Shown here one piece after another: positions 1-64,000 of a DNA stretch of 64,000 bases. How positions within the stretch are numbered: the first letter of the stretch is position 1; every line of letters starts with the position of its first letter. Origin of the DNA: a virus. The notes below the pieces were generated by a model. That model had not been told where the DNA came from and did not search any database. It saw nothing but the letters and a program-made list of their open reading frames with translations. The stretch covers positions 1-64,000 of IMG/VR virus record IMGVR_UViG_3300009034_000013; one strand, given 5' to 3'. The position numbers were made by a program, and so were the translations under genes.

Positions 1-313
1 AAGTTAGTAATGAAGTTAGTAATGAAGTTAGTGATAAAGTTAGGAATGTAGTTTGGAATGAAGTTAGTGATAAAGTTAGTAATGAAGTTAGTAATGAAGT
101 TAGGAATAAAGTTAGTGATAAAGTTAGTAATGAAGTTTGGAATGCAGTTAGGAATGAAGTTAGTGATAAAGTTTGGAATGAAGTTAGTAATGAAGTTAGT
201 AATGAAGTTAGTGATAAAGTTAGTAATGAAGTTAGGAATGAAGTTTGGAATGTAGTTAGTGATAAAGTTTGGAATGTAGTTAGTGATAAAGTTTGGAATG
301 TAGTTAGTAATGA
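1..313 (+). repeat. 12-nt tandem repeat, about 26 imperfect copies
   Basis: Period is 12 nt with variants aagttagtaatg, aagttagtgata, aagttaggaatg, aagtttggaatg and tagttagtgata. The repeat keeps one frame (GTT AGT AAT GAA) open and continuous with the downstream DUF6745-like gene, so it is coding. Substitutions fall mainly at codon positions that swap S, R and W or E, K and V. Confidence 0.9.
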
Positions 314-998
314 GAAAAAATATTTAATTAATTTTATATATCCTTTTTTAGATGGCAATTTCAATTCATATTATTTTAGTTTTTATTCATTTTTTATTAA
401 TGAATGCAAAATTCAGATAACAAATAAATATTTTATATATGAAAAATTGTGTGATTATAGTCTTATCTATCCATTTAATAAAATTTGTTTTATTTCTGAA
501 AAACCAAATGAAATAAATTTAATCAATAATAAATTACATGCTGATTTAAAGCCAGCATTAAAATATTCTGATGGTTTTAGTATATATTCTTTAAACGGCA
601 CAATTATGCCCAAATGGATTGTTATGACAAAAAAAGAAGATATGAAAATAGAAGATATATTTAAATTAAAAAATATAGAACAGAGATTGGAAGCAATAAA
701 AAAAATGGGCGATTTATTTTTTGAGAAAATGAAATCTATGATTTATGATAAAAAAGAAATATATTTAGATGGCAATCAAAAAGTATATTTAAAAAATATA
801 GGAAATTTAAAAAAAGTAAATTATGAATTGTTAGGAATTAATATAAAAGATGTTGATAAAGAAATGAAAGTATTAAAAATGGAAAATCCATCAACAAATG
901 AAATTCATTATGAAATGGTAAATCCAGAATGTAAACAGATTTTAGATGCTTTTGAATTTAGAACAGGAATACGTAGTTTTCCTGCATATTTAAGTTAA
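3..998 (+). CDS. DUF6745-like protein with N-terminal tetrapeptide repeats (5' end outside window)
   Basis: The frame ending with TAA at 996-998 is open back to the window edge, with no stop and no ATG/GTG inside the repeat, so the start lies upstream. The first ~100 codons are a 12-nt repeat read as V-(S/R/W)-(N/D)-(E/K/V/A). A segment with FNSYYFSFYSFF follows, then GFSIYSLNGTIMPKWIV. This order (VW/VR repeats, an H/N-rich FYxFF segment, a DGW-Y-x-HG-x-x-x-P-x-W-V-like core, a C-terminal EMVNP) is what I recall of DUF6745 proteins. Function is unknown. A shorter TTG start at 447 is possible but would discard the conserved FYSFF segment. It is followed 20 nt later by the small gene that often accompanies it. 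Confidence 0.72.
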   Translation, partial: VSNEVSNEVSDKVRNVVWNEVSDKVSNEVSNEVRNKVSDKVSNEVWNAVRNEVSDKVWNEVSNEVSNEVSDKVSNEVRNEVWNVVSDKVWNVVSDKVWNVVSNEKKYLINFIYPFLDGNFNSYYFSFYSFFINECKIQITNKYFIYEKLCDYSLIYPFNKICFISEKPNEINLINNKLHADLKPALKYSDGFSIYSLNGTIMPKWIVMTKKEDMKIEDIFKLKNIEQRLEAIKKMGDLFFEKMKSMIYDKKEIYLDGNQKVYLKNIGNLKKVNYELLGINIKDVDKEMKVLKMENPSTNEIHYEMVNPECKQILDAFEFRTGIRSFPAYLS

Positions 999-1018
999 AT
1001 AATTTAGGAGGAACAAAT

Positions 1019-1345
1019 ATGAAAAGAAAAGAATATGTTCATCATGGGGATATTTTATTAGTACCTATTGATGAAATTCCAAAAGGAATAAAAAGAATAA
1101 AAGAAGAAAAATTAATTCTTGCAGAAGGAGAAATAACAGGACATATGCATGAGATTGTTAATAATAAAAAAGCTGAATTATATTTTGATGTTAAGAAAAA
1201 TAAAATGTATTTAAATGTACTTGAGCCAACTTTTTTGAAACATCAACAACACTATAAAATACAAATAGAAACCGGTTATTATTATGTTAATAGAGTTAAT
1301 GAATATGATTATTTTGAAAAACAAAAAAGAAAAGTACAGGATTGA
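1019..1345 (+). CDS. small conserved protein with GDxLLxP and GEITGHMHE motifs
   Basis: 108 aa, preceded by AGGAGG. It contains HHGDILLVPIDEIPKGIK near the N-terminus and AEGEITGHMHE around residues 39-49. This resembles the small protein I recall lying beside DUF6745 genes in phages and bacteria, with the same GD-x-L-x-x-P and GE-x-TGH-x-H pattern. The conserved histidines could bind a metal, but that is a guess. It probably forms an operon with the upstream gene (20-nt gap). Confidence 0.65.
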   Translation: MKRKEYVHHGDILLVPIDEIPKGIKRIKEEKLILAEGEITGHMHEIVNNKKAELYFDVKKNKMYLNVLEPTFLKHQQHYKIQIETGYYYVNRVNEYDYFEKQKRKVQD

Positions 1346-1386
1346 AAATAAGGATATTGAAACAATAATAATTAAGGAGGAATAAA

Positions 1387-1737
1387 ATGAAAAAAATTAT
1401 TATTTTAATGGTTATTATTTTAGGGATTGTAGGATGTAATTTACAAGAAAAACAGCAATTATATGATTTTACTGGATTTTGGAAAGTTACAAAATCAACT
1501 GATTCAGAGATAAATTATTATGAAGTTGATAGAAATAATCGTTTTTATCAATATAATTTATCTTTACTGCCAATAAATAGAGGAGTGATTTTTTGCCATG
1601 ATGATATTATTGTATTTGGATATGTTTCAAATTCTCATGTGAGATATGCAATACACAAAATAAATCAGATAGATGAAGATGGATTAGTTTTGTACAATAG
1701 AAATAATAATGAGAAATTATATTTTACAAAAATGTAA
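1387..1737 (+). CDS. small putative lipoprotein
   Basis: 116 aa with a hydrophobic signal segment and a lipobox (GIVGC, Cys at residue 17), so the mature protein would be lipid-anchored at the cell surface. It has a strong AAGGAGG site. The mature part is short, with FTGFWKVTKS and aromatic residues, and is not recognised. Phage lipoproteins often act in superinfection exclusion, but nothing here proves that role. Confidence 0.7.
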   Translation: MKKIIILMVIILGIVGCNLQEKQQLYDFTGFWKVTKSTDSEINYYEVDRNNRFYQYNLSLLPINRGVIFCHDDIIVFGYVSNSHVRYAIHKINQIDEDGLVLYNRNNNEKLYFTKM

Positions 1738-1804
1738 ATAATTTTTAACAATTTAAAAAAGTAAATCAAAAAGTATTAAAATTAAATAATAATAGGAGAA
1801 ATAA

Positions 1805-2002
1805 ATGAAAAGATGTGATTATTCAGGAATAGAATGTGAATATATTGATAAAGCAAATAGATATATAAAAATGTGGAGAATGTTAGAAACAAAAATAGAT
1901 GATATATTATTCTTTGCAGAAAATAAGATAGAATGGGAAATTTATAATAATGTAGATATTGAAATGAAAAGAATAGAAAAAAAGGCTTTAAAAGATGAAT
2001 AG
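1805..2002 (+). CDS. hypothetical protein, 65 aa
   Basis: Preceded by an AGGAGA site. It has two cysteines near the N-terminus (CDYSGIEC) and is otherwise a charged helical protein. It overlaps the next gene by 8 nt, which suggests coupled translation. Not recognised. Confidence 0.6.
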   Translation: MKRCDYSGIECEYIDKANRYIKMWRMLETKIDDILFFAENKIEWEIYNNVDIEMKRIEKKALKDE

Positions 2003-2159
2003 AAAAATAAAATTAAGGCGTATGAAAGATTGGTCAAAAAAAGAAAAAATGGAATTAAAAGAATATTTTAATAAAGAAATATATAAAGCGCATCTTGATG
2101 ATACTTGGTGGAGCGATAAAATATTAGAAATGGAGGAAAAATATCAAAATGAAAAATAA
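1995..2159 (+). CDS. hypothetical protein, 54 aa
   Basis: Starts inside the end of the previous gene and its stop lies inside the next gene (ATG at 2149). The chain is basic then acidic, with LDDTWWSDKILEM. Not recognised. The double overlap is typical of phage operons and supports it being real. Confidence 0.55.
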   Translation: MNRKIKLRRMKDWSKKEKMELKEYFNKEIYKAHLDDTWWSDKILEMEEKYQNEK

Positions 2160-2361
2160 ATTATTTGATATAATAAGTGGAATTGTTTCAGGATTTTTTC
2201 ATATAATAGGGATAATTATAATTACGAGTGTATTTACTATCCTACTTATAATTGCAAAAACAATAGAGCAATATATAGTAATTGCTATAATAACACCTAT
2301 TTTTATATTGATTATTTTTATAATTATAATAAATTTATTTGAAATATTTAAAAAAATTTAA
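2149..2361 (+). CDS. small membrane protein, 70 aa
   Basis: Almost wholly hydrophobic, with two membrane helices (about residues 7-36 and 42-66) separated by KTIEQY. Preceded by GGAGG. Not recognised. It could be a small accessory membrane protein, and is less likely to be a holin because it lies far from the endolysin. Confidence 0.6.
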   Translation: MKNKLFDIISGIVSGFFHIIGIIIITSVFTILLIIAKTIEQYIVIAIITPIFILIIFIIIINLFEIFKKI

Positions 2362-2419
2362 AAATTCATACTATACAGAATTATTTTCATACTATAAGAC
2401 AATTTTTTTATAAAAACTA

Positions 2420-2454
2420 TTTACTTTTTCATATAGTATAGTATTATATATAAT
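2420..2454 (+). promoter_or_regulatory. promoter for the packaging genes
   Basis: TTTACT at 2420-2425, then TATTAT at 2442-2447 (16-nt spacer) or TATAAT at 2449-2454. The same TTTACTTTT -35 type recurs at 44505, 55122 and, leftward, at 43994. Transcription would begin within a few bases of the ATG at 2460. Confidence 0.55.
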
Positions 2455-2459
2455 ATACT

Positions 2460-2984
2460 ATGGAAAAAAGTAGTAAGAAAAGAAAAAATAAAAGTACTTT
2501 AAAAGATAAAAAGAAAAAAATAGGAAGACCTTCAAGATACAATCCAATTTATCATCCAAAAATAGTAGAATTACTTACTCGAATAGGAAAAACAGATAAA
2601 GAAGTATCCAAAGAAATAGGAATAAGTGAAGTTACATTAAATGATTGGAAGAAAAAACATCCAGAGTTTCTTAAGTCGCTAAAAAAAGGTAAGAAATATC
2701 CAGATGATAAAGTAGTCGCATCATTATTTCAAAGAGCAACCGGATATTCTCATCCAGAAGATAAGATTTTTTGCAATGCTCAAGGAAAAGTAACAATAGT
2801 AAAAACTATAAAACATTATCCTCCAGACACAGGAGCTATTTGTTTTTGGTTAAAAAATAGAAGACCTAAGGAATGGAAAGAAAGACAGGAGCTCGAAGTT
2901 AAAGGAGAAGTAGTTAATATAATTAAAGGTGTTTTTTCTAAAAAAGATAAAAAGATTAAAGGAGAAGATAAAGATAAAGAATGA
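2460..2984 (+). CDS. terminase small subunit
   Basis: 174 aa. A basic N-terminus is followed by a helix-turn-helix region (TDKEVSKEIGISEVTLNDWKK, given here in overlapping parts: TDKEVSKEIG, ISEVTLNDWKK). Then come VASLFQRATGYSHPEDKIF and HYPPDTGAICFWLKNRRP, a signature of phage small terminase subunits that bind the packaging site and load the large subunit. No Shine-Dalgarno site is visible before the ATG, and the promoter lies so close that the mRNA may be leaderless. The large subunit follows after five small genes. Confidence 0.85.
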   Translation: MEKSSKKRKNKSTLKDKKKKIGRPSRYNPIYHPKIVELLTRIGKTDKEVSKEIGISEVTLNDWKKKHPEFLKSLKKGKKYPDDKVVASLFQRATGYSHPEDKIFCNAQGKVTIVKTIKHYPPDTGAICFWLKNRRPKEWKERQELEVKGEVVNIIKGVFSKKDKKIKGEDKDKE

Positions 2985-3169
2985 TAACAGAACTATAGCA
3001 AATACAACAAAATAAATTTCCAATACTTATTTATAATAAACGAAATGATGAGGAAATTTTTATAGTTTTTTAAAGGGAAGTGATTTGTATAAATTGCAAA
3101 AAAACGTATATTGATTTATGGCAATTATAGTTGGCATATGAATAAAATGTGTAAAAAAGAGATAAAAAA

Positions 3170-3340
3170 ATGAAAAGATTATTAGGAATTATTTGTATTG
3201 CAAAAACTTTTTATCATCTTTTTAAAACTCCTTTAGGTTTTGATTCAGAATTGGGGTTATTATATAAGGATGGGCATGATTATGAATTACAAAAAAATAA
3301 TATTTTAAAATGCGTGTTATGCGGAAAAATAAGTAAATGA
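3170..3340 (+). CDS. small protein with C-terminal CxxC
   Basis: 56 aa. It has a hydrophobic N-terminal stretch and ends in CVLCGKISK, a half zinc-knuckle. The ribosome site is weak. The 185 bp before it hold no convincing gene. Not recognised. Confidence 0.45.
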   Translation: MKRLLGIICIAKTFYHLFKTPLGFDSELGLLYKDGHDYELQKNNILKCVLCGKISK

Positions 3341-3409
3341 TAAATATGAAGAAAGAAGATTTGAATCCAATTTTTTTTGGAACTTGTAAAAATAAATAAG
3401 AGGAAAGAA

Positions 3410-3691
3410 ATGAATAGATATGAAGAGTTAATAGAAGCGTTATGTGAATTGGTTCATAATATTTGGGCAAAATGGATGAAAGTTAATTTATTAGCAGAAT
3501 GTGAGATTTGGGAAGATGGGAAAAGTTTTGAGCTTATTCATGAAATACCAGAAGAATGTTATGAGAAATGGCAAGAACAAATAATTATGAAATGTAAAGA
3601 TTTACCTGAAAGAGAACAGGAAATAATAAGAGAGAATGTTTTTGAGATATTAGAAAAGGTAACAGAAAAATATTATTTACAGGAAAAATAA
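3410..3691 (+). CDS. small phage protein with IWAKWM motif
   Basis: 93 aa from the ATG at 3410, which has GAGGAAAG upstream. An upstream in-frame TTG at 3377 is less likely. The order NIWAKWMK, then YEKWQEQI, then LPEREQE resembles a widespread small phage protein (IWAxWMK...W...M..PY..L.E.EK...R). That family has no assigned function that I know of. Confidence 0.6.
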   Translation: MNRYEELIEALCELVHNIWAKWMKVNLLAECEIWEDGKSFELIHEIPEECYEKWQEQIIMKCKDLPEREQEIIRENVFEILEKVTEKYYLQEK

Positions 3692-3694
3692 TAA

Positions 3695-3874
3695 ATGGCT
3701 GAATTAAATGAGTTAAAATTTAAATTTGATACCTCTGAAATTGATAGAATAGTAAGGATAACTTGTCTCAATAAAGAATGTAAACATCATGTAGTAAATG
3801 AACAGTATGGAGTATGTAATTTGAAAGTTGTTAAAATAAATGAGAATGGAACTTATATGGGAGATGATAAGTGA
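3695..3874 (+). CDS. small zinc-binding protein, 59 aa
   Basis: Contains C-x4-C-x-H-H and a later Cys (CLNKECKHH...GVC), which looks like a small zinc site. The weak upstream site and tight packing (3 nt after the previous stop) suggest coupled translation. Function unknown. Confidence 0.5.
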   Translation: MAELNELKFKFDTSEIDRIVRITCLNKECKHHVVNEQYGVCNLKVVKINENGTYMGDDK

Positions 3875-3990
3875 TAAATAAACTATTAGGAAGAATAAAA
3901 ATATTTTTAAATGAAGAAGAAGTAAAGGATTTCAGATCTGTTAATAAAAAATTAAATATATTTTATAGAAATATTAAATACAAAATATAG
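3871..3990 (+). CDS. hypothetical protein, 39 aa
   Basis: GTG start in a GTGA overlap with the preceding stop codon, ending in TAG. Basic and helical, not recognised. The stop-start overlap is the main support. Confidence 0.35.
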   Translation: MINKLLGRIKIFLNEEEVKDFRSVNKKLNIFYRNIKYKI

Positions 3991-4004
3991 GATGCATAGT
4001 TCTC

Positions 4005-5330
4005 ATGTCCAAGAAAAAGAAATCTAAAGGTATAGTACTAACAGATAAACAGGAATTAGGTAGAAGGATATTGATGGAAGATAATAAGTATACTGATATT
4101 CTTTTTGATGGTGGTTCCAGATCTGGAAAAACACTTATTATTATTATTGTTATTATTATTCTTTGTCAGTTGTTTGTTGGTCTCCGAGCATTAGTGGCAA
4201 GAATGAAATTTGCACATGCAAGAGCATCTGTATGGGATCAAACTTTGATCCCTCTAATTCAAAAAATGTATCCACAAGCAGGAATAGATAAATCGAGATT
4301 TATTGTTAGAACTGGTAAATCTGAAATATGGTTAGGTGGATTGGATAGTAAAGAAAATACAGAGAGAGTGCTTGGTCAAGAATTTGGAATAATATTTTTG
4401 AATGAATCAGTTGAGATTCCTCAAAGTATTAGAGATTTGGTTAAAACAAGATTAGCTCAAAATGTAAATAAGTTAGAAAGGATTATAGATGATTATAATA
4501 ATTTAGGAAAATTAACTAAATTGATTAAAAATTTTCATAATTTTATAGTATATGATTGTAATCCAAGACAACCTACTCATTATTTATATAAGGAATTTTA
4601 TGTGGAGAATGATGAAAGTAGAAAGACATTAAAGTTTTATCCACAAGATAATATTGAACATTTACCGGAAGGTTATATTAAAAATATTTTAGAGAAATTA
4701 CCAGAAGATAAAAAGGCCAGATTTTTAAGAGGAGAATGGGCTTATTCTCCTGGAGCCGTTTATAGTAATGTTCATGAGAAAAATATAATAAATTGTGAAA
4801 AGAATATATATAAATTTTATGATGATATTGTTGTTGGTATTGACTGGGGACTACATATGTGTGCTGTTATTTGGGGAATTAAAATAACTTCTGATAAAAT
4901 AAAAGCATATTGTTTTCATGAAATAATAGTATTGGGAGGAGTTACTTCTGATTTGATAAATGAATTAGATAAAATTGTTGGATTAAAAGAAAAAGGAATT
5001 TTTTTATATTGTGATCATGAACCGGATAGAATATTGGAATGTCAATCAGCTGGATATCAGGCAAAGAAAGCATATAAAGAAGTTGGCCCAGGAGATAGTA
5101 GTGTTAATGAATATGAATTGTATTATGATTATAATTGCAAATATACTTTTCAATCTATGGTTAATTTAGTCAATCAGGAAAGTACTCTTGGGGATGGGTT
5201 TATTTATGGGAAACATGTTAAGGAGAATGACCACGAAGCAGATGGAAGCCGTTATGCATTACATGGTTGGAAGATAGATAACAGAGTGAAAGGACAAGGA
5301 CATTATATTTTGGAAAAGGCAGTAATATAA
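4005..5330 (+). CDS. terL: terminase large subunit (packaging ATPase and nuclease)
   Basis: 441 aa, normal length. The ATPase half has Walker A GGSRSGKT (36-43) and Walker B IIFLNES (130-136). The nuclease half has VVGIDWG (Asp281) and FLYCDHE, and ends with ENDHEADGSRYALHGW, matching the RNase H-like metal site of phage terminases. It drives DNA into the prohead and cuts the concatemer. The portal gene follows directly, with the ATG right after its stop. Confidence 0.95.
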   Translation: MSKKKKSKGIVLTDKQELGRRILMEDNKYTDILFDGGSRSGKTLIIIIVIIILCQLFVGLRALVARMKFAHARASVWDQTLIPLIQKMYPQAGIDKSRFIVRTGKSEIWLGGLDSKENTERVLGQEFGIIFLNESVEIPQSIRDLVKTRLAQNVNKLERIIDDYNNLGKLTKLIKNFHNFIVYDCNPRQPTHYLYKEFYVENDESRKTLKFYPQDNIEHLPEGYIKNILEKLPEDKKARFLRGEWAYSPGAVYSNVHEKNIINCEKNIYKFYDDIVVGIDWGLHMCAVIWGIKITSDKIKAYCFHEIIVLGGVTSDLINELDKIVGLKEKGIFLYCDHEPDRILECQSAGYQAKKAYKEVGPGDSSVNEYELYYDYNCKYTFQSMVNLVNQESTLGDGFIYGKHVKENDHEADGSRYALHGWKIDNRVKGQGHYILEKAVI

Positions 5331-6686
5331 ATGAATTTATTAAATATACTTTTTAGAAAAAGAAAAAAGAAAATAAAAATACATGCATCTATTCCTGAAG
5401 GAGGATCAGTTGATATTACAAGTACTTCTATTACAGGAAGAATCTCAACAGAAGCAACACAAAAGAAAAATCAATACAAAACTTATGCAGCTACGATTAT
5501 TGGAATATATGATATGTTTAATAATGCTAAAGATTTTGGAGGCGAGTTCATAAAAAGTATATTAAGAACAAGAGTTGCTTTTATTGCTGGTGGAGGAGTT
5601 ACTGTAATAGCAGAAAAAGAAAGAACAGCTAAATGGATTACTGATTTTTTAACATATAATAAATTATTAGAAGGAAGTAATTTATTTAGATATGTTCTTA
5701 CTTCTGAAATGGAAGGAAAAACATTATTAATAATTAAGCCTAACAAAGATAAAACAAAAATAGATGTAAGAATGTTTATATATAAGAAAAATCCTTATGT
5801 TGTTGATATGGATAAGAAAGATGATCAAGTAATTAAATCTGTAACTTATAAATCAGAAAGAGAAACAAAAGTAGAGGAAGTTGCTAATATAGACAATCTT
5901 GTCTATATTAAAATAGGGGGTAGTCCAGATAAAGTGAATGAAACGACTCCAGTTGTGGGTAATTGTTTAACTGATGTTGAAAATGCAAGTAGGATAAAAT
6001 ATGATTTGAGATATAATAATCATTTATTTGGTAAACTAACACCTTCTTTCAAAACGAATGATATGGTTGAAGCAAAAGCCTTGAATAATTTATTATTAAC
6101 TACTGATTGGAAAACAGGAAGGACTTATGTTGGAACAGCCGAATTAAAATTAGTTGGTCCTCCTCCAGAAGCAACAGAAGCTTTAATTATGGAATTGAAA
6201 ACAGCTTGTAGGATTATTAGTATGAATACTGGAATACCTATTCATTGGTTGTCTTGGCCAGATCTTATGTCGAATAGATCAACAGCGGAAAATTTAATGG
6301 AGGTAGTTAATGCTGCTACAATAATGGAAAGAGAAATATGGGAAGAAGGATTAACAGAATTAATACAAAAAGCTATGATAATAGCCACTGAACTTGGAAT
6401 GCCAGAGGCTGTAAATGATCCTGATGGTTTTGAAATACGTTTACCTTTGATAAGTGAAGCTAAAATGAAAGAAATAAATGAAACTTGGATACCATTAGCT
6501 GATGGAGATTATGTAACAAAGGATAGTGTGAGAAATAAAATACCTGGAATAAATCCTTTATTTGAAAAGAAAATGATTGAAGATGAAAAAGAAGAAAGAT
6601 TAAATAAAATAAAAAATAAATTTAATAATGAATTAGTTGATGAAAATCATGAAGAAGAAAATGAAAAGGAGAAAATTGAAGAATGA
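5331..6686 (+). CDS. portal protein
   Basis: 451 aa, starting immediately after the terminase stop. The position, the basic N-terminus (LFRKRKKKIKIHAS) and the regions LGGxxxE-like ALIMELKTACRIISMNTGIPIH (read as two parts) and MSNRSTAENLMEV are typical of phage portals, which form the 12-subunit DNA channel. The C-terminal tail is strongly charged (EEENEKEKIEE), as is common in portals. It overlaps the next gene by 4 nt. Confidence 0.85.
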   Translation: MNLLNILFRKRKKKIKIHASIPEGGSVDITSTSITGRISTEATQKKNQYKTYAATIIGIYDMFNNAKDFGGEFIKSILRTRVAFIAGGGVTVIAEKERTAKWITDFLTYNKLLEGSNLFRYVLTSEMEGKTLLIIKPNKDKTKIDVRMFIYKKNPYVVDMDKKDDQVIKSVTYKSERETKVEEVANIDNLVYIKIGGSPDKVNETTPVVGNCLTDVENASRIKYDLRYNNHLFGKLTPSFKTNDMVEAKALNNLLLTTDWKTGRTYVGTAELKLVGPPPEATEALIMELKTACRIISMNTGIPIHWLSWPDLMSNRSTAENLMEVVNAATIMEREIWEEGLTELIQKAMIIATELGMPEAVNDPDGFEIRLPLISEAKMKEINETWIPLADGDYVTKDSVRNKIPGINPLFEKKMIEDEKEERLNKIKNKFNNELVDENHEEENEKEKIEE

Positions 6687-7255
6687 GTAATATTCCAGAA
6701 AGAACTCAAAAATATATTAAGGGACTTACTGATTTTATAGATTATATTGATAGACAAATTCCTGTTAAAGATTTAACTATACTTGAAATAGGAGCTTGGA
6801 CTGGAATAGGATCTATTACATTTGCTAAAAGATTTAAAGAAGTTCATTGTGTTGATATTTGGAAGAAAGACAAAAGATGTTTGATTACAGTTAAATATGA
6901 TATTAATAAAGTTGAAAAAATATTTGATGAAAGAAAAAAGAAATATAAAAATATTTTTAAATATAAAGGGGATTGGAAACATTTTGCTAAAATATTTAAA
7001 TCAGATGATAAATGTTTTGATGTAATTTATGTTGATATGAATAAAATATTTGAGGAAAATCTAAATTGTTTACTTGCTTTCTATCCATTAACAAGAGAAT
7101 TTATATCAGGACATGATTATGAAGATAGATTTTCTGGGGTAAAAAAAGCAGTTAATAAAATATTTGGACGACCACAACTTGTATTTCCAGACACAAGTTG
7201 GATAGTTAAAATAAATAAATTTATAGGAGGAAAAGAATATGGGAATGGAAATTAA
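6683..7255 (+). CDS. SAM-dependent methyltransferase-like protein
   Basis: 190 aa. TILEIGAWTGIGSITFAK (about 32-49) is a glycine-rich SAM-binding motif I, and HCVDIWKK matches motif II with its acidic residue. IYVDM and GHDYEDRFSGVKKAV resemble the methyltransferase family 24 type, which often acts on sugars or small molecules. It lies between portal and head genes in a 4-nt overlap, so it travels with the structural operon. The substrate is unknown. Confidence 0.7.
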   Translation: MSNIPERTQKYIKGLTDFIDYIDRQIPVKDLTILEIGAWTGIGSITFAKRFKEVHCVDIWKKDKRCLITVKYDINKVEKIFDERKKKYKNIFKYKGDWKHFAKIFKSDDKCFDVIYVDMNKIFEENLNCLLAFYPLTREFISGHDYEDRFSGVKKAVNKIFGRPQLVFPDTSWIVKINKFIGGKEYGNGN

Positions 7256-7529
7256 TGTTTATGGTTATATTTCACCAGAAAATCCTACATATCAAAAACA
7301 TGCTAAAGTTTTAAAAGCATGTATTAATGCTAGTATTGAGAAATTACCAGAGGAAACAGCAAGATATTTTAATAGCTATAAAAATATTCCTGATGTAGAA
7401 GATCTTGATAAAAAATTAGAAATTAAAATTCCAATACATGATAAATTTACTGACGATAGTGAAGAGTATGAAATATTTATACATGAATTACCGAAAGGAA
7501 TTTATAAAATAAAAATCATATATGCTTAA
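7239..7529 (+). CDS. hypothetical head-operon protein, 96 aa
   Basis: Starts inside the end of the methyltransferase gene with a good site (AGGAGG at 7226-7231). It begins MGMEINVYGYISPENP and has a compact alternating pattern. Similar small proteins lie between portal and capsid genes in phages I recall, but no function is known. Confidence 0.55.
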   Translation: MGMEINVYGYISPENPTYQKHAKVLKACINASIEKLPEETARYFNSYKNIPDVEDLDKKLEIKIPIHDKFTDDSEEYEIFIHELPKGIYKIKIIYA

Positions 7530-7543
7530 AAAGGAGGAAAAGA

Positions 7544-7822
7544 ATGGATAACAAAGAATTAAAGGACAAAGGCTTTGAATATGAAGTAAGAGAAAGAATA
7601 ATTAGTAATGAGGTTATTAAAGATGGCCCGAGAGCTGGAAAAAAGAAAGGCACAATGCCTGGTAAATTAATTGGTACTTACTTTCATAAAGGAATGTTAG
7701 CACCAAGAATGTTAATTAAGGTTAAAGGTAGAAATAGAAGAATCATTTGTGTTGACATTAATGGTAATGAAAGAATAGCAATAGTGGAGAAATGTGGAGA
7801 GTGGAGAAATGTAGAGAAATAA
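7544..7822 (+). CDS. hypothetical protein, 92 aa
   Basis: Preceded by AAGGAGG. Basic, with GPRAGKKKGTMPGKLIG and GRNRRIICVDINGNER, which looks like a small beta-rich domain. Not recognised. It lies in the head operon. Confidence 0.55.
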   Translation: MDNKELKDKGFEYEVRERIISNEVIKDGPRAGKKKGTMPGKLIGTYFHKGMLAPRMLIKVKGRNRRIICVDINGNERIAIVEKCGEWRNVEK

Positions 7823-7824
7823 TT

Positions 7825-7992
7825 ATGGGATGTTGTGAAATATGTGGATCTGATAAAGAATTAATACAAATACAATCAAAAGATTTTGGAGAAAATTTTA
7901 AAGCAGCTAAAATACTTTGTAAAAAATGTATGATAGAAAATAATATAAAGGAGAAAAATAATTATGGCGGGAAAAGTAATATCAACTGTTGA
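7825..7992 (+). CDS. small zinc-ribbon protein
   Basis: 55 aa from the ATG at 7825; an earlier ATG at 7792 overlaps the previous gene and is less likely. It has CCEICGS near the start and CKKCM later, a CxxC...CxxC zinc-ribbon pattern. Function unknown. Confidence 0.5.
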   Translation: MGCCEICGSDKELIQIQSKDFGENFKAAKILCKKCMIENNIKEKNNYGGKSNINC

Positions 7993-8251
7993 TATGAAAG
8001 AAACAGTATTGACAGGAAAAGACAGAAATCTGGAAATTAGAAAAACAGATTTAGATTTTCCATTAACAGATACGGATCAGAGTAAGATTTGTTCTACTCA
8101 TAATATAGTCCCTAACAAACGATTACTTGAAAAAAAGGACATAAAAAGATTTATTAGGAGGCTAAAGGGAAATAAGAAAGAAGAAGTGGAAGAAAAGAAA
8201 AGAGGCAGACCAAAGAAAGTTGAAAAGGAAAATAAAATAAAGAAGGAGTAA
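7964..8251 (+). CDS. basic protein with AT-hook-like tail
   Basis: 95 aa. The first half is neutral; the second half is very basic with KKRGRPKKVEKE, a perfect RGRP AT-hook core. AT-hooks bind the minor groove of AT-rich DNA. Its place before the protease/scaffold suggests a head-assembly or DNA-binding role, which is inference. RBS: AAGGAG. Confidence 0.6.
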   Translation: MAGKVISTVDMKETVLTGKDRNLEIRKTDLDFPLTDTDQSKICSTHNIVPNKRLLEKKDIKRFIRRLKGNKKEEVEEKKRGRPKKVEKENKIKKE

Positions 8252-8254
8252 GCT

Positions 8255-10099
8255 ATGCCCTTTCCAAATTTTCACAGTGCACGAATTAAAAATCCGGGTT
8301 TGTTTACTCGGATAAGAGTTTTACAAACTCTACCAAATGGTATAATGATATATGGAGGACCATTAAAGACTGATCCTGAAGGATCTGGAAAAGCCCAAGC
8401 ATATAGATTCCCAATAGATAAATTCACAGTAGCAGAAGCAAAAGAATGGTTAAGAGAACATAATATAAGATATATTATGTTTGAAAAAGCAACAGGAGTT
8501 CAAGCTTTTAGTGCGTCTATAAAAGTTAATCCTGTAGGTTTGAGAAATGCAAAAAATTTAATTAGTCGAGGTAAAATAAATAATACAGCAAGTTGGGAAT
8601 TTACGGCTGCCGATGGCAATAAGATTTTAGGAAATGATAATTGGAATAATTATTCGAAATGGCATCTTGCTATAGACACATCAAAAAATGAAGAGACAAA
8701 AGCTTATTATAAATTTCCTTTTGGAAAGAATGGAGAATTATATCGTAGTGCATTAAGAGCGATAAGAGTTAGAGCAGGACAACAAAGACAGGCTAACATA
8801 TCAAATGCGGCTGGAAAATTATTTGATCAATTAAAAGAAAAAGTAGAAGCTTTTGGAACAAATATAAGTTTATTAAGTCAAATATTATCTTTCGATCAAA
8901 GTGAAATAATTTCTCATATCCCAAAAAAGATTTTAGCTAAAATTAAAGAAAAAAATTCTCATCCATTTTTTACTATGTATTCTATTTGTCATGAAGGAGT
9001 AAGTGAGCCGATTGTTGTAGGCGAAGGTTCTAAGAAGATAAGTTGGCCAAGAAAGGCAATAGAATCTATTAAGAATATAATTACAAGAGGTATAAAATTA
9101 TTCAAAGGACATAACGCTGACGGTAAACATGCTGGTAGAAGAGTAATAGGAAAAGTTATTCATAGTTTTGAAGAAGAAATAGATGGAATATTACATCATC
9201 TTATAATTGCATATCATAAACCGGATACTATTGAAGAAGTAAAGAAATTTGATGTATGTAGTCAAGAAGCTTTTTGGAACATAATAAATGTAGCGGGTAA
9301 TTTTGTCGCAGACACAATTGACAAATTAACTGGTATAGCATTAGAGAATTCAAAGAATAAAATTCCAGCATTTGCAGGAGCAAAAAGATTGGGATATATA
9401 CAAGCATTCAACCTGTCTGGAAAAGACAGTAATAATTCATCTGGAAAAGATGAAAAAAATATACAAGGAGAAAAGAATATGCCAAAAGATAATAATCAAA
9501 CAGTTGATCAAAATTTTAATCCCGAAGGAAATTTAGATAATGATTTTAATCAACCAAATCAGAATCAACAAACAACTAAAATCCAACAACAAGTTAAAAA
9601 CAAAGAAATTAAAGATAAAGTTTGGACATATAGCGAATTAAGAGCAGAGATAAAAAGACTTGGTGTTTACCCATCTCAAATTTTTGAGATGGAAGATATT
9701 AAAAGAGACAGAGAATTTGTTCCTATTTTTAATGAGATTGAAATATTAAAAGAAGATAAAAAGAAAATGGAAGCAAAAGTAAATGAACTTAATAGAACAG
9801 CCGCTCTCTCAACTGCTCCTAATAGAATTGATGGAATTATATCAGAGAATAATGTTCCTTCCAAAGTAGCTGTTTTTATCAAAAAGCGATTTGATAAAAA
9901 TAAAGATTCTATTCCAGATTTGTCAGATAAAGGAATAAAAGATTTTGTAGAACAACAAACTGGATTATTCCAAGATTTAGCATCAGAAGTTTATCCAGAA
10001 TTTGATATGAAAACAGTTGATTCTGATAAAAATGCAGAACCGGAAGATATGACAAAAGTAGAAAATAACGAATTGTTAGACGAAGACCTCGATATTTAA
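8255..10099 (+). CDS. head maturation protease fused to scaffold domain
   Basis: 614 aa. The N-terminus has FHSARIKNPGLF and RFPIDKFTVAEAKEWL (about residues 51-66), a domain found in phage head proteases. A middle domain (about 240-375) with SWPRKAIES, GHNADGKHAGRRVIGKV, VCSQEAFW and AFAGAKRLG is the likely protease; the histidines at GHNADGKH are catalytic candidates. The C-terminal third is Gln/Asn-rich, then a coiled coil, typical of scaffolds. It would shape the prohead and then cleave itself and other head proteins. Confidence 0.75.
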   Translation: MPFPNFHSARIKNPGLFTRIRVLQTLPNGIMIYGGPLKTDPEGSGKAQAYRFPIDKFTVAEAKEWLREHNIRYIMFEKATGVQAFSASIKVNPVGLRNAKNLISRGKINNTASWEFTAADGNKILGNDNWNNYSKWHLAIDTSKNEETKAYYKFPFGKNGELYRSALRAIRVRAGQQRQANISNAAGKLFDQLKEKVEAFGTNISLLSQILSFDQSEIISHIPKKILAKIKEKNSHPFFTMYSICHEGVSEPIVVGEGSKKISWPRKAIESIKNIITRGIKLFKGHNADGKHAGRRVIGKVIHSFEEEIDGILHHLIIAYHKPDTIEEVKKFDVCSQEAFWNIINVAGNFVADTIDKLTGIALENSKNKIPAFAGAKRLGYIQAFNLSGKDSNNSSGKDEKNIQGEKNMPKDNNQTVDQNFNPEGNLDNDFNQPNQNQQTTKIQQQVKNKEIKDKVWTYSELRAEIKRLGVYPSQIFEMEDIKRDREFVPIFNEIEILKEDKKKMEAKVNELNRTAALSTAPNRIDGIISENNVPSKVAVFIKKRFDKNKDSIPDLSDKGIKDFVEQQTGLFQDLASEVYPEFDMKTVDSDKNAEPEDMTKVENNELLDEDLDI

Positions 10100-10111
10100 G
10101 GAGAAAACTTT

Positions 10112-10546
10112 ATGTTTTATTTAGCAAATTGCCAGGCTGTTAGTCACAGAGAGTTATGGGATATTATACCCGCAGCAGTTGTGGTAAAAGGACAAGCAGC
10201 TTTAGTTCAAGATGTTTTTGGGTTTTATTTCAAAGCAACTGAACTCGCTGTTGCTGGTGAAGAGATTGCTCATGTTTATTGGGCTGACCAAGTATGGGCA
10301 GATAAAGAACAAGGTTCAGGAGAAGCAATTCTTGCTGGACAGGAGGTGTATTATAATTTAAGTACACCTGAAGTTGGTTTAGGATTGGTAACTGCTAATC
10401 CTGTTGGAACTATAGGAACAGAATATTATTTCTGTGGTATTGCAAAAAGAAATGCAGCCGCAACTGATACACGTGTTCTTATTGAATTTATTGGTGACGA
10501 ATATAATCATGGTGACCGAGATGATGGTCATGCTGATGGCGCATAA
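10112..10546 (+). CDS. capsid cement/decoration protein (DUF2190-like)
   Basis: 144 aa directly before the major capsid gene, with AAGGAG upstream. It is beta-rich and small-residue-rich, with GQAALVQDVFGFY, GEEIAHVYWAD, GQEVYYN and FCGIAKRNAAATDTRVLIEF. This matches the beta-tulip-like DUF2190 capsid cement proteins that stabilise the expanded shell. Confidence 0.7.
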   Translation: MFYLANCQAVSHRELWDIIPAAVVVKGQAALVQDVFGFYFKATELAVAGEEIAHVYWADQVWADKEQGSGEAILAGQEVYYNLSTPEVGLGLVTANPVGTIGTEYYFCGIAKRNAAATDTRVLIEFIGDEYNHGDRDDGHADGA

Positions 10547-10564
10547 AAGAGAGGAGGGAATAAA

Positions 10565-11584
10565 ATGCCAAGAGGAATAATTTGTAAAGATGATAATAAA
10601 TTTTTTGAGACGCTTATAAAAGGTATTGAAAATAAAGATGAATCTGCTATGAATAAATGTATCATGGCACTTAAAGCTTATGTTAATGAACCTACTATTA
10701 TATTAGAAAAACAAAAAAAGCAAATCCATGCTGTAGGAGTAAGTGTTAGTTCTGATTTTCCACTTATAACTAAAGATAGTTTTAATGTTACTGTTCAGTC
10801 TCAAAATTTTGATATGGGTTATGAAAAAGTTTTCAGATTAGTTCCATTAGGAACTAATCAGGATGCTTGGGAAATCTACGATGTCGCAAACTCTCTTACT
10901 TTTGTGAGAGTTGAAGAAGGACAAAGAATTGATGTAGCCGGACATACTGGAAGTAAAGTGACCGCCTATGTAGATTATTATGGTGGGGCACTTGGATGGA
11001 CGGATAAAATGATTCGGTATAGAAAAGTACCTGCTATGTTAGATCTTGCTGAAACATTTAGGAATCGATTTTGGACAAATAAAGCTAATAATTTTTATGC
11101 TTTATTAGCTGCTGCTGGTGCACTTAATGTCACAGCATATCAAGGAGTAGCTGCTGATGGTCAATTACAGAGAGACATCCAGACCATCAATCAGGCTGCT
11201 TATAATTTAACTAATCGATGTAGAAATAAAGGTTACGGAGATACTGCTAATGCAAGATTAGTAATGTATTTTAATCCTGTTGATAAAAACAGAATTCTTG
11301 CTGCTTTTCAGGTTACATCTTCTGCTCTTGCAACTGCTGGACGCACAGGTGATACTGTTAATTATATGATTGAATTGGTTCCGACTTTCAATACTTTTAT
11401 TACTGCTGGAAGTCCTCTGCTTGTACTTCCTGGACAGAAATTACAGAGAGCTGAAGGAATGGCCCCAACTCCATATGGCCCTGAACTTGATATTCTTTCA
11501 CTTAATAGAGTGCAGGCTGTTTGGGCGATTTATGGTGGAATTGTTGCAGATACAGATCAGATAGAAACGGCAACGTTAGGATAA
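10565..11584 (+). CDS. major capsid protein
   Basis: 339 aa with the strongest site in the region (GAGGAGG). Its position after the protease and cement genes, its HK97-type size and stretches such as TDKMIRYRKVPAMLDLAETF and RLVMYFNPVDKNRIL support a shell protein. Base use is less AT-rich than in most neighbours, as expected for a highly expressed gene. A hairpin follows 9 nt after the stop. Confidence 0.8.
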   Translation: MPRGIICKDDNKFFETLIKGIENKDESAMNKCIMALKAYVNEPTIILEKQKKQIHAVGVSVSSDFPLITKDSFNVTVQSQNFDMGYEKVFRLVPLGTNQDAWEIYDVANSLTFVRVEEGQRIDVAGHTGSKVTAYVDYYGGALGWTDKMIRYRKVPAMLDLAETFRNRFWTNKANNFYALLAAAGALNVTAYQGVAADGQLQRDIQTINQAAYNLTNRCRNKGYGDTANARLVMYFNPVDKNRILAAFQVTSSALATAGRTGDTVNYMIELVPTFNTFITAGSPLLVLPGQKLQRAEGMAPTPYGPELDILSLNRVQAVWAIYGGIVADTDQIETATLG

Positions 11585-11592
11585 ATAATTTT

Positions 11593-11620
11593 ATCAGGTA
11601 TTCTAAATAGGATACCTGAT
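11593..11620 (+). terminator. hairpin after the major capsid gene
   Basis: ATCAGGTAT (11593-11601) pairs with ATACCTGAT (11612-11620), 9 bp with a 10-nt loop. There is no clean T-run, so it may be a weak terminator or an mRNA-stabilising or processing hairpin. The tail tube gene has the same layout. Confidence 0.55.
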
Positions 11621-11635
11621 TATTATGAGATTATT

Positions 11636-11815
11636 ATGGGTAAATATTTAATTGTAATTTATAACAACGGAACAAATAAATATTCAAATAAAATAATTGG
11701 AATTAGCAACTTTGAGTGTTTTTTAAAATATTTTTTGGAAGGAAAAGCATCAGATGAAATGATAACAAATATCATTAAATTAGATTTCGGTAATGGAAAT
11801 GGAGAAATGCCGTGA
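11636..11815 (+). CDS. hypothetical protein, 59 aa
   Basis: The ATG at 11636 gives a 59-aa protein with CFLKYFLEGKASDEM. Its stop overlaps the GTG of the next gene (GTGA). No Shine-Dalgarno site is obvious. Not recognised. Confidence 0.45.
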   Translation: MGKYLIVIYNNGTNKYSNKIIGISNFECFLKYFLEGKASDEMITNIIKLDFGNGNGEMP

Positions 11816-13959
11816 GCACAAGAATAGCAAAATGGGAATCTAATACTCAGTTTGATTATAGTGGCCCAACAAAATCTGATGTTGAAATAGTTGGAACTGG
11901 TGATTCTGCTTATATTGCGTTAAAAGCAAAAGCAAATAATTCTGATGATGTCCCTTTTACAACACCTGCAAATTACATATATGATGGATCGAAAATAGAG
12001 GTATCGGGGGGTGTAGCTAAATTAAAAGCAACGGCAGCAGGAGATCAAAATTATCCTTTTACAGTACCAGCTAACTATACATATGATGGAGGAAAAATAG
12101 AAGTAACTGGTGGGGTTGCTAAATTAATTGGAACTCCTTTATTGCCTTATGGCTGGTGGCATTTAAACGAATTAAGCGGATCTAATGTTTCAGATAGTTC
12201 GAATAATGGTAGAGATGGAACTACTCAAAATATGGAAGATGGTGATTGGGTTGCTGGAAAATTAAATAATTGTTTACAGTTTGATGGTACAAACGAATAT
12301 GTGGATTTGGGGGATATTGCTGATTTTGCAAGAACACAACCTTTTTCAGTAGAATGTTGGATAAAAACTACAACAGCCGCAACTCAAATGATCGTATGTA
12401 GACAGAATACGGATGCAGTAAAAAGAGGTTGGAGTTTGTATATAAGGGAAGCAGCTGGTAATTTTAGAGCAGCTCTTGTATTATCAAGTAATATATCAAC
12501 AAGCACCTATGTTGCGGTTGAAAATAATTCAACAGATGTAAATGATGGAAATTGGCATCATATTTTTGCTACATATGATGGTAGTGGATTGGCTTCTGGT
12601 ATAACTGTATATGTTGATAATAATAGTTCAAATGTTACTATTCTTGATGCGTTGGGAGCCAATTCAATCAATATAGCAGTAAATTTAAATATTGCTGCAA
12701 GAAATGGAGATTCAGCTTTTTCATTTAATGGACAAATAGATGAAGTGGTTATTTATGATAGTGAAGTACCTGCAATTGATGTTGCTTTTCGTTATAATGC
12801 CAGTGTCGGCACAGAAGATATGTGGCTTGGTTATTCAAAAACTGATCCAGATATAGTTAATAATTCTGGATATGCTTTTTCAGTAAATTTGGATATATTT
12901 ACTGAAACTGCAACTAAACCAACTAACACGGGAATAAAATATCAAATATCTTCTGATAATGGTGTTACATGGAAGTGGTGGAATGGGGCTGTTTGGGTTG
13001 CTATAACAGGAGGGCAAACGGATAGCTGGTATTATTCTAATGAATCTAATATCGCAAGTATCATTAATACAAATATTACTAGTTTAGCGGCAAGTGGAAC
13101 ATTTAAATTTAGGGCTTTTTTACATACAGACACAGGGATAATTACTCCACAGCTTAATAATATATATATTGCGGAATCTGCTTCATATCCTATTGGTAGT
13201 TTTCCTATAGAAATGAACTGGGATATAGACCCAGTTCTTATTTTTGAATGGCTTATAGTAACTGAAACTTCAACTAAACCAGCTAATACAGATATAAAAT
13301 ATCAGTATTCAGTAAATAGTGGAGTAAGTTATAATGGAAGTTGGCTAACAAAAGATGAATTACAAATAGCTATACAAGGAATAGCATCTCCAGATAAATT
13401 AAGATTAAAAATACAATTAAGTACTTCAAATGGTATTGTTACCCCTGAAATTGATAATATAAATATTACAAGTGATACTGGATATGAGACAAGTGGTTAT
13501 TATGAGAGTACAGCTTATCAACCAGAAAATAATACTAATGGAGTGTATTTGGATAGTATAACTTTTGATGTTGTTATTCTATCTGGAACTACAATTAAAA
13601 TAGAAGTTCGGAATATTAATAATACTTTAGAAGATGGATATGTTGAATATAATTCTGGTGATGATATTCAATTGTGTGGTGATATAATTCAATTTAAAGC
13701 AACTTTTACGACTACTGGTCGTTATACTTCACGGCTTAATTATGTGTATATTGTTTTTCATACTTTGATTGGTGTAATGAGATCTATAGATGAAAATTCA
13801 GAATTTATAAAAGATATAGAAGGTGGGAAATGGGAAATAATTAATAATCAGATGATATTTTATAAATCTGATAATACCACTGAAGTAGCAAGATTTAATC
13901 TTTTTGACAAAAATGGAAATCCGTCTGAAATAGATTTGTATAAAAGAGAGCGTGTATGA
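11812..13959 (+). CDS. LamG/concanavalin-like surface decoration protein
   Basis: 715 aa, GTG start. Near the N-terminus are two copies of a ~35-aa repeat (PFTTPANYIYDGSKIEVSGG; PFTVPANYTYDGGKIEVTGG). Then comes a LamG/jelly-roll lectin domain (about 115-335) with the signature YVDLGDIADF, FSVECWIKT, NWHHIFATYDG and FNGQIDEVVIYD. Two more beta modules share a T(E)T-x-TKP-x-NT pattern. Such proteins bind carbohydrate and decorate heads or tails. It lies between capsid and connector genes, so a head fibre is most likely. Confidence 0.75.
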   Translation: MSTRIAKWESNTQFDYSGPTKSDVEIVGTGDSAYIALKAKANNSDDVPFTTPANYIYDGSKIEVSGGVAKLKATAAGDQNYPFTVPANYTYDGGKIEVTGGVAKLIGTPLLPYGWWHLNELSGSNVSDSSNNGRDGTTQNMEDGDWVAGKLNNCLQFDGTNEYVDLGDIADFARTQPFSVECWIKTTTAATQMIVCRQNTDAVKRGWSLYIREAAGNFRAALVLSSNISTSTYVAVENNSTDVNDGNWHHIFATYDGSGLASGITVYVDNNSSNVTILDALGANSINIAVNLNIAARNGDSAFSFNGQIDEVVIYDSEVPAIDVAFRYNASVGTEDMWLGYSKTDPDIVNNSGYAFSVNLDIFTETATKPTNTGIKYQISSDNGVTWKWWNGAVWVAITGGQTDSWYYSNESNIASIINTNITSLAASGTFKFRAFLHTDTGIITPQLNNIYIAESASYPIGSFPIEMNWDIDPVLIFEWLIVTETSTKPANTDIKYQYSVNSGVSYNGSWLTKDELQIAIQGIASPDKLRLKIQLSTSNGIVTPEIDNINITSDTGYETSGYYESTAYQPENNTNGVYLDSITFDVVILSGTTIKIEVRNINNTLEDGYVEYNSGDDIQLCGDIIQFKATFTTTGRYTSRLNYVYIVFHTLIGVMRSIDENSEFIKDIEGGKWEIINNQMIFYKSDNTTEVARFNLFDKNGNPSEIDLYKRERV

Positions 13960-14366
13960 TAATAACAAGAGGATATGGAATAAATAGTTTAATTATTACT
14001 CGTGGTTATGGTATTTTTATTTCTGCTACTGGTATTGTTACAATAATAGTAAATAGCAATGAAAGTGAGATAGAAGCTGAAGGAAATAGTAGTGAAGTTT
14101 CTCCGAGTAGTTCTAAACCTGATATTAATATTTCTGGAAAGAAAAACGATATCAGTGCTTTTGGAAAGGAAAGCACAATAAATTTAAATGGATATAAATC
14201 TGATGTTGATGTTTCTGGAAAGAAAAGTATAATTAGCACTGAAAGCAAAAAACCAGAAATGAACGTTGGTAATAAAAAATCTATTGCAAAAAATAGTGGT
14301 AAGAAAACTGGAATCAATTTTACAGGAAGAAAAACTAATGCGAGTTTTAGTGGGAAAGGGAGTTAA
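13956..14366 (+). CDS. repeat protein with ITRGYG and SGKK repeats
   Basis: 136 aa, ATGA overlap with the previous gene. It starts with IITRGYGI twice, then a Val/Ile stretch, then about seven repeats of ~11-12 aa around GKK-x-x-I/V (ISGKKNDI, VSGKKSII, NSGKKTGI). This could form a beta-solenoid or fibrous tail. Role unknown; context suggests a virion decoration. Confidence 0.6.
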   Translation: MIITRGYGINSLIITRGYGIFISATGIVTIIVNSNESEIEAEGNSSEVSPSSSKPDINISGKKNDISAFGKESTINLNGYKSDVDVSGKKSIISTESKKPEMNVGNKKSIAKNSGKKTGINFTGRKTNASFSGKGS

Positions 14367-14368
14367 AT

Positions 14369-15142
14369 ATGCCAGTAGAATTAACAACTGATGGAACAGA
14401 AGAAAGTACATATGTAGTAACCGCCTCCTTTACAGATGAAGATGATAATTCAGTTATTCCTAATAACATAAATTGGTGGTTATATGATTCCTCAAGAAAT
14501 ATTGTAAACGGTAGAAGTAATGTTCCAATAATTATACCAGCAGCTTCAGTAAACATATTATTGCAAGGAGATGATTTGGCCATTATTGGTACAGATAACA
14601 GAAGAGTAATGAGGATTGAATATGATTATGATTCCTTATTAGGATTTGGATTACCGGGAAAAGCTGAAATTGAATTTGATATAACTAATCTTGAAACATA
14701 TGTAGGAGCATTAGAGACTTTATTAACATTAACAGTAAATACAAATACATGGGCAACATTAGCAGAGGCAAATTCTTATATGGAATCTATTTGGAGTGGA
14801 GAAGTTTGGATAGCATTAGCAATAGAAAATAGAAAGAAGTTATTGATACATGCATACAGATGGATTAATAGGTTATCAAATTATTCAATAAGTTCGGTTA
14901 CAAATAAATTGAAATATGCTCAAATAGAATTAGCTTGGTATATTTATGAAAATTCTGATACCCATAAAAAGCATGAAGCATTAGAAGCTCAGGGAGTTAC
15001 TGAATTTAGATTAAGTAAATTTTATGAAAAATTGAGTAAGGTGGGATTGCCACAAGTGGTAAAAGATTTACTTGATGATTATGATGTTGGAAGTGGGGGA
15101 TATGTTCCATTACTTGAAAGAGAAGTTGATGATAATGAATAA
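14369..15142 (+). CDS. head-tail adaptor (DnaT-like domain) with N-terminal Ig-like domain
   Basis: 257 aa. The N-terminal ~105 residues are beta-rich (TASFTDEDDNSVIPNNINWW) and look like an Ig-like or carbohydrate-binding module. The C-terminal half, with WATLAEANSYMESIWSG, LLIHAYRWINRL and KLKYAQIELAWYIYEN, matches the all-helical head-completion adaptor family that databases label DnaT-like. It would sit under the portal. Confidence 0.7.
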   Translation: MPVELTTDGTEESTYVVTASFTDEDDNSVIPNNINWWLYDSSRNIVNGRSNVPIIIPAASVNILLQGDDLAIIGTDNRRVMRIEYDYDSLLGFGLPGKAEIEFDITNLETYVGALETLLTLTVNTNTWATLAEANSYMESIWSGEVWIALAIENRKKLLIHAYRWINRLSNYSISSVTNKLKYAQIELAWYIYENSDTHKKHEALEAQGVTEFRLSKFYEKLSKVGLPQVVKDLLDDYDVGSGGYVPLLEREVDDNE

Positions 15143-16076
15143 AAGACAATTTCTATCAGAAATAATTAGAATAAGAAATTCACTTCAGGAAAATATATCA
15201 ATTGCATTATCTTCTAATAGTATATCCAATTCATATTGGGCAAGAAAAAGAAAAAGAATAAATCGTTTATATGATGAATTAGAATTTGCTTGGACTGAAT
15301 ATTTAAATAATTCTAAAAAAATATTTGAAGATGAAAGATGGAAACAAATTACAATAGCAAGAAAAGAGAAATCCCAACTTAAAAAAATTCCATTTAGCAA
15401 AGAAATAGAGTTAGAAATTGTTCGTAATTTTTCTAATAATTTTATAGAAGATTTTGATATTGTAATTGAAGATAGTATAAAACCACATTTAGTATTGATG
15501 AGATTAATTGAAGCTGATAATAAAATGGGGAAAATAAGGGAGATAGAAGCTTTTTTTGAAGAAGATGAAATTGAACAATTGATAAGAGAGGCAGAAGATT
15601 ATCCAACAGTCAGAAAAGAAATAATAAGTAAGTTGGCAGTTCAATCAAAAGATGGAAAATTTATTACTACTATTACAAGAACAGGTAAAGCTATAAATCG
15701 TAATATCAAGAAATATGCTGAAATGTTATTAAGAACAACGACAAGAGAATTACAAACTCAAGGGACATTATATGCAGCAGAGGAAGTTGGTTCAGATTTA
15801 ATCCAAGTAAGTAGTCATAATACAACATGTCCAATTTGTGTTGAGTATGAGGGAAAAATATATAGTAGAAGTGGAACAAGTCAAATATTTCCTCCATTAG
15901 AAGAAACACCTCCTTATCATCCTTATTGTTTGCACAGTATAACAGTTACATTTATAGAATCATTATATAGAGAGGGAATTGATCAATATATAGATTTTTC
16001 ACAAGGAAGATCTAAACAACACCCAACTATTAAAGATTGGATACCAATTGAAGAAAGGAATATAAGAGCCGCATGA
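15135..16076 (+). CDS. MuF-type minor head protein
   Basis: 313 aa from the ATG at 15135; an upstream in-frame ATG at 15072 would overlap the previous gene by 70 nt. A long helical N-terminal half is followed by TTTRELQTQGTLYAAEE and a C-terminal zinc-like part HNTTCPICVEYEGKIYS...YHPYCLHSITVTF, the standard MuF/minor capsid signature. The protein is usually a few copies per head near the portal, sometimes ejected with DNA. It overlaps the glycan cassette by 4 nt. Confidence 0.8.
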   Translation: MNKRQFLSEIIRIRNSLQENISIALSSNSISNSYWARKRKRINRLYDELEFAWTEYLNNSKKIFEDERWKQITIARKEKSQLKKIPFSKEIELEIVRNFSNNFIEDFDIVIEDSIKPHLVLMRLIEADNKMGKIREIEAFFEEDEIEQLIREAEDYPTVRKEIISKLAVQSKDGKFITTITRTGKAINRNIKKYAEMLLRTTTRELQTQGTLYAAEEVGSDLIQVSSHNTTCPICVEYEGKIYSRSGTSQIFPPLEETPPYHPYCLHSITVTFIESLYREGIDQYIDFSQGRSKQHPTIKDWIPIEERNIRAA

Positions 16077-17899
16077 ACAAAGTAATATCCTTAAATGAAA
16101 TTAGAAAAGATGTAGATTTAAAAACAACAGAAACATCACTTGGGAGTAAATCATTACAAATACATAAGATTTTTGTGGAAGAAAAGAAAGAAGAAAATAA
16201 ATTTTATACGAAGGAGATATCTGTGGAAAAGAAGGAAGAAAGAAATAACAAAGTAATAAGAAGTAGAGATGTTGATAAAGTTTGGGATATATATATGAAT
16301 AATGGATGGATAGATGGAAAAGTTTACACTCCAGGACCGTTTGGAGGAATAAATAATTGTTGGAAAAACAAGCCATGTTTTGTGATAGGAAGTGGACCTG
16401 ATTTAAAAGTATTTATAGATCAAGTAGGATTTCAATTTTTAGAAGGGAAACATTCTATAGGAATAAATCATGTAATAGAAACTTGGGATAGATTTGAATG
16501 GTTTTTATTTCTTGATCGAAGATTTTTGAAAAAAACGACTTACGATTTATATAAATTTAAAGGAAAAATATTTGCTCAAAATAATACAGGTATTTCTGCC
16601 GATTTAAAAAATGTAGTAAGGTTTCAGTGCGGAACAAAAAAACCTACTATAGATATAAAAGATGGTTTATATTCAAATAAATTTTCAGGATTAGCAGCTC
16701 TTAATCTTGCTATTATAGCAGGAGCAAATCCTATTTTCTTAATTGGGTTTGGTATGGGGAAAGATGGCAATAAAAATTTATTTCATTTTAGAACAAAATA
16801 TCAAGGAGTAGGAACTCAACCAAAAGAACAATATGGAAAATATTTAAAAGTATATAATAATTTTAGACATTTTAAAAAATGGCATCCAGCTATAATTCAT
16901 GTGACAGAAGGACAGTCATTAGTAGATTTTAAGAAAATAAATTTTCAAACATTAAAAAGAAAATTTAATATCAGTAAGAGATTTGAAAAAAATGTAAATG
17001 TAAACAAAAATATAGCGCCAAGAATAGTTCATTTATCTTTTAGCAATAATGTAAATGTTCATGCAGATATAACAAGAGCTATTATAGATAAATGTTATGG
17101 GAATCATTATTTATATACTTTTAATGATATTCCAAATGCAGATTTATATATCACAGAGCATTTTATCAGTACAAGAAGATTTATAGATAATTTTCCTTAC
17201 AGACATAAAACAATTAATATTATCCACAGTATGAATTGTTTTCCTATTGGAAATTGGAAATGTAATGTGGCATTAACTCATGCATGGAAAACATTATTAA
17301 GTAAAAGAGGGGTACAAAATATTAGAGTTATTTATGGGGGAATAAATTTAAAACCATATAAAAATGTTAATAGAAATAAAGGAAGAAAAATATTCGGAAG
17401 AATTACAAGATGGAGTCCTGGAAAAATTCCTGATTGGTGGAATGGAATGATTACCGAGATTCTTGATGCAAATGAAAATGTAAGTTGTTTGATGTTTATT
17501 GATAATAGAAATAGAGCAAGAAAATTACTAAATCATAAAAGAATGATTTATGATTATAGTTGTAAAATAAATGATTTTAAAGGGAATTGGTTAAAAAAAT
17601 TGAATATATATGTCCATGCTAATGGGTATTTTAGAGAGACTATGAGTTTTGCAGCTATAGAAGCTATGGCTACTGGATTACCTATAATATATTTAAAAGA
17701 ACCTGCTTTAAGAGAAGTTGTTGGGGATAATGGAATTTGTGTTAATAATAAACAGGAATTGAAAACGACAATATTAAATTTATTATATGATAATGATATC
17801 TGTGAAAAATATAGTCAATTAAGTAAAGAAAGATCTAAATTTTTCGATATTAAAAAGACTATAAAGAAGTTTGATGAATTGATAAAGGAAATGGTATAA
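16073..17899 (+). CDS. DUF115-like domain fused to GT4-type glycosyltransferase
   Basis: 608 aa. After ~60 variable residues, a DUF115/MptE-like domain has CFVIGSGPDLKVFIDQ, GINHVIETWDRFEWFLFLD and FSGLAALNLAIIAGANPIFLIGFG (read in parts). DUF115 occurs in enzymes that add nonulosonic acids to flagellins. The C-terminal domain (about 320-608) is GT-B: FGRITRWSPGK, ANGYFRETMSFAAIEAMATG and PIIYLKEPALREVVGDNG, with the E-x7-E pattern of family GT4. It probably transfers activated sugars made by the genes that follow. It opens the surface-chemistry cassette. Confidence 0.75.
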   Translation: MNKVISLNEIRKDVDLKTTETSLGSKSLQIHKIFVEEKKEENKFYTKEISVEKKEERNNKVIRSRDVDKVWDIYMNNGWIDGKVYTPGPFGGINNCWKNKPCFVIGSGPDLKVFIDQVGFQFLEGKHSIGINHVIETWDRFEWFLFLDRRFLKKTTYDLYKFKGKIFAQNNTGISADLKNVVRFQCGTKKPTIDIKDGLYSNKFSGLAALNLAIIAGANPIFLIGFGMGKDGNKNLFHFRTKYQGVGTQPKEQYGKYLKVYNNFRHFKKWHPAIIHVTEGQSLVDFKKINFQTLKRKFNISKRFEKNVNVNKNIAPRIVHLSFSNNVNVHADITRAIIDKCYGNHYLYTFNDIPNADLYITEHFISTRRFIDNFPYRHKTINIIHSMNCFPIGNWKCNVALTHAWKTLLSKRGVQNIRVIYGGINLKPYKNVNRNKGRKIFGRITRWSPGKIPDWWNGMITEILDANENVSCLMFIDNRNRARKLLNHKRMIYDYSCKINDFKGNWLKKLNIYVHANGYFRETMSFAAIEAMATGLPIIYLKEPALREVVGDNGICVNNKQELKTTILNLLYDNDICEKYSQLSKERSKFFDIKKTIKKFDELIKEMV

Positions 17900-18162
17900 T
17901 GATATTTTTTGAGATTTTAAAAAAAGAATTAAATTATTGGAAAAAACAAAGATCTTTAGTTTTAGTTAAAGGCAGAAGAACGAATTTATCTAATAGATTT
18001 AGAAAAAATAGAATAAATAATTTAAATAAGGATGAATTACGTAATTATAATTATTGGGATGAAGAAGGACAATTAACAAGTGATGAAAGAAAAGAAATAC
18101 AAAATATTAAATATCCAAATATTTTTAATCTTATTGGAAACATTATGGGGAGAATAATATGA
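17899..18162 (+). CDS. hypothetical protein, 87 aa
   Basis: Overlaps the glycosyltransferase stop (ATAATGA) and the next ATG. Very basic in its first half (KGRRTNLSNRFRKNR), then acidic with WDEEGQLTSDERKEI. Not recognised; an accessory gene of the glycan cassette by position. Confidence 0.5.
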   Translation: MIFFEILKKELNYWKKQRSLVLVKGRRTNLSNRFRKNRINNLNKDELRNYNYWDEEGQLTSDERKEIQNIKYPNIFNLIGNIMGRII

Positions 18163-18833
18163 ATATAGCATTAGTTCTATTAGCAAGAATTGGAAGCAAA
18201 AGAATTCCTAAAAAACCACTTGTTAAACTTGGTGGAAAATATTTAATTGAATGGACATTAAATATTATGAGACAACTTCCATATCCTTCTTATATATTTT
18301 CTGATAGTGAACAAGTAAAAGATATTGTTAGAGAATATAAATTAAATGCAAGAGATAAAATTTTAGAAAATAAGGAAGGAAAACATTATACATCAGAAGA
18401 ATTGAAAGAATATAATAAAGAAATGAATGCAGATATTATTGTTTTATTTCAATCAACTTCCCCATTTAAAAATTTAGAATTAATAAATCAATGGATATTA
18501 GAATTTCCTTTGTATAATGTTAATTGTGCTTTTACTGTTTATCCTGTTATAGGCATTTTTTACACAGAAGATGGTAAAAGGATTTGGCCTATATATAGAG
18601 GATATGAGAATAATAAAAGATTATACAAAGAAACTGGATCTATATATATATTTGAAAAAGAGCAGATTGAAAAAGATCATATAACATTAGGCACAAAAAA
18701 ATTATTAATAGATCCTTATGATTTTGATATTGATACGTATGAAGATTTGAAAGAAGCAGAATTATTTTTAAAAGAAGAAGAAAAGTATAATAGAGTTAAT
18801 AGGAAAGAAAATGAAAACACATTTGATTCTTGA
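18159..18833 (+). CDS. neuA: CMP-nonulosonic acid cytidylyltransferase (NeuA-like)
   Basis: 224 aa. LARIGSKRIPKKPLVKLGGK (8-27) is the CTP-binding R-x-x-S-K-x-x-x-x-K loop of acylneuraminate and KDO cytidylyltransferases. VLFQSTSPFKN matches the LLQPTSP motif. ETGSIYIF and DPYDFDIDTYEDL complete the family pattern. It activates sialic acid-like sugars as CMP-sugars in the cytoplasm. Next to NeuB- and NanE-like genes, with short overlaps. Confidence 0.85.
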   Translation: MNIALVLLARIGSKRIPKKPLVKLGGKYLIEWTLNIMRQLPYPSYIFSDSEQVKDIVREYKLNARDKILENKEGKHYTSEELKEYNKEMNADIIVLFQSTSPFKNLELINQWILEFPLYNVNCAFTVYPVIGIFYTEDGKRIWPIYRGYENNKRLYKETGSIYIFEKEQIEKDHITLGTKKLLIDPYDFDIDTYEDLKEAELFLKEEEKYNRVNRKENENTFDS

Positions 18834-19644
18834 GACGGGGTGTAATCATCAAGGTGATTTTAATATAGCTAAAAAAATGATAGATGAAGCATCTAAATTA
18901 AATATTTGGGCTGTTAAATTTCAAAAAAGAGATATTGAATCATTTTCAAAAGAATTAAAAAATATACCAAGAGATTTAAATAATTCTTTTGGAATAAATT
19001 ATTATGAGCACAGAAAAGTATTAGAATTTTCTTGTGAAGAAATTAAAGAATTGATGGAATATGCTAATCAAAAGAATCTTGTTTTTATATGTTCTGCATT
19101 TGATGAAAGAAGTATTTACGATTTAATTAAAATTGAATGTAAATGGATTAAATTGCCTTCTCAATTATTTACAAATAAATATTTTAAAGAAATACTTCTA
19201 AATATTAAAAAAAGTGAAGGAACAAAAATAATTGTTTCAACTGGGATGCATGAAGATGAAGAAATATTTGTAAATAGTTGGATAAGTCATGCTGATGTTG
19301 TTCTACATTGTATTTCTACATACCCAACAACTTTGACAAAAATGAATTTAAATATGTTACAAAAATTAAAAAGAAATGTTGTAAAAGAAATAGGCTATTC
19401 ATCTCATGAAAATGAAGGTTATGGAATAAAATATGCTGTTATGTGTGGGGCTAAATATATAGAAAGGCATTTTACTTTGAATAAAGAATGGAAAGGTTCA
19501 GATCATGGAACTGTCTCAAGTGATCCTCCTGAAATAGAAAGAATAATTTCTGATATTAAATGGGCTGAAAGAATACTTGGAGAAGGAAACAGAAAATGTG
19601 CTTTGAAAGAAAGAAAAGTTAGAAAAATATATAGAGGATTTTGA
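18811..19644 (+). CDS. neuB: nonulosonic acid synthase (NeuB-like, without SAF domain)
   Basis: 277 aa. It has LETGCNHQGD (E-x-G-x-NH-x-G), VKFQKRD, CISTYPTTLTKMNL, GYSSHENEGYG, IERHFTLNKEWKGSDHG and SSDPPE, the ordered motifs of the PEP-dependent TIM-barrel synthases that condense PEP with ManNAc, ManNAc-6-P or related sugars. Usual NeuB is ~340 aa with a C-terminal antifreeze-like SAF domain; that domain is absent here. The last ~15 residues are basic. Confidence 0.85.
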   Translation: MKTHLILETGCNHQGDFNIAKKMIDEASKLNIWAVKFQKRDIESFSKELKNIPRDLNNSFGINYYEHRKVLEFSCEEIKELMEYANQKNLVFICSAFDERSIYDLIKIECKWIKLPSQLFTNKYFKEILLNIKKSEGTKIIVSTGMHEDEEIFVNSWISHADVVLHCISTYPTTLTKMNLNMLQKLKRNVVKEIGYSSHENEGYGIKYAVMCGAKYIERHFTLNKEWKGSDHGTVSSDPPEIERIISDIKWAERILGEGNRKCALKERKVRKIYRGF

Positions 19645-20282
19645 TGTTAAGCAAAGGATTAATTGTATCAGTTCAAGGTTATTCAAGAAAAACAACAGAA
19701 GAATTAATTATTGAGATTGCAAATGCCGGAGCTGTAGCAATTAGAACAGATAAAAAATCTAATAGCAGATTGCCTTTGATTGGCTTGATTAAAAATAAAG
19801 TTAGAGATAGAAAAGAATGCGCTTATATAACTAATACATTAGACACTGTTAAAGAAGTTGAAAAATGGACAAAATATATAGCTATTGATTATAGAATTAT
19901 AAATGATGAATTAGAAGAAATAAGTAATTATTGTAAAGAAAAAAGACTAATTGTTATTGCTGATATTTCTAATATATTTGATTATATGACTATTAAAGAA
20001 AATGATTATTATTATTCTTATATAGCAACAACATTAAGCGTACTTTTTAATGAAGGATATAATCCTGATTTTGAATTAATTGAAAAACTCAATAGAGAAG
20101 GATGTAAAAATATAATAGCAGAAGGAAATTTTTATCAAAGAAATCAATTATATACAGCTTATGAGCTTGGGGCATGTAATGTATGTGTTGGTAATGCTAT
20201 TACTAATGTTTTTAGATTAACAAGGAATTTTTCATCAGTAAATATAAGAGAGAATAGAAATGAAGATACCAAAAGAATTTAA
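19641..20282 (+). CDS. nanE: N-acetylmannosamine-6-phosphate 2-epimerase-like (NanE-like)
   Basis: 213 aa. GLIVSVQGYSRKTTEELI, NAGAVAIRTD, LIGLIKNK, VIADISN, YIATTLS, PDFELIEKL, IIAEGNFY and GACNVCVGNAITNVFRLT follow the NanE order. The catalytic Lys (GLIK) and Glu (AEG) are present. NanE interconverts ManNAc-6-P and GlcNAc-6-P. Here it probably runs toward ManNAc-6-P to feed the synthase, which is inference from context. Confidence 0.8.
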   Translation: MMLSKGLIVSVQGYSRKTTEELIIEIANAGAVAIRTDKKSNSRLPLIGLIKNKVRDRKECAYITNTLDTVKEVEKWTKYIAIDYRIINDELEEISNYCKEKRLIVIADISNIFDYMTIKENDYYYSYIATTLSVLFNEGYNPDFELIEKLNREGCKNIIAEGNFYQRNQLYTAYELGACNVCVGNAITNVFRLTRNFSSVNIRENRNEDTKRI

Positions 20283-20568
20283 ATTAATGGGGCAAACTAT
20301 AAATGTAGAATATAAAAATAAACTTATACAGGAAACAGACTGTATTGGACAAGCATCCTATAGAGAAAATAAAATTTTTCTGCAAAAACAAGTAGAAGGA
20401 ATTACAAGAAAAAAAGAAATGATAGAACAGACATTTTTACATGAACTTCTACATTTTATTTTAGACAGAATGGGAGAAAATGAATTAAGGGATAATGAAA
20501 AATTTATCAACATGTTTTCTGGTTTACTTCATCAATATATTGAATCAAATAAAGGAGAATTGAAATGA
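20260..20568 (+). CDS. small zinc metallopeptidase-like protein
   Basis: 102 aa, overlapping the previous gene by 23 nt. TFLHELLHFILDRMGENEL carries HExxH (HELLH) with a following acidic residue, as in SprT/ImmA-like or phage-type small gluzincins. The substrate is unknown and its place in a sugar cassette is puzzling. Confidence 0.6.
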   Translation: MKIPKEFKLMGQTINVEYKNKLIQETDCIGQASYRENKIFLQKQVEGITRKKEMIEQTFLHELLHFILDRMGENELRDNEKFINMFSGLLHQYIESNKGELK

Positions 20569-20891
20569 CTTTTATCATTGATATCGACGATACAATTTTA
20601 GTAGCTAATAAAATTAAATGTGATAAATGTAATCGACTATCATATGAAAATGCAGAACCTATTTTAAATGAAATTGAAGCAGTTAATAAATTATATAGCC
20701 TTGGTCATATAATAATATTTCTTACAGGAAGGAATTGGGATTGTTATAAACAAACAGTCATTCAATTATATTCATTAAAAGTAAAATATCATAATTTGAT
20801 TATGGGCAAACCTCAAGGAATTTATATAGATAGAACAGATAATTTGAACAGCGTATTTCAAGCATTAAAATTAGTAGGAGAAAAAAACTAA
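20565..20891 (+). CDS. HAD-family phosphatase
   Basis: 108 aa. DIDDTIL (motif I, D-x-D-D-T), IIFLTGR (motif II) and MGKPQG (motif III Lys) define a compact HAD hydrolase of the capsule-biosynthesis type. A small CDKC insert lies near residues 19-22. Beside NanE, NeuB and NeuA homologues it could remove the 9-phosphate from a nonulosonic acid 9-phosphate, which would complete the pathway. That substrate is inferred only from neighbours. Confidence 0.75.
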   Translation: MTFIIDIDDTILVANKIKCDKCNRLSYENAEPILNEIEAVNKLYSLGHIIIFLTGRNWDCYKQTVIQLYSLKVKYHNLIMGKPQGIYIDRTDNLNSVFQALKLVGEKN

Positions 20892-21644
20892 ATGGAATTT
20901 ATCTTAATTATTTTGGCTTTTATATGTGAATTTATTGATTCGAGTTTAGGTATGGGATTTGGGACAACATTAACTCCTATATTATTATTAATGGGATTTG
21001 AAGCCATACAAATTGTTCCTTGTATTTTATTATCAGAATTATGTTCTGGTATTTTTTCAGCCATATTACATCACAAAGCTGGGAATGTTAATTTTAAAAC
21101 AAATTCAAAAGATTTAAAAATAGCATTAATAGTAGGTTCTTTTTCAATAATAGGATGTATTATAGCTGTTAATATTGCAATATCTATACCAAAAAATATA
21201 TTGAATTTAATTATTTCCTGTATTGTAATATCTATGGGGATAATTATTTTAGTTACATTTAATAAGAAAACAAAATTTGCTTGGTGGAAAGTAGGGGTAT
21301 TAGGAACAATAGCAAGTTTTAATAAAGGCTTATCAGGTGGAGGATATGGTCCTGTTGTTATGGGGGGTCAAGTATTTTCTGGAGTGAAAACAAAAAATGC
21401 TATAGGAATTACAAGTTTTGCAGAAAGTATGACTTGTTTGATTGGGATAATTATATTTTTAATTGCTGGAAAATTATTAAGTTTAAATATATTACCTTTT
21501 ATAATAGTAGGAGCGATGTTATCTGTTCCTTTATCTGTATTTATAGTGAAAAAGTTACCAGAGAAAAAATTAAAAATTGGAGTAGGTATTTTTATTATTG
21601 GATTGGGAATATTTACTTTGCTAAAATTATTTTTATGGGGTTGA
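20892..21644 (+). CDS. TauE/SafE (TSUP) family transporter
   Basis: 250 aa, about eight membrane segments. The N-terminus FIDSSLGMGFGTTLTPILL and the internal repeat FNKGLSGGGYGPVVMGGQV are the two half-repeat signatures of the TSUP family, which carries sulfite, sulfate, sulfoacetate or other organic anions. Phage copies are rare in my knowledge. Sulfotransferases lie directly downstream and an APS kinase at 36 kb, so sulfur-anion transport is plausible. Confidence 0.8.
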   Translation: MEFILIILAFICEFIDSSLGMGFGTTLTPILLLMGFEAIQIVPCILLSELCSGIFSAILHHKAGNVNFKTNSKDLKIALIVGSFSIIGCIIAVNIAISIPKNILNLIISCIVISMGIIILVTFNKKTKFAWWKVGVLGTIASFNKGLSGGGYGPVVMGGQVFSGVKTKNAIGITSFAESMTCLIGIIIFLIAGKLLSLNILPFIIVGAMLSVPLSVFIVKKLPEKKLKIGVGIFIIGLGIFTLLKLFLWG

Positions 21645-21647
21645 AAT

Positions 21648-22238
21648 ATGCTTTTAATAGCCCAACCAAAAAGCGCAAGCACCTTTTTACTAAAAACATT
21701 AGTTAAAATAATGAAAGTTAAATTTCAAAATGGTTTTGGTAAGGATATTGGTTGGAAACATTGTAAAGGATTTTCTGAAATACAAAAATATTTTGATACA
21801 ACTATTAAACGAAATTATGCTTTTTTGAAAACTTGGATATTGAATAAAGACATCATTTTGAAAGAATACATATTACCAACAGAACATCATAAAGAGATAA
21901 TTAAAAAGATAAATAATAAGATTGTTATATTATTGAGAAATCCAGAGGATTCTTATAATTGTTGCTATAAGCAATATAAACAATATAAAAAAGGAGAACT
22001 TGATAAAGAGATAATAGAAAAATTAAAACTTAATAGATTTGATGCAATTCATTTTTTCATATTTTTACAAGATTTAATTTTATTTAATAAAAAATGGAGA
22101 GATTTTGAATATGATAAGAAACTAATTATAACATATGAAGATTTAATGACAAACAAGTTGGAAACAATAAAAAAAATTTTAAAATTTTGGAGTTTTAAAA
22201 TTCCAAAAAAGATAAAATATTCGAAAGGAAAAAAGTAA
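21648..22238 (+). CDS. PAPS-dependent sulfotransferase
   Basis: 196 aa. QPKSASTF (6-13) is the 5'-phosphosulfate-binding loop (P-K-S-x-S/T-T) and IVILLRNPEDSYNCC (92-106), with Arg97 and Ser102, is the 3'-phosphate-binding region. LIITYEDL is also family-typical. It would transfer sulfate from PAPS to a sugar or other acceptor. It shares PILPTEH/KEH and LLRNP blocks with the next gene, so the two are paralogues. Confidence 0.8.
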   Translation: MLLIAQPKSASTFLLKTLVKIMKVKFQNGFGKDIGWKHCKGFSEIQKYFDTTIKRNYAFLKTWILNKDIILKEYILPTEHHKEIIKKINNKIVILLRNPEDSYNCCYKQYKQYKKGELDKEIIEKLKLNRFDAIHFFIFLQDLILFNKKWRDFEYDKKLIITYEDLMTNKLETIKKILKFWSFKIPKKIKYSKGKK

Positions 22239-23482
22239 TGTTTTGGATATCTCAACCTAAATCAGCAGGTTCAAGTTTGGCTTGTACATTGGCAAAAATA
22301 TTAAAGGCAAATTATGTTAATGGAAGAGTATATGAACATAAAAAGATATATTGTGAAGGATTTACTGAATTACAAAAATGGCATAACACTATGATACCAA
22401 GAACTGCAAAATTTTTATATGGATATTGTACTGGAACTAAAAATGTATATAAAGAACATATATTACCAACAAAAGAACATATGAAAATTATCAGAAATTT
22501 TAAATATGACATAATGATTCTTTTAAGAAATCCAATTGATTCTATTGATTGTTATAAAAGATTTGATTTAAATGAGATAAAAAAAAGACATGGAAGAAGT
22601 GGAATTGTAAATTTGATTGAAATAAAAAAAGATATAAATTTATTTTATAACAGATATATGAAAATTAAAAAAGAAAATCATTCTCATTTATTATTTATAA
22701 CTTTTGAAGATATTATAAATAATTTTTCTAAAACTTTAAAGAAAATATTTGAACATTATAAATTAATATTACCTAAAAATTATGAAAATATTAAATTGAA
22801 AAAAATTAAATATACAGGAATAGGAGAAAAGAGATCAAAAGAAAGATTAAATTTAGAACAATTGATGAAACGAGAATGGGAAAATGTCTCTCCAAGAATA
22901 GCTCATATTCAATTTAATGATGAGGATAGATTTTCTTTAAGATTTAAAACATTAGTTACAGATAAAATTAATTTAAAAAATAAAATTATAATTGATTATG
23001 GTTGTGGTGGAGGAGTAGCAGGAAAATATTTTTTAGATAATTTTAATATTAAAAAATATATTGGTTATGATATAGCTGAGAGAAGTTTAAATTCTGCTAA
23101 AAAAAGATTAAAGAAATATAAAAATACAAAATTTTATCTTATTGCTGATCATGATATAAAATTTAAACAAGAAAAATCAGATGTGTTTTGTTCTTTTTCT
23201 TGTTTAATGCATTTTCCTGATGAATTATATTTAAAAAGATTTTTAAAAAATGTAAATGAATGCAATGCTGAAATTGTAATATTAGAAATAAGAAACAAAA
23301 ATATTGGTACTGTATTTAAAAAACAACCATATAAAAATTTTGATGATTTGATAAAGGCTTGTATAACTAATCCAGAATATATATCAAAGAATCTCACTAA
23401 TTATATATTATATGAAAAAACAAATCAGAATACAGCTCCGACAAACTGTCAAATATTGTACTATAAGAGGAAATATGATTGA
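22238..23482 (+). CDS. sulfotransferase-methyltransferase fusion
   Basis: 414 aa. Residues 1-195 repeat the sulfotransferase pattern (QPKSAGSSL; IMILLRNPIDSIDCY; LLFITFEDI). Residues 212-414 are a class I methyltransferase with IIDYGCGGGVAGKYFL (251-266) and KKYIGYDIAERSL. The C-terminal domain is paralogous to the protein at 24277-24951 (PRIAH/PRSAH, GCGGG, KKYIG.DIA.RS, F.K.PYK). The likely product is a glycan that is both sulfated and methylated. No frame break is seen at the junction. Confidence 0.75.
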   Translation: MFWISQPKSAGSSLACTLAKILKANYVNGRVYEHKKIYCEGFTELQKWHNTMIPRTAKFLYGYCTGTKNVYKEHILPTKEHMKIIRNFKYDIMILLRNPIDSIDCYKRFDLNEIKKRHGRSGIVNLIEIKKDINLFYNRYMKIKKENHSHLLFITFEDIINNFSKTLKKIFEHYKLILPKNYENIKLKKIKYTGIGEKRSKERLNLEQLMKREWENVSPRIAHIQFNDEDRFSLRFKTLVTDKINLKNKIIIDYGCGGGVAGKYFLDNFNIKKYIGYDIAERSLNSAKKRLKKYKNTKFYLIADHDIKFKQEKSDVFCSFSCLMHFPDELYLKRFLKNVNECNAEIVILEIRNKNIGTVFKKQPYKNFDDLIKACITNPEYISKNLTNYILYEKTNQNTAPTNCQILYYKRKYD

Positions 23483-24290
23483 AAAAATAGAATTAAATAT
23501 AATTGATAATTGTAACTCAAAATGTATAATGTGTCCATCAAAGTTAATGTATAAAAGTGGAAAATCTATGTCTTATGATTTTATAAAAAAAATATTAAAT
23601 AATATAAAAGAATGTATTAAAAAAGAAATAATAATAAAAAAACCTACTATTATAATAGGTTTTTTTGGAGAACCATTTCTGGATTGTGAATTATTTAATA
23701 AAATAAATCTTATAAAAGAAGATGCTTCCAATTTAGGAATTGTTATTTATACGAATGGTTTATTATTGTATAAATATAAAAAACAAATATTAGAAAATAA
23801 AAAATTAATTGATAAATTAATTATAAGTAATTATGGAGATACTTTAGAAAAATTTAATCTTGTAACATCTCTAAATATAGAAAAAGATGTATTTAAAAAA
23901 ATGAAAGAAACGATTGAATTATTGAGAAATAAAATAAAAATGAGAATATGGAATGCTTGGAGAAATGGAGGATTATTTGATTTTTCAACAAGAGCAGGAA
24001 CAGTAAAAAAAATAAAGATAAAAGAAGAAACATATGGATGTAAACAAAATAGATTAAATTATCTTAATATATTATCTGATGGAAATTTAATCTTATGTTG
24101 CCAGGATTGGAAAAAAGAAACAATATTCGGAAATATAAAAGATAATAGATTAATAAATATATTAAAATCTGATAAATATAAAGATTTAATAGAGAAAGTT
24201 GAAGGCAGAAAAGAAAGCGATTTATTATTTATCTGCAAAAGGTGCAGATATTCAAAAATTGAAAAGGAGAATAATTATGATAACAACTAA
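23475..24290 (+). CDS. radical SAM/SPASM-type protein
   Basis: 271 aa from the ATG at 23475 (AAGAGG upstream). CNSKCIMCPS is the C-x3-C-x2-C cluster motif. IIGFFGEPFLD fits the GGEPLL-type motif, and YTNG matches too. C-terminal cysteines (YGCKQNR, LCCQDW, CKRCRY) suggest a SPASM-like auxiliary cluster domain. These enzymes modify peptides, sugars or cofactors. Inside this cassette a sugar or surface modification is the best guess. Confidence 0.75.
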   Translation: MIEKIELNIIDNCNSKCIMCPSKLMYKSGKSMSYDFIKKILNNIKECIKKEIIIKKPTIIIGFFGEPFLDCELFNKINLIKEDASNLGIVIYTNGLLLYKYKKQILENKKLIDKLIISNYGDTLEKFNLVTSLNIEKDVFKKMKETIELLRNKIKMRIWNAWRNGGLFDFSTRAGTVKKIKIKEETYGCKQNRLNYLNILSDGNLILCCQDWKKETIFGNIKDNRLINILKSDKYKDLIEKVEGRKESDLLFICKRCRYSKIEKENNYDNN

Positions 24291-24951
24291 GGAATACAAA
24301 AGAGCATGGGAAAGGAGGGTAGGTCCTCGTTCTGCTCATTTGGATACAAATAATTTCACAAAAGAAGATTTAAAAAAATTATTTGATCAATACCAGATGA
24401 TTGTGGATAATTATAATTTGGATAATAAAACAATTATTGATTTGGGATGTGGAGGAGGTTTGTTTGGATTGTATTTATTTCGTGGAGAAATTAATATTAA
24501 AAAATATATAGGAATAGATATAGCAAAACGAAGTATAATAGAGGCAAAATTAAATAATATTTGTTGGACGGAAGCAAATAAGACAAAATTTATTTTAATA
24601 GATCCAATTAAAATGACGGATTTTAATAAATTTAAACCAAAACCTTATTTAATAGTAGCATTAAATATAATTCAATTTTTACCTGATATGCAATATGTAA
24701 AATTATTTTTTGAAAAAATTAATAATTCTGAAATTAGAAATATATTTATTCAATTTAGAAGAGGAGATAAGAATATATTTAGAAAAGATCCATATAAAAC
24801 TACTCATGATATTGGTCAAGCTAATTATTTAACATTACAAAAAATAACAAATTTAATGCCAAATTATAATTTAAGCGCAACAAAAGATGAAGAAGAAAAT
24901 TGTTACATCCGTTTTAAAAAAACAAATAAAAAGAAGGAAAAAAGAAATTGA
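24277..24951 (+). CDS. SAM-dependent methyltransferase (paralogue of the fusion's C-terminus)
   Basis: 224 aa from the ATG at 24277, which has AAGGAG upstream. TIIDLGCGGGLFGLYLF is motif I and KKYIGIDIAKRSI motif II. RVGPRSAHLDTNN near the N-terminus also occurs (as SPRIAHIQFND) in the fusion protein. It is the last gene of the inserted cassette; its stop overlaps the TTG of the head-tail gene. Confidence 0.7.
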   Translation: MITTKEYKRAWERRVGPRSAHLDTNNFTKEDLKKLFDQYQMIVDNYNLDNKTIIDLGCGGGLFGLYLFRGEINIKKYIGIDIAKRSIIEAKLNNICWTEANKTKFILIDPIKMTDFNKFKPKPYLIVALNIIQFLPDMQYVKLFFEKINNSEIRNIFIQFRRGDKNIFRKDPYKTTHDIGQANYLTLQKITNLMPNYNLSATKDEEENCYIRFKKTNKKKEKRN

Positions 24952-25271
24952 TAAATAATTATATGACAGATGAAATAACAGTTATTAGACGTAAATTTGA
25001 TATAAATGGAGTCCCAACAGACACTACTACAATTGGAGTTCCAGCAAGAATCGAAGATTATAATAAAATGGTTAGAGATATAAATGGACAAGAAGTTATA
25101 GGTAATCAACTAATATTTGTAGATGATAGTAAAGATGTTAATTATGAAGATCTAATTAAAATTACAAAGAAGAATGGAAAGGCATATGAGTTAAGTAATA
25201 AAGAATTTGCTATTTTAAAAGTTGAGAATGTAGCTGGATTTATGGACAGCCATAAGGAGATTTACATTTAG
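24948..25271 (+). CDS. head-tail joining (head closure) protein
   Basis: 107 aa, TTG start in a TTGA overlap with AAGGA upstream; an ATG at 24963 is the alternative. TDEITVIRRKFDINGVPT and GVPARIEDYNK resemble head-tail adaptors of siphoviruses. Position between the MuF/adaptor set and the gp10-like gene fits. Ends with TAG. Confidence 0.65.
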   Translation: MINNYMTDEITVIRRKFDINGVPTDTTTIGVPARIEDYNKMVRDINGQEVIGNQLIFVDDSKDVNYEDLIKITKKNGKAYELSNKEFAILKVENVAGFMDSHKEIYI

Positions 25272-25796
25272 ATGGCTAATAAAAAAATGTTGACAATAGA
25301 TTTTGATACTTCTGATATGGAAAAAGAATTAAAAAAATTTTTTAATAAAATAGATCCAAAAGCAAGAGAAAAAGGTTTAATGGCATTAGGATTAAAATTA
25401 CTTAATTATACTGTGAATGGTTCACCAAGAGAATCTTCATTACCTCCTATAAGAGATGGTCGATTAAGAGGAAGTGGTAGTGTGTTTGTAGGAAATAAAA
25501 AAATAGGGGATACATTATTTGCCGGAAAAGGAAAAGGAACACCAGTAACTTCTCTTAGAGAAAATAATCCAAATGTTGTTACTATTGGATTTAATACTCC
25601 ATATGCTGCCAAGATGCATGAAAATTTGATTCCTTATGGTGAACAATATGTCCCGGGTGGAAAGGTAAGGGCAAAAAGAACAAAAGAGAATGTAGCTGGA
25701 GTTAGAGGTAAATTTTTAGAAAATCATTTGAAAAACGATAAGAAAGAATTATATGGTTTATATGTAAAAATATATAGAAAGGCAGCTGGAACATGA
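25272..25796 (+). CDS. HK97 gp10-like tail completion protein
   Basis: 174 aa. LKKFFNKIDPKAREKGLMAL, SPRESSLPPIRDGRLRGSG and YAAKMHE followed by a basic tail match the gp10-like neck/tail-completion family (R-L-R-G-S and YA-x-x-H-E). It has a 4-nt overlap with the next gene. Confidence 0.7.
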   Translation: MANKKMLTIDFDTSDMEKELKKFFNKIDPKAREKGLMALGLKLLNYTVNGSPRESSLPPIRDGRLRGSGSVFVGNKKIGDTLFAGKGKGTPVTSLRENNPNVVTIGFNTPYAAKMHENLIPYGEQYVPGGKVRAKRTKENVAGVRGKFLENHLKNDKKELYGLYVKIYRKAAGT

Positions 25797-26206
25797 TTTT
25801 TAATTTGGTTCAATATTTAAGAGTACAATTTCCTACTGAAGTGATTTATTCTAATGTTATGAATTTAAGAACTACCCAAACGATTATACCTGATAGAGTA
25901 GTGATTGTTAGAGATACTGGAGGAACTGAACAACCTTGGACAAGATATTCCGAACCAACTATTCAAATATTAACAAGAGATACAAATGCTCCAGCTTCAA
26001 GGAAATTATCTTTTGATATATTTAATAATATAACAAGCAGATTTGGGTTGATATTACCTTCTATTACGGTAGGTAGTGATACTTACCCAGCAATACAAAC
26101 AGCTCAAATATCAGCAATACAAAAACCGTATTTATTGGATACAGATGAAAATGGCAGAATAGAATATGTTACAAATTATAAAATTATTTTTGTGGAGGGA
26201 GATTAA
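25793..26206 (+). CDS. tail terminator-like protein
   Basis: 137 aa. FNLVQYLRVQFP, TPIIPDRVVIVRDTGG-type PDRVVIVRDTGGTEQPW, IQILTRDTNAP and a C-terminal YVTNYKIIF strand follow the pattern of siphovirus tail terminator/minor capsid proteins that cap the tail tube. Position before the tube gene agrees. Confidence 0.7.
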   Translation: MIFNLVQYLRVQFPTEVIYSNVMNLRTTQTIIPDRVVIVRDTGGTEQPWTRYSEPTIQILTRDTNAPASRKLSFDIFNNITSRFGLILPSITVGSDTYPAIQTAQISAIQKPYLLDTDENGRIEYVTNYKIIFVEGD

Positions 26207-26208
26207 TT

Positions 26209-26751
26209 ATGGCTAATGCTCCAATTGGAAACAATTTTTGGGAAGGACCACTTGGTGTAATTTTGATCGAATATGATAATGTTAATCTTGGGAAAACTAT
26301 TGATGAAGCTACTATTGAATATGTGGAAGATATAAAAGATATTCTATATGCTCAAGATGGAACTCAACCATATGACAAAATACCTACTGGTCAAGCTTAT
26401 CTCATTACTGCTACTTATGGACAAATTACAATTGATTTACTTAAAAAATTAATGAGAGGAGTGACTAAAAGTGGTGGAGGAAACAGTGCTAAACTTGGAA
26501 GGGATATTTATAGATCAGGAAGAGAAAATTTTACAAAAGAATTGATTTCAAGGAGAGTTGATTCTGATGGAAATGCCTCTTCTGATTTACTATATCGTTT
26601 GTTGATGTTCAAAGCTATGCCTATTATTACTGGAAATGTCGTATACGGCCCGGATTCTCAAAGAGGATTAGAAGTTCAGTTTTATTGTTTTTACGATGAA
26701 AGTCAAGAAGCGTTTGGTTATAGTGGATATGCTTCAAGTGTAGGTTTATAA
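26209..26751 (+). CDS. major tail tube protein
   Basis: 180 aa, with GGAGG upstream. Beta-rich, with YGQITIDLLKKLM and GLEVQFYCFYDESQ near the end. It precedes the chaperone and tape measure genes, and its codons are relatively GC-rich, like the capsid gene. A strong hairpin follows immediately. Confidence 0.7.
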   Translation: MANAPIGNNFWEGPLGVILIEYDNVNLGKTIDEATIEYVEDIKDILYAQDGTQPYDKIPTGQAYLITATYGQITIDLLKKLMRGVTKSGGGNSAKLGRDIYRSGRENFTKELISRRVDSDGNASSDLLYRLLMFKAMPIITGNVVYGPDSQRGLEVQFYCFYDESQEAFGYSGYASSVGL

Positions 26752-26758
26752 TTAAGAA

Positions 26759-26790
26759 ATATAGCTCCTAATAATTATCAGGAGCTATAT
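26759..26790 (+). terminator. hairpin after the tail tube gene
   Basis: ATATAGCTCCT (26759-26769) pairs with AGGAGCTATAT (26780-26790), 11 bp with a 10-nt loop, followed by TAAATTATT without a long T-run. The layout matches the hairpin after the capsid gene. Confidence 0.65.
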
Positions 26791-26817
26791 TAAATTATTA
26801 AGGAGAATGGAAAAATT

Positions 26818-27138
26818 ATGAAAGAGTTTATTGATGAATATAATAAGATTGAATATAAATTAATTGATACAGAAGGAAAAGAGAAAATAATACAATCAAA
26901 ACCTTTAACTATTGAAAAACAATTTGAAATGAAAAAGATAGTTAAAAATAAAAAATTATCTGTAGCCGAAAAATTGAGTATGCAAATAACTTTAATATTT
27001 GGGGGAGATCATAAAGAATATTTTAAATATTCTCTGCAATTTCTTGCTGATATATTGGTTGATTACCAGAAGGAAATAACAAAAGTAAACCCTATCGAGG
27101 AAGCGAAGTCAAAGATTTCGCAAAAGAAATTAGATTAG
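26818..27138 (+). CDS. tail assembly chaperone (gpG-like)
   Basis: 106 aa between tail tube and tape measure, AAGGAG upstream. Small, charged, helical. This position is typical of the chaperone that binds the tape measure. The -1 frame overlapping its last 75 nt is open and runs to 27434 without a good start of its own, so a -1 ribosomal frameshift (gpGT) is likely. Confidence 0.65.
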   Translation: MKEFIDEYNKIEYKLIDTEGKEKIIQSKPLTIEKQFEMKKIVKNKKLSVAEKLSMQITLIFGGDHKEYFKYSLQFLADILVDYQKEITKVNPIEEAKSKISQKKLD

Positions 27139-27434
27139 GATTAACGATAGATGACATAGCATATTTTGATAATAATGTTGATATTAAATTAAGACGTGAG
27201 ATAATAAAAGAATTGATAATAATGAAAGAAGTAGATGAATTAAAAAATTCTATTAATACAGCCGAAGCAGTGAGAATAGGTATGGCAAGTATTCAAACGA
27301 GGAAAGGAAATCAAATATATAAAAGATGGCATAATAGAAAAGTAAGAATGATAAAAAAATTATTAGGATATAGACAAGAAACTCTTTGGGATAAATTAGC
27401 ACATAAAAAAAGTTTTAAAATTGGGAGTAAATAA
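27063..27434 (+). CDS. gpT-like frameshift extension
   Basis: This frame is open from just after a TGA at 27060. Read by -1 shift from the chaperone it adds up to ~120 aa, including SEVKDFAKEIRLGLTIDDIAYFD and later RMIKKLLGY-type basic residues. The only internal starts (TTG at 27213, ATG at 27222) lack a clear ribosome site. No canonical X-XXY-YYZ heptamer is visible; CAA-AAG-AAA at 27121-27129 is a possible slip point. Confidence 0.55.
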   Translation, partial: LPEGNNKSKPYRGSEVKDFAKEIRLGLTIDDIAYFDNNVDIKLRREIIKELIIMKEVDELKNSINTAEAVRIGMASIQTRKGNQIYKRWHNRKVRMIKKLLGYRQETLWDKLAHKKSFKIGSK

Positions 27435-27436
27435 TT

Positions 27437-27571
27437 GTGTTAATAACTAATATAAATATTAGAAAAGATAATAAAAGTTATTATTATGCTAAAGGAAATA
27501 GAAAAAATAGAGGAAATAATTGTAAATTAGATAAATATAGATCAAAATTTAAAGGAAGAAAAAATGTTTGA
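27437..27571 (+). CDS. hypothetical basic protein, 44 aa
   Basis: GTG start, very basic and Asn/Lys-rich (KGNRKNRGNN). It ends 8 nt inside the tape measure gene. It fills the gap before the tape measure but has no clear ribosome site. Possibly not translated. Confidence 0.3.
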   Translation: MLITNINIRKDNKSYYYAKGNRKNRGNNCKLDKYRSKFKGRKNV

Positions 27572-30314
27572 GGCTGGGGCAGTTGTAGGAAGAGCGATAC
27601 TTGATTCTAAACAATGGGTGGCTGGAAGTAAAACAATTCAAGCAACTAACAAAAGTATGGCTACTAATCTTCAGAATCTACAAAAGGGATTTATGAGTAT
27701 TTCTTTAGCTATTGGTGTTGCGTTTACAGGTGCTATTGTCAAAACTGATGAATTTAATAAATCCTTTGCTAATGTATCAACTCTTATAGATGATGTAAAT
27801 GTAGACGTAGATAGTATGAGAAAAGAATTACTTGGACTTGATGAAAGGCTAGGATCAGCTAAAGATCTTAGTGAAGGATTATATCAAGCGTTATCTGCAA
27901 GTGTTGAACCAACTAAAGCAGTGGGCTTTGTGGCTGAATCTGCTCAGTTTGCTAGGGCTGCATTAGTTGATACTAATACAGCTGTTGATGTTATAACGAC
28001 TGGATTAAATGCCTACGGTTTAGAGGCAGAAAAAGCTGGAGAAATAAGCGATAAACTTTTTACTGTAATTAAAAAAGGAAAAATTACAGGGGATGAGTTG
28101 TCAGCTACAATAGGAAATTCTATTCCTATTGCTGCTAATATGGGAATAGAGTTTGATGAGTTAGGTGCATCTATTGCCATAATGACAAGACAAGGTATAA
28201 ATGCGGCGGTAGCTACAACTCAGTTTAATGCCATAGTAACAGCGTTCTTGAAACCTTCAAAAGAAATGATTAATAGATTAGAAGAAATGGGTTTTGAGAG
28301 TGGAGAAATGGCAATTCAGCAGTTAGGTCTTAAAGATACTATTGATAAAGTTATTGAATCAACAGATGGATCAAAAGAGGAGATGGCAAAATTATTTACA
28401 AATGTTAGAGCATTAAAAGGAGCGATGGCATTAACAGGAGAAGGAGCATCTGACTTTGATGAAGTTTTAAAGGATATAGAAAATAGCGCTGGAGCTACTA
28501 CAGAAGCTTTTGAAAAACAGGAATTAACTTTTGAGACTGTTAAGAATAGAATAGAAAAAGTCGCTATTAGTATAGGTGATGTATTATTGCCTATAATTTA
28601 TGATTTAACAAATTTTGTCTCTGGCTTGTTAGATGGTTGGAATAATCTTGATGATTCTACTAAAACAATTATTATAACAATAGTAGGATTAACAGCAACA
28701 TTAGCTCCGTTAGCTTTAGGGATTACGAAAGTAATAAAAACAATTCAATTATTATCAGCAGGTATTGCAGCAAATCCTTTAGGATTAATATTAACATCTG
28801 TAGCTACTTTGACTGTGGGTATTGCTACTTTAAATGAGATAATAGTATCAAATAATAACAGATGGAAAGAACAATATACGGTAATAGGAGATAATGTTAG
28901 TAGAACAAAAGAGTTAGTTGATGAATATAAAGATCTTATAATAAAAGCTGAAGATAATGAATTTGCTCAAAATGCGGTAAAAGAAACAACAGGAGAATTG
29001 GCAAAAATATTACCTGGAGTTACTAAAAAAATGGAGGAATATGGAGATGCCATTCCTGCCGAAGAAATGGAGAAATTAGCAAAAGAACAAGCAAAGTTAG
29101 ATTTATTAAATTTGCAGAAACAGTTGGTTCCACTTGAAGAAGAATATAAAAAAATAGAAAAAACATTAAGAGAATCAGCTGAAGCTCAAAAGCTGATTGG
29201 AAATACATTTGAGTTGACAAGAGAACAATATGAAGCATCAACAAAAATAATAGAATTAAGTGAAGAACAATTTTTAAAGAAAAAAGAGAAAAGACTTGGT
29301 GAAGAAATAGGATTAATAAAAAAGCAGGCTAATGCAATAAATAATATATTATTAACATTTACTGAAAAAGAAAATGAAATAAAAGAAAAACAGGAAAAGA
29401 AAAGAAAAAAAGAGAATGAAGAAGCGAAAGATAGAAGAATAGAATTTGAGCAAGAATGGACTGATAAATTATTTTTACAATCAGCTGACAGACTTCAAAT
29501 ACTTGAATTTGAAAGAAAAGAAACAATAGCAAAAGCACGAGAAATTGGGGCTTCTATTTCTGCTATAAATGAATTTTACAATAAAGAACGTTTACAGATT
29601 ATTAAAGAAATAAGAGAAAAAACAAAAAATGATTTAGAAGAAAGAATAGAAATGTTTATAAACTATTTTAAAAAAATTGGAAAAGTTGAAGAAGAAAGCG
29701 CAGAGAAATTTGTTGCTACTGTTACCGGAGTAAATCAAATTGTATCAGACATGATGAATGTAACTGCTGATGAAATACAAGAAAAATGGATTATAACTTT
29801 TGCTGGAATGGAATATAGTGTGGAAGAATTTTCTAAATCTGCTATCAAATTGATGATGAATTTTACTAATGCTATGATTGAAGGAGTCATCAAAGGAGAG
29901 GATGCCTGGGAAGTATTTAAAAAGGCTGCTCAAAATGCTATAGCTACTGTTTTAAATGCTTTTGCTGAAGAATTTGTGATAAGATCAGTAGCTTCTGCTC
30001 TTATACCAGGAGGATTACCTGCGGCTGCAAAATGGGCGTCTTTAGCTGTAGCAGCTGGAGCTGCCGCTACTTTGGTGAAAAATCTTGAAGCCGGAGGAAT
30101 GGTTACTCCAGGATTAGCAGTTGTAGGAGAAGCAGGGCCAGAACTCATGAATATAGGCAGAACATCCACAGTAATTCCAGCAAGTGAAACCAGAAATATG
30201 TTAGGCGGAAAGGTAATAATGAATAATACTTTCATAGTTAAAAATGATGCAGATGCAGAAATGGTAACAAGAAAATTAGGAAGAAGATTTCAAAATGTAC
30301 AAAGGACAATATAA
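27564..30314 (+). CDS. tape measure protein
   Basis: 916 aa, with GGAAG upstream. The N-terminal region with FANVSTLIDDV, GLYQALSAS, GITGDEL-type KGKITGDELSATIG and GIEFDELGASIAIMTRQGIN is the TP901-like tape measure core. Hydrophobic segments lie near 370-425 and 830-860. A long charged coiled coil spans 500-700. Sets tail length and is ejected through the tube. Confidence 0.9.
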   Translation: MFEAGAVVGRAILDSKQWVAGSKTIQATNKSMATNLQNLQKGFMSISLAIGVAFTGAIVKTDEFNKSFANVSTLIDDVNVDVDSMRKELLGLDERLGSAKDLSEGLYQALSASVEPTKAVGFVAESAQFARAALVDTNTAVDVITTGLNAYGLEAEKAGEISDKLFTVIKKGKITGDELSATIGNSIPIAANMGIEFDELGASIAIMTRQGINAAVATTQFNAIVTAFLKPSKEMINRLEEMGFESGEMAIQQLGLKDTIDKVIESTDGSKEEMAKLFTNVRALKGAMALTGEGASDFDEVLKDIENSAGATTEAFEKQELTFETVKNRIEKVAISIGDVLLPIIYDLTNFVSGLLDGWNNLDDSTKTIIITIVGLTATLAPLALGITKVIKTIQLLSAGIAANPLGLILTSVATLTVGIATLNEIIVSNNNRWKEQYTVIGDNVSRTKELVDEYKDLIIKAEDNEFAQNAVKETTGELAKILPGVTKKMEEYGDAIPAEEMEKLAKEQAKLDLLNLQKQLVPLEEEYKKIEKTLRESAEAQKLIGNTFELTREQYEASTKIIELSEEQFLKKKEKRLGEEIGLIKKQANAINNILLTFTEKENEIKEKQEKKRKKENEEAKDRRIEFEQEWTDKLFLQSADRLQILEFERKETIAKAREIGASISAINEFYNKERLQIIKEIREKTKNDLEERIEMFINYFKKIGKVEEESAEKFVATVTGVNQIVSDMMNVTADEIQEKWIITFAGMEYSVEEFSKSAIKLMMNFTNAMIEGVIKGEDAWEVFKKAAQNAIATVLNAFAEEFVIRSVASALIPGGLPAAAKWASLAVAAGAAATLVKNLEAGGMVTPGLAVVGEAGPELMNIGRTSTVIPASETRNMLGGKVIMNNTFIVKNDADAEMVTRKLGRRFQNVQRTI

Positions 30315-31078
30315 TGGCAGTGCCTAATTTAAAATTAACAGATGTAGATAATAATGTTTATAATTTTCCACCCGACTTTTGGATATCTGATGACCCGTTT
30401 GATACAAATTCAAATATTTCAAATAAATTTTATGCTGCTGGTGGAAGAAATATTGCGGATGGTTATCTTCAAGCAAGAACAATTTCAATAGGTGGTCAAA
30501 TAAGAGGAGATACTATAACTCAATACGAATCAAGATATAGAGATTTTATGCAAGCAGTTCTTAAAGGAGGGCAACTTGAAAAAACTGTTGATGCTGTTAG
30601 TCGATATATAGAGGTTTATTTTCCAAGTGTATCAACAGGACAGGAAGAAAATCAAAGATTTAAAGAAGTGACTGTTGATTTTATAGCAGAAGATCCTTTT
30701 TGGAAAGATTCTACACAGACTATAGACACCCAGGTATTAGCTGGAAATGGAACATTTTATGTTGATAATACTGGAAGCGATTTTTTAGTTTCTCCTATTA
30801 TTGAAGTTGAAGCAAATCAAGCAGCTAATTTACCAAGTGTAAAAATGATAAATAAATCAGATGGAGGAATGGAGTTTCAATTCAATTATCCAAATTTTCA
30901 GATTGGAGATGTTCTTGTTATAAATTGTGAAGAAGGAACAGTTAAAGTTAATAACGGAAATAGAATAGAATATTTTGATCCAGGAAGATTTTTCAGATTA
31001 CAGCCCTGGAATAATGAAATAGAGTATGAAGGAAATGCATGTACTATAAATTTTAAATTTAGGAAAATATACTTATGA
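30314..31078 (+). CDS. distal tail protein (Dit-like)
   Basis: 254 aa directly after the tape measure (1-nt overlap). LTDVDNNVYNFP, a ring-type N-terminal half with DGYLQARTISIGG and YRDFMQAVLKGG, and a galectin-like C-terminal half with FFRLQPWNNEIEYEG fit siphovirus Dit proteins that form the hub at the tail tip. Confidence 0.75.
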   Translation: MAVPNLKLTDVDNNVYNFPPDFWISDDPFDTNSNISNKFYAAGGRNIADGYLQARTISIGGQIRGDTITQYESRYRDFMQAVLKGGQLEKTVDAVSRYIEVYFPSVSTGQEENQRFKEVTVDFIAEDPFWKDSTQTIDTQVLAGNGTFYVDNTGSDFLVSPIIEVEANQAANLPSVKMINKSDGGMEFQFNYPNFQIGDVLVINCEEGTVKVNNGNRIEYFDPGRFFRLQPWNNEIEYEGNACTINFKFRKIYL

Positions 31079-32304
31079 GTTATTCTTTTGGAACTCCGGA
31101 ATATGGAGATAGACCATATGGTGGAAAAGTTAATCCATACAATATATCAGCAATCCCCATTATAATAGAATGGTATGATAATAGTTTAGCATATAAAGGT
31201 GTTTATCAATCTGGAGTTGGTGATTTTTTAGGATGTGAATTTTCTTTAGATGAATCTGGTTGTAGAGATTTCATATTATATTTTGCTCAATCTGTTAGTA
31301 TTGAAAAAAAGGATATTATAAAAATTAAAATATTCAATAGCGACGATTATTTTTTTACCGGTGTAATTAGAGAAATACCAATAAATGGTAGTACAGAAGC
31401 AAGTTATAATTATAGTGGATTTGGATTAAATGATTATTTGGTTAGAATAAATGCCGAATCTCAAAGTTACGCTAATGATACAATACAAGATATTCTTGAT
31501 GATTTACTTGATAGTATTATAGTTTTAAAAACCCCTATTGTAAAAAATGCAACCAAAATAATCCCACCTAATATAACAATAACAAGTTTTGAAATAAATT
31601 ATAGTCAAATGAATAGTGTTTTAGATTCACTTAAAAAAATAGCAGCTTCTGATGGTAATGAATATATAACTGGGATTGATCAAGAAGGAGAATTCTTTTT
31701 TAGACCAAGAAATACGGAAACAAAAATAACTTTGGTTGTTGGTAAAAAAGGAAAATATGGAATTGATCAATATGAACCTGATGATGAATATCAAGCCAGA
31801 ACAAAATATTATGTATTAGATAAAGATGGAACTTATGTAACTACTGTTTCGAGTACTGAAGATAATGATATATATGAAGAAAAAATAACAGCGCCTGATA
31901 TTGATAATACTTCTATTGAAAAATGGGCAGAAGGATTATTAAGAGAAAATGAAATCAATACCAGGAGAGCATCAATACAGTGGAAAATAGAAGAACAATT
32001 ACCTTTGTTGCTAATTGCAGATGGCAGAATAAGAATATTATCAAATATTCCTCCAACAACTTCAACTGCTCCAAATCCAATTCCTTATGGAAGCGATCAT
32101 TATGGAGATAATTTGTATGGAGGTGGACAATACACTGGAAAAGATTTAGATGATCTTTTGACTGTAAGAGAAGTGAGGTATATTTTAACAGGAAGTAGTT
32201 CAGTTAGAGAAATTCAATTAGGAGCATTACCTGTTAGATTAGATGATAAAATATTAAATGTGCGCAAAGATTTATTAGATCTTCGTATATCATTAGGAAG
32301 GTGA
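31075..32304 (+). CDS. tail tip/hub protein
   Basis: 409 aa. YGDRPYGGKVNPYN at the start and YGSDHYGDNLYGGGQYTG near residues 340-357 are Tyr/Gly-rich. The middle has the pattern of a tail hub (DILDDLLDSI; NYSQMNSVLDSLKKIA). It follows Dit, where the Tal/hub gene normally lies, although it is shorter than many Tal proteins and shows no endopeptidase motif. Confidence 0.65.
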   Translation: MSYSFGTPEYGDRPYGGKVNPYNISAIPIIIEWYDNSLAYKGVYQSGVGDFLGCEFSLDESGCRDFILYFAQSVSIEKKDIIKIKIFNSDDYFFTGVIREIPINGSTEASYNYSGFGLNDYLVRINAESQSYANDTIQDILDDLLDSIIVLKTPIVKNATKIIPPNITITSFEINYSQMNSVLDSLKKIAASDGNEYITGIDQEGEFFFRPRNTETKITLVVGKKGKYGIDQYEPDDEYQARTKYYVLDKDGTYVTTVSSTEDNDIYEEKITAPDIDNTSIEKWAEGLLRENEINTRRASIQWKIEEQLPLLLIADGRIRILSNIPPTTSTAPNPIPYGSDHYGDNLYGGGQYTGKDLDDLLTVREVRYILTGSSSVREIQLGALPVRLDDKILNVRKDLLDLRISLGR

Positions 32305-32305
32305 T

Positions 32306-33019
32306 ATGGGCTGTGTTTATGTATTAGAAAATAAAATAAATAACAAACTTTATATAGGACAGACGACAAGATCATTTGAAAAAAGATTTAGACGATATTT
32401 AGAAGAAATAAAAAATGAAAATTGTAGAATGGTAATTACAAGAGCTTTGAAAAAACATGGAAAAGATAATTTTAAAAAACATATATTTTATTTACCCAAT
32501 AAATTATTGGATTATTTTGAAGTTGAAATGATTAAAAAATTAAATACAATAATTCCTAATGGATATAATGTCTGTAGTGGAGGCAATAAAAACAGAGTTG
32601 TACATGAAGTAACAAAAAGAAAGATGTCAAAAGCAAAGAAAGGAAAAAAATTATCTAAAGAACGTATTTTGGAAATGAAGAAATTATGGAAAGATCCAGA
32701 ATATAAAAAGAAGATGAGTCAAATACATAAAGGACAGAAAGCCTGGAATAAAGGAAGATACACGGCCAGAATTAGTAAAAGATGTTTACAATGTGGAATA
32801 AAATTTGAATCATTGAAAAAAGCAAATAGAAAATTCTGTTCAAGAAAATGTTACGGAAAATATTATATAGGAAATAATAATGTTTCTAAAAGAAAAAAAG
32901 TAAGAGAAAAAATAAGCAATAAACTTTCTGGAATAATACGTACAAAAGAAACAAAGAATAAAATAAGTAAAATATTAAAAAAACGATGGCAAAAAAAGAA
33001 GGAGGAAATATATGGCTAA
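32306..33019 (+). CDS. GIY-YIG homing endonuclease
   Basis: 237 aa. CVYVLENKINNKLYIGQTT is the GIY-YIG core, with R26 and the catalytic E lying in the following helices. Two NUMOD3-type DNA-binding repeats (KRKMSKAKKGKKLSKE and later KISNKLSG...KTKNKISK) and a CxxC...CSRKC zinc finger complete the homing type. It sits between tail genes and overlaps the next start by 8 nt, a free-standing mobile gene. Confidence 0.85.
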   Translation: MGCVYVLENKINNKLYIGQTTRSFEKRFRRYLEEIKNENCRMVITRALKKHGKDNFKKHIFYLPNKLLDYFEVEMIKKLNTIIPNGYNVCSGGNKNRVVHEVTKRKMSKAKKGKKLSKERILEMKKLWKDPEYKKKMSQIHKGQKAWNKGRYTARISKRCLQCGIKFESLKKANRKFCSRKCYGKYYIGNNNVSKRKKVREKISNKLSGIIRTKETKNKISKILKKRWQKKKEEIYG

Positions 33020-33929
33020 TTATTTTTGGAGGAAACCTCGCATTGGTCAAGATGAAAATCAATGGGGACAATATAACGATGCTCATATTAATGTGGGATT
33101 AGGTATTTGTACTTGTAAGTTATATGATGATGCTGGCACACTAAAAATATCAAAAGGAAAAATAGGAATAGATGATAATACTATTACTGGGGTATCTCTA
33201 ATTGATACAATTACTACTATTTCTATGGCATTAGTTAGTAATGGAAATTGGGCAAAAATAGAAATGAGTGTTAGTGGAACAGCTGTTACTTTTGCAGCCG
33301 CTGATATAGTAGGAGCTACAGATGAAAGTTCTTTACCAGCTGGTTTTACAGGATCTTATGATGGAGATAAAACAGGATATTATATTACAGGTACTAAAAG
33401 ATGTATAGGATTGGCTTGGAAAAATAGCGGAGGTACTTTAGAAGGGGTTGTTAATGTTATTAGTAATTTGGAAGCATATGAAGGGTATAGTTTGAGTGAT
33501 GATGCTAATGATAATTGGTATTATTTTGATATAAATAAAGTAGAAGATGAAGAGAGAGTAAGTATTGATAGAGCAATGTATCTTGATGATGCTGGAGCTA
33601 AAAGTATTGTAAAATTAAAAACAAAAGTAATTGAAATAGGTGATTGGGATATGAATACAGTTCCTCTCGTTGCCGTTGCTCATGGATTACCTGATGCACA
33701 GAAAATCAGATCTATAAGTGTATTCATTAGACCTGATACTGGTACTACACTTTATCCTCTTAATTCTTTTCAAGATGGAGCGGATCCTCTTTTAGTAGCT
33801 GGAGGAGTTGATGGTGTAACTAGTACAAATATAAATCTCAGGAGAAGAAGTGGAGGTAGATTTAACGATGCTGCTTTTGATGCTACTTCTTATAATAGAG
33901 GATGGGTGACAATTGTATATGAAGAATAA
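33012..33929 (+). CDS. tail fibre-like protein, copy 1
   Basis: 305 aa, AGGAGG upstream. MANYFWRKPRIGQDENQWG, LKISKGKIGIDDNT and TGTKRCIGLAWKNSGGTLEGVVN are shared with the next protein (copy 2). The C-terminus is different and may carry the receptor-contacting part. Structural role inferred from position. Confidence 0.65.
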   Translation: MANYFWRKPRIGQDENQWGQYNDAHINVGLGICTCKLYDDAGTLKISKGKIGIDDNTITGVSLIDTITTISMALVSNGNWAKIEMSVSGTAVTFAAADIVGATDESSLPAGFTGSYDGDKTGYYITGTKRCIGLAWKNSGGTLEGVVNVISNLEAYEGYSLSDDANDNWYYFDINKVEDEERVSIDRAMYLDDAGAKSIVKLKTKVIEIGDWDMNTVPLVAVAHGLPDAQKIRSISVFIRPDTGTTLYPLNSFQDGADPLLVAGGVDGVTSTNINLRRRSGGRFNDAAFDATSYNRGWVTIVYEE

Positions 33930-33952
33930 AATAATTTTTAAAGGATTTACAA

Positions 33953-34912
33953 ATGGCTAATTATTTTCAAAGAGAACCAATTGATGGTGGAGATACTGGA
34001 GTATGGGGTATTCCTGAATTAAGACAAAATAGAGCTGGAACAATTGGTCAATTAACAGCTCAAATATATAATGATTCAGGAACATTAAAAGTAAGTAAAG
34101 GTTTAATTGGATTAGATAACGATAGTAATAAAGGTATAATTATAATTGATACTATAACTACTATTAGTATTGCTGGATTAACTGCAAGTAGATGGGCATT
34201 AGTTGAAGTTAGTGTAAGTGGAACTACCCCCTCTTTTACAGTAACTTCTTTAGCAGCTGAAAATGATCCTGGATCAATCCCAACAACTGAATTTACAGAT
34301 GTATATGATCCTGAAAAACAAGGATTTTATTATGTGTCTAATGAAAGAGTTATTGGTCTTGTATGGATCAATTCTGGAGGTGCTTTGGAAGGAGTTGTAA
34401 ATTGTCTTCCTTATGTAGATGGATACCAGGGATACAGTACAACTGATGATGCCTTGGATCAAATATATCAATGGGAGAAAGATGTTGAAAATACGGTTGA
34501 TGGTAATTATGTGGGAAGATTACATTTGATTCCAGAAGATGAGAGACCAGCTTCATATGTGCTTAATAATGGATCGGATACTTCTTGGACTGATGTTGAT
34601 TTTTCAGCTTATGTCCCAAAGGGAGTCCGAGCTTTGTTATTATTTGCTTTATTAAGATTAGATGGAAATGGAGTAGCTGATGGTTATTATTTACAAATAA
34701 GATCAAATGGAAGTACAGAAACTGCTACTGCTAAAATATCTGTAGCAAGAATAGGTTATACTAATTTGGCAGCTGGGGTTGATTTAGATAGTGGTATTAT
34801 GATTACTGTTTTGTGTGATGAAAATGGTATTATAGAATACCAAAATACAGATGCACAAGGAATATCTTTTTTAAATATACAAGGATATTATTTACCGGAA
34901 AATGTGGCGTAA
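33953..34912 (+). CDS. tail fibre-like protein, copy 2
   Basis: 319 aa, paralogue of the preceding gene: MANYFQREPIDGGDTGVWG, LKVSKGLIGLDNDS and SNERVIGLVWINSGGALEGVVN. The C-terminal ~110 residues differ (YVLNNGSDTSWTDVDFSAYV; jelly-roll-like), so only the N-terminal ~165 residues are shared. This suggests a common virion-attachment domain with exchangeable tips. Confidence 0.65.
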   Translation: MANYFQREPIDGGDTGVWGIPELRQNRAGTIGQLTAQIYNDSGTLKVSKGLIGLDNDSNKGIIIIDTITTISIAGLTASRWALVEVSVSGTTPSFTVTSLAAENDPGSIPTTEFTDVYDPEKQGFYYVSNERVIGLVWINSGGALEGVVNCLPYVDGYQGYSTTDDALDQIYQWEKDVENTVDGNYVGRLHLIPEDERPASYVLNNGSDTSWTDVDFSAYVPKGVRALLLFALLRLDGNGVADGYYLQIRSNGSTETATAKISVARIGYTNLAAGVDLDSGIMITVLCDENGIIEYQNTDAQGISFLNIQGYYLPENVA

Positions 34913-34943
34913 AAATAAATTTAATAAAAGGAGAAAAAAATAT

Positions 34944-35303
34944 ATGTCATTATTAAAAGATTTTGAAGTAATAGAATATTTTTTAAATGATAACAACAAT
35001 ATAACTGAATTACGAATACAGCCAAAAATAAAAAGACCGGATCTTATAAACAATCCAGAACCATTAGAAGAGATGTGTATTCCTGGATGGGTTAAGGATC
35101 AATATGGAAATTATAAATATAAATTAAAAAACAATAAAATTATATTGAATAATCCAATACCATCACAAGATCAATTAGACGATGAAAAAGCAAGAAAAGC
35201 TATGAGATTATGGTATAAAGTAATTAAAGGAATTTATAAAGGAACTATAAATTCATTTGCAGATATAAAGCAAATGATTATAAATATTATTGAAGGAGAT
35301 TAA
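34944..35303 (+). CDS. hypothetical tail-region protein, 119 aa
   Basis: The ATG at 34944 has AAAGGAG upstream; an ATG at 34902 inside the previous gene lacks one. Charged, with MCIPGWVKDQYGNYKYKL and a helical C-terminus. It could be a fibre assembly protein, but this is not established. Confidence 0.5.
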   Translation: MSLLKDFEVIEYFLNDNNNITELRIQPKIKRPDLINNPEPLEEMCIPGWVKDQYGNYKYKLKNNKIILNNPIPSQDQLDDEKARKAMRLWYKVIKGIYKGTINSFADIKQMIINIIEGD

Positions 35304-35304
35304 A

Positions 35305-35550
35305 ATGGCTGTAGGTTATAAACAAAGAGGGAATGTTGTTAATTATTATGAAAATTCGGGAAGTCTAACTTTAAATAAATCTTCAAGAGATTGGATTTCA
35401 TTAATGATTACTAATGATGATGGTACTAATAATCTAACAATAACTGTAAATGGATTAGCTATGATTGTTAAACCAGGAGAAACTATAGATGAAGATTTTG
35501 AAGATTTTAATTCTGTAATTATTTCTGCAAATGGTAATTATAGAATATGA
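35305..35550 (+). CDS. small beta-rich tail-region protein
   Basis: 81 aa from the ATG at 35305 (GAAGGAG upstream). GSLTLNKSSRDWISLMITNDDG...VNGLAMIVKPGETIDEDF has the alternating pattern of a small beta sandwich seen in phage fibre regions. Function unknown. Confidence 0.5.
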   Translation: MAVGYKQRGNVVNYYENSGSLTLNKSSRDWISLMITNDDGTNNLTITVNGLAMIVKPGETIDEDFEDFNSVIISANGNYRI

Positions 35551-35566
35551 TTAAGGGAGTAAAATT

Positions 35567-36094
35567 ATGAGTTTATGGAAATCTAATAAACGAGAAATTG
35601 ATCAAATACTTGAAGAATCTGTTGAAATAGAAACTCATATACATTCATATGAAAGATGGTTTGAAAAAGCTTCTTCACCAAACGGAGAAATTCATGTTGC
35701 GGATGAAGTAGGAAGCGGCGCAGGACCTTTTCAAATTGATGCGGGAAATGATACATGGGGATCATGGGTTCAAATATTAGGATCAAACGATACTCCTGTA
35801 CAGACTGGAAAAGTTGCTTTTGATCTACACAGGATTGAAGTTGAAAATACCGAAAGAAATGAAACATATTTTATACAATTTGGAATAGGGGATAGTGGGG
35901 CAGCTGCTTTAATTAATGACACTTATTCGGATATTGTTTTCACCCCGCTATCCAATCAATTAGATGGTGGTCCAAATGAGCTACAAATGCCTAAGGTTGC
36001 AGCAGGGAATAAAGTGTGGGCACGATGTAAATGTGCAGGACAAGTCACAGCAACAATAGATTTTTATGTAGGATTACATGAATATGATGAATAA
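35567..36094 (+). CDS. jelly-roll-like virion protein
   Basis: 175 aa. HIHSYERWFEKASSPNGEIHVAD, followed by IGDSGAAALINDTYSDIVF and a terminal FYVGLHEYDE, resembles a phage tail/decoration module I recall from other genomes with the same FxxAsSxxGExHVAD start. No enzyme motif. Last structural gene before the PAPS gene. Confidence 0.5.
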   Translation: MSLWKSNKREIDQILEESVEIETHIHSYERWFEKASSPNGEIHVADEVGSGAGPFQIDAGNDTWGSWVQILGSNDTPVQTGKVAFDLHRIEVENTERNETYFIQFGIGDSGAAALINDTYSDIVFTPLSNQLDGGPNELQMPKVAAGNKVWARCKCAGQVTATIDFYVGLHEYDE

Positions 36095-36104
36095 GGAATA
36101 AAAA

Positions 36105-36953
36105 GTGAAATATAATCTATTTATTGGTAGGTGGTCACCATTTCATGAAGGACACAAATATATAATTGATTCATTTGTTAATAATAAAAAACCTGTTTGT
36201 ATTGCAATTAGAGAAACTCCATTATCTTTATCAGATCCATTTCCAATAGAATTAAGAGAAAGAAAAATTAAAGAAATATATCAAAAAAACGAACTTGTAA
36301 AAGTTATTAGAATACCAGATATTGATACTGTGTGTGTTGGTAGAGGAGTTGGATATTCTATAATGGAAGTACCACAAAACATAACCAAAATATCAGGTAC
36401 TGAAAAAAGAAAAATGAAATGTGATACCTGGAATAATGGTAAAGGAAAAATATTATGGTTCACCGGATTACCTTGTTCTGGAAAAACCACTATTGCAAAT
36501 CAATTATTATTAGAAATACAGAAAGATAAAGTTTTGTTAGATGGAGATATTTTCCGAAAAGAAGTTACTCCTCATTTAGGATTTTCAAAAGAAGATCGAA
36601 TTGAAAATATAATGACAGCTTTTAATATAGCTAAAATATTATGTAATCATGGATTGATAGTTTTATGTTGTTTTGTTTCTCCTATTGCTTATATTAGAAA
36701 ACAATTTAAAGAACAAATAGGAAATAAATTTAAGGAAATATATGTTAAATGTAGAAAGGAGGTATGTAGTAGTAGAGATGTTAAGGGAATGTGGGCCAAG
36801 GCTATAAGAGGAGAAATAAAAAATTTTACTGGATATAATGATTCTTATGAAATTCCTAATAATCCTGATTTAGTTTTAAATACTGAAAAATATTCCGTTA
36901 ATGAATGTATAAAAAAAGTAAAAAAAAATTTAATGCATAAAGAGGAAGAGTAA
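36105..36953 (+). CDS. cysC: nucleotidyltransferase-like domain fused to APS kinase
   Basis: 282 aa, GTG start with AAGGAA upstream. Residues 1-105 form an HxGH nucleotidyltransferase fold (GRWSPFHEGH, 8-17; ISGTEKR, 96-102). Residues 113-282 are APS kinase: Walker A GLPCSGKT (121-128), LLDGDIFR (144-151), LGFSKEDRIEN (158-168), CFVSPIAYIR. APS kinase makes PAPS, the donor for sulfotransferases such as those at 21.6-23.5 kb. The N-terminal domain resembles NadM-like phage nucleotidyltransferases; ATP sulfurylase shares the superfamily, so an APS-forming role is possible but unproven. Confidence 0.85.
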   Translation: MKYNLFIGRWSPFHEGHKYIIDSFVNNKKPVCIAIRETPLSLSDPFPIELRERKIKEIYQKNELVKVIRIPDIDTVCVGRGVGYSIMEVPQNITKISGTEKRKMKCDTWNNGKGKILWFTGLPCSGKTTIANQLLLEIQKDKVLLDGDIFRKEVTPHLGFSKEDRIENIMTAFNIAKILCNHGLIVLCCFVSPIAYIRKQFKEQIGNKFKEIYVKCRKEVCSSRDVKGMWAKAIRGEIKNFTGYNDSYEIPNNPDLVLNTEKYSVNECIKKVKKNLMHKEEE

Positions 36954-36954
36954 A

Positions 36955-37293
36955 ATGAATGAAAAACTAATAACTGAAATATTTACAGATATTAAAAGTT
37001 TGATAAAGGAATCTGGGGATATAAAAACAGATATTGGGATAATAAAAACTGAAGGAAAACAGATTCAAGATGAAATAAAAAAAATAAATGGAAAATTACA
37101 TAATTTACCAAAAAATTGTGAAAATGATCCAATATTAAAACAACATTTACAAGAGCATAAAGAGAATAAAAAACAATGCTTACAAGAACTTAAAAAAAAT
37201 GAAGAATTTAAATTTAAAACTTATCACGCAATTATTGTTGGTATAGGATTGATTACATCTATATCAATTGGTATTGTAAATTTTTTTGTATAA
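36955..37293 (+). CDS. XhlA-like coiled-coil membrane protein (lysis)
   Basis: 112 aa. An acidic-basic coiled coil (1-90) is followed by one C-terminal membrane helix (HAIIVGIGLITSISIGIVNFF). This layout matches haemolysin XhlA-type proteins that assist phage holins. It opens a group of small membrane genes before the endolysin. Confidence 0.6.
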   Translation: MNEKLITEIFTDIKSLIKESGDIKTDIGIIKTEGKQIQDEIKKINGKLHNLPKNCENDPILKQHLQEHKENKKQCLQELKKNEEFKFKTYHAIIVGIGLITSISIGIVNFFV

Positions 37294-37308
37294 ATATAGG
37301 AGGAAAAT

Positions 37309-37518
37309 ATGTTTAATTTTTTTAAAAATTTTGTGAAAAGAATTGGTGATTTGTTAATTAAACTAATCAGTGTCAAAGGATTGGTTTTCTTTATTGCCAC
37401 ATCTTTAATGTTTTTAGAAATTCTTGAAGGATGGATATGGTTCGCAACAGCCATACTAATAGTCAGTACTCGAATGTTTGAAAAACTAATCAGAAGCATA
37501 CTCCCACCAAAGGGTTAA
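37309..37518 (+). CDS. holin-like membrane protein
   Basis: 69 aa with AGGAGG upstream. An N-terminal amphipathic basic stretch (FFKNFVKRIGDLLIK) is followed by two short hydrophobic segments (GLVFFIATSLMFLEIL, WIWFATAILIVS) and a basic tail. Size, charge and position suit a holin, but no family is recognised. Confidence 0.5.
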   Translation: MFNFFKNFVKRIGDLLIKLISVKGLVFFIATSLMFLEILEGWIWFATAILIVSTRMFEKLIRSILPPKG

Positions 37519-37521
37519 ATA

Positions 37522-37803
37522 ATGAATTGGATTGCTATATTATCTACTCTTTCAGGATGTGTTATTGCCATGATAATTATGTCTTTGTTAGGAAATAAAA
37601 AGAATAATGTCTCAATCACAAAAAAAAGAAAGGAGATTAAAAATGAATTGGAAAAGAAAACTCCTGATGAGCTTATTGATGATCTTGATAATACCAATGA
37701 TGTACGGACAATTATTGACAGAGGAAGAAATAGATTCTCTAATAGAATTAGAAAAGTATTATCAAGGTTTAGAAATAAAGGAATTGATAAACCAAATAAT
37801 TAA
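37522..37803 (+). CDS. i-spanin-like membrane protein (inferred)
   Basis: 93 aa. One N-terminal membrane helix (WIAILSTLSGCVIAMIIMSLLG), then a charged cytosolic or periplasmic domain (KKRKEIKNELEKKTPDELIDDL). It overlaps the next gene by 161 nt in a different frame, an arrangement known from Rz/Rz1 pairs. The spanin role is inferred from layout only. Confidence 0.5.
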   Translation: MNWIAILSTLSGCVIAMIIMSLLGNKKNNVSITKKRKEIKNELEKKTPDELIDDLDNTNDVRTIIDRGRNRFSNRIRKVLSRFRNKGIDKPNN

Positions 37804-38008
37804 AATTGTAGATGAAGAGATAATTAAAACAAGTGAGGAAGCTGTAAAAGAAGCAACTATTCCTATTTTAATTGACAATGAAATATTAAAATTGCAATTA
37901 GAAGAAATTACAAATAAATATAATATAAATAAATTGATTGTAATTGGTGGGGTATTGTTAGGAGTGATAGGTGGGTTTTTGATAGGTTATTTTGTAGGTT
38001 CTATATAA
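37643..38008 (+). CDS. secreted/membrane lysis-region protein overlapping the previous gene
   Basis: 121 aa from the ATG at 37643, which has AAAGGAG upstream. Signal-peptide-like N-terminus (KRKLLMSLLMILIIPMMYG) without a lipobox Cys, a charged helical middle, and a C-terminal membrane helix rich in Gly (LIVIGGVLLGVIGGFLIGYF). Two ends in membranes recall unimolecular spanins, but the missing Cys is against a classical one. Confidence 0.5.
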   Translation: MNWKRKLLMSLLMILIIPMMYGQLLTEEEIDSLIELEKYYQGLEIKELINQIIKIVDEEIIKTSEEAVKEATIPILIDNEILKLQLEEITNKYNINKLIVIGGVLLGVIGGFLIGYFVGSI

Positions 38009-38020
38009 GGAGATTGAGAA

Positions 38021-38875
38021 ATGAATAGAAAAGAATTAAATGAAATTTTAAAATCACATAAAATGTGGTTAAACAATTCTGTAAACGGAAAAAAAGCTGA
38101 TTTATCAAATGCTAATTTATATAAAGCTAATCTAACAGATGTTAATCTATCACATGCTAATTTATTAAAAACTAATTTATCCTATGCAAATCTAATAGAC
38201 ACTAATTTATCAGGGGCTAATTTATCAAATGCTAATTTATATAAAACTGATCTATTAAGAACTAATTTATATATACCTAATTTATATGAAGCTAATTTAA
38301 CAGATGCTAATTTATATAAAGCTAATTTATATAAAGCTAATTTATCAGGGGCTAATTTATATAAAGCTGATCTATCCTATACTAATCTAACAGATGCTAA
38401 TTTATCAAGAGCCAATCTAACAGATGCTAATTTATCAAGAGCCAATCTAACAGATGCTAATTTATCTGGATGTAAAGGATTATTAAATCCAAAAGATTGG
38501 ATGAACAATAATTTTAAAAAAACAGAAAAAGGATATATCGTATATAAAGCAATTGGAGAAACATATTATAAAACCCCTAAATATTGGGAAATAAAAGAAG
38601 ATTCATATATAGAAGAAATATGTAATCAAAATAGAACTAATCCTGACGGATGTGGTATTAATTTTGCAACTAAGGATCGAGTACAAAATGAATTTAAAAA
38701 TAAAAAATATGATTTATGGGAATGTTTATTAGAATGGGAAGATTTAATCAATGTTTGTGTTCCCTATAATACTGATGGGGTAATAAGATGCAGAAGATTA
38801 AAACTTTTAAAAATAATAAATAAAGAAAATGAAATTGTCATGGAAGATAAGGAGAGAAAATGTTACAACAAATAA
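38021..38875 (+). CDS. pentapeptide repeat protein
   Basis: 284 aa. After a helical start (NEILKSHKMWL), about 24 copies of A-(N/D)-L-x-x form a right-handed beta helix (ANLYK, ANLSN, ANLTD). Some copies have T at the first place (TNLSY). The C-terminal ~110 residues form a domain (LNPKDWMNNNF, CRRLKLL) that resembles a domain following pentapeptide repeats in other phage proteins. Role unknown. Confidence 0.8.
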   Translation: MNRKELNEILKSHKMWLNNSVNGKKADLSNANLYKANLTDVNLSHANLLKTNLSYANLIDTNLSGANLSNANLYKTDLLRTNLYIPNLYEANLTDANLYKANLYKANLSGANLYKADLSYTNLTDANLSRANLTDANLSRANLTDANLSGCKGLLNPKDWMNNNFKKTEKGYIVYKAIGETYYKTPKYWEIKEDSYIEEICNQNRTNPDGCGINFATKDRVQNEFKNKKYDLWECLLEWEDLINVCVPYNTDGVIRCRRLKLLKIINKENEIVMEDKERKCYNK

Positions 38876-39510
38876 TTAAAATTATTTTAAAATGGTTAAA
38901 ATTGATAACTAATAATAAAATAAAAATTCTTTATATTGATAAAGAAAAAGCAGCTAGAAAATTATATAGAGTAGCCAAAGAAGTAGTTAAATTAAAACAA
39001 TATAAAAGAGGTTATCCTAATAATCGATGTTATAAAGGAACTAATAAACCTGTCACTTATTGTAATATTTTTGCACGTGATTTTCTTGATAGTAAAATGA
39101 AAAAAATATGGATAATGGGTTACTTGATTTCAGAATATAATTATGATATTAGTTTTTTACGTCCAGATAAAAGTATATCTGATATAATATTAAGTACAAG
39201 TATTGAAATAGCTTATGATAATTTAAAATATAAATATAGTAATGTAAAAGAACATACCAGAGAATCTGCCCAAAAAAGAGCTAATGAAGGAATACCAATT
39301 TTTTGTATTTCTAAAAAACATAGACATGAAGTAATTGTTATATCTGATTTAGATAACGATTATGATGAAACTAAAGGCCCTTTAGTTGCTCAAGCTGGAT
39401 GGTTTAATGGGATCTACTATTCAAGTGACAAAAGATGTTGGGGAGTAGATTACAAAGATCCTGAAATAAAATACTATGAGTTTCCAGTAGTAAAAAGTAA
39501 TTTAGAGTAG
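38860..39510 (+). CDS. endolysin, cysteine-peptidase type
   Basis: 216 aa. VTYCNIFARDF (about 65-75) supplies the catalytic Cys and KHRHEVIVI the His; LVAQAGWFNG follows. The Cys-N-x-F, H-x-x-V-V and QAG-x-x-N order matches phage NlpC/P60- or CHAP-like endolysins. The N-terminus is hydrophobic and basic (QIIKIILKWLKLI) and may act as a signal anchor. Ends the rightward late block; convergent terminators follow. Confidence 0.7.
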   Translation: MLQQIIKIILKWLKLITNNKIKILYIDKEKAARKLYRVAKEVVKLKQYKRGYPNNRCYKGTNKPVTYCNIFARDFLDSKMKKIWIMGYLISEYNYDISFLRPDKSISDIILSTSIEIAYDNLKYKYSNVKEHTRESAQKRANEGIPIFCISKKHRHEVIVISDLDNDYDETKGPLVAQAGWFNGIYYSSDKRCWGVDYKDPEIKYYEFPVVKSNLE

Positions 39511-39513
39511 TTT

Positions 39514-39536
39514 AAAGTAGTTTTTGGACTACTTTT
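39514..39536 (+). terminator. rightward late terminator
   Basis: AAAGTAGT (39514-39521) pairs with ACTACTTT (39528-39535) around a 6-nt loop, with a short T-run. It lies just after the endolysin stop. Confidence 0.6.
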
Positions 39537-39556
39537 CATTAGATACCTCCTTAAAA

Positions 39557-39583
39557 AAAGGCAACCTGATGAGGGTTGCCTTT
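39557..39583 (-). terminator. leftward (bidirectional) terminator
   Basis: AAAGGCAACC (39557-39566) pairs with GGTTGCCTTT (39574-39583), 10 bp with a 7-nt loop. On the minus strand the stem is followed by a run of seven T, a strong intrinsic terminator for the leftward operon. The plus-strand side has only TTT. Confidence 0.8.
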
Positions 39584-39606
39584 GTAAGAAGTATAAGAAG
39601 ATATTA

Positions 39607-39783
39607 TTAAGAAATACTAACAGTATCTCTTTTGTGATATCTTATATTATCTATATTATGTGACATTTTGCTAAAACAAATATCACACAATATAGATGTT
39701 CCATGTCTATTTTCTATTTCAATTAAATCCCGATGTTTTATTTCTTTATTGCAAAAATCACAATAATATTTATTTTCTTTCAT
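39607..39783 (-). CDS. small zinc-finger protein, 58 aa
   Basis: Start at 39783 with AGGAG upstream. YYCDFCNKEIKHRD and TSILCDICF give CxxC...CxxC. Last gene of the leftward operon. Function unknown; the pattern recalls small phage DksA/treble-clef proteins but is too short to assign. Confidence 0.6.
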   Translation of the reverse strand: MKENKYYCDFCNKEIKHRDLIEIENRHGTSILCDICFSKMSHNIDNIRYHKRDTVSIS

Positions 39784-39793
39784 AATTTTTCTC

Positions 39794-40821
39794 CTATACA
39801 ACAATTTCATTCCATTCTTTGTCAGATAAAATAAGAATATCATTTCCAATTTTTTCAACTTCATATTGTTTGTCTTGGTTATCAATTTCATGAGCAAGAG
39901 CAGTAATGGAATTTATCAAACCCCATCGAGTAGATTTTTCACTCATCATGTTGTTAATAACTTTTTTTCCATCTTCTTTTGTTAATGGAAATCTTTTTGT
40001 AACATTTTCAACAGTATCTTGGATCATATTAATAGTTTGATTGGCCGCTTTTTTCATTTTTATAATTTCATTATCAAAGTTGGATTGAGTTATAGTTTTT
40101 TCAAGCAAACATCTTATTCTTTCCTGAAAACTTTTTAGTTCAGCCATTATAGCTTTATTATCATAAATATTGTAATCTTCAAGATCGTTTCCAATCCTTC
40201 TGCCAACATGATATTTTCTTATCACATTTTCACCTATCATTCCATTAGTACAAACTAATCTCCAAACAAGTTGTTTTATATTTATAGATCCACATCCGAC
40301 CTCTGAATTAGAAAATGTAATTCCAAATTGAACAATATCTCCTTTTTGAACTTCTCCTTGTATTTCTGGAAAAACAACTTGAATATACATTTTTTTTCAG
40401 TAATGCTACTTGACTTCACTCTCAAATTCATTTCTTTAATAATCGGTAGAAAAGCATGAAGTAGAAAAATGTTATCAATCGGTTTAAATCTATCAGACAA
40501 AAAAGCTCTTACTTTTCCATCTAATAATCTAACAAGATGCTTTTCTTGATTATTATTAAGCCAGGCATTAACATTTTGCTGTCTTAATCCTGGAACAACA
40601 GATCCCATTCGATTATAATATTCTTTTGGGATTTTTAATTTTTCTGCAACTTGACTGTGAGCTAAGCCATTAAGTTGATAATTAGATTTTCCTTCAATAT
40701 GGAAAAAATCATCTTTAATCATTCTTAACTTGTGATTTGGTACAGTCAGATCTTCTTTATTTCGATCCATCCTGTCAACCTCTTCTGCCAAATCTAACAG
40801 ATTCTTGTAATTTCCTTTCAT
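39794..40821 (-). CDS. DUF932 protein interrupted by a -1 frameshift at an A8 run
   Basis: Two frames together make one DUF932-like protein of ~342 aa. The first (40821 to 40282) carries LNGLAHSQVAEKLKIPKEYY, LVRLLDGKVRAFLSDRFKPIDN and ends off-family; the second (from ~40390 to 39794) resumes with VVFPEIQGEVQKGDIVQFG, SNSEVGCG and LVCTNGMI. They meet at A8 (40390-40397 on plus, as T8), where 0-frame codons read GAA-AAA-AAA, a perfect A-AAA-AAA slip site for -1 shifting. It is either programmed frameshifting or an indel. DUF932 proteins are common in phages and plasmids; role unknown. Confidence 0.7.
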
Positions 40822-40847
40822 AATATCCTCCTAAAAATATTTTATAG

Positions 40848-40915
40848 TTTCCTACGAACCTGAAATTAATCAGGTTTTCGGCTGGTTACCATTCAGCTCT
40901 CATTCAGATAGGAAA
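40848..40915 (-). ncRNA. hammerhead-like ribozyme, type I topology, one core insertion
   Basis: Minus-strand RNA. Stem I: 40908-40915 with 40848-40855 (8 bp). Core CUGA-A-UGA at 40907-40900 has one extra A. Stem II: G40899-C40880 plus GCUG/CAGC with a bulged A and 9-nt loop. GAA at 40879-40877. Stem III: 40876-40870 with 40863-40857 (7 bp), 6-nt loop. The cleavage triplet UUC ends at C40856. It lies 26 nt upstream of the DUF932 ATG. Confidence 0.6.
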
Positions 40916-40939
40916 AATTTATTTTTTTATAATCAATAT

Positions 40940-41158
40940 TTATCTATCAAATTCACATTTTTCAATATGACAAAAATCATCAACTCTGCAACCATAACAT
41001 ATAGTTAAATTGGGACAATATTTTTGAACAATTCCATAAAAATCATTCCCAAATTTATTATATGTTTCATTTAAAATTTTAGTAAACATTCTACTATTTG
41101 GATGATATATTATAGGGCAATTATTACAATCTTCATCACATAATTTTTTTCTGTTCAT
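40940..41158 (-). CDS. cysteine-rich protein, 72 aa
   Basis: AAGGAG upstream. Seven to eight Cys (LCDEDCNNCP, KYCPNLTICYGCRVDDFCHIEKC) suggest two zinc or Fe-S sites. Not recognised; lies before the ribozyme-like motif in the leftward operon. Confidence 0.55.
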   Translation of the reverse strand: MNRKKLCDEDCNNCPIIYHPNSRMFTKILNETYNKFGNDFYGIVQKYCPNLTICYGCRVDDFCHIEKCEFDR

Positions 41159-41180
41159 TTATTATTCTCCTTTTATTATA

Positions 41181-41294
41181 TTAAAATTTAGCTTTTATAG
41201 TTTGATAAATAGCATAAAAAAATCCAAATATTAAAATTATTGAAAATGAAGTACTAATAAATACATCTAATCCATATAATATTAAATTGATCAT
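41181..41294 (-). CDS. small single-pass membrane protein, 37 aa
   Basis: GAGGAG upstream; starts in an overlap with the previous stop (41291-41294). A single hydrophobic segment (FISTSFSIILIFGFFYAIY) and a basic end. Function unknown. Confidence 0.5.
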   Translation of the reverse strand: MINLILYGLDVFISTSFSIILIFGFFYAIYQTIKAKF

Positions 41295-41518
41295 AATGTT
41301 CTCCTCTTTATTTTATTATTTTTCCAATTTTTATATGGAGTGTAGTCAGGATCTAAAAAGGTAGGTTTACTTATTTCTTTATTAACAAAATCATGTATAA
41401 ACCATCTTATTTGTTTGCCTTCAAAATTAGAAGGCATATTACGTATTTCACATAGCATTTGATCTGTAAGTTCATGAAATATATCTATAATATAAGTTGA
41501 TCTTTCTTTTAATGTCAT
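41291..41518 (-). CDS. hypothetical protein, 75 aa
   Basis: AGGAGAG upstream. Helical, with IFHELTDQMLCEIRNMP and a basic C-terminus (KNWKNNKIKRR). Small leftward-operon gene, not recognised. Confidence 0.5.
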   Translation of the reverse strand: MTLKERSTYIIDIFHELTDQMLCEIRNMPSNFEGKQIRWFIHDFVNKEISKPTFLDPDYTPYKNWKNNKIKRRTL

Positions 41519-41519
41519 A

Positions 41520-41741
41520 TTATCTCTCCTGTATAATTATTTTATTTTCAATAAGATAATTATAAATTTGTTTGATTTTATTATAAACTTTTATTTTTGT
41601 AACTTTTGCAATAATATGAAAAAAAGTTTTTTCTTGACTAAAACCAATATCTTTTATTTGTTGCATCATAATTTTACCTTTTTTTGAATTTAAATAATGT
41701 TGTACTTTTTGAGCATGATTTTTTAATTCATTATCTTTCAT
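41520..41741 (-). CDS. hypothetical protein, 73 aa
   Basis: TTTTTTAGGAGG leader upstream, a module repeated before other genes of this operon. Basic helical protein (AQKVQHYLNSKKGKIMMQQI). Not recognised. Confidence 0.5.
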   Translation of the reverse strand: MKDNELKNHAQKVQHYLNSKKGKIMMQQIKDIGFSQEKTFFHIIAKVTKIKVYNKIKQIYNYLIENKIIIQER

Positions 41742-41788
41742 CTTCTTACCTCCTAAAAAATAATTTTTACTTTTTTAAATGACTTTTT

Positions 41789-41995
41789 TTAGAACCAATT
41801 GGACCAACCAAATTCATCAAAAATTCGCATAGTAAAATCATTTTCATTAAACTGAAGCGTTATTTTACAATCTATATAATCAGTTACAATTTCAGGCATA
41901 TTTATTATTCCTTTTTTATCTTTTTCTTGTAATATATCAATTTCTTTTTCTGTGAATGCTTTCATTCTTCTTCTTTCTTTTTCTTTAATACTCAT
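41789..41995 (-). CDS. hypothetical protein, 68 aa
   Basis: AGAGGGG upstream. Basic N-terminus, then KEIDILQEKDKKG and an acidic aromatic end (EFGWSNWF). Start overlaps the previous stop by 1 nt. Not recognised. Confidence 0.5.
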   Translation of the reverse strand: MSIKEKERRRMKAFTEKEIDILQEKDKKGIINMPEIVTDYIDCKITLQFNENDFTMRIFDEFGWSNWF

Positions 41996-42174
41996 TACAT
42001 TCCCCTCTTTATCATATAATGATTTGTTTTATGTTCAAAAATGTTCAAAATAACACTATCTTTTTTCTTCATATTAGTTATTTCTTTAAACATTTCTTTT
42101 ACATTATTTACATAGATTTCATATACTTTTCTTGATCTTTTTGTTTTGTTATAATATATAGTATATCCCTTCAT
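41995..42174 (-). CDS. hypothetical basic protein, 59 aa
   Basis: GGAGGAAG upstream. MKGYTIYYNKTKRSRKVYEIY and a Met/Lys-rich rest. Overlaps both neighbours by a few bases. Not recognised. Confidence 0.5.
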   Translation of the reverse strand: MKGYTIYYNKTKRSRKVYEIYVNNVKEMFKEITNMKKKDSVILNIFEHKTNHYMIKRGM

Positions 42175-42317
42175 TTATCTTCCTCCTTGTTTATAAAAGA
42201 AATTAAATCTTTTTCTGCTTCTATTAAAGTGTCAATTAATTTTCTATTTTTATCAATTAAATTTGTGATGATATCATCAAAATCTATAATAGTATTATCA
42301 GAAGTAGATTGTTCCAT
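42171..42317 (-). CDS. hypothetical acidic protein, 48 aa
   Basis: AGGAGG upstream in the repeated leader. Helical and acidic (IIDFDDIITNLIDKN). Overlaps the next gene by 4 nt. Confidence 0.5.
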   Translation of the reverse strand: MEQSTSDNTIIDFDDIITNLIDKNRKLIDTLIEAEKDLISFINKEEDK

Positions 42318-42596
42318 GTTAATCCTCCTAAAAAATGTTTTTTACTTTTTTAAATGATTTTTATTATTTAAAGATTCTTTTTTTATTATTATTGAATATA
42401 CTTATAATAAAATAACTTTATTTTTCATATTTTCAATTTTCATGTTTAATAATTTTCTATTCTTTGCAAAAGTTATATAAAGAATTTTCATATTATTTTT
42501 GAATGATAAAAAATAGTAAATTCATTTTCTTGAATATCTAATGTAAAACTTCCAGGAATAGAAGAAATATTCTTTTTAATCAATTGAATTAAAAAA
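42318..42596 (-). promoter_or_regulatory. 279-bp gap with repeated leader module
   Basis: Read leftward, 42326-42360 contains CATTTAAAAAAGTAAAAA then ATTTTTTAGGAGG, nearly identical to 41748-41783 before the gene at 41741. This looks like a duplicated translation-initiation leader. The rest is very AT-rich; a short frame (LIKKNISSIPGSFTLDI) ends at about 42490 but has no good start, and I do not call it. Confidence 0.4.
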
Positions 42597-43004
42597 TTAT
42601 TTTCCAGTACAAACTTTCTTGATTTTATTTGCTACTATACATAGTGCAGATAATGTGATTAACTTTTCTGTCAGTTTATCATTTTCCATTAATAATTCTT
42701 GAATATTCTTTTTCTTTTTTCTTAAAGATAACCATTCATCTTTTTCCTTCCTGCATTTTTCTAATGATTCATCTAACCATGAAAATAATACCCCATTTTC
42801 TGTTCTGTATTCATAGAAACATTCTTCTTTTTTTGTGAAAGGATTCAGAAATTTTTCATATATTTCTTTTCCTGATTTACATTTTGATCTTCCTGATTTA
42901 TCCCAGAAATTGGATTTTGTGTAATATCCATTTACTTTATTTAATGTTATTTCATCGATTGGTAAGCTCGTTTTTGGATACGTAATCCCAAATTTTCTTT
43001 CCAT
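42597..43004 (-). CDS. hypothetical protein, 135 aa
   Basis: Start at 43004 behind GAGGAGGG; the longer frame to 43094 runs through the ribozyme and is rejected. Basic, with KSGRSKCKSGKEIYEKF, CFYEYRTENGVLFSWLDESL and a coiled C-terminus ending in a hydrophobic patch (ITLSALCIVANK). Not recognised. Confidence 0.55.
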   Translation of the reverse strand: MERKFGITYPKTSLPIDEITLNKVNGYYTKSNFWDKSGRSKCKSGKEIYEKFLNPFTKKEECFYEYRTENGVLFSWLDESLEKCRKEKDEWLSLRKKKKNIQELLMENDKLTEKLITLSALCIVANKIKKVCTGK

Positions 43005-43016
43005 AATACCCTCCTC

Positions 43017-43078
43017 AAGGTTGTTTCGGCAATGCTTTGCCTTCATCAGTACCTCAGCATCAGAGGTAGACAGACCCC
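43017..43078 (-). ncRNA. hammerhead ribozyme, type III topology
   Basis: Minus-strand RNA. Cleavage triplet GUC ends at C43069. Stem I: UACCUC (43068-43063) with GAGGUA (43055-43050), 7-nt loop. Core CUGAUGA at 43049-43043, one extra A at 43042. Stem II: GGCAA (43041-43037) with UUGCC (43032-43028), AGCA loop. GAAAC at 43027-43023. Stem III: UGU (43072-43070) with ACA (43024-43022), then a bulged C and up to 5 more pairs (43074-43078 with 43021-43017). Every conserved core position is present. It ends just before the Shine-Dalgarno site of the 135-aa gene. Confidence 0.85.
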
Positions 43079-43123
43079 GGTTTCCCAGGGTCACCTTAAG
43101 GAATAGGTCAGCTGTGCCTATCC
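43073..43123 (-). ncRNA. two hairpins upstream of the hammerhead
   Basis: On the minus strand GACCCUGG pairs with CCGGGGUC across a GAAA tetraloop (43092-43073), and GGAUAGG pairs with CCUAUUCC (43123-43100, one bulge). The first hairpin shares bases 43074-43078 with the outer part of ribozyme stem III, so the two folds compete. Confidence 0.6.
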
Positions 43124-43136
43124 CTCTATATTTCTA

Positions 43137-43580
43137 TTAATATAGTTGATTATATTCTTTTTCATTATTCCTCCTTTCTTCAATCTCTTCCTCCTCTTCA
43201 ATTTCTTCTTTCAAAAGATTTTCCCATTCATCGTATAAATCTAAAAAATCGCCATCTTCAATACATTCTATAATTGCTTCTTCTTCCGTCAATTTTCTCT
43301 CATCGTCTGTAGTGAATATTTCTGCCTCTTGATCCCAAGAACCCCAGCTCTCAAGATAATAAGATACATCAATATTTCCTAATCCCCACGCTTGGAGTAT
43401 CAGAATAGGTTGCTCATTTTCTGGATTTGGATATGTTCCAGAAGTTTGTGTACTAATTTTCCCATCTTCATAGATCCAGATTCTGGACCCAGAATTATTG
43501 AAAACCATTTCTTTGTGAACTTCCATCCAATTGATGGAAGCAAGTGTTTTTTGAAATCTCTTTGTATTTTGTTCGTTCAT
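43137..43580 (-). CDS. hypothetical acidic protein, 147 aa
   Basis: Start at 43580 behind GAGGAGGG. Contains ILQAWGLGNIDVSYYLESWG and a very acidic end (EEIEEEEEIEERRNNEKE). It is the first gene of the leftward operon, and such acidic early proteins sometimes mimic DNA or RNA; that role is a guess. Its leader ACCTTGAGGAGGGTATTATG is repeated before the next gene. Confidence 0.55.
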   Translation of the reverse strand: MNEQNTKRFQKTLASINWMEVHKEMVFNNSGSRIWIYEDGKISTQTSGTYPNPENEQPILILQAWGLGNIDVSYYLESWGSWDQEAEIFTTDDERKLTEEEAIIECIEDGDFLDLYDEWENLLKEEIEEEEEIEERRNNEKEYNQLY

Positions 43581-43649
43581 AATACCCTCCTCAAGGTCGG
43601 GGGCTTTTCTTGCCCCTCTAATTATAATATACAACAGAAAAATTAACTT

Positions 43650-43963
43650 CTGCTCCAGTCAATATTAATTGATTTATAACTTTTCTTATTACGTTTTTAT
43701 TCCATATAAAATAAAATCGACTTGAGAATCGAACCCAAGATAATCAACCATGTCGATTAGATGCAGAATCGAACTGCAATTAAAACCCATCTTGTTTTTG
43801 TGCTCCTTGATTACTCCTCATTTTCAATCATCCCAGTTTCTCTCAACTAATTTCATCTTGGATAATGGATACTGGACTTTCTTGATCTTAAGATCTCCGT
43901 GCCCCTGGTCTCCATCCAAGATAGGTTTTCTCCCCCATCTTGGACAAGGTTTTTATTACCTTA
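43650..43963 (-). ncRNA. structured leader RNA of the leftward operon
   Basis: The ~315-nt stretch between promoter and first gene is richer in G/C than its surroundings and folds well. It has AAGGU/ACCUU at the 5' end, an 11-bp stem (43944-43934 with 43925-43915), and an alternative 9-bp pairing of the same middle strand (43922-43914) with 43863-43855. Two T-arm-like hairpins lie near its 3' end. No coding frame is convincing here. Confidence 0.5.
43715..43758 (-). ncRNA. tRNA-like minihelix (acceptor plus T-arm)
   Basis: On the minus strand AAUCGAC (43758-43752) pairs with GUCGAUU (43721-43715), 7 bp, stacked directly on UUGGG/CUCAA with the canonical T-loop UUCGAUU (43738-43722). Only 13 nt replace the D and anticodon arms. 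A second perfect T-arm (UGCAG-UUCGAUU-CUGCA) lies at 43778-43762, just upstream. Not a normal tRNA. Confidence 0.5.
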
Positions 43964-43970
43964 TATTAAT

Positions 43971-43999
43971 AATATACTATATATGTAAGCAAAAGTAAA
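43971..43999 (-). promoter_or_regulatory. leftward early promoter
   Basis: On the minus strand TTTACT (43999-43994), 17-nt spacer, TATATT (43976-43971). Same TTTACTTTT type as the rightward promoters. Transcription would start near 43964, at the head of the structured leader. Confidence 0.65.
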
Positions 44000-44228
44000 G
44001 TACTTTTTGTAAAATAATAAAAAAAATACATCTTTTTTTAAATAAAATCGTATACTTTCTCATACCTCTTTTACATGAAATATTTAGACGCTTATATCTT
44101 CAAAATAATGAACTTGTTTTATAAAAATGTACTGTACTTTACAGTTTTTTATAAATAACATAATTTCTAATTCTTTATAACATAAGGAGATAGAAGTCTG
44201 TCTTTTAAGCTAATATTTCTCATATTTT

Positions 44229-44273
44229 ATAAATCATATAATTACTTATAATATAAGTAATTATATGATTTAT
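44229..44273. repeat. 20-bp perfect inverted repeat
   Basis: Arms 44229-44248 and 44254-44273 are perfectly complementary around TAATA. Wholly AT-rich apart from one C/G pair per arm group. It could be an operator, a cruciform or a bidirectional terminator. Confidence 0.75.
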
Positions 44274-44380
44274 TTATATTTATACTATATAAAAAAGTGG
44301 TATATAAGTATCACTTTTGAAATAAAACCTTACTACGCCAATCTATGAGCGTCTAATATTCTTATAGTATTGAAAAAGTA

Positions 44381-44420
44381 AGAGGGGTCCATTACAAAAT
44401 GTATTGAATCCCTCTTTTTC
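44381..44420 (+). terminator. intrinsic terminator in control region
   Basis: AGAGGGGT (44381-44388) pairs with ATCCCTCT (44408-44415, one G-U), followed by TTTTT. It would insulate the rightward promoter at 44505 or end a short RNA started by TTACTA-18-TAATAT near 44330. Confidence 0.6.
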
Positions 44421-44504
44421 GAAGTATATATGAAATAAACAAAAATAAAAAAAGTGTTCATATATATTATAATAAAAAATAATCAAAATTTATATATTTT
44501 TCTA

Positions 44505-44533
44505 TTTACTTTTTTGAAAATATTTTGTACTAT
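44505..44533 (+). promoter_or_regulatory. rightward early promoter
   Basis: TTTACT (44505-44510), 17-nt spacer, TACTAT (44528-44533), inside a TTTACTTTTTT context shared with other promoters of this phage. The start would be near 44540, right where the interlocked leader begins. Confidence 0.6.
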
Positions 44534-44540
44534 TATATTA

Positions 44541-44676
44541 GGATGGTTGAGTATAGCATATATTATATAAGAAAATTTACAGCCCTTATTAAGGGGCGTC
44601 TTTTTTGGGTTTACTCAACCATCCAAAATGCCCAAAATACCAGAAATGGTAAGACGCTCTTTAATAAGGGTTTTTT
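44541..44676 (+). ncRNA. interlocked-stem leader RNA (a-b-a'-b') with terminator-like stem
   Basis: a 44541-44553 pairs with a' 44612-44624 (13 bp, perfect). b 44583-44602 pairs with b' 44651-44670 (20 bp, two G-U), and b' is followed by six T. b lies inside the a-a' loop, so both stems together form a pseudoknot, or they alternate. A TACCA-GAAA-TGGTA hairpin (44638-44651) and TTTTGGG/CCCAAAA (44603-44609 with 44631-44637) offer further pairings. The AUG of the next gene is 14 nt past the T-run, so this may be an attenuator. Confidence 0.75.
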
Positions 44677-44690
44677 ATTGGAGAAAATAA

Positions 44691-44894
44691 ATGAATGCAT
44701 CTGGACAATTGATGGAATTATTGAAACAAAATATAGATATCAATTCTAAAATTACATGTGGTAGATGTAATAGGAAACATAAAATATCAAGAATGTTTAG
44801 ATGTTATGAGGGTTTGATTTGGTTTTGTAATGAATGCGCAAGTATTCATTTTAATATGAAAAGACCTAATATATTTGAAAGAAGAGATAAATGA
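44691..44894 (+). CDS. small zinc-finger protein, 67 aa
   Basis: TTGGAG upstream. ITCGRCNRKHKISRMFRC...WFCNECASIHF has CxxC...CxxC. First gene of the rightward early block, behind the interlocked leader. Possibly a regulator; family not recognised. Confidence 0.6.
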   Translation: MNASGQLMELLKQNIDINSKITCGRCNRKHKISRMFRCYEGLIWFCNECASIHFNMKRPNIFERRDK

Positions 44895-45052
44895 ATAGAA
44901 ATGAAGGAATATGGATACATCATAAAAGTGTATTTGAATTTCCGATTACTATAAAAGAATTTGTTAAGAATGATGAATTAGATTATAATCCAACATATAG
45001 TTTTATTTTTAATAAAGATAAAGGAGGAATAAATGATAATAAAAGAAGGTGA
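44891..45052 (+). CDS. hypothetical protein, 53 aa
   Basis: ATGA overlap with the previous gene. MNRNEGIWIHHKSVFEFP then a basic end. Not recognised. The following ATG lies inside its 3' end behind AAAGGAGG. Confidence 0.45.
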   Translation: MNRNEGIWIHHKSVFEFPITIKEFVKNDELDYNPTYSFIFNKDKGGINDNKRR

Positions 45053-45209
45053 TTGTTTTTATAAACGATACGATAAAAGGAAATATCATATAATCAAAAT
45101 AATAGAAGACAATAATAAAAAATTAGTCATTTATAAATTTTATGGTATTCACAAATAGTGGTGGCAATTATACAATAGAAAGTTTGAAGATGATGGAAGA
45201 TTGGTTTAA
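45033..45209 (+). pseudogene. small protein gene with in-frame amber codon
   Basis: A strong AAAGGAGG site leads an ATG at 45033. The frame MIIKEGDCFYKRYDKRKYHI... reaches TAG at 45156-45158, then continues WWQLYNRKFEDDGRLV to TAA at 45209. The sequence after TAG looks coding, and TAG is one change from CAG (Gln). Product is either 41 aa, a broken gene, or a read-through product. TAG is also used as a normal stop elsewhere here. Confidence 0.4.
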
Positions 45210-45250
45210 ACATAATTTATATATATTTAAAAGAAATAAAGGAAAATTAA

Positions 45251-46570
45251 ATGAATAATTTACTTAAAAAAACATTATCTAATAATGGATGGATTCAGTG
45301 TAATAAATATTTAGCAAAAACAATAGGTATTTATGAATCAATACTTATCAGTGAACTTATATCAAAATATAATTATTTAGAAGAAAATAATAAAATAAAT
45401 AATGAATGGTTTTTTTATTTAAAAAAAGATATAGAAGACAATACAGGATTATCAAATCATAAAGCATGGAAAACTATGAGCCATCTTCAAGAAATAAAAT
45501 TTATAGATATAAAAAGAAAAGGAATTCCATCTAAACATTTTTTTAAAATATTAGATGATAATATTATTAAATTTATTGAAAATCCTTTACAATATATAGA
45601 AAAATATATAGATCCCAGTGATTTGAAAATTAAATGGCTTAGTGATTTAAAAATCAAATCACTTGCGATTTTAAAATTAAATGTATATTCTACTAATAAT
45701 AAGAATATTAATAAAAAGAATAAAAAAGAAGATAAGTGTTTTCCTATAGAAAACACAAAAACTTCTATTAAAAAATTAAATTCTTCTATAGAGAAAATTA
45801 TAAAAGAAATTCTTCCTATAGGAAATTTTACTAATAAAATCTATAAAAAAGATAAAAGTATACACAAAACAATCTTTTCTATAGAAAAATTTATATTATC
45901 TATGAAAGAAGGTAGATTAAGTCAACATTATAAATTTGATCCTAATTGGATAGATAAATATAATATTATTATTCCTAATGGGAAATTTGATAATAATGAA
46001 ATCATCCTAAAGAATTTTAAAAAAGCTATCAAAAGATATAATAAAATGAAAATTGAAGGGTATTGGCCTCCTGATAAATCCGGATTAACCACTAATTTTA
46101 TGAATTTTTTATACAACCCAAGATCACATAAATCAAGATTTTTATATTGTTTATCTAATAGACCAATAAAAATAAGAGAAGCAGAAGTAGATAAATTAGT
46201 GGATAAACTTGATCCTAATATCAGACAAATAGCTATAAAATATAAACAGAAAGATTGGGATGAAGTTATTTATTGGGAGAAAATATATAAATTATATAAA
46301 TGGTATGATGAAAGTGAAGATGGATTATCAGAATTAAATATGCCGAGATGGGAGGGAGTTTGTGGGTCATTTAGTATGTTTCTCGAAAAAATAAAAGAAT
46401 TTTCAGAAACTTGGTCTAATTGGAATATAGGTAATTTTGGTTATAATAATTCTACCTGGAAAATATTTGCCAGATGGCTTAAAGAAAAATATGAAATTAA
46501 TATAAATTTTTCAAAAAAAGCAATAAAAAAGGCAATTGAAAATTATAATAATAATATAGGTATAGGATAA
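45251..46570 (+). CDS. replication initiator/replisome organiser-like protein
   Basis: 439 aa, AAAGGA upstream. The N-terminal ~110 residues form a winged-helix region (YLAKTIGIYESILISELIS; KKDIEDNTGLSNHKAWKTMS), as in DnaD/phage replisome organiser proteins. A Lys/Asn-rich linker and a C-terminal helical domain (GVCGSFSMFLEKIKEF) follow. Position at the start of the replication block fits origin binding. Family assignment is moderate. Confidence 0.6.
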   Translation: MNNLLKKTLSNNGWIQCNKYLAKTIGIYESILISELISKYNYLEENNKINNEWFFYLKKDIEDNTGLSNHKAWKTMSHLQEIKFIDIKRKGIPSKHFFKILDDNIIKFIENPLQYIEKYIDPSDLKIKWLSDLKIKSLAILKLNVYSTNNKNINKKNKKEDKCFPIENTKTSIKKLNSSIEKIIKEILPIGNFTNKIYKKDKSIHKTIFSIEKFILSMKEGRLSQHYKFDPNWIDKYNIIIPNGKFDNNEIILKNFKKAIKRYNKMKIEGYWPPDKSGLTTNFMNFLYNPRSHKSRFLYCLSNRPIKIREAEVDKLVDKLDPNIRQIAIKYKQKDWDEVIYWEKIYKLYKWYDESEDGLSELNMPRWEGVCGSFSMFLEKIKEFSETWSNWNIGNFGYNNSTWKIFARWLKEKYEININFSKKAIKKAIENYNNNIGIG

Positions 46571-46643
46571 AAGAAAAGAGTAAATAGATTTATATTTAGC
46601 CTGTGCGGTATAAATCGAAAATATAATTATTTATAGGATAAGG

Positions 46644-46670
46644 CCCCTATTGAAAAATAGGGGAACTTTT
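46644..46670 (+). terminator. terminator after the replication initiator gene
   Basis: CCCCTAT (46644-46650) pairs with ATAGGGG (46657-46663) with a 6-nt loop, then AACTTTT. It separates the initiator gene from the next promoter. Confidence 0.7.
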
Positions 46671-46672
46671 AC

Positions 46673-46701
46673 TTGACTTAATTTTTGCAATAGGATAATA
46701 T
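46673..46701 (+). promoter_or_regulatory. promoter of the SpoU gene
   Basis: TTGACT (46673-46678), 17-nt spacer, TAATAT (46696-46701); an overlapping TATAAT at 46699-46704 has a 20-nt spacer. The RNA would begin near 46708, at stem a of the next leader. Confidence 0.7.
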
Positions 46702-46708
46702 AATGAAT

Positions 46709-46800
46709 ATGCTGTCGGAAAAAATAAATAATAAATATTTATCCCCCAGGTGGTTTTTAAACAAATCTTTAAATTCCGACAGCATCCTGGGGGATTTTTT
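46709..46800 (+). ncRNA. second interlocked-stem leader RNA with terminator-like stem
   Basis: a ATGCTGTCGGAA (46709-46720) pairs with a' (46774-46785), 12 bp, perfect. b ATCCCCCAGG (46741-46750) pairs with b' CCTGGGGGAT (46786-46795), 10 bp, perfect, followed by a T-run to 46800. b sits in the a-a' loop and b' abuts a'. Same order and same distance to promoter and start codon as the leader at 44541, with no sequence identity. Confidence 0.75.
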
Positions 46801-46814
46801 ATATAGGAACAAAA

Positions 46815-47261
46815 ATGAAAAGGAATGGGTATTTTGGAATAGGGATTGAGCAGGGAAAAACAAAGTTTAATTATTGGACTTTGTTCAGAACAGCTCAAAT
46901 ATTTAATGCAGATTTTTTGTTTACTATTGGTAAAAGATTTGAAAAAGGACATCCAGATACTATGAAATCATTTAGACATATTCCAACATATAGTTATATT
47001 GATTTTGATGATTTTAATAATCATAGACCGTATGGATGCATTTTAGTTGGAATTGAATTGATTGATTCTGCTGTTAATTTAAAAAACTTTGTACATCCAA
47101 AACGAGTATGTTATTTGTTAGGGGCAGAAGATAATGGATTAACAAAGAATGCAATTAAAAAATGTCAATATTTAGTCAAACTTCCTGGGGAGAAAAGTTT
47201 GAATGTGGCTGTAGCTGGATCTATTGTCTTATATGATAGAATTCAAAAAGGGATTGTTTAG
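46815..47261 (+). CDS. SpoU/TrmH-family RNA 2'-O-methyltransferase
   Basis: 148 aa. YWTLFRTAQIFNADFLFTIG corresponds to SpoU motif 1 (N-x-x-x-x-R-T-A, with the Asn replaced by the N/Y context), YLLGAEDNGL to motif 2 and SLNVAVAGSIVLYDR to motif 3. The short length fits TrmL-like enzymes that methylate the tRNA wobble base. It could change host or phage tRNA decoding. Its leader is the structured element just described. Confidence 0.8.
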   Translation: MKRNGYFGIGIEQGKTKFNYWTLFRTAQIFNADFLFTIGKRFEKGHPDTMKSFRHIPTYSYIDFDDFNNHRPYGCILVGIELIDSAVNLKNFVHPKRVCYLLGAEDNGLTKNAIKKCQYLVKLPGEKSLNVAVAGSIVLYDRIQKGIV

Positions 47262-47265
47262 CAAA

Positions 47266-48282
47266 ATGGAAAACAAGAATCTAATTGATAGAGTAAAAGA
47301 ACATATTATTTTATATTATAAAAAAAATGATAAAAGAATTCCTAAAATATCCAATATTGAAAGACATTTTAATATAACAAAAAAGAAAGCTACTAAAATA
47401 TACAGAGCATTAGTTGATCAAGGATTTTTGAAAAGAAATTATAGCCAATATAAAAAAGTTGAAAAACAATCTATTTTGAAAAAAAATAAAAATGATATAA
47501 TTGTCTTTATTATTAAAATTATCATGGCTATAGTAGGAATTGGGGCTGTGTGTTTGAGCGTTTATTATACTGGAATATGGTTGGATGAATTTTTACCTGT
47601 ATTTTTGGCCTATCTATTATCAAGTATAATGATTGCTTTTTCTGTAATTGCTTTTGAGACTATTATAATTTTATGGGAAAATAAACAATTTCCTATTGTT
47701 AGTTTATTTATTGTTTTATGGATTATAGTTTTAGTTTTTTCTATGATATCAACGATAGCTGGTCAATATAATCAAAGAATAAAAAATGTAATAACAGAAA
47801 CTATAGTAAATGTTGAAATAACTCATAATAAGTTAACTTATGATATCTATAATCAAGAAGAAAAAGATGTTCAAGAAAGTATAAAAAGAAAAGAAAAAGA
47901 ACTTGATCCTTTTTTGAATATATTATCAGACTTTGAAGAAGTAGATGATATTGATGAAAGTAAAAGAACGCAATATGTCCACTGGGATACTTATGAGAAA
48001 ATAAAAAGTATAAATAAAGAAATAGAAAAATTGAGAGATGAGTTGAAAAAAGTTAGAGAAAAAAAGAAAATTCATCTTGAAGAAAAAGAAGTTATTGGAG
48101 CTGTGGAAGATACTGATGTTGAATATGCTTCATTTTATGTATGGTTATCGAATATTTTTAATGTTGAAGTAATGTATATTGAATTTTGGTTGAGTATCTT
48201 CCCAGCTATTTTTATCGATTTAATCGCGCCTTTAGCAATTGCTATTAGTATGTTTTTGAGGAGAAAGAAAAATGAAATGTAA
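47266..48282 (+). CDS. helix-turn-helix protein with four membrane segments
   Basis: 338 aa from the ATG at 47266; longer frames overlap the SpoU gene. Residues ~5-50 look like a winged helix (HFNITKKKATKIYRALVDQGFL). Membrane segments lie at about 65-90, 97-125, 130-155 and near the C-terminus (FWLSIFPAIFIDLIAPLAIAI), with a coiled coil between. A DNA-binding head on a membrane protein is unusual. Not recognised. Confidence 0.55.
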   Translation: MENKNLIDRVKEHIILYYKKNDKRIPKISNIERHFNITKKKATKIYRALVDQGFLKRNYSQYKKVEKQSILKKNKNDIIVFIIKIIMAIVGIGAVCLSVYYTGIWLDEFLPVFLAYLLSSIMIAFSVIAFETIIILWENKQFPIVSLFIVLWIIVLVFSMISTIAGQYNQRIKNVITETIVNVEITHNKLTYDIYNQEEKDVQESIKRKEKELDPFLNILSDFEEVDDIDESKRTQYVHWDTYEKIKSINKEIEKLRDELKKVREKKKIHLEEKEVIGAVEDTDVEYASFYVWLSNIFNVEVMYIEFWLSIFPAIFIDLIAPLAIAISMFLRRKKNEM

Positions 48283-48535
48283 AATGTGTAATAAAGAATA
48301 TCATTATTGTGGTACTTGCGAATATGATTTTTCTATGTACCCATTATCTGAAGGTTATTGCTATATGGATTGTTTTATAAAATCAGATGTATATAATCAA
48401 CATATAAATCTTTTAATAAAATTTGAGGAATCATTATTAGATGATCAAAAAGTGTTATTAAAAGAAATATTAGGATATGATGATTTTTATATCGATGAAT
48501 TATTAAATTTATTGGAGTATGTTAATGAAAAATAA
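48272..48535 (+). CDS. zinc-finger protein, 87 aa
   Basis: MKCKMCNKEYHYCGTCEYD...GYCYMDCF gives three CxxC-like pairs at the N-terminus, then a helical domain (LLIKFEESLLDDQKVLLKEI). Overlaps both neighbours by ~11 nt. Function unknown. Confidence 0.6.
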   Translation: MKCKMCNKEYHYCGTCEYDFSMYPLSEGYCYMDCFIKSDVYNQHINLLIKFEESLLDDQKVLLKEILGYDDFYIDELLNLLEYVNEK

Positions 48536-48941
48536 TAAAAATAAAATAAAACAATTTATGAAATTAAAGAATAAAGTTATTGATAATTTGCAAATAAAAG
48601 ATGGTATTTATTATAATGATAAAGATGAAAAAATTATAAATAACTGGAAAGAAGAAGATTGTGAAGAAATATGGAAATTTATAAAAGAAAAAATAAAAGA
48701 AGGATATAAAGGATTAGGCAATGAAACATGTCCTTTTTGTGTGAAAAAAATAATTGAAAATCTATATACAAAGTTTTTTGATAGAAGTTTATGTGGTAAA
48801 AAGAATATATGTGAATATAGTAAAAATCATGGTAATTGTTATATGTATAATAGTGATTATAAAAAATATAGTGATTTTGTTTATCACTTTTTTATAAATG
48901 ATTTCTATAAAAATATGATAAAGGAAATAGAAAATGATTGA
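48525..48941 (+). CDS. cysteine-containing protein, 138 aa
   Basis: The ATG at 48525 is 9 nt from TTGGAG, better placed than 48519. A helical start is followed by ETCPFCVKKIIENLY and CGKKNICEYSKNHGNC, probably a zinc site, and an aromatic end. Not recognised. Confidence 0.5.
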   Translation: MKNNKNKIKQFMKLKNKVIDNLQIKDGIYYNDKDEKIINNWKEEDCEEIWKFIKEKIKEGYKGLGNETCPFCVKKIIENLYTKFFDRSLCGKKNICEYSKNHGNCYMYNSDYKKYSDFVYHFFINDFYKNMIKEIEND

Positions 48942-49056
48942 AGGAATACTAATTAAAATAAATGACAATTGTTTTAAGAAATCTTTTTTTAAGAAAATAC
49001 TATCTATATTTTTCAAAAAATATAGAATTAAAAAATATATAATTAAAGATAATTAG
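48934..49056 (+). CDS. hypothetical basic protein, 40 aa
   Basis: AAGGAA upstream and an 8-nt overlap with the previous gene. Lys/Ile/Phe-rich (FKKSFFKKILSIFFKKY), amphipathic, possibly membrane-associated. Ends with TAG. Confidence 0.4.
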   Translation: MIEGILIKINDNCFKKSFFKKILSIFFKKYRIKKYIIKDN

Positions 49057-49065
49057 ATATTACAA

Positions 49066-49158
49066 ATGAAAAATGGATCAATTATTATGAATTCAAATAC
49101 TTTTAAAAAAATGAAAGATTATTTTAACAAGGAGGAAATAAATGAGATTAGCACCTGA
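49066..49158 (+). CDS. possible 30-aa peptide
   Basis: Small frame overlapping the next start. No good ribosome site. Its end carries the AAGGAGG of the next gene. Weak call. Confidence 0.25.
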   Translation: MKNGSIIMNSNTFKKMKDYFNKEEINEIST

Positions 49159-49480
49159 TGGTAAAGTATATGATGTTGATAATATTTGTAAAGAACCAAA
49201 TGAAAATGAAATAGAAGCAATTCAATATTTAAGGCCAGATGGAAAGCGGAGATGTATGATGGCTGTTATTAAGAATAAAAAGATAGTTAAATATTCAAGA
49301 AAGATGATATTATCGATGGAAGAATTAAGAACTGGAGAAGTTGCATTTTATGCAAGATTCAAGGATGAAAAAGAGGAAGAAGAGAATATTATATTATTAA
49401 ATAATGGCCCTGGTATTATAGAGAAATGTTGTAATCTTATAGAACAGAAATGGAATCAAAGATATGGAGAAAAAAAATGA
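49142..49480 (+). CDS. hypothetical protein, 112 aa
   Basis: AAGGAGG upstream. MRLAPDGKVYDVDNICKE and YLRPDGKRRCMMAVIKNKK look like two related beta hairpins; acidic middle and helical end. Not recognised. Confidence 0.5.
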   Translation: MRLAPDGKVYDVDNICKEPNENEIEAIQYLRPDGKRRCMMAVIKNKKIVKYSRKMILSMEELRTGEVAFYARFKDEKEEEENIILLNNGPGIIEKCCNLIEQKWNQRYGEKK

Positions 49481-49671
49481 AAGAAATTGAATGTGATGAT
49501 TATGAATTTGTAAATATTCATTCAGATGCTGGTAGTTCTGGAGTACAATTTAATTGTCCCGCATGTTCTGATACAATTACTATTGCTGAATATGATTGGT
49601 GGTCAAAAGTATGTAGTTGTGGTTATGAATGGGAATTAGAAATTATTATAAAAGGATATAAAGATGATTAA
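49477..49671 (+). CDS. zinc-ribbon protein, 64 aa
   Basis: The ATG at 49477 follows GGAGA. QFNCPACSDTITIAEYDWW and VCSCGYEWELE make a CxxC...CxC ribbon typical of small phage proteins. Possibly a nucleic-acid-binding accessory protein. Confidence 0.55.
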   Translation: MKEIECDDYEFVNIHSDAGSSGVQFNCPACSDTITIAEYDWWSKVCSCGYEWELEIIIKGYKDD

Positions 49672-49993
49672 AAATAGAGATAATAATAGAGATAATAAAA
49701 TTATAAAAATAGATACATGGAATATGTGTTGTTATTTTGTGAAATCCATTAAACATCATTTGAAGAAAATTCATGAGATAAAAAGGATTGATTTAATTAT
49801 TTTTTCTGATTTATATTATGAGAAAAATGATGTCTGTGAAGTTTATAAACATATGGATGAAGTAAATATAATAATAAATAAAAAAGAAATTATTTTGGAA
49901 AGGAAAGTTGATTCTATTTTTAATAGTATTAATTTTGATTCAAATGTTTTTAATCGAGGATATGTATTTTTGGGATTAAAATATAAAATATAA
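49664..49993 (+). CDS. hypothetical protein, 109 aa
   Basis: 8-nt overlap with the previous gene. Basic N-terminus (MIKNRDNNRDNKIIK), then a mixed alpha/beta chain. Not recognised. Confidence 0.45.
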   Translation: MIKNRDNNRDNKIIKIDTWNMCCYFVKSIKHHLKKIHEIKRIDLIIFSDLYYEKNDVCEVYKHMDEVNIIINKKEIILERKVDSIFNSINFDSNVFNRGYVFLGLKYKI

Positions 49994-50003
49994 GGAAATA
50001 TAA

Positions 50004-50117
50004 ATGATTAAAAAAATATGTGAATGTGGCTGTGGTGATTTTGTTAAAAAAGAAAAAAATAAATTTATAAATGGACATCAAAATAAAGGAATGGTGGAAA
50101 AGGAGAAAAGAAGTTGA
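50004..50117 (+). CDS. zinc-motif peptide, 37 aa
   Basis: AAGGAA upstream. ICECGCGDFVKKEKNKFINGH is the short zinc-like motif that also begins many phage HNH endonucleases. Here it stands alone, perhaps a remnant. Its stop overlaps the TTG of the SbcC-like gene. Confidence 0.45.
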   Translation: MIKKICECGCGDFVKKEKNKFINGHQNKGMVEKEKRS

Positions 50118-51163
50118 TACGATGTATAAAAATATTTAATTTCCAATCACATGAAAATACAAAATTAGAATTACATGAAAATGTAAATGCTATAATAGGT
50201 AATACTAATCAAGGTAAAACAGCTGTTATAAGATCCTTGCTTTGGCCTCTAACTAATAAACCAAGAGGAATTTCATTTATATCACACTGGGCAGATGAAA
50301 AGATGGATACATCTGTGGAAGTTGAAACTGATAAAGGAATAGTGATAAGAAAAAGAACAGAAAAATTTAATGGTTATATTATTAAAAGTAAAAAAGGAGA
50401 ACAAACATTTGAAGCGATAAGAGCGGATGTTCCAGATGAAGTAAAAAAAATAATAAATATAGATGAAGTTAATATTCAAAAACAACTTGATGCTCCTTTT
50501 TTATTATCTGAATCATCTGGAGAAGTTGCAAGATTTTTTAACAGAACTATTAAATTAGATTTGATTGATAAAATGTTGAGTTTGGTGGAACAGAAAAAAA
50601 GAAAAGAAAAAAATAATTTAAAAACAATTCAAAATAATTTAATAGAAATCGAAAAACAACTTGAAAATTTAACTTGGATTGATAAAGCTAAAGAATTAAT
50701 AGACAGAGTAAAAAATATTGAAAATAAAATAGATACTATAAAAGATAATTTTGAGAGTATATCTTTATTTATAAACAAATACAAAGAAAATAAAAAAATA
50801 GAGATTGCTATAAATATTGAATCTATTGAAAAATTAATAGAAAAATATGAGTTAATTGAAAAAAGGTATAATGATAAAGAAAAGGAAAATGATGATTTTT
50901 CTAATCAATTACGTAGGTATAAAATAAATAAAAATATTTTGGATAAGATAGGGGATTTGAGAAATGTTAAAGAATTATTTAAGAAGATAAATGAAATTGA
51001 AAAAAAGATTAAAATAATTGAGGATGAATATTCGAATGTACAATTAGAAATACAAAAATATGAAATGAATGAAAATAGAATAAGAAAAATGGAAAATGAA
51101 ATAAGAAAAATGGAAAATAAATTACCGAATAATTGTCCATTATGTGGTCAAAAGATAGAATGA
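50114..51163 (+). CDS. SbcC/Rad50-like ATPase, N-terminal half
   Basis: 349 aa, TTG start behind AAAAGGAG. IIGNTNQGKTAVIRSLLWPL (29-48) is Walker A of SMC-type ATPases; a coiled coil follows and the chain ends NCPLCGQKIE, the Rad50 zinc hook CxxC. There is no signature motif or Walker B here; these lie in a separate gene at 54500-55114. Together they would make a T4 gp46-like recombination ATPase. Confidence 0.8.
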   Translation: MIRCIKIFNFQSHENTKLELHENVNAIIGNTNQGKTAVIRSLLWPLTNKPRGISFISHWADEKMDTSVEVETDKGIVIRKRTEKFNGYIIKSKKGEQTFEAIRADVPDEVKKIINIDEVNIQKQLDAPFLLSESSGEVARFFNRTIKLDLIDKMLSLVEQKKRKEKNNLKTIQNNLIEIEKQLENLTWIDKAKELIDRVKNIENKIDTIKDNFESISLFINKYKENKKIEIAINIESIEKLIEKYELIEKRYNDKEKENDDFSNQLRRYKINKNILDKIGDLRNVKELFKKINEIEKKIKIIEDEYSNVQLEIQKYEMNENRIRKMENEIRKMENKLPNNCPLCGQKIE

Positions 51164-51172
51164 GGAAAGAAA

Positions 51173-51622
51173 ATGATTGATAATAGAGACGAAAAGTATA
51201 TAGGTTTAATTTATGCATATTTTTATAAGATGACAGGAAAAGAAATTGCAAATATTTTGGATAAAAAACATGTATATAAAGAAGAGGATTTACCTCGTTA
51301 TTCTTTTAATGATAGAAAAGAAATTGTTCGTTCTGATTGTTGGTTCCAATTTGTAGAGCCAGATAAAAAAACATATATACTTTTTGATATTGTCACATGT
51401 GATTACACCTTTCAGGATAATTTATTTGATTATTTTGATGATTATTTTATAAGTGAGAAAAATAAAATTGATCAAGATAATATAATAATAAATGAATGGA
51501 ATACAAGAAAAATACCATATCCTACATATTTTAAAATTACATTAAGATGGAATTATGATTATTGGGGAGAATACGATGATAGTATTGAGATAGTTTTATG
51601 GAAAGGATTAGAAAATGAATAA
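51173..51622 (+). CDS. hypothetical protein, 149 aa
   Basis: AGGAAAG upstream. Aromatic and acidic (DCWFQFVEPDKKTYILFDIV; LRWNYDYWGEYDD). Lies between the two halves of the SbcC-like gene. Not recognised. Confidence 0.5.
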   Translation: MIDNRDEKYIGLIYAYFYKMTGKEIANILDKKHVYKEEDLPRYSFNDRKEIVRSDCWFQFVEPDKKTYILFDIVTCDYTFQDNLFDYFDDYFISEKNKIDQDNIIINEWNTRKIPYPTYFKITLRWNYDYWGEYDDSIEIVLWKGLENE

Positions 51623-51917
51623 GATTAAAAATTATTTTGAAAAATTAAGATTTGATAAAACAAGTCATTTAGGATTGGGTGATATACGATTAACTATGGG
51701 GCAACAAGAAGATATTTTATCAATTATAAAAGATGAAAATAAAGTTAATTTTTTGAAAGAATTAAAATTATTATTAGATAAATATAATGTAAGAATCTGT
51801 GTGTATGATAAATATGATGGAGAAGAAAGAATGTGTGGAAATGAAATATGTTTTGTTAGTAGTGATTATACTATTGATATTGATGAACGGCATATGTTTG
51901 ATGGAATAAAGGATTAA
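51615..51917 (+). CDS. hypothetical protein, 100 aa
   Basis: AAAGGA upstream, 8-nt overlap. KTSHLGLGDIRLTMGQQEDIL and a beta-rich C-terminus (EICFVSSDYTIDIDERH). Not recognised. Confidence 0.45.
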   Translation: MNKIKNYFEKLRFDKTSHLGLGDIRLTMGQQEDILSIIKDENKVNFLKELKLLLDKYNVRICVYDKYDGEERMCGNEICFVSSDYTIDIDERHMFDGIKD

Positions 51918-51920
51918 ATA

Positions 51921-52340
51921 ATGAATAATAAATTTATTGTTACAAGTGATTGGCACTTACGGTATGATAAACCAAGATGCCGATTGGATGAAGATTGGAT
52001 TGAAACACAAAGAAAAACTATTCAATTTGTATATGATGAAGCTATTAAAAGAAGCGCAGATATAATTATTTGTGGGGATCTTTTTCATGAACCTAAACCT
52101 AGAAATCCACAAGAATTAGAAATAATGATTATTAAAGCTGCAAAAGAATTTTATGAAAAAACTAATAAATACACATATATAATAATAGGTAATCATTCTT
52201 TATTATATCATAATATTAAAAACAAAGATAAAGGAAGTATAGGTGTTATTTTAGCATCTGGTTATTTTAAGTTATTATCACAAAACGGTATTAAAATAAA
52301 TGATGTAAAAATAAAAGGATATAGTTATGGAGAATGTTAA
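51921..52340 (+). CDS. SbcD/Mre11-like nuclease, N-terminal part
   Basis: 139 aa. VTSDWHL (D-x-H, residues 7-13), IIICGDLFHE (GD-x-x-H/D) and IIIGNHS (GNH) are metallophosphoesterase motifs I-III of Mre11/SbcD/gp47. The chain stops at GYSYGEC, where an HNH gene begins; the C-terminal part continues at 52826. Either two subunits assemble or the gene is broken. Confidence 0.75.
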   Translation: MNNKFIVTSDWHLRYDKPRCRLDEDWIETQRKTIQFVYDEAIKRSADIIICGDLFHEPKPRNPQELEIMIIKAAKEFYEKTNKYTYIIIGNHSLLYHNIKNKDKGSIGVILASGYFKLLSQNGIKINDVKIKGYSYGEC

Positions 52341-52851
52341 AGAGATATGGAAAGATATTCCAGGATATAAAGGAATATATCAAGTATCTAATTTTGGAAG
52401 AGTAAAAAGTTTAAAAAGAAAATTATGGAATGGATCCGGTTATTTTTATTGTAAAGAAAGAATATTAAAGAGTAGTGAAACAAAAAAAGGATATGTTTAT
52501 TATTATTTAAGAAATAAGAGGAAAAAAAGAAAAAGTGAATTCAGTCATAGATTAGTTATGTATGCTTTTGTAGGAAAAAATACAAGTAAAAAAATTGTAG
52601 TAAATCATATTGATGGAAACAAAAGGAATAATTGTATAGATAATTTAGAATATATTACATATAAACAAAATAATAGACATGCTTGGGATATAGGATTATA
52701 TAATGATGAAACAAGAAAGAAATTATCTGAAATAAGTAAAAATAAAAAAGTATCTAAAGAAACGAAAAAGAAAATGTCTGAATCAGGTAAAATTGCTTGG
52801 ATAAAAAGAAAGGAAAGAATGTTAAATGAAAGAAACAGTTGTATTGCATAA
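52327..52851 (+). CDS. HNH homing endonuclease inside the SbcD gene
   Basis: 174 aa. IWKDIPGYKGIYQVSNFGRVKSL is a NUMOD4 motif; FSHRLVMYAFVG and VVNHIDGNKRNNCIDNLEYIT form the HNH core; KISEISKNKKVSKETKKKMS-like NUMOD3 repeats end it. It overlaps both SbcD parts by 14 and 26 nt, so it splits the host gene exactly. Typical of phage mobile endonucleases. Confidence 0.85.
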   Translation: MENVKEIWKDIPGYKGIYQVSNFGRVKSLKRKLWNGSGYFYCKERILKSSETKKGYVYYYLRNKRKKRKSEFSHRLVMYAFVGKNTSKKIVVNHIDGNKRNNCIDNLEYITYKQNNRHAWDIGLYNDETRKKLSEISKNKKVSKETKKKMSESGKIAWIKRKERMLNERNSCIA

Positions 52852-53311
52852 AATGATTTTTAAAAATGAAGTTCCTCCTTTTATAGATGGTTTTACAGCA
52901 AAAGAAATGTTAGAACGATTTCCAATAGCAAAATATATTTGTACTGGAGATAATCATCATGGGTTTATTTATGAGGATAATTATAGATATGTGATAAATC
53001 CAGGATGTTTGATTAGACAAACTGCTGATTTAAAAGATTATCAACCTTTTATTGTTTATTTGGATATGGAAAAAGAAATTGTAAAAAAAATATTTGTTCC
53101 TGATGATTGTGATATAGTAGATGATGAATATTTGAAAGATGAAGAAAAAAGAAATGATAGAATTGAGGCTTTTGTTGATTCGATTAAGAAAGGTAAAAAT
53201 GTTAGTTTGTCTTTTGAAGATAATTTGAGAAAAGCGGTGCTGAAAAATAAAAAAGAGATAGGAAAAGGAGTAATTGATATAATTCAAGAGATTATGGAGG
53301 AAGTGAGATAA
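52826..53311 (+). CDS. SbcD/Mre11-like nuclease, C-terminal part
   Basis: 161 aa. VVLHKMIFKNEVPPFIDGFTAKEML, YICTGDNHHGFIYED and YVINPGCLIRQTADLKDYQP supply the remaining SbcD motifs, including GDNHHG (motif V). Its ATG lies inside the HNH gene, with a possible site AGGAAAG. The capping region follows. Confidence 0.75.
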   Translation: MKETVVLHKMIFKNEVPPFIDGFTAKEMLERFPIAKYICTGDNHHGFIYEDNYRYVINPGCLIRQTADLKDYQPFIVYLDMEKEIVKKIFVPDDCDIVDDEYLKDEEKRNDRIEAFVDSIKKGKNVSLSFEDNLRKAVLKNKKEIGKGVIDIIQEIMEEVR

Positions 53312-53667
53312 TGAAAAAAGATTGTGATACTTGTATGCATAAATGTACTAATATATATCCTTGTCCTAAATGTGATAGTAATAATATAGAAATTTATTTT
53401 GAAAAAAATAATATTGTTATTATTAAATGTAAACACTGTAATATTCAATATAGACAGCAATATAAATATATAACTAAAGAAAAGCTTTTAGAGAAAATGA
53501 TAAATAAATGGAATAATAGAATAAATAATAAATATAAGGTTATGTGGGAAATAATGAAAGATAAAATGACAAAAAGTTATTATGTTTCTCATTTTGAAAT
53601 TATAAAAGTAATACAAGATATAGAGAGAGAATATAATAAAAATTATGATAAAGAGGAAATAAAATGA
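53311..53667 (+). CDS. Lar-like zinc-finger protein
   Basis: 118 aa. YPCPKCDSNNIEIYF, VIIKCKHCNIQYR and MINKWNNR follow the restriction-alleviation (Lar) pattern: CPxC, CxxC, then W-N-x-R. N-terminal CDTCMHKC adds a second pair. Lar of Rac prophage modulates type I restriction; here the role is only suggested. The C-terminal ~45 residues are extra and basic. Confidence 0.55.
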   Translation: MKKDCDTCMHKCTNIYPCPKCDSNNIEIYFEKNNIVIIKCKHCNIQYRQQYKYITKEKLLEKMINKWNNRINNKYKVMWEIMKDKMTKSYYVSHFEIIKVIQDIEREYNKNYDKEEIK

Positions 53668-53834
53668 CAAATCAACAAAAAGAAATTGTTAGAAATTATA
53701 TAACAGATATGATAAATAATTTTAGTTATTGTGATATTGATTGTATGATTGAAGATAATGGAGATATATTTACACCTCCGGACGCTGATTTGGTAGTGGA
53801 ATATTTGACTAAATTAAAAGTTGTGGAGAAATAA
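53664..53834 (+). CDS. hypothetical protein, 56 aa
   Basis: AGAGGAAAT upstream, ATGA overlap. Two Cys near the middle (YCDIDCM) and DGDIF-like acidic turns. Not recognised. Confidence 0.5.
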   Translation: MTNQQKEIVRNYITDMINNFSYCDIDCMIEDNGDIFTPPDADLVVEYLTKLKVVEK

Positions 53835-53835
53835 A

Positions 53836-54009
53836 ATGAGGAGAATAACAGCAAGAAAAATAAGAAAATTAGCGAATAAAATTAAATTGAAAGATAATAA
53901 AAATGAAATTCTTTATAAAGTATTAAAGAAGGGATATTATTCTATGAATAGAATAGAAAGAACAAAATATTTGAAAGGAGTAAAATTATATGACAACAAC
54001 AGAGTTTGA
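53836..54009 (+). CDS. basic hypothetical protein, 57 aa
   Basis: The ATG at 53836 follows GTGGAG; a TTG-type start at 53821 is in the previous gene. RRITARKIRKLANKIKLKDNK is strongly basic. Overlaps the next gene by 20 nt. Confidence 0.45.
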   Translation: MRRITARKIRKLANKIKLKDNKNEILYKVLKKGYYSMNRIERTKYLKGVKLYDNNRV

Positions 54010-54286
54010 AGATTTGAAAGATAAAATTGAAGATTTGAAAGAAAAGAAAGCAAAAGCAAAAGGAGTGATGGAGGAAATAGAAAAAAATTGGAATGAAAAA
54101 TATGGATTTTTTGATTTAGAATCAGCCGAAAAAAAAGAGCAGGAATTAAAAAATGAATTAAATAAACTTGAAAAAAAGAGAGATAATATAATGAAAAGGA
54201 TTGAAGATATAATGAAAGAAAAAGAATCTGATAAAGAATCTTCCAAAATGCATAAATGGGGTTTATTTGATTATAAAAAAACATAA
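53990..54286 (+). CDS. coiled-coil protein, 98 aa
   Basis: AAAGGAG upstream. Continuous heptads (FEDLKDKIEDLKEKKAKA; LKNELNKLEKKRDNIMKRI) except for a short turn near KYGFFDL. It could act with the SbcC coiled coil nearby, but that is a guess. Confidence 0.55.
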   Translation: MTTTEFEDLKDKIEDLKEKKAKAKGVMEEIEKNWNEKYGFFDLESAEKKEQELKNELNKLEKKRDNIMKRIEDIMKEKESDKESSKMHKWGLFDYKKT

Positions 54287-54345
54287 AATATATAAAAATC
54301 TATAATTATGGTAAAAATTGGATTGATCCTGAATTTATTGAAAAT

Positions 54346-54519
54346 ATGAAAATGACTATGCAAAAGGAAACAGAAAAAGAAACAGAAAAAGAAACAGAAA
54401 AAGGTAATATTTTAAGACATTTATTGTTTAAATCAAGAATTTTATTAAATATTGATTTTCCTGATAATAATTTTATACACGGAGTAATAGGAGGTTATTT
54501 TGTTGAAAACAATAAATAA
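54346..54519 (+). CDS. hypothetical protein with KETE repeat, 57 aa
   Basis: The frame is open from 54277; the first ATG is 54346 without a clear site, so the start is uncertain. Three perfect 12-nt repeats (GAAACAGAAAAA, about 54368-54403) encode KETE. The end NILRHLLFKSRILLNIDFP...VIGGYFVE looks conserved. Overlaps the next gene by 20 nt. Confidence 0.4.
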   Translation: MKMTMQKETEKETEKETEKGNILRHLLFKSRILLNIDFPDNNFIHGVIGGYFVENNK

Positions 54520-55114
54520 ATATTCAGACTTATTAAATAAACAAATAGGAAAAAGAGAATTATTACAAAAAGAAAAAAATAGTTATGATAATAAAATCAA
54601 ACTATTAGAAAGTAGAATAATTTCTATAGAAAAAGCTCAAATATTTATCCAAAAAGTAGCAAAAGAAACTCAGGAAAAATTAAGATATCACATTGAAGAT
54701 ATTGTTCAAATGGCGTTAGATGCTTGTAATCTTGAAGAGTATGAATTTCGAGTTAAATTTGAAATTAAAAGAGGAAAGACAGAAGCTGATTTAATTTATT
54801 TAAAGGATGATCAGCCGGTTAATCCTATAGATGCTACTGGTGGAGGTGTAGTTGATATTACTGCTTTTGCTTTGAGAATTGCTGCATGGTCATTGAGTAA
54901 AACAGATAATTTAATTATTTTTGATGAACCATTTAAACATATTTCAAAGAACTTAAGAAATCAAGCAGGAGAAATTTTAAATAAATTGAGTAAAAAATTG
55001 AATTTACAAATGATAATTGTAACACATGATGAAGAAATTATGAATAATTCAGATAAGATTTTTAGAGTGAAATTGGAGAAAGAAAATGGATATCTTAAAA
55101 GTAAAACATCTTAA
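54500..55114 (+). CDS. SbcC/Rad50-like ATPase, C-terminal half
   Basis: 204 aa, TTG start behind AGGAGG. A coiled-coil arm (1-65) is followed by ATGGGVVDITAFALRI, the ABC signature region, and NLIIFDEPFKHIS, Walker B with the catalytic Glu, then IIVTHDEE, the switch His. It lacks Walker A. With the N-terminal half at 50114 it would form one composite ATPase. Confidence 0.8.
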   Translation: MLKTINKYSDLLNKQIGKRELLQKEKNSYDNKIKLLESRIISIEKAQIFIQKVAKETQEKLRYHIEDIVQMALDACNLEEYEFRVKFEIKRGKTEADLIYLKDDQPVNPIDATGGGVVDITAFALRIAAWSLSKTDNLIIFDEPFKHISKNLRNQAGEILNKLSKKLNLQMIIVTHDEEIMNNSDKIFRVKLEKENGYLKSKTS

Positions 55115-55121
55115 AAAATAC

Positions 55122-55150
55122 TTTACTTTTTTTGATATATAAAATATAAT
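55122..55150 (+). promoter_or_regulatory. promoter before the second lipoprotein gene
   Basis: TTTACT (55122-55127), 17-nt spacer, TATAAT (55145-55150). The clearest example of the TTTACTTTT promoter type in the window. AAGGAGG of the next gene follows. Confidence 0.75.
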
Positions 55151-55168
55151 AAATTAAGGAGGAAAAAT

Positions 55169-55465
55169 ATGAAAAATAAATTTTTTAAATTAAGTATTAT
55201 TATTTTGGTATTAATGGGAATAATAATTATAGGTTGTAGTGAAATGGAACAAGAAATGCGAGAAAAAGACAGAATAGCAAGAATTGAAGGACTTTTAAGA
55301 AAAGTTGAAATTTTTGATAAAGGAATTCTTGTAAAAGAATATCAGGGAAAAATGAATATTGAAACAGGAGCAGCGGATAACTTGTGTAGAATTATTATAA
55401 ATACAGGAGATAGGTTTAAAAAAATTATGGTAAAAGCTGATTGTATTATTATTGAGGAATTATAA
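55169..55465 (+). CDS. small putative lipoprotein
   Basis: 98 aa, AAGGAGG upstream. Signal segment FKLSIIILVLMGIIIIGC with the lipobox IIGC, then EMEQEMREKD. The mature domain (KVEIFDKGILVKEYQGKM, ICRIIINTGDRFKKI) is beta-rich. It has its own promoter, as expected for an early surface-exclusion or moron gene; that role is inference. Confidence 0.7.
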   Translation: MKNKFFKLSIIILVLMGIIIIGCSEMEQEMREKDRIARIEGLLRKVEIFDKGILVKEYQGKMNIETGAADNLCRIIINTGDRFKKIMVKADCIIIEEL

Positions 55466-55487
55466 ATAAATTTTCAAGGAGTATATT

Positions 55488-56102
55488 TTGAAATATAATA
55501 AATCAAGAATATTTAAAAGAGCATGGAAATATAAAAAGTCAAAAAATGTGGGTATGAATTATGCTCTTAAAAGATCCTGGAGAATAGAAAAAAATACAAG
55601 AAAGGGAACAGATTTAAAAGATTATAAAAATATGATAAGAAAAGTATCTTTTTATTTTTCGAATAAATATAAAGTAGAATATGAAGATGTTGAAGCTCAA
55701 GCATATTTGATTTTTTGTGAAACATTAGAAAAATATGATAATACTAAATCATCATTTTCTACTTATTTATATACAAGATTGAATGGTTATTTAAATTTAT
55801 ATTTAAAAAAGAATATAAATAATGATTATGAATATATAGATGAAGGGAAAGATAAAATATTTGATAAATTTTGTAAGATTTTAGAGTTTTATGATCAAAT
55901 AAATACAGAGTTATCAGAAGATGTAAAAAAGGTATTAGATTATATTTTAAATAACCAAAGAAGAAAAAAAGCAAGTAAATATTCAACAATAAATTATTTT
56001 ACAGAAAAATATAATTGGACTCAATCAAGAGTAATAAGAGCATGGGAAAAGATAAAAATATGGTGGTCTGAAAATAGGAAAGAATATTGTTATGATTTTT
56101 AA
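55488..56102 (+). CDS. sigma-70-like factor
   Basis: 204 aa, TTG start with AAGGAG upstream. The N-terminal ~35 residues are basic (RIFKRAWKYKKSKNVGMNYALKRSW, in parts). VEYEDVEAQAYLIFCETLEKYD and SSFSTYLYTRLNGYLNLYL match sigma region 2. The C-terminal end (NWTQSRVIRAWEKIKIWW) may be region 4. It could direct middle or late transcription. Confidence 0.65.
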   Translation: MKYNKSRIFKRAWKYKKSKNVGMNYALKRSWRIEKNTRKGTDLKDYKNMIRKVSFYFSNKYKVEYEDVEAQAYLIFCETLEKYDNTKSSFSTYLYTRLNGYLNLYLKKNINNDYEYIDEGKDKIFDKFCKILEFYDQINTELSEDVKKVLDYILNNQRRKKASKYSTINYFTEKYNWTQSRVIRAWEKIKIWWSENRKEYCYDF

Positions 56103-56979
56103 TGTAGCTGAATTTTTAACAGATTATGGAATTCAATATTGGACGGAAGGAAATAATGTACAGAGAGGATGGATTAATATTAGATGTCCGAGTTGTGGAG
56201 ATGATAGTAATCATGGCGGGTTTAATTTAGCTAAAGGATATTATAATTGTTGGATGTGCGGTCATAAAGAATTGGAGAGTATAGTATGCTTATTAGCGGG
56301 TGTTTCTTATATAGAGGCCCAAGATATTATTAGAGAATATTCTGGAAGAAATAGTTTACTAAAATTATTAAATAAAAAAGAAAATAAAAAACAAGTTGAT
56401 AAAATCGAATTGCCTGGTGATGAATTACAAGAAATACATAAAAAATATTTAAGAAAGAGAAATTTTAATCCAAATCATTTAATAAATAAATACAAAATAA
56501 AAGGAACTGGAATTATTGGTTATTGGAAATATAGAATTATTATTCCTATAATATATAAAAATAAAATTGTTTCGTTTCAGGGAAGAGATATAACAGATAA
56601 GCAAAAAAATAGATATATTACATTATCTAAAGATGAAAGTATAATAAATCCTAAAACTATATTATATAATCTTGATAATTGTAAACGTGATATTATTGGT
56701 GTAGTTGAAGGTGTGTTTGATGTATGGCGTTTTGGAAGTAATTTTGCAGCGACACTTGGAACAATTATTAAAAAAGAACAATTAAGGTTGTTAAAAAATT
56801 ATAAGAAGGTGTTTTTTTTATTTGATCCAGAATCAGAAGCTTTGAAGAAAGCAGAGAAAGCAGCTATTTGGTTAAATCAGTATAAAGTTGAAGTTGAGAT
56901 AATTGAATTAGACAATTGTGATCCTGGAGATTTTAGTTTTAATGAAGCAAAAGAAATGAAAAAAGAGATTGGAATATGA
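56092..56979 (+). CDS. DnaG-like primase
   Basis: 295 aa. A CHC2-type zinc finger (NIRCPSCGDDSNHGGFNL, YYNCWMCGHKE) is followed by a Toprim domain with VVEGVFDVWRFGSNFAATLG and VFFLFDPESEALKKAEKAA. FQGRDITDKQKNRYITL links them. No helicase domain, so it is a stand-alone primase working with the DnaB-like helicase at the window's end. Confidence 0.85.
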   Translation: MIFNVAEFLTDYGIQYWTEGNNVQRGWINIRCPSCGDDSNHGGFNLAKGYYNCWMCGHKELESIVCLLAGVSYIEAQDIIREYSGRNSLLKLLNKKENKKQVDKIELPGDELQEIHKKYLRKRNFNPNHLINKYKIKGTGIIGYWKYRIIIPIIYKNKIVSFQGRDITDKQKNRYITLSKDESIINPKTILYNLDNCKRDIIGVVEGVFDVWRFGSNFAATLGTIIKKEQLRLLKNYKKVFFLFDPESEALKKAEKAAIWLNQYKVEVEIIELDNCDPGDFSFNEAKEMKKEIGI

Positions 56980-56992
56980 AAGAGGTAAAATA

Positions 56993-57214
56993 ATGTTAAT
57001 TATAATTTTATTGTTGATAATAGTTTGTGTATTAATTGGATTATCAATATATATGAAATATATAGGGAGTAATATTTGGGGAATACCTGTTATTTATGCT
57101 GTGTTATTTTTTGCATTGGTAATGTTCTTTTATAATAGATCTTATCATCTATCGAAATATTCAGATAAAACAACAGAGGAAATATTTTATACATCAGGAA
57201 TAAAGAATGAATAA
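56993..57214 (+). CDS. small membrane protein, 73 aa
   Basis: The ATG at 56993 follows AAGAGG; an ATG at 56969 lies in the primase gene. Two membrane segments (LIIILLLIIVCVLIGLSIYM; IPVIYAVLFFALVMFFY) and an acidic tail. Not recognised. Confidence 0.5.
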   Translation: MLIIILLLIIVCVLIGLSIYMKYIGSNIWGIPVIYAVLFFALVMFFYNRSYHLSKYSDKTTEEIFYTSGIKNE

Positions 57215-58823
57215 AATAGTTAAATATGAGAATAAAGAATTGAAAATAAAATTTAATTCTGAAGATAAAACAGAATTTTATAATATTCTTAATAATGTAA
57301 AAACATTATATGGCAGACAATTTCATTCTAATTCAAGAACATGGATAGCTCCTCCTACAAAAGAAAATATAGAATCACTTGCAAAATTTGGTTTTGATAT
57401 GGATGAATCTGTATTTATACTTTTTGAAAAGAAAAAAGAAAAAGATTTTTCTAAAATAAAATTGAAAAAAAAATTATCAAAAGAATTTTATCCTTTTCAA
57501 ATAGATGGCATAAAGTTTTTGGAAAGTAGAAAAGGTAATGGATTGATAGCTGATGCTATGGGTTTGGGAAAAACAATACAGGTATTAGGTTATTTTATAA
57601 TCCATCCAGAATTAAAACCCGTTTTAATAGTTTGTCCTGCTTCTGTAAAATTGAATTGGAAAAGAGAGATTGAAAAATGGACAGATTATAAAGATGAAGA
57701 TGTAAATATTTTATCAGGGAAAACTCCTTATAATACTACATTATCTTGTTTTTATATTATTAATTATGATATTTTAGACAGTTGGAAAGAAGTTTTAATT
57801 GAGAAAAAGTTTGCTATAATACTGTCTGATGAATGTCAATATATTTCTAATGGTCGATCTTTGAGGACAGAAGCATTTAAAAAAATAGCAAGGAAAGTGG
57901 ATAAAAGAATATTTCTGTCAGGTACACCAATAAGAAATAGTCCAAGAGAATTCTTTACAGTTCTGAATCTTTTAAATAAAAAATGTTTTCCTAATGAGTA
58001 TAAATATCTATATAGATTTTGCAATCCTAAATATAATGGTTTTGGCTGGCAGTTTAAAGGGGTAACAAATTGGAAAGAATTACATAATATTATTCAACCT
58101 CTTATGATTAGAAGAGAGAAAAAAGAAGTACTAAAGGATTTACCAGAAAAACGAAAAATAGTTGTACCACTTGAATGTTCAAAATTAGAATATGAAAAAT
58201 ATTTGGATGCTATTGAGAATATAAAGGAATGGGCAGGTGAGGATGAAAAGAAAAGTATAGTTGAAATAAAAAATAGAATGGAATTTATTTCTGGTCTTGC
58301 TTATGGAGCAAAAAGGAATTCAGTTATAAGTTGGATTAAAGATTATATTTCTACTGGAGAAAAATTAGTTGTATTTGGATATCACATTAAAGTATTAGAT
58401 GATATTGAAGCCGCTTTTTCAAAAGTGAAGACTGTTAGAATAGATGGTAGTGTAAAATCTGATGATAGACAAGGATTAGTTGATCAATTTCAAAATGATT
58501 CAGAAACAAAATTATTCATAGGACAGATAAAAGCAGCTGGAATTGGTATAACTTTGACAGCTGCTTCTGCTACTTGTTTTTTGGAATTTTCATGGACACC
58601 AGCAGATCATGAGCAAGCTGAGGATAGAGTTCATAGAATTGGGCAAAAGGCAGATTCGGTATCTGCTTATTATTTGATTGGGGAAGGGACTCTGGAAAAA
58701 GATATTGTAAAATTATTGCAAAGTAAACATGATACAATTAGTAAAGTGATAGATGGAAAGGAGAATGAAAATTTTTTTAAAAAGGATATTTTAATTGAAA
58801 TATTTAATGGTTTGAAATTATAA
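57207..58823 (+). CDS. SNF2-family helicase (SMARCAL1-like)
   Basis: 538 aa. Motif I DAMGLGKT, motif II SDECQY, motif III LSGTPIRNSP, motif V AAGIGITLTAAS and motif VI EQAEDRVHRIGQ are all present. The N-terminal ~85 residues (FHSNSRTWIAPPTKENIESL) match the HARP-like region of SMARCAL1-type annealing helicases. It would reshape forks or recombination intermediates. Confidence 0.9.
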   Translation: MNKIVKYENKELKIKFNSEDKTEFYNILNNVKTLYGRQFHSNSRTWIAPPTKENIESLAKFGFDMDESVFILFEKKKEKDFSKIKLKKKLSKEFYPFQIDGIKFLESRKGNGLIADAMGLGKTIQVLGYFIIHPELKPVLIVCPASVKLNWKREIEKWTDYKDEDVNILSGKTPYNTTLSCFYIINYDILDSWKEVLIEKKFAIILSDECQYISNGRSLRTEAFKKIARKVDKRIFLSGTPIRNSPREFFTVLNLLNKKCFPNEYKYLYRFCNPKYNGFGWQFKGVTNWKELHNIIQPLMIRREKKEVLKDLPEKRKIVVPLECSKLEYEKYLDAIENIKEWAGEDEKKSIVEIKNRMEFISGLAYGAKRNSVISWIKDYISTGEKLVVFGYHIKVLDDIEAAFSKVKTVRIDGSVKSDDRQGLVDQFQNDSETKLFIGQIKAAGIGITLTAASATCFLEFSWTPADHEQAEDRVHRIGQKADSVSAYYLIGEGTLEKDIVKLLQSKHDTISKVIDGKENENFFKKDILIEIFNGLKL

Positions 58824-58846
58824 TGTAAATAAGAATCTGATGAGTA

Positions 58847-58946
58847 GAGTAAACCAAAGATAAAGAATGAGTTATATAGTGAAAGTAAACCAATAAAAGA
58901 GAGCGAGCCAGGCCGAGTGAGTAAACCAGCGCATGAGAGCGTATTT
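58847..58946 (+). repeat. array A: alternating 10-nt repeats with 8-nt spacers
   Basis: Strict 18-nt phase. GAGTAAACCA 58847-58856, GAATGAGTTA 58865-58874, AAGTAAACCA 58883-58892, GAGCGAGCCA 58901-58910, GAGTAAACCA 58919-58928, closing unit GAGCGTATTT 58937-58946. The 8-nt spacers are all different (aagataaa, tatagtga, ataaaaga, ggccgagt, gcgcatga). Two repeat types alternate: R1 GAGCGAGCCA and R2 GAGTAAACCA. It lies between the helicase stop and the ParB-like gene. Confidence 0.85.
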
Positions 58947-58996
58947 TTGTAAATGATCATTATATAATGATTAAATAATTTTATAGGGGATATCCG

Positions 58997-59686
58997 ATGG
59001 ATACTACAAAAAAATTAAAAGTTGGGGAATTGATCCTTGACTGGAATTTATGGCCACGTTATAAGGTGGAATTTTTAGATTCTACGAATATAACAAGAAT
59101 GAAACAAGCTATAAAAGCTGGGTTGAAACTTCCGTCTATTATAGTTAATAAAGCTGATTATAGAATAATAGATGGTTTTCACAGAGTAAAAGTTTATAGA
59201 GATTTATTTGGTGAAGAGCATGATATCACTGTTAAATTGAGAGAATTTAAAAATGATGCAGAAATGTTTATGGAATCTGCCAGACTAAATTCTGTTCATG
59301 GATTACCTTTAAGCCCACAAGATAAAGCTCATGTGATTTTAAGAGCAAGACGATTTAAATATCCTTTTCCAGTTATTGCACAAATAATAGGAATGGATGA
59401 AGATACTTTAAAAAAGTTTTATAAATCAAGAATAGCAAAAACTAAAAAAGGAGAAACTTTAGTTTTGGCGAATGGTGCTTCTGATTTAAGTGATTTGGAT
59501 AGACCATTAACAAATAATGAAGAAATACATGCAAGATCGGCTAATGGATGTAAAGCTTCTGTTAATATAGCTTTATTGTTATATGCTTTAAAAGCTGATA
59601 ATGTTAAACTAACAGAAAAAACAGTGTCAAATCTTATACAACTGAAAGAAGAAATAATAAGGATTTTAAAAAAGGCAGGTGTATAA
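58997..59686 (+). CDS. ParB/Srx-like nuclease-domain protein
   Basis: 229 aa, AGGGGAT upstream. LKVGELILDWNLWPRYKV and VNKADYRIIDGFHRVKVYRD (51-70), with DGFHR, form a ParB-N/sulfiredoxin-type domain. GLPLSPQDKAHVILRARRF and FPVIAQIIGMDEDTL look like the HTH part. Such phage proteins bind DNA and may cleave or use NTPs. It sits between array A and the IS110-like gene, in a TAATG junction with the latter. Confidence 0.75.
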   Translation: MDTTKKLKVGELILDWNLWPRYKVEFLDSTNITRMKQAIKAGLKLPSIIVNKADYRIIDGFHRVKVYRDLFGEEHDITVKLREFKNDAEMFMESARLNSVHGLPLSPQDKAHVILRARRFKYPFPVIAQIIGMDEDTLKKFYKSRIAKTKKGETLVLANGASDLSDLDRPLTNNEEIHARSANGCKASVNIALLLYALKADNVKLTEKTVSNLIQLKEEIIRILKKAGV

Positions 59687-60480
59687 TGTTAAAAGATAAA
59701 AAAGTTGAGAATTCACTGAAAATATTGATAAGACAATATTATGATTATAGTAATGAAAGAATAGCTATGGATGGAAGATTAGGAATTAAGAAAGATGGGG
59801 AATTAAAGAAGAAAACTCCTGATAGAGATGAAATAATGTTGGCTTATTTATACACAAGAAGAAAAGAAATAATAACTGTGGAGAAAGAAATTGAAAAAGA
59901 AATCAGAAAAGAAGTGAACATACATACTCTGTGGAAAGGATTTTTCGAAGATGTTATAGGAGTGGGCCCAATAATGGCAGCGGTAATTATCACTGAATTT
60001 GATATTAAAAAAGCTAATACAGTTTCAAAATTATGGGCTTTTGCAGGGATAAATCCTGGTATAGTATTTGGGAAAACTGGAAAACTTGGTAATATAAAAA
60101 CCTCTAATATTTTGATAAGACAAGATAAAAAAACAAAAGGATTTTTATGTCCATATAATCAGTTTTTAAAGTGTAGATTGTTAGGTGTTTTGGCAGGAAG
60201 TTTTTTAAAAGCATCATCCCCATATAGTAAGTTTTACTATGATTATCGTTTTAGATTGGTGTCCTTAACAGATGAGGAAAAAGAAAAAAGAGGATTATGT
60301 AAGTCAAAAAATCCAACCGATAAAAATAAACCATATGCTAGTCATATAAATAACAGAGCTAAAAGATATATGATAAAGATGTTTTTGAAAGATTTATATG
60401 TTGCGTGGAGGACGTTAGAAGGATTACCAGTTAGAGATCCATATGCTGATGAATATTTGAATAGAAAACATGCTGGATAA
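59686..60480 (+). CDS. IS110-like (Transposase_20 domain) protein without RuvC domain
   Basis: 264 aa. GVGPIMAAVIITEFDI (92-107) and SKLWAFAGINPG (114-125) are the helix-hairpin-helix core of the IS110 C-terminal domain; basic RAKRYMIKMFLKDLYVAWR follows. IS110 recombinases begin with a DEDD RuvC-like domain of ~150 aa, absent here: the first 80 residues are a charged helical stretch. So it is probably a domesticated DNA- or RNA-guided binder, not a full transposase. Array B starts 2 nt after its stop. Confidence 0.7.
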   Translation: MLKDKKVENSLKILIRQYYDYSNERIAMDGRLGIKKDGELKKKTPDRDEIMLAYLYTRRKEIITVEKEIEKEIRKEVNIHTLWKGFFEDVIGVGPIMAAVIITEFDIKKANTVSKLWAFAGINPGIVFGKTGKLGNIKTSNILIRQDKKTKGFLCPYNQFLKCRLLGVLAGSFLKASSPYSKFYYDYRFRLVSLTDEEKEKRGLCKSKNPTDKNKPYASHINNRAKRYMIKMFLKDLYVAWRTLEGLPVRDPYADEYLNRKHAG

Positions 60481-60482
60481 TT

Positions 60483-60600
60483 GAGCGAGCTACAAATAAG
60501 GAGTAAACCATTGTTCTTGAGCGAGCCAGGAGATTTGAGTAAACCAAGAAAATAGAGCGAGTCAAGGGAAGAGAGAAAACCATCTCTATAGAACGTATTA
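60483..60600 (+). repeat. array B: alternating 10-nt repeats with 8-nt spacers
   Basis: R1 GAGCGAGCTA 60483-60492, R2 GAGTAAACCA 60501-60510, R1 60519-60528, R2 60537-60546, R1 GAGCGAGTCA 60555-60564, R2 GAGAAAACCA 60573-60582, closing unit GAACGTATTA 60591-60600. Every spacer is exactly 8 nt and different (caaataag, ttgttctt, ggagattt, agaaaata, agggaaga, tctctata). Same repeats and same type of closing unit (GARCGTATTW) as array A. Confidence 0.9.
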
Positions 60601-60627
60601 AAAAGGCAGGATAAAAAAACCATGCCT

Positions 60628-60655
60628 AATTTGAAAGTTTTTTTCAAATTTTGTG
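60628..60655 (+). terminator. hairpin after array B
   Basis: AATTTGAA pairs with TTCAAATT (about 60628-60650) with a T-rich loop and TTT after it. Just upstream AGGCAGG/CCATGCCT (60604-60627) forms another imperfect stem. Could end the array B transcript. Confidence 0.45.
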
Positions 60656-60671
60656 TTTAAATTATTATAAT
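60643..60671 (+). promoter_or_regulatory. promoter for the 614-aa gene
   Basis: TTCAAA (60643-60648), 17-nt spacer, TATAAT (60666-60671), then AGGGGAATAAA before the ATG at 60691. It gives the orphan protein its own transcription start. Confidence 0.6.
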
Positions 60672-60690
60672 ATAAGTATAGGGGAATAAA

Positions 60691-62535
60691 ATGTATGAAA
60701 TAATGAAATTATTTAAATCAGTATTAGTAAAACAGAAAAATGTTACAGGATCTCCTTATATTAGAAAAGGAATATTATATACTCCTGATGTTGGAAATGA
60801 ATATAAGGATATTGATTCTATAATAAATATGGCAGAAAAGATATTTTTACTTTCTGCAAAACAAATAAATAGTTCTTTTCATAAATCATGGCAGAAAATC
60901 AGAGATGTAAATATAGAACAGCTTGTATTAGAGCAAATTATCCATTATATAACTACATATGGTTTTGAATCTCTAAATATTTATAATAGCGAATCTGTAT
61001 ATATTCCAAGAGAGAAATTAGAATTACCAGAAATAGATATAGATAAAATTGAGTTGATTGTTATAAAAGGAATTACTAAAGAAGAATTAAAGGAAAAATT
61101 AATGAAAATGATGTGTTCTGGAATTGCTCTTGATGAAAATACTATTAAAGATATTGTAAATATTATTACTGATAATGATATTGGATTTGATAATGAAGAT
61201 GTTAGAAATATAAAAAATAAAGAAATAAAATCAATTATAATGGATAAATTAAGTTTAGTACCAGATGATCCAGTTGAATATTTGAGATATATTATTTATA
61301 AAATGACAGGTGAAACTTTGTTGATTAAAAATAAAGAGTTAATAGAAAAGATAAAAGAAAATCAGAAAATATTTTCTCTGTTAAAAATTGATGAACATAG
61401 TCAAAGAAAATTAGCCAGTATATTTTATCGATTCAAACCTTTATTTTTAGCAATGAAAGGAACCCCAACAACAAATAAAATAATAAATAGAATAAGAAAA
61501 TTAGCAAAGAAATATCATAGACCGATGAAACAAGATTATCTAAATAATATAACAAATCAAAAGTATATAGATATACTTTTTTTCAAGAAAGAACTTAATA
61601 AGGTTAATATTTTCAGAAAAATAAGATTAGCAAATGCTATAAAATATAGAATGTTAAATAGTGGTTCAATTGTATACAGAATAAGAAATGGAAAAAGTTA
61701 TTCTACAGAAAATAAAAAGAGAGATAAAGATTATTATGATAATATATATGAAATAATAGAAAAGAGTATAAAGGATGATATAAAAGAGATCATAGGAAAT
61801 AAGAAAATATATATACCAGATTATATAAAGTATACTTTACCATCTTCTGAAAAACAATTTTCTGATAATGTTCCATTAGGTACAAATATAACTGTGAAAG
61901 AGAATATGGTTTTTGGGGTGTACTGGAAGAATGTTGATAAAAATAGAATTGATTTGGATTTGTCTTTATTATCTGTTGATAGTAAATTTGGATGGGATGC
62001 AAGATATAGAAATGAAGAAAGAAGTATATTGTTTTCTGGGGATATGACAGATGCTTGTGATGGAGCTTCTGAATTATATTACATAGAAAAAAATAAACCC
62101 GGTATTTATTTAGTGATGTTAAATTATTATAATTATAATAAATACGAAGAAAAAGATATTCCAGTTCCTTTTAGAATATTTATTGCAGATGAAAAAATAA
62201 ATTTGATTGAAAAGAATTATATGGTTAATCCTGAAAATATATTGATAAATATAAATACTGAAATAAAAAGAAAACAGAAATTATTAGGATTAGTAAAAAT
62301 AGATGAAAATAAAAGTATATTTTATTTTTGTGAAACAAACATAGGAATGTCAATAACATCAAGTGATAATGAATATATGAAACATTGCAGAAATTATTTA
62401 AAAGATTTTTATAGTAATTTAATGAATTTAAATGATATGATAGGAGATGTAACTAAGAAAAATGAATGTGATATTGATTTATCACCTAAAAATCTAACAA
62501 AAGATAAATTATTGGATATTATAATAAAGACATAA
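60691..62535 (+). CDS. large orphan phage protein, 614 aa
   Basis: AGGGGA upstream. The N-terminal region has SPYIRKGILYTPDVGNEY and HKSWQKIRDVNIEQLVLEQI. The middle is helical and basic (ASIFYRFKPLFLAMK; IRKLAKKYHRPMKQDYLNN). The C-terminal third has MVFGVYWKNV, RIDLDLSLLS, WDARYRNEERSILFSGDMTDA and ASELYYI, like a DLDLS/SGD domain I have seen in proteins of unknown role, sometimes near TerD-like sequences. The helical repeats recall TROVE-type RNA binders, but no such signature is certain. Directly followed by a four-unit hairpin array. Confidence 0.6.
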   Translation: MYEIMKLFKSVLVKQKNVTGSPYIRKGILYTPDVGNEYKDIDSIINMAEKIFLLSAKQINSSFHKSWQKIRDVNIEQLVLEQIIHYITTYGFESLNIYNSESVYIPREKLELPEIDIDKIELIVIKGITKEELKEKLMKMMCSGIALDENTIKDIVNIITDNDIGFDNEDVRNIKNKEIKSIIMDKLSLVPDDPVEYLRYIIYKMTGETLLIKNKELIEKIKENQKIFSLLKIDEHSQRKLASIFYRFKPLFLAMKGTPTTNKIINRIRKLAKKYHRPMKQDYLNNITNQKYIDILFFKKELNKVNIFRKIRLANAIKYRMLNSGSIVYRIRNGKSYSTENKKRDKDYYDNIYEIIEKSIKDDIKEIIGNKKIYIPDYIKYTLPSSEKQFSDNVPLGTNITVKENMVFGVYWKNVDKNRIDLDLSLLSVDSKFGWDARYRNEERSILFSGDMTDACDGASELYYIEKNKPGIYLVMLNYYNYNKYEEKDIPVPFRIFIADEKINLIEKNYMVNPENILININTEIKRKQKLLGLVKIDENKSIFYFCETNIGMSITSSDNEYMKHCRNYLKDFYSNLMNLNDMIGDVTKKNECDIDLSPKNLTKDKLLDIIIKT

Positions 62536-62796
62536 AAAGTTCCTATGAATAGATTATGGAGGAGAGATCCTCTATTAAATTACTTTTTGTCTTTAAAATA
62601 AAAGCATAGAAAGTTCCTATAAATAAAAAACTTGAAATTTTTTACTTTCTGTTTTTAATGATAAGTCAAAGAAAGTTCCTATAAATAAAAACTATGGGTG
62701 TTTACTTACTTTCCGACTTTTTTAGAAATTATTGGGATCAAAGGAAGTTCCTAAAAATTAAGACTGCAAATCTATTACTTCCCGATTCTTATTTAA
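62531..62796 (+). repeat. four tandem hairpin units with conserved AGTTCCTATAAATA
   Basis: Units begin near 62531, 62605, 62664 and 62737. Each has an outer stem around a conserved TCCTATAAATA-like strand, a variable inner part, and TTACTT(T/C)C(C/T)G. Outer pairs: AAAAAGT/ACTTTTT, AGAAAGT/ACTTTCT, GAAAGT/ACTTTC, GGAAGT/ACTTCC, so bases change together. Inner segments differ; unit 1 has ATGGAGGA-GAGA-TCCTCTAT. This is structured RNA, a protein-binding array or iterons. Confidence 0.75.
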
Positions 62797-62814
62797 TAGT
62801 ATAGGAGAAAGAAT

Positions 62815-62979
62815 ATGACAATTAAACAAGTGACATTAAGAAGAGTTTTTAATTTAGGTAATTATGAAACTCTTCATATAGAATTACAAGCGGATATAGA
62901 TAAAAATGAAGATGTAAAAGAAGTATTGGACGATTTACATCAAGAAGCTAAAAAATATAAAAGATATACGAAATCTTAA
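62815..62979 (+). CDS. small phage protein with VFNLGNYE motif
   Basis: 54 aa, AGGAGAAAG upstream. VTLRRVFNLGNYETLHIEL matches a small protein with the same FNLGN-(Y/F)-E core that I recall next to replication genes of many phages. Function unknown. It lies just before the DnaB-like helicase. Confidence 0.6.
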   Translation: MTIKQVTLRRVFNLGNYETLHIELQADIDKNEDVKEVLDDLHQEAKKYKRYTKS

Positions 62980-62987
62980 TAATATTT

Positions 62988-64000
62988 ATGAAAAGGAAGA
63001 AGATTGATTTGTTTCAGGAGAGACAAATTATAATTAATATGATTGTATCAACCAGATTTTTAAAAGAAATATCAAATATAGTTCAACCAAAATATTTTAA
63101 ATCACAATATGGAAAATTAATAAGTAGATGGATTTTAGAATATTGGAATGAATTTAAAATTGCTCCTGGAAAACAAATCCAAAATATTTTTTATCAAAAA
63201 GGAACATTTATTCAAGACGAAGATGATCGTGAAGATGTTTCAGATTTTTTATCTTTTCTATCTAAAGAATGGGAGGAGATAGAAAAAGAACAAAATATTG
63301 ATTTTTTAATTAAGAATGCTATTCATTATTTGAAAATAAGATCATTAGAAATATTAAAAGATAAATTGGAATCCTCTATTATTGAAGGAAATCCGCTTAA
63401 GGGGGAACAAAATATTATAGAATATAATAGAGTTGAAAAAATAAGTGGAATTGGAGTATCTTTGTTAAAAGATAGTTCTGCTATTATATCTGCCTTTCTT
63501 GAAGAGAATGAGATAATGTTTAAATTTCCTGGAGTGTTTGGGGAAGTATGTGGATTATTTCTTCGAGGAGATTTAGTGTCATTTTTAGCTGCCGCAAAAA
63601 AGGGAAAAACTTGGCTTCAACTTTATATAGGAGAAACAGCAGCGGCTTATGGTTATAAGACGATAATATTTACATTAGAGATGACACAAAATCAAATATT
63701 AAGAAGGGGATGGCAATTACTTGTTGGAATGCCAAGAATATCTGGATCAATTTTAATTCCACGATTTGAAAAAACAAATACTGATAAAAAGAAAAGATGG
63801 AAAGTGATAATGAGTAAGAAAAAGAAAAAGGGAGTAAATGTTTCAAATATAGAGAAGGAACAGAAAAAGTTAAAAACTATTTTTAGATCAGGTGATTTGA
63901 AAATAGTAACTCTACCAGCTTATTCAGCAACGATAGAAGATTTGGAAGCATATTTAGATAATTTTTATTATTTTGAGAATTATGTTCCTGATGTTATAAT
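62988..64000 (+). CDS. DnaB-like replicative helicase (3' end outside window)
   Basis: Open from the ATG at 62988 to the window end (337 codons). N-terminal helical domain (DLFQERQIIINMIVS), then GLFLRGDLVSFLAAAKKGKTWLQL, read in parts, with Walker A AAKKGKT, TIIFTLEMTQNQIL and PDVII near the end as the start of Walker B. A basic insert (DKKKRWKVIMSKKKKKG) is present. Unwinds DNA with the primase at 56 kb. An in-frame ATG at 63039 is an alternative start. Confidence 0.85.
   Translation, partial: MKRKKIDLFQERQIIINMIVSTRFLKEISNIVQPKYFKSQYGKLISRWILEYWNEFKIAPGKQIQNIFYQKGTFIQDEDDREDVSDFLSFLSKEWEEIEKEQNIDFLIKNAIHYLKIRSLEILKDKLESSIIEGNPLKGEQNIIEYNRVEKISGIGVSLLKDSSAIISAFLEENEIMFKFPGVFGEVCGLFLRGDLVSFLAAAKKGKTWLQLYIGETAAAYGYKTIIFTLEMTQNQILRRGWQLLVGMPRISGSILIPRFEKTNTDKKKRWKVIMSKKKKKGVNVSNIEKEQKKLKTIFRSGDLKIVTLPAYSATIEDLEAYLDNFYYFENYVPDVI

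Follow-up and report, generated by a model that had tools for sequence, protein, structure and literature searches.

The minus strand of the 64,000-nucleotide stretch of viral DNA analysed here (the window) carries, upstream of a DUF932-family gene, what can with good confidence be regarded as a genuine type I hammerhead ribozyme which has a nucleotide inserted behind A6 (or, numbered differently, behind an A at N7), combines three stems with a pseudoknot and would cut itself between C40856 and G40855, probably at a slowed rate. Read from 40915 to 40848 on the minus strand, the element runs UUUCCUAU CUGA-A-UGA G A GCUG AAUGGUAAC CAGC C GAA AACCUGA UUAAUU UCAGGUU C GUAGGAAA (Table 1). This reading, together with a comparison to 600 shuffled windows given below, confirms what the sequence-only reading had described, i.e., a type I topology with an 8-bp stem I, the GAAA strand, a 7-bp stem III and the core CUGA-A-UGA; the bulged A in stem II, the pseudoknot between loop II and the 3' tail and the recurrence of the insertion (termed A6a) go beyond that description. 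Stem I (UUUCCUAU/GUAGGAAA, 8 bp, with a U.G pair adjoining the core) is open, stems II and III (the latter AACCUGA/UCAGGUU, 7 bp) are closed by loops and all three join at the core, whereby the conserved part of stem I was found to be its inner 5 bp (CCUAU), followed by a 2-nt spacer and the pseudoknot; three further A-U pairs on the outside are optional. The GAAA strand (40879-40876), the A15.1-U16.1 pair (U40857), a residue other than G at H17 (C40856) and the 10.1-11.1 pair beside the core (G40899-C40880, then the bulged A) are likewise present, so every structural hammerhead feature tested was found except the exact core strand CUGANGA, in place of which the element reads CUGAAUGA, one base too many, and was therefore filed as a hammerhead variant. 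The extra A is 40903 or equivalently 40904, and the sequence fits equally well whether the insertion is placed behind A6 or behind an A at N7. Folding energies amount to -18.4 kcal/mol for the hammerhead fold vs -19.5 kcal/mol for the best fold, a slightly different four-way junction, a distance of 1.1 kcal/mol from which the pseudoknot is left out.

Table 1. Features of the hammerhead variant and the gene downstream of it (window coordinates).
Feature	Position	Strand	Basis
Type I hammerhead ribozyme variant, whole element	40848..40915	-	structure read directly; match to covariance model R1
Stem I, 5' strand UUUCCUAU (partner 40855-40848)	40908..40915	-	pairing with 40855-40848
Core strand CUGA-A-UGA, extra A = A6a	40900..40907	-	read directly; insertion recurs elsewhere
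Stem II: G-C, bulged A (40898), GCUG/CAGC, loop AAUGGUAAC	40880..40899	-	read directly
Core GAAA (G12 A13 A14 A15.1)	40876..40879	-	read directly
Stem III hairpin AACCUGA-UUAAUU-UCAGGUU	40857..40876	-	read directly; folding
Predicted cleavage site, C17 (40856) / G1.1 (40855)	40855..40856	-	homology to hammerheads
Proposed pseudoknot, loop II side, AUGGU	40888..40892	-	pairs with ACUAU; conserved offset
Proposed pseudoknot, 3' tail side, ACUAU	40844..40848	-	loop II/tail pairing and covariation
DUF932-family gene, two overlapping frames	39794..40821	-	Pfam PF06067; phrog_1362

Loop II of the element can pair with the 3' tail at a fixed spacing, the pairing being separated by 2 nt from the 5 bp of stem I. 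Twelve of the 14 type I members with a bulged stem II show 3 to 7 bp of tail/loop II pairing after the same 5 bp and 2 nt, for example GUUGGU/ACCAAC, GUAGU/ACUAC and UGGC/GCCA (AUGGU/ACUAU in the window), and loops were found to pair better with their own than with permuted tails (p 0.00025). Taken by itself, the pseudoknot of the window element is weak evidence (P 0.03, including one G.U). The alignment with relatives, which the sequence-only reading had called for, revealed the pairing to be conserved: in 13 type I relatives with the 20-nt stem II design of the window element (window excluded), most of which also keep the above spacing, 93.6% of the cells in proposed pairs are standard, two-sided changes occur in 4 of the 5 stem I pairs and in 3 of the 5 pseudoknot pairs, and none of 500 shuffles equalled the observed covariation. 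Thus predicted from the relatives, the loop II-tail pseudoknot appears to recur in the window at the matching offset. Close relatives offer no variation, as the sole other copy among them, located on a second IMG/VR contig, is 100% identical over 12.6 kb.

The insertion itself was found to recur. A first scan of 2.9 million viral contigs, using the core and a stem II of the window kind as the pattern, gave matches in unrelated contigs which show stems I and III, although neither was required by the pattern. To remove the bias on the inserted letter, scans with both letters free (CTGANNGAGAG..GCCGAAAC and CTGANNGAGTC..GACGAAAC, plus the corresponding canonical patterns) were run and identified insertion matches with hammerhead stems in 15/40 and 16/42 cases, the flank-shuffle expectation being 1.35 and 3.15. 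Within these scans A occupies the first inserted position in 26 of the 31 hammerhead-like vs 14 of the 51 stemless matches (Fisher p 8e-7), and the second letter of the insertion cases is U, C or G, resembling N7 of canonical hammerheads. The notion that the inserted base is always A was ruled out by one good case with UU (L271); likewise, a requirement for the stem II bulge was ruled out by nine CUGAAUGA cases in which stem II lacks the bulge, A6a being present in types I and III, with stem II bulged or unbulged. A scan of prokaryote genomes yielded further examples, carried by contigs of Pelotomaculum, Paenibacillus, Dethiobacter, an Oscillospiraceae and a Deltaproteobacteria bin, and A6a and canonical hammerheads co-occur in several contigs (L100, L179, L256, L267, L302, L304 and L314); a blastn search of an isolate phage collection gave no close A6a relative. 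A uniform recount over the collected loci arrived at 30 A6a vs 293 canonical hammerhead-like sequences, which are not natural frequencies because the loci were fetched by pattern; A6a appeared a single time among hammerheads outside the search anchors, against 81 canonical cores, the larger A6a counts coming from insertion-anchored scans. Since some 30 hammerhead-like loci of other phages and prophages share the extra base, A6a appears, as judged from sequence comparison, to be a recurrent and tolerated natural variant rather than a wreck.

For several A6a hammerheads the nearest neighbour is canonical and differs mainly by the extra base (L132/L171, L141/L185 and L011 (1986)/L228), and the canonical near-twin of the window element (L172) differs from it in stem II by one base. 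The existence of such near-twins implies that the insertion arose more than once on a working scaffold, and the view that all A6a members form one clade is unsupported, several having a canonical nearest neighbour. The simplest mutation would be a duplication of A6 (of U7 in L271), which by itself would account for the inserted letter being A; in the L119/L141 family the extra base is equally numberable after an A at N7. Elsewhere A6a was kept, in unrelated contigs and hosts, while the stems diverged with compensation (L010/L012, and L096, L106, L107, L247 and L258). These findings bear on the question raised by the sequence-only reading, namely whether the element is a slower variant or decayed. 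In Perreault et al. 2011 (PMC3088659), one natural A6a hammerhead is described as having low activity, ascribed to a lost contact of the A6-N7 phosphate with U4. This low activity, the evolutionarily young insertions implied for several lineages by the near-twins and the ease of a plain A6 (or, in L271, U7) duplication would all be compatible with decay, meaning that the ribozyme was inactivated by the extra base and survives in this phage merely as a recent structural relic; decay is however unlikely, as the window element keeps its stems, the cleavage-site C and a possible pseudoknot, and as A6a persists in the diverged, compensated groups. Of the two options raised, decay thus loses ground to the presence of A6a in about 30 loci with covarying stems and pseudoknot, and slowness is suggested by the published case, the one source that speaks to it. 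Because of that case, a working but slow ribozyme with partial processing upstream of DUF932 is most likely. A further idea, that A6a hammerheads constitute a maintained, tuned phage subclass which is slower or condition-dependent, stands before particular genes and shares its genomes with fast canonical ribozymes, is put forward tentatively, the chances being against it; if true, the extent of cleavage would vary from gene to gene.

The element resides in the gap between two same-strand genes, bounded by the end of one ORF at 40940 and by the start of the DUF932 ORF at 40821, its last base being located 26 nt before the ATG at 40821, in agreement with the distance given by the sequence-only reading. 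Most type I and III members checked likewise locate to a short distance upstream of an ATG start codon with a ribosome-binding site, the genes downstream of A6a ribozymes being assorted; many phage contigs bear several hammerheads, canonical and A6a mixed, before assorted genes. The proposal of the sequence-only reading that RNA processing by the two ribozymes of the operon serves to set stoichiometry is a conjecture. At 80 loci encoding DUF932 proteins no A6a hammerhead was found before DUF932 save in the identical copy, hence the ribozyme does not travel with the gene. Structure within a 5' UTR is by itself able to affect translation, and the position directly before the ribosome-binding site, both in the window and in most relatives checked, would fit a structured 5' leader for translational control or stability which kept the hammerhead fold with cutting unneeded. 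This explanation is quite improbable, given that H17 is C in 17 of the 18 aligned A6a type I members, though the search itself barred only G, and that the canonical relatives have the same scaffold, with the hammerhead of phage PaP3, equal in geometry, being listed as active in PMC3088659. In the preferred reading, i.e., the self-cutting hammerhead, the three stems would form and loop II would dock onto the 3' tail of stem I through the pseudoknot, upon which the transcript would cut itself at the predicted site, so that the upstream product would end, past the stem III hairpin, in a 2',3'-cyclic phosphate and the DUF932 mRNA would begin with a 5'-OH leader of 34 nt before the start codon. As the extra base probably lowers the rate, this processing may be partial. 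In the DUF932 gene itself a -1 shift at an A8 run near 40390 (40380-40400, minus strand) separates the two overlapping frames, whereas its relatives are single-frame; both contigs of the phage show the shift, which may reflect programmed slippage, a recent mutation or a shared assembly error.

Two further elements of the operon were observed. Its first hammerhead (43003-43105, minus strand) appears to be of type III and to have a GUC site; a GACCC..GGGUC hairpin interrupts stem III, which also overlaps the Shine-Dalgarno sequence of the DUF3873 ORF; an extra A lies between A9 and stem II, and the fold z is -6.1. A long non-coding, structured-looking leader (43590-43990, minus strand) precedes the first ORF of the operon, the final bases of which leader (CUUGAGGAGGGUAUUAUG) recur before the next gene.

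That the element resembles a hammerhead by chance is a practically negligible explanation, already refuted: the core motif by itself is expected 0.22 times per window, but the full motif was absent from 600 shuffles and the covariance model gives an E of about 2e-13. The underlying search was a relaxed type I search allowing a canonical core, an insertion after A6 or an insertion after A9, for which the element is the sole match in the window; 600 dinucleotide shuffles of the window gave 31 weak matches, none of them with stems of at least 8/5/7 bp. The covariance model R1, built from the 13 relatives with the window element excluded, scored the element with 57.4 bits (E 1.7e-13, at 40915-40839), again as the sole match in 64 kb, and as a positive control both the scanner and R1 recovered the hammerhead of phage PaP3. 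The Rfam hammerhead families gave nothing for 40848-40915 at the gathering cut-off or at relaxed thresholds, which says little since canonical phage hammerheads of the same test set (L061, L256, L304 and L314) fall below the gathering cut-offs as well. Weak Rfam matches to TPP, traJ and DUF2693 RNA were dropped, being far under the cut-off.

Among the closest known counterparts are type I hammerheads of phages such as PaP3, which share with the window element the three stems, the CUGA..GA, GAAA and UH-site elements, the 5-bp stem I, the 2-nt spacer, the proposed loop II-tail pseudoknot and the intergenic position in a phage; unlike PaP3, the window element possesses the extra nucleotide in the CUGANGA strand and the bulged A in stem II. 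The A6a variant of PMC3088659, compared by its published description, is likewise a natural hammerhead with its insertion immediately behind A6; the group reported here extends to about 30 loci of types I and III and shows covariation as well as several near-twin pairs. The published case was sought in phages PaP3 and Bcep176 and was found in neither. The saltern hammerheads HHmeta and HHphage, described in PMC3088659, are phage hammerheads with a core insertion too, which however lies near C3 and stem I and was linked to high salt; HHphage is located 13 nt before a start codon and HHmeta was slow under standard conditions. One A6a case is hence already in print; the literature searched, which omits most subscription journals, gave no mention of A6a beyond PMC3088659 and no populated group with covariation, pseudoknot and near-twins.

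The CUGANGA strand is regarded as near-invariant, and searches often discard candidates with a changed core. The roughly 30 natural cases that share the A6a insertion, several of them matched by an almost identical canonical sequence, amount to a natural experiment on the tolerance of the core for an inserted nucleotide; the set also bears on possible compensation by outside contacts (the pseudoknot) and on the use phages make of hammerheads. Separate from A6a, phage hammerheads were found to commonly possess an additional base (mostly U) that separates A9 from stem II (38 matches vs 2 expected; loci include L104, L149, L153, L156, L161 and L162), and three phage contigs (L162, L304 and L267) bear at least three hammerheads before different genes. 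R1-like type I hammerheads were furthermore observed in 15 of 113 genomes of the class to which the Pelotomaculum genome belongs, whereby those read have nearly all canonical cores and several precede a recurring GGGGTGCTT sequence.

Follow-up and report, generated by a model that had tools for sequence, protein, structure and literature searches.

The virus record IMGVR_UViG_3300009034_000013 comprises 83,839 bases with a GC content of 26.7% and carries a terminase together with other phage genes. Within its first 64,000 nucleotides, the stretch of DNA analysed here (the window), two leftward-oriented genes of the same operon (43580-43137 and 43004-42597, minus strand) are separated by a gap of 132 bases. 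The upstream gene encodes an acidic protein of 147 aa that gave no match to PHROG or Pfam and belongs to no known family, and the downstream gene encodes a protein of 135 aa assigned to DUF3873 (PF12989, Pfam E = 8.2e-12), with tblastn matches in phages of Bacteroides and Parabacteroides. Translation of the latter starts at an AUG at 43004, preceded by the Shine-Dalgarno site GAGGAGGG (43009-43016). An exact repeat that contains such a site and the start region, ACCTTGAGGAGGGTATTATG, stands before both successive genes (43578-43597 and 43002-43021, minus strand).

Upstream of the gene at 43580-43137 lies a non-coding stretch that is richer in GC (43720-43980, minus strand) and contains two T-arm-like hairpins, GCAGTTCGATTCTGC and CTTGGGTTCGATTCTCAAG. 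Neither ARAGORN nor Rfam returned a match for it, and it possibly represents tRNA remnants or an unknown structured RNA. Genes for a NeuB-family synthase and a TauE/SafE exporter are found among the phage genes in the regions 18811-24290 and 36105-36953, and reading of the sequence adds, in the same regions, a sulfotransferase-like protein and a fusion of an adenylylsulfate kinase with a nucleotidyltransferase; together these genes perhaps serve sugar or sulfate decoration.

The gap between the two leftward genes harbours a hammerhead ribozyme of type III whose catalytic core is complete (43073-43021, minus strand). The whole element extends from about 43103 to 43011, further than the span of 43017-43078 first reported, while the distance of the predicted cut from the AUG, originally given as about 65 nt, holds at 64 nt. 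In minus-strand order the gap contains a hairpin (HpA), the segment UUCCUUAAGGU, a second hairpin (HpB), UGU, the cleavage-site nucleotide C17, stem-loop I, CUGAUGA, an extra A, stem-loop II, GAA, ACA, the segment ACCUUGAGGAG, the remainder of the Shine-Dalgarno site and the AUG. Three helices surround the core. Stem I has 6 bp (stem-loop I, UACCUC-UGAUGCU-GAGGUA, 43050-43068) and stem II has 5 bp (stem-loop II, GGCAA-AGCA-UUGCC, 43028-43041). Stem III is made of an inner helix of 3 bp (IIIa) and an outer helix of 11 bp (IIIb). In IIIa, UGU (U16.1-G16.2-U16.3, 43070-43072) pairs with ACA (A15.1-C15.2-A15.3), which follows G12, A13 and A14 within 43022-43027, and in IIIb UUCCUUAAGGU (43093-43103) pairs with ACCUUGAGGAG (43011-43021), whose sequence overlaps the Shine-Dalgarno site. 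Both ends of the molecule lie in stem III and loops close stems I and II, which is the type III topology. The core bases are all present: CUGAUGA (C3 to A9, 43049-43043), GAA (43027-43025), the A15.1-U16.1 pair (A43024-U43070) and C3-G8. The NUH triplet is GUC with C17 at 43069, and the alignment to the covariance model described below predicts cleavage between 43069 and 43068. GUC, the 6-bp stem-loop I, CUGAUGA, the 5-bp stem-loop II and GAAAC were all found where the original prediction had placed them.

The covariance-model search that had been proposed as a check was carried out with a model (R1) built from 15 phage type III hammerheads of IMG/VR, excluding the window element itself and any copy with an extra A. 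R1 matched the window element over its full length with 46.0 bits (E = 1.3e-12; R1 E-values are rough owing to a shortened calibration, though the margin is large), and this was its sole match in the window and in the whole 83,839-base record. Two insertions were required by the alignment, one for the extra A beside the core and one at the end of loop II. Among the 15 sequences of R1, both-sided changes occur in 10 of the 14 pairs; this covariation is not independent evidence, because stems I-III had served to select the sequences. The fold of the 89-nt element has a predicted energy of -41.2 kcal/mol (z = -6.46), a value reached by none of 200 shuffles. A descriptor of the bare core was not decisive, since comparably strong cores arose 3 times in 60 Markov-simulated windows. 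The independent model and the similarly placed ribozymes of other phages thus agree with the original claim of a hammerhead on the leftward transcript ahead of a start codon. The frame of the DUF3873 gene is open from 43094 to 42597, so that the stretch might be read as an N-terminal extension of the downstream protein that starts at a GTG at 43094 and folds by accident. We give this reading practically no credence, as the ATG at 43004 has a strong Shine-Dalgarno site and the GTG has none, the GC content of the stretch is far above the genome average of 26.7%, and the R1 score is beyond chance.

Rfam 15 gave no match in the window at gathering level, and the element was not retrieved as RF00008 even at E = 10, the only signal being a weak and off-register hit to Hammerhead_II (15.3 bits). 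Some 20 related type III copies from phages likewise go undetected at gathering level, among them L043 and L103, which score 44.2 and 33.6 bits against RF00008 and hence fall below its gathering score of 48.5. The miss therefore reflects a limit of the library, the gathering score being a cut-off and not a structural feature. A search for near relatives through both flanking proteins and the terminase recovered only an identical contig (IMGVR_UViG_3300009034_001352, 100% over 10.4 kb). The phage collection held no DNA match to the window ribozyme or its surroundings, nor to the copies L006 and L043, and no hammerhead was found near the DUF3873 loci of cultured Bacteroides-type phages.

A single departure from the consensus, already noted in the original prediction, is the extra A at 43042, which appears as an inserted position between A9 and stem II in the model alignment. 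The consensus carries no insertion at this point, although its absence is not strictly defining for hammerheads. The extra A does not exclude membership: in chrysanthemum chlorotic mottle viroid (CChMVd), the plus-strand hammerhead bears an A at this very place (A10, between A9 and G10.1), which slows it moderately but leaves it active (PMC3705267). An extra A together with intact stems was also found in the phage copies L003, L006, L014, L019 and L020, and in L298 and L302, which lie in genome contigs of Woesebacteria and Adlerbacteria; these copies were retrieved with a pattern that requires the A and do not provide an estimate of its frequency. Most matches to this pattern in genome contigs (all but 2 of 20) and many of the 22 viral matches are not hammerheads by the descriptor. 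One could argue from the extra core A, the inner stem III of only 3 bp and the alternative minimum-energy fold (see below) that the element is a remnant or a slow variant, whose structure acts mainly as a leader fold or decay barrier and whose cleavage is marginal. We consider this quite unlikely, given that all catalytic bases and the GUC triplet are intact, that the R1 score is high, and that the extra A recurs in intact copies (the five phage copies and L302) as well as in the active viroid ribozyme (PMC3705267).

In phage contigs, pattern scans followed by a stem test yielded 70 non-redundant hammerheads of type III and 229 of type I. The type III copies form a set A (n = 32) and a set B (n = 38), the latter gathered afterwards with another pattern; the 70 copies do not represent 70 independent events. 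A start codon with a Shine-Dalgarno site follows in 56 of the 70 (27/32 in set A and 29/38 in set B), compared to about 11 expected at random places (about 5 per set), and in 61 of the 70 an ORF on the same strand has its end no more than 250 nt upstream, a count that stands without a control. Neither the start codon nor the upstream ORF end had been used for finding the copies. Most type III copies, like that of the window, hence sit between same-strand genes and ahead of a start codon, and several phage records hold 3-4 hammerheads each. On the minus strand of the contig L279 (4225-3015) three type III hammerheads precede successive genes in series, at least two of them with an adjacent hairpin, which in one case is nested. 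A single phage can also combine types: in another phage contig, L142, Rfam detects a type II hammerhead (6181-6249) at a distance of about 0.8 kb from one of type III. Among cultured phages, RHEph01 and RHEph21 of Rhizobium contain one type III copy each (60.3 and 52.6 bits).

The loops of the window element could interact, as AUGCU of loop I can pair with AGCAU of loop II and its flank (5-6 bp). Across the 70 type III copies, loop I ending in GCU co-occurs with AGC in loop II (4/5, p = 0.001). A long kissing pseudoknot between loops I and II as a general feature finds no support, such long pairings being counted 10 times versus 7.4 with shuffled partners.

The hairpin HpB (GACCCUGG-GAAA-CCGGGGUC, 43073-43092) ends 3 nt before C17, in the same place as hairpins beside other phage type III hammerheads. 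For the survey we counted perfect stems of 5 bp or more, including 4 or more G-C pairs, that end no more than 8 nt upstream of stem III, with expectations taken from dinucleotide shuffles of the same stretches. By this test a hairpin precedes stem III in half of the type III copies (35/70, 4.3 expected) and is found at 8 of 225 type I copies (4.2 expected; Fisher p ~1.6e-18 for the contrast between types). Set A first revealed the effect (13/32 type III, 2.0 expected, vs 5/125 type I), which set B then reproduced (22/38, 2.3 expected, vs 3/100). The hairpin directly touches stem III in 22 of the 35 cases (gap 0), as HpB does in the window, and could be extended into stem III in 5 of the 35. 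It is not required for a type III hammerhead, since half of the copies lack one by this strict test. A difference between the types may account for the bias: the 5' product of a type I hammerhead ends just after a closed stem III hairpin, and in type III, where stem III is open, an extra hairpin would once more cap the 3' end. Type I copies without an extra hairpin are what such a model predicts.

Stems rich in GC with UUCG, GNRA-like and similar loops that follow a stop codon are also reminiscent of ordinary intrinsic terminators, which would belong to the upstream gene and have nothing to do with the ribozyme. This explanation is in our view very improbable: the hairpins are directly followed by stem III and not by a U-tract, they are nearly absent at type I hammerheads in spite of the similar placement of these, and a promoter/terminator scan placed no terminator at 43073-43092. 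A two-part phage cassette, to which we give slightly less than an even chance, would set a GC-rich hairpin directly followed by a type III hammerhead between operon genes, the hairpin capping the upstream product as the closed stem III does in type I. The window element would be an elaborated form of this cassette, with the hairpin nested in an extended stem III that covers the Shine-Dalgarno site.

The GAAA-capped hairpin had been proposed to compete with stem III. HpB nests inside stem III in both the minimum-energy and the active fold, forming in the latter a third arm between the 3-bp inner and the 11-bp outer helix, and its role as a competitor was dropped. The two folds (-41.2 vs -38.1 kcal/mol, energies that leave out tertiary contacts) differ mainly in the inner 3 bp, stem IIIa being re-paired in the former. 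A possible competitor of stem IIIb, and at the same time a possible element of product release, is HpA (GAGGGAUAGG / CCUAUUCCUU, 43098-43126), which is predicted in the fold of the 5' product and which shares part of its 3' arm with the 5' strand of IIIb. Because HpA recaptures this strand, the cut complex is predicted to be favoured over the separated fragments by only 3.0 kcal/mol, a margin small enough that the fragments could separate. Since the outer helix also covers much of the Shine-Dalgarno site of the DUF3873 gene, cleavage followed by separation of the fragments may alter its translation as well, an additional effect that is possible but less supported.

One form of this idea is a translation switch gated by cleavage, in which the Shine-Dalgarno site is masked by IIIb as long as the RNA is uncut and, after the cut, the 5' fragment refolds into HpA and leaves, so that the site is exposed and the DUF3873 gene turned on. 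The location of most of the site inside the 11-bp helix and the 3.0 kcal/mol margin brought about by HpA are in line with it. However, even on its own the 3' fragment forms a small ACCUU/AGGGU hairpin that holds half of the site in pairs, and the preceding gene, which has no ribozyme, carries an identical 18-nt Shine-Dalgarno-start sequence. In L279 (IMGVR_UViG_3300012919_001590), an unrelated phage contig in which an extended stem III (outer helix of 12 bp) likewise encloses the hairpin, the outer helix stops before the Shine-Dalgarno site, and such a helix is absent from most other phage copies. We therefore regard such a switch as unlikely. An outer helix as a general type III feature is unsupported, since helices of at least 9 bp occur in 2 of the 70 copies with 0.56 expected, L279 being the sole convincing one.

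The element shares with Rfam family RF00008 (Hammerhead_3, clan CL00010) the core, the three stems, the NUH site and the open stem III, and differs from it by the extra core A and the hairpin nested in stem III. A published counterpart in position is the hammerhead of the haloviruses HF1/HF2 (HHphage), which, in the available part of its description, is likewise a tailed-virus hammerhead on a polycistronic transcript directly upstream of a start codon (13 nt before that of a helicase), with an RNA 5' end mapped within three nt of the cleavage site (PMC3088659). Its insertion lies next to C3 and stem I, unlike that of the window element, which follows A9, and a nested hairpin is not among the features described in that part; a related variant, HHmeta, is given there as nearly inactive outside high salt (PMC3088659). 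The available part of Perreault et al. (2011) also covers prophage hammerheads, proposed to process long phage transcripts, with cleavage of arrays shown in vitro; in the arrays of C. scindens, A. caulinodans and A. tumefaciens several hammerheads per transcript flank single genes, and no hairpin partner of type III is mentioned in that part (PMC3088659). The CChMVd hammerhead shares the extra A but serves rolling-circle replication of the viroid, whereas the window element is part of an mRNA leader (PMC3705267). The copies in RHEph01 and RHEph21, which are unrelated phages (Autographiviridae), have neither the extra A nor the nested hairpin, although loop I of RHEph01 (TGATGCT) is identical to that of the window element. 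The RiboJ insulator resembles the phage arrangement in joining a hammerhead, that of sTRSV, to a companion hairpin in a bacterial 5' UTR and in creating a defined 5' end, but it is man-made and its hairpin is located downstream of the ribozyme, whereas in the phage element it precedes the ribozyme and hence would remain on the other cleavage product (PMC8794103). The two may work alike by analogy, which does not imply kinship. A text search of the literature for a hairpin associated with phage hammerheads of type III brought up no such description; its coverage left out most subscription papers and preprints, so that novelty is unproven.

Computation supports the identity, anatomy and position of the hammerhead and the recurrence of hairpin, type III ribozyme and start codon in phages; cleavage, protection of the 3' end by the hairpin and any effect on translation we infer from this arrangement. 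The most probable function, and one we hold with some confidence, is that of an internal mRNA-processing element of the phage operon, predicted to cut between the two co-oriented genes. The leftward polycistronic transcript would be cut once, after C43069. The upstream fragment would then end in the GC-rich GAAA hairpin followed by UGUC with a 2',3'-cyclic phosphate, and should resist 3'-to-5' exonucleases. The downstream DUF3873 mRNA would carry a 5'-OH and open with stem-loop I at 64 nt from its start codon, giving a structured 5' end with neither triphosphate nor monophosphate. Enzymes of RNA decay use a 5' triphosphate or monophosphate, and neither product end should be readily attacked by exonucleases or by decay that depends on a 5' phosphate.

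What hammerheads do in bacteria and phages has been an open question since 2011, and their role in prokaryotes was still called open in a 2017 review (PMC6155905). The presence of a hairpin with type III but not with type I hammerheads offers a specific and testable clue that points to protected mRNA ends, and provides a natural resemblance to the ribozyme insulators of synthetic biology. Many phage hammerheads are overlooked by a current RNA family library, and our survey suggests a way in which phages may divide a long message into individual, protected segments.

What the first reader, a model, noticed from the sequence alone, without database searches (positions are those of the whole stretch)
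58847..60600. Two phased arrays of alternating 10-nt repeats with 8-nt variable spacers flank a ParB-like and an IS110-like gene
Seen directly: R1 (GAGCGAGCCA) and R2 (GAGTAAACCA) alternate with exactly 8 nt between them, six to seven units per side, each array ending in GARCGTATTW. All spacers differ, so these are neither simple tandem repeats nor ordinary iterons, and the 8-nt spacers are far shorter than CRISPR spacers. Both arrays point the same way and tightly bracket two genes: a ParB/Srx-type protein and a protein with only the C-terminal IS110 domain. IS110 enzymes use structured RNAs with short guide loops, so the spacers may be guides, binding-site discriminators or a copy-number-variable centromere. 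This is my best candidate for an undescribed system.
Basis: partly seen in the sequence, partly recalled or inferred. Interest (0 to 1): 0.93.

Follow-up and report, generated by a model that had tools for sequence, protein, structure and literature searches.

The report
Phage TIGR-TasA guide-RNA locus with ParB
This stretch of a phage genome encodes a TIGR-TasA system, a recently published RNA-guided DNA-binding system in which pairs of 8-letter guide sequences steer a small nuclease-free protein to DNA, together with its known ParB-like partner gene; it is a real and well-formed example but not a new kind of system.

Summary
Two arrays of alternating 10-nt repeats (GAGCGAGCCA / GAGTAAACCA) with 8-nt unique spacers, in 18-nt phase, flank a ParB-like gene and an IS110-like gene. 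This is a TIGR-TasA locus with the tasParB partner, both published by Faure et al. 2025 (PMC12045711). The "IS110-like" protein passes NCBI's curated TIGR-Tas model (135.6 bits, cut-off 100) and fails the IS110 model (24 bits, cut-off 140). Its family profile hits only TasR and TasH in the PDB, and its predicted fold matches TasH/TasR best. GAGCGAGCCA is the edge repeat, GAGTAAACCA the loop repeat, and the terminal GAGCG/GAACG the expected 3'-truncated edge. The TasH array of Salicola phage CGphi29, tested in that paper, has nearly the same repeats. tasParB sits just upstream in 12 of 44 tasA loci. New here: 459 guide pairs from 25 phage contigs show no self-targeting beyond shuffled pairing, and no convincing cross-phage target. 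Targets and the role of TasParB remain open. Most likely working: tigRNA-guided DNA binding without cutting, with TasParB as effector, against non-self DNA; that functional step is inferred.

The parts
58795..58824 (+). promoter-like site TTGAAA-18-TATAAT just upstream of array 1
   Evidence: 11 of 12 consensus matches; the region as a whole has no excess of such sites over shuffles (14 found, 15.4 expected), so only its position is suggestive
58839..58941 (+). TIGR array 1: three dual-spacer units (A/B spacers GATGAGTA/AAGATAAA, TATAGTGA/ATAAAAGA, GGCCGAGT/GCGCATGA), ending in truncated edge repeat GAGCG
   Evidence: sequence; 18-nt phase
58945..58988 (+). A+T-rich hairpin after array 1, possible terminator or attenuator
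   Evidence: fold z-score -1.36, weak
58997..59686 (+). tasParB, ParB-like protein, 229 aa
   Evidence: phrog_1033 ParB-like partition protein E 8.6e-13; AlphaFold2 mean pLDDT 92; Foldseek best hits are ParB, Noc and KorB, probability 1.00
59686..60480 (+). tasA, nuclease-free Nop-domain Tas protein, 264 aa; its ATG overlaps the tasParB stop codon
   Evidence: NF052498.1 TIGR_Tas_endo 135.6 bits, cut-off 100; PDB profile hits TasR and TasH only; Foldseek best hits TasH and TasR
60483..60595 (+). TIGR array 2: three dual-spacer units (CAAATAAG/TTGTTCTT, GGAGATTT/AGAAAATA, AGGGAAGA/TCTCTATA), ending in truncated edge repeat GAACG
   Evidence: sequence; 18-nt phase
60604..60650 (+). two consecutive hairpins followed by a T-rich stretch, likely terminator of array 2
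   Evidence: fold MFE -17.8 kcal/mol, z-score -1.33, weak; position matches the terminator described after TIGR arrays; the simple terminator scan did not call it

Best explanation
A TIGR-TasA locus with its TasParB partner. Both arrays are transcribed on the + strand and cut in the middle of each edge repeat (GAGCG|AGCCA) into 36-nt tigRNAs: AGCCA - spacer A (8) - GAGTAAACCA - spacer B (8) - GAGCG. A TasA dimer binds one tigRNA through the GAG (box D-like) and CCA (box C) ends of the two repeats. It then unwinds DNA in which spacer A pairs with one strand and spacer B with the other. TasA has no nuclease, so it binds and probably bends DNA without cutting it. TasParB, translated from the same operon, most likely acts as the effector at or around the bound site, for example as a ParB-type clamp or roadblock that silences or destabilises a competing element. 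Shown here: the anatomy, family membership, conservation, and lack of detectable self-targeting. Shown in the literature for relatives: processing and dual-strand targeting. Inferred: the TasParB role and the non-self target. The confidence given is for the identity as TIGR-TasA-TasParB; for the TasParB effector role alone it would be about 0.35.
For: Tas membership: NCBIfam TIGR_Tas_endo 135.6 bits over a cut-off of 100, IS110 model 24 bits under a cut-off of 140; PDB profile hits only 9mty, TasR (9e-23), and TasH (8.3e-21); AlphaFold2 model best matches TasH and TasR. Array: alternating edge/loop repeats, 36-nt unit, truncated terminal edge. Direct comparison: the Salicola CGphi29 TasH locus has edge AAGCGAGCCA and loop AAGACAACCA at the same 36-nt period, downstream of the gene. 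The published description fits point by point, tasParB included. Linkage: 41 of 43 loci pulled by repeat pattern alone carry arrays; in 23 of the 25 with tasA in the fetched locus it lies within 40 nt; 40 of the 48 records searched hold a tasA match. RNA-level constraint: repeat pair 3-8 stays paired through G-U (29 edges) and U-A loops dominating the arrays of two contigs. No self-targeting: real guide pairs match shuffled pairings.
Against: No expression, processing or binding data exist for this locus. The diverged first edge repeat (GAATGAGTTA) and short arrays could mean partial decay of array 1. No natural target was found, so non-self targeting rests on absence of self hits. The TasParB effector role is a guess from operon structure and fold. 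The wobble asymmetry that would mark the + strand as the RNA is significant for one repeat pair only (edge 3-8, p = 0.0003), not for edge 4-7 or loop 3-8.
Confidence: 0.95

Rival explanations
1. The spacers guide TasA-TasParB to the phage's own genome, making an RNA-programmed centromere or a self-regulator.
For: ParB proteins normally mark their own replicon; TasParB has a clear ParB-like fold.
Against: 459 guide pairs in 25 contigs: matches to the own contig in either order and with gaps of 0-2 equal those of shuffled A/B pairings, with no exact match. In the window's own 83.8-kb genome no site beats chance.
Confidence: 0.07
2. A remnant or variant of an IS110-type mobile element whose repeats are bridge-RNA-like loops.
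For: Weak Pfam Transposase_20 match, 18.6 bits; PHROG family labelled transposase; real fold relationship to the IS621 recombinase.
Against: Below Pfam's cut-off (21.3) and far below NCBI's IS110 cut-off; no N-terminal catalytic domain; all listed TasH/TasR chains rank above the IS110-type ones; arrays instead of one bridge RNA.
Confidence: 0.02
3. DNA-level partition site: the repeats are ParB binding sites (parS-like iterons) and the spacers are filler.
For: Repeats flank a parB-like gene on both sides.
Against: The same repeats occur beside tasA in many phages without any parB-like gene; repeats show changes that preserve a base pair within one strand; the Salicola relative's array is the tigRNA source tested in the paper.
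Confidence: 0.02
4. A decaying TIGR locus no longer functional in this phage.
For: Array 1 begins with diverged repeats; only six guides.
Against: Both genes are open and overlap as in a translationally coupled operon; key repeat positions are kept; the diverged edge keeps its 3-8 pair as A-U.
Confidence: 0.1

Closest known systems
TIGR-TasA with tasParB (Faure et al. [quoted passage not shown]
   Same: Lone Nop protein, parB-like gene in operon, dual-repeat arrays of 10-nt edge and loop repeats upstream and downstream
   Different: Nothing in kind. This is a further phage example with 8-nt spacers and only three units per array; target unknown in both
SpTIGR-TasH of Salicola phage CGphi29
   Same: 36-nt unit, 8-nt spacers, edge AAGCGAGCCA versus GAGCGAGCCA, loop AAGACAACCA versus GAGTAAACCA; homologous Nop domain
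   Different: TasH carries an HNH nuclease; the protein here has none, and here a parB-like gene stands directly upstream
IS110/IS621 RNA-guided recombinase
   Same: Shared Nop-type RNA-binding fold
   Different: No catalytic N-terminal domain, no bridge RNA or element ends seen; fails the IS110 family cut-off
ParB, Noc and KorB
   Same: Predicted ParB-type fold of TasParB
   Different: No ParA partner gene among the immediate neighbours examined; no Pfam ParB match in the window protein and only marginal ones in its relatives

Membership tests
TIGR-Tas (dual-repeat type) | Nop-domain Tas protein | tested here: met
   NF052498.1 above cut-off; PDB profile and Foldseek hits TasR/TasH
TIGR-Tas (dual-repeat type) | Array of two alternating 8-12-nt repeats with short variable spacers next to the gene | tested here: met
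   10-nt repeats, 8-nt spacers, 18-nt phase; most described spacers are 9 nt, but the paper gives 16 nt of spacer per unit for SpTIGR
TIGR-Tas (dual-repeat type) | Array ends in a 3'-truncated edge repeat | tested here: met
   GAGCG and GAACG ends
TIGR-Tas (dual-repeat type) | Rho-independent terminator after the array | tested here: inconclusive
   Hairpins follow both arrays but fold only weakly better than shuffles, and the terminator scan did not call them
TIGR-Tas (dual-repeat type) | Box C/D-like repeat ends that pair and covary | tested here: met
   Pair 3-8 kept as G-C, G-U, U-A or A-U across contigs; second pair 4-7 not clearly supported
TIGR-Tas (dual-repeat type) | Processing into 36-nt tigRNAs bound by Tas | not testable with these tools
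   Needs small-RNA sequencing
TIGR-Tas (dual-repeat type) | Tandem-spacer targeting of both DNA strands | not testable with these tools
   Biochemistry needed; no natural target found
TasA subtype | No HNH or RuvC nuclease domain | tested here: met
   264 aa; no such domain in Pfam; family profile aligns to TasR only from residue 136 and to TasH only from residue 83
TasParB operon | parB-like gene in operon with tasA | tested here: met
   ATG of tasA overlaps the stop of tasParB; homologues next to 12 of 44 tasA genes
IS110 transposase | Full-length IS110 family protein with N-terminal catalytic domain | tested here: not met
   24 bits against a cut-off of 140, matching profile 173-262 of 343 only
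CRISPR array | Single 25-36-nt repeat with spacers of similar size | tested here: not met
   Two 10-nt repeats, 8-nt spacers

The most novel reading that the evidence does not exclude
TasA guided by tigRNAs loads TasParB as a programmable ParB-type clamp that spreads from a chosen site on foreign DNA and silences or evicts it: RNA-guided silencing by a partition protein.
Probability: 0.25. Interest if true: 0.8.

Novelty: new member of a known kind. Interest (0 to 1): 0.3.

Why it matters
The natural targets of TIGR systems and the role of TasParB are stated open questions in the founding paper. This locus is a compact six-guide example with both genes intact. The shuffled-pairing test here argues that TIGR-Tas arrays in phages do not aim at their own genomes, which narrows the field towards non-self targets.

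Tried and rejected
Rfam search of the window: nothing. Self-target search in the own genome and in 25 contigs: nothing above shuffled pairing. Cross-phage target search: guide order A-rc(B) with a 1-nt gap gave 33 near matches against 18.1 +/- 4.3 shuffled, but no exact match, among 20 configurations tried; an independent 1.3-Mb set gave 15 against 9.6 +/- 3.3, so not confirmed. Exact scan of IMG/VR for the one G+C-rich guide pair gave at least 120 stretches against 32 for the reversed order; inspection showed G+C-rich codon coincidence (peptides AEFMR and AHELG in unrelated genes), so rejected as a target signal. Spacer turnover: the only near relative, G001, is the same phage (99.997%) with identical spacers, so uninformative. 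Host identification: no near phage record and no tRNA. No relative in plasmids. IS110 remnant, CRISPR and iteron readings rejected as above. PADLOC: no match.

Full report
What is there. Two arrays of alternating 10-nt repeats with exactly 8-nt unique spacers lie at 58839-58941 and 60483-60595, on the same strand as, and tightly around, two overlapping genes at 58997-59686 and 59686-60480. In-phase chains of six repeats do not occur by chance: 30 Markov windows gave at most two by the same rule. Each array holds three dual-spacer units and ends in a truncated repeat (GAGCG, GAACG).

What it is. The founding paper, Faure et al. 2025, Science, PMC12045711, describes TIGR arrays as alternating edge and loop repeats of 8-12 nt with short spacers, starting and ending in truncated edge repeats, followed by a terminator, next to a Nop-domain Tas protein. 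It also describes a parB-like gene, tasParB, in operon with nuclease-free tasA, with 10-nt-repeat arrays upstream, downstream or between the genes. The window matches this: edge GAGCGAGCCA, loop GAGTAAACCA, truncated edge GAGCG. Only the terminator is uncertain.

Protein test. The second gene scores 135.6 bits with NCBI's TIGR-Tas model (cut-off 100) and 24 bits with the IS110 transposase model (cut-off 140). A profile of 15 homologues finds only two distinct sequences in the whole PDB: TasR (9mty, E 9e-23) and TasH (E 8.3e-21). The AlphaFold2 model (mean pLDDT 80; segments 125-136 and 147-153 are unreliable) matches TasH and TasR best and IS621-type recombinases next. No HNH or RuvC domain is present, so it is TasA. 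The first gene folds confidently (pLDDT 92) as a ParB/Noc/KorB-like protein (TM-scores are modest, 0.3-0.5), although sequence models see it only weakly.

Array test against a tested relative. The Salicola phage CGphi29 locus, whose TasH and array were studied in the paper, reads AAGCGAGCCA (edge) and AAGACAACCA (loop) at 36-nt period directly downstream of its Tas gene. The sequenced Microcystis phage Mvi-JY20 has a TasA-like gene annotated only as hypothetical, with a 36-nt-period array and a terminator-like hairpin behind it.

Conservation. All 25 phage contigs examined carry chains of edge and loop repeats that alternate with few exceptions, 459 guide pairs in all. Searching IMG/VR with the repeat pattern alone brought 43 loci, 41 with arrays of at least three in-phase repeats; where tasA lay in the locus the array was within 40 nt in 23 of 25 cases. 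tasParB homologues were found next to 12 of 44 non-redundant tasA genes, directly upstream of tasA in the loci listed, confined to one half of the tree but with at least three gains or losses. Repeat positions 3 and 8 stay paired through G-U and U-A substitutions, the latter dominating the arrays of two contigs (G005 and G007), which fits a transcribed, box C/D-like RNA.

Targets. From the paper's cleavage rule and overhang I infer that a target reads spacer A followed by the reverse complement of spacer B; I tested both orders with gaps of 0-2. In the own genomes no order exceeded shuffled A/B pairing and no exact match occurred. Between phages one configuration rose above its control but had no exact match and did not replicate in an independent set. 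A scan of IMG/VR with one guide pair gave only codon-usage coincidences. The spacers therefore most likely aim at non-self DNA that is not in these sets; this is an inference from absence.

Mechanism. Transcription, cutting within edge repeats to 36-nt tigRNAs, binding by a TasA dimer and pairing with both DNA strands are carried over from the tested relatives. That binding occurs without cutting follows from the missing nuclease. That TasParB is the effector is inference from its constant position next to tasA and its fold.

Verdict. A sound new member of a known kind. It is not an undescribed system. The interest lies in the still open question of what TasA-TasParB targets and does.

Noticed in passing
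window 1-313 and G000:C1 83265-83838 (L060): A 24-nt-period tandem repeat (AAGTTAGGAATGAAGTTAGTAATG) spans both ends of the 83.8-kb contig; a near-identical contig (G001) runs across that junction, so the phage genome is probably circular or circularly permuted.
   Followed up: partly
window 38092-38466: Tandem repeats of 30/45-nt period rich in 'GCTAATTTA', as in pentapeptide-repeat coding sequence.
   Followed up: no
L158 2719-3850 (PP438412.1, Microcystis phage Mvi-JY20): A sequenced, named phage carries a TasA-like gene annotated hypothetical (XAI95461.1) with a 36-nt-period TIGR array (edge ATGCGAGCC, loop ACGAAACCC) and a terminator-like hairpin directly downstream.
   Followed up: partly
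window 59686-60480 (phrog_4285 and NF052498.1): PHROGs labels this family 'transposase, integration and excision' and NCBIfam labels it 'endonuclease'; for nuclease-free TasA both names mislead.
   Followed up: no
L026 159-366, L034 279-558 and 4578-4875, L044 1435-1732, L047 1712-1883: Long arrays of the same repeats with no recognisable Tas gene in the fetched stretch; orphan arrays, a divergent Tas protein, or contig ends.
   Followed up: partly
25 contigs: Spacer G+C varies less than phage genome G+C (0.26-0.59; r = 0.68) and is lower than the genome in most G+C-rich phages; may bear on where spacers come from.
   Followed up: no

Follow-up and report, generated by a model that had tools for sequence, protein, structure and literature searches.

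Four short hairpins in tandem accompany the gene for a 614-amino-acid (614-aa) protein in a tailed phage, and the question raised by this locus was whether they are RNAs that work with the protein, elements acting in its own mRNA, or sites in the DNA. The window analyzed here was a 64-kb stretch of DNA that opens an IMG/VR record of 83.8 kb. An earlier note on this sequence had described four tandem hairpin units with compensatory stem changes beside an orphan protein and had offered a Y-RNA-like partner, a small-RNA array, antitermination sites, and replication iterons as candidate functions. The four units were confirmed at that place, on the same strand as the 614-aa gene and directly after it (within positions 62527 to 62789), 190 bp 5' of a DnaB-like helicase gene. 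All four were recovered with R1, a covariance model whose 82 source units all came from other phages and none from the window.

60691..62535, plus strand: gene of the 614-aa partner protein, with helical N-terminal and TerD-fold domains (57 viral and 10 genome-contig homologues; AlphaFold2)
60691..61806, plus strand: N-terminal helical domain, residues 1 to 372 (motif alignment A3; model pLDDT 82.9, no PDB match)
61867..62394, plus strand: TerD-fold domain, residues ~393 to 568 (Z 9 to 11 to 3ibz, 2qng, 2qz7, and 2kxt; conservation)
62527..62594, plus strand: hairpin unit 1, loop of 43 nt (R1 cmsearch, 35.1 bits, E = 3.6e-8; fold z = -2.3)
62601..62656, plus strand: hairpin unit 2, loop of 31 nt (R1, 42.7 bits, E = 1.4e-10)
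62663..62720, plus strand: hairpin unit 3, loop of 33 nt (R1, 52.2 bits, E = 1.4e-13)
62735..62789, plus strand: hairpin unit 4, loop of 30 nt (R1, 47.1 bits, E = 5.8e-12)

Each window unit consisted of a lower stem of 4 to 5 bp, an asymmetric internal loop (A-N-A in the 5' strand, a single C in the 3' strand), an upper stem that covaried and closed with G-U/A-C, the constant strand UUCCU, and a variable loop. Compensatory changes in the upper stem were as the earlier note gave them; the lower stem (AAGAC/GUCUU, AAAGC/GUUUU, AAGUC/GACUU, and GGAUC/GAUUC) had been overlooked. Within the strand that had been taken as fixed, UUCCU was indeed invariant, but TATAAATA was exact in only two of the four units, the other two having TATGAATA and TAAAAATT, and it was not constant across the hairpin family described below. 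Units 2 to 4 followed the stop of the gene, as had been stated for the whole array, but unit 1 began inside the gene end, with the stop codon (62533 to 62535) in its internal loop. Single-sequence folding of the four units was weak (z of -2.3, -1.4, -0.1, and -0.6), and the case for hairpins therefore rests on covariation across phages rather than on stability in the window.

R1 gave exactly four strong matches over the 64-kb window (next best, E = 0.08), and the whole 83.8-kb record contained no further R1 units. An Rfam scan of the window returned nothing at threshold, nothing relevant up to an E value of 10, and no YrlA match to the units. No tRNA genes were found in the 83.8-kb record and no tRNA module in the four units, and the window array is the short-loop form of the hairpin family. 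Scans for promoters and terminators gave no more hits than expected. The bare 14-mer AGTTCCTATAAATA was rejected as a search key: with 3 mismatches it occurred 35 times in the window (31 expected), with no enrichment outside the array, and its matches among viral contigs were mostly chance.

The same hairpins were recognized by eye around the homologous gene in S-CRM01 (five units 5' of the gene and one 3') and in Phass-1 (six units, just 5' of a tmRNA gene identified with Rfam). Units lay 1 to 2.5 kb from the gene, among tRNA and tmRNA genes, in S-CBWM1 and Phass-1, and units 3' of the gene were present in S-CRM01 and at two other loci (L216 and L222). From the neighborhoods of homologues, 126 units at 50 loci were taken. 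Their consensus read A-G-G-C / A-N-A / [R-R-N-R]-G-U-U-C-C-U-A-U in the 5' half and U-U-A-C-[Y-N-Y-Y] / C / G-C-C-U in the 3' half, with loops of 14 to 115 nt (median, 31 nt). Tandem arrays in relatives contained up to 7 units, most of them without a tRNA module, and 121 of the 126 units preceded the gene on its coding strand, many of them separated from the reading frame by just tens of bases.

Units had been selected on the upper stem, with slight extra weight given to a CG dinucleotide following it; the lower stem, which apart from this weight lay outside the selection, paired in 119 to 122 of the 126 units. Across an alignment of the 82 short-loop units, the two stems flanking the A-N-A/C internal loop covaried, with 95.8% of cells paired compared to 70.9% in shuffled and 37 to 54% in slid alignments. 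Double changes occurred in all 10 pairs (243 double-changed cells, versus 67 in shuffles). G-U/U-G cells outnumbered A-C/C-A cells by about 25 to 8, a ratio that fits the gene strand being the RNA.

Linkage of the hairpins and the gene was examined in both directions. At 60 homologue loci, R1 produced 139 matches, all on the gene strand, with at least one unit at 51 of the loci; units were undetected at the other 9, some of which are cut by contig ends. Nothing scored above 18.7 bits in a further 909 kb of viral DNA, which had been picked for containing the core sequence. For the reverse test, a hairpin-only pattern blind to the gene was run over 2.9 million viral contigs and returned 80 loci. 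The gene was in the surrounding DNA at 63 of these, without exception in the same orientation and usually no more than 100 bp away, and elsewhere in the record for 9 more (72 of 80 records in total). Homologues regularly lacking the array and arrays regularly occurring alone, which the earlier note had named as counterevidence, were thus not the pattern found. The 8 blind loci with no gene in the record were fragments or large phages, the unit being mostly inside a tRNA cluster. Four large phage contigs (L330, L355, L346, and L320) had units in or near tRNA clusters, and a partner gene went undetected in their records; these perhaps have a diverged partner or are incomplete records.

The partner protein proved not to be an orphan, as had been supposed, but a member of a widespread phage family with a TerD fold in its C-terminal third. 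Full-length relatives with 24 to 30% identity were found by tblastn in Synechococcus phages S-CRM01 and S-CBWM1 and in the gut phage Phass-1, and a profile search placed homologues at 57 viral loci and on 10 genome contigs. The homologous gene sat midway through a tRNA cluster in S-CRM01 and S-CBWM1 and near a tRNA gene in Phass-1. Pfam and PHROGs gave no significant family for the 614-aa protein, and NCBIfam gave only a weak match, in the TerD region. In the AlphaFold2 model (pLDDT 89.5, pTM 0.87), the TerD domain, a beta-sandwich fold, matched 3ibz (Z = 11.2) and 2kxt (Z = 9.2) and carried the conserved acidic (Ca2+) motifs, DLDLS and SGD, with D421, D423, S449-G450-D451, and E461 invariant in 38 sequences. 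Conserved basic/aromatic motifs (RFKPLFLA, INxIRKLAKxYHxP, and RIRNGK) marked the N-terminal helical domain, which is presumed to be the RNA-binding part.

tRNA genes were near 15 of 59 homologue loci, compared to 2 of 147 other viral loci (Fisher test, P = 1e-7), and some of the units themselves carried tRNA-like modules. A two-stem scan found loops of ≥75 nt in 18 of 265 distinct units. A strict pattern of T arm, loop-closed acceptor stem, and D arm was present in 11 of these 18 long-loop units, versus 2 of 1,800 shuffles; units at L235 and L332 were near misses by eye, and a T arm alone occurred in seven medium-length units. Several long units of relatives matched the Rfam YrlA model at 33 to 39 bits (best, 39.2 bits), in four cases across the entire model, with none reaching the gathering score of 69 bits (RF02553). 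The permuted order of T arm, acceptor, and D arm predicted in about a dozen long units is the topology of YrlA. ARAGORN found no complete tRNA in the rotated long units, probably owing to a disrupted anticodon arm, and the dedicated test of the T-acceptor-D pattern replaced it. A complete, nonpermuted tRNA was also observed in the unit loop on three phage contigs, each an unrotated ARAGORN hit.

L295, positions 3616 to 3709: unit holding a tRNA
L296, minus strand, near positions 1496 to 1590 of the reversed locus: unit holding a tRNA
L356, positions 2730 to 2827: unit holding a tRNA

The locus, of a kind present in many bacterial viruses, probably encodes a phage RNP made of arrayed Y-RNA-like RNAs and the TerD-linked protein that would bind them; it would work in the manner of the Ro60/Y-RNA particles of animals and bacteria. 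Four such RNAs of ~55 to 68 nt would be transcribed from the gene strand as separate RNAs, with a common handle composed of the lower stem, the A-N-A/C loop, the covarying upper stem closed by G-U/A-C, and UUCCU. The helical domain of the 614-aa protein may bind this constant handle and anchor the RNA. The variable apex, a short loop in the window and a putative permuted tRNA mimic in the long units of relatives, would be the working end, recruiting or competing for a partner that handles tRNAs or structured RNAs during infection. The TerD domain could sense Ca2+ or a small ligand, or it could recruit or dock an effector. Among the functions listed in the earlier note, the Y-RNA-like partner or small-RNA array was the one supported by the gene linkage, the single strand, the RNA covariation, and the YrlA-like tRNA module in relatives. 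The tRNA genes near homologue loci and the parallel hairpins of phage DUF2828 and cellular RING/TerD genes, described below, also count in favor of the phage RNP. Counting against it are the missing similarity of the protein to Ro60/TROVE and DUF2828 in sequence, profile, and Foldseek comparisons, the lack of a tRNA module in the window units and of a tRNA gene in the record, the 9 homologue loci with undetected units, the 8 array loci with no gene in the record, and the position of the window array, which is 3' of the gene, whereas arrays in relatives are mostly 5'.

YrlA with Ro60/Rsr constitutes a bacterial Y RNA RNP (Rfam RF02553; Chen et al. 2014, as cited in PMC7790460 and PMC12282133). 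Like YrlA, the phage units would be small RNAs that have an internally looped stem at one end and, when long, a permuted tRNA at the other, and as with YrlA and Ro60/Rsr, they are encoded beside the gene of their presumed partner. Unlike YrlA, they have a different handle sequence and internal loop and form tandem arrays of up to 7, most without the tRNA module; unlike Ro60, the partner lacks TROVE and vWA domains and has TerD, its C-terminal domain taking the TerD fold where Ro60 has vWA. TROVE (PF05731) gave no hit in 38 family members or in 9 genomes or records with the gene, including S-CRM01, S-CBWM1, and Phass-1. Profile alignment (hhalign) to 12 Bacteroidota Ro60 sequences gave a probability of 0.1 to 0.2%. 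Foldseek and VIA-align searches with the model of the helical N-terminal domain listed no Ro60, although a missing match does not exclude such a fold. The partner as a Ro60 was set aside as unsupported by hidden Markov models, profile-profile comparison, and fold, with the fold search counting as no exclusion. As judged from sequence, the phage system resembles Ro60/Y RNA by design and fails by membership.

A Ro-like phage protein of the DUF2828/DUF7788 type is known from Listeria phage A511 (gp57), and very abundant putative noncoding RNAs map near its counterpart CKA15_055 (PMC12282133). In Listeria phage CKA15 (P100-like), loci within 2 kb of CKA15_055 are the most transcribed of the phage, and Y RNAs were among the explanations proposed by the authors (PMC12282133). 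By analogy, this transcription is the nearest experimental support for expressed loci, coming from a sister type rather than from the TerD-linked type. DUF2828 systems likewise have tandem covarying hairpins 5' of a phage gene, some with a permuted tRNA and often in tRNA clusters. Their proteins, however, match TROVE (97.8% hhalign probability for TROVE versus DUF2828, compared to 0.1 to 0.3% for the phage partner versus DUF2828 in the same test) and have vWA, and their hairpin core is ACAGCAA, not UUCCU. Arrays with the ACAGCAA core were observed at DUF2828 genes of Listeria phage A511, Enterococcus phage TJE1, and Campylobacter phage F372, and two of the hairpins in Enterococcus phage TJE1 hold permuted tRNAs.

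L283, positions 25284 to 25554, minus strand: DUF2828/vWA-linked hairpins
L394, upstream of position 1495: DUF2828/vWA-linked hairpins
L397, upstream of position 1498: DUF2828/vWA-linked hairpins

R1 had no match in A511 or in Lactobacillus phage LpeD, and the arrays of these two phages were therefore treated as separate types.

Three other readings of the window array were weighed. That the units are the known Ro60/YrlA system, with a Ro60 diverged past recognition as the protein, would suit the YrlA-like permuted tRNA module, the full-length YrlA model matches, and the presence of true Ro-like DUF2828 proteins with similar arrays in other phages. This was considered doubtful, given YrlA scores well below the cutoff (33 to 39 versus 69 bits), a handle sequence unlike that of YrlA, the unmatched TROVE, the replacement of vWA by TerD, and the contrast in hhalign probabilities against DUF2828. 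Alternatively, the hairpins may act in cis, the protein binding its own transcript and controlling translation or RNA processing, with no small RNAs in trans. Repeated protein-binding hairpins in a 5' untranslated region are a known route of autoregulation, and the position of 121 of the 126 units, ahead of the gene on its coding strand and often just tens of bases from it, fits such a route. Cis-regulation is compatible with the phage RNP; as the whole story it is unlikely, because units occur 3' of the gene in the window and elsewhere. All four window units lie 3' of the stop, apart from the first bases of unit 1, and S-CRM01, L216, and L222 also have 3' units. The distance of the S-CBWM1 and Phass-1 units from the gene, amid tRNA and tmRNA genes, also tells against an operator, for which tRNA mimics in long units would be needless.

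A function as DNA sites, whether iterons for replication, a hairpin signal in single-stranded DNA, or late promoters, was judged very improbable. Origins typically have tandem repeats, the array is 190 bp before the DnaB-like helicase gene, and TATAAATA, exact in two units, resembles a T4-type late -10 box. However, orientation to the gene is constant in 139 of 139 matches and 63 of 63 array-gene pairs, G-U pairs exceed A-C pairs, the stems are conserved between phages whereas TATAAATA is not, and a tRNA module in the loop would serve no evident purpose in a site of this kind. Replication iterons and antitermination sites, both raised in the earlier note, gained no support, the array being mostly 5' of the gene in relatives, often in tRNA clusters, and fixed in strand.

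The nearest profile relatives of the partner were the cellular MXAN_6230/SCO0854 RING/TerD family (NF041916) and the "cytoplasmic protein" orf166 of Lactobacillus phage LpeD. Alignment of the partner with RING/TerD and LpeD orf166 gave an hhalign probability of 98.2% (E = 5e-14, 539 columns), and the N-terminal domain alone gave 92.3% with the RING/TerD profile, both with a template profile of only 3 sequences. The phage family fell far short of the NF041916 curated cutoff (600 bits), the window protein scoring 12.4 bits, and the Cys-rich RING-like motif of L400 and L401 was absent from it. Both types of protein have a helical part and a C-terminal TerD domain, with tandem hairpins 5' of the gene, but the cellular members are longer, have a zinc/RING-like Cys motif, and differ in hairpin core. 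TerD tellurite-resistance and stress proteins share the fold (Z 9 to 11) and the conserved acidic DLDLS/SGD motifs; in the phage protein, by contrast, TerD is the fusion partner of a large helical domain, and an RNA array is linked to it. At the two Bacteroidota RING/TerD loci examined, repeated hairpins with a UUACUUC core and tRNA halves were observed 5' of the gene; L401 had a tRNA apparently with a UUACUUC-type sequence in place of the anticodon arm, and LpeD orf166 had two hairpins 5' of its gene.

L400 and L401, 700 nt upstream of the RING/TerD gene: RING/TerD-type hairpins
L393, positions 32722 to 32892: RING/TerD-type hairpins

A generic two-part-stem test over LpeD and the two cellular loci gave 9 hits versus 2.4 in shuffles, an excess that is only suggestive because these regions are AT-rich.

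The hairpin/TerD system stands a fair chance of being a Ro60-independent class. Whether the phage and cellular TerD-linked helical proteins together form a Ro60-independent RNA-binding superfamily, with its own Y-RNA-like, tRNA-mimicking tandem RNAs, was put at an even chance; if so, Y-type RNPs would have arisen at least two times, and small RNAs and the handling of tRNAs would be directly connected to the Ter stress system. No prior description of the hairpin/TerD family was found in the open-access literature searched, a scope outside which key Y-RNA reviews fell. The locus type represents a compact, widespread, gene-linked candidate phage RNP that a sharp covariance model detects in unannotated contigs, and sequenced phages with known hosts (S-CRM01 and S-CBWM1) carry it. 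It would provide a different protein scaffold for apparently the same RNA design and a first RNA link for TerD stress proteins. The series from plain hairpin through T arm only and permuted tRNA to whole tRNA in the loop bears on the origin of Y RNAs from tRNAs.

Two other repeats were observed in the window. Four copies of a repeat of ~36 bp occupied positions 60480 to 60640, directly after an IS110-like gene (59686 to 60480; phrog_4285, weak Transposase_20). The first two copies read GAGCGAGC...GAGTAAACC, and this exact two-copy pattern was unmatched in shuffles; the repeat is possibly an RNA array of its own. Positions 3 to 360 held a reading frame of a short, low-complexity degenerate repeat (VSNEVSDKVRNEVWN...).
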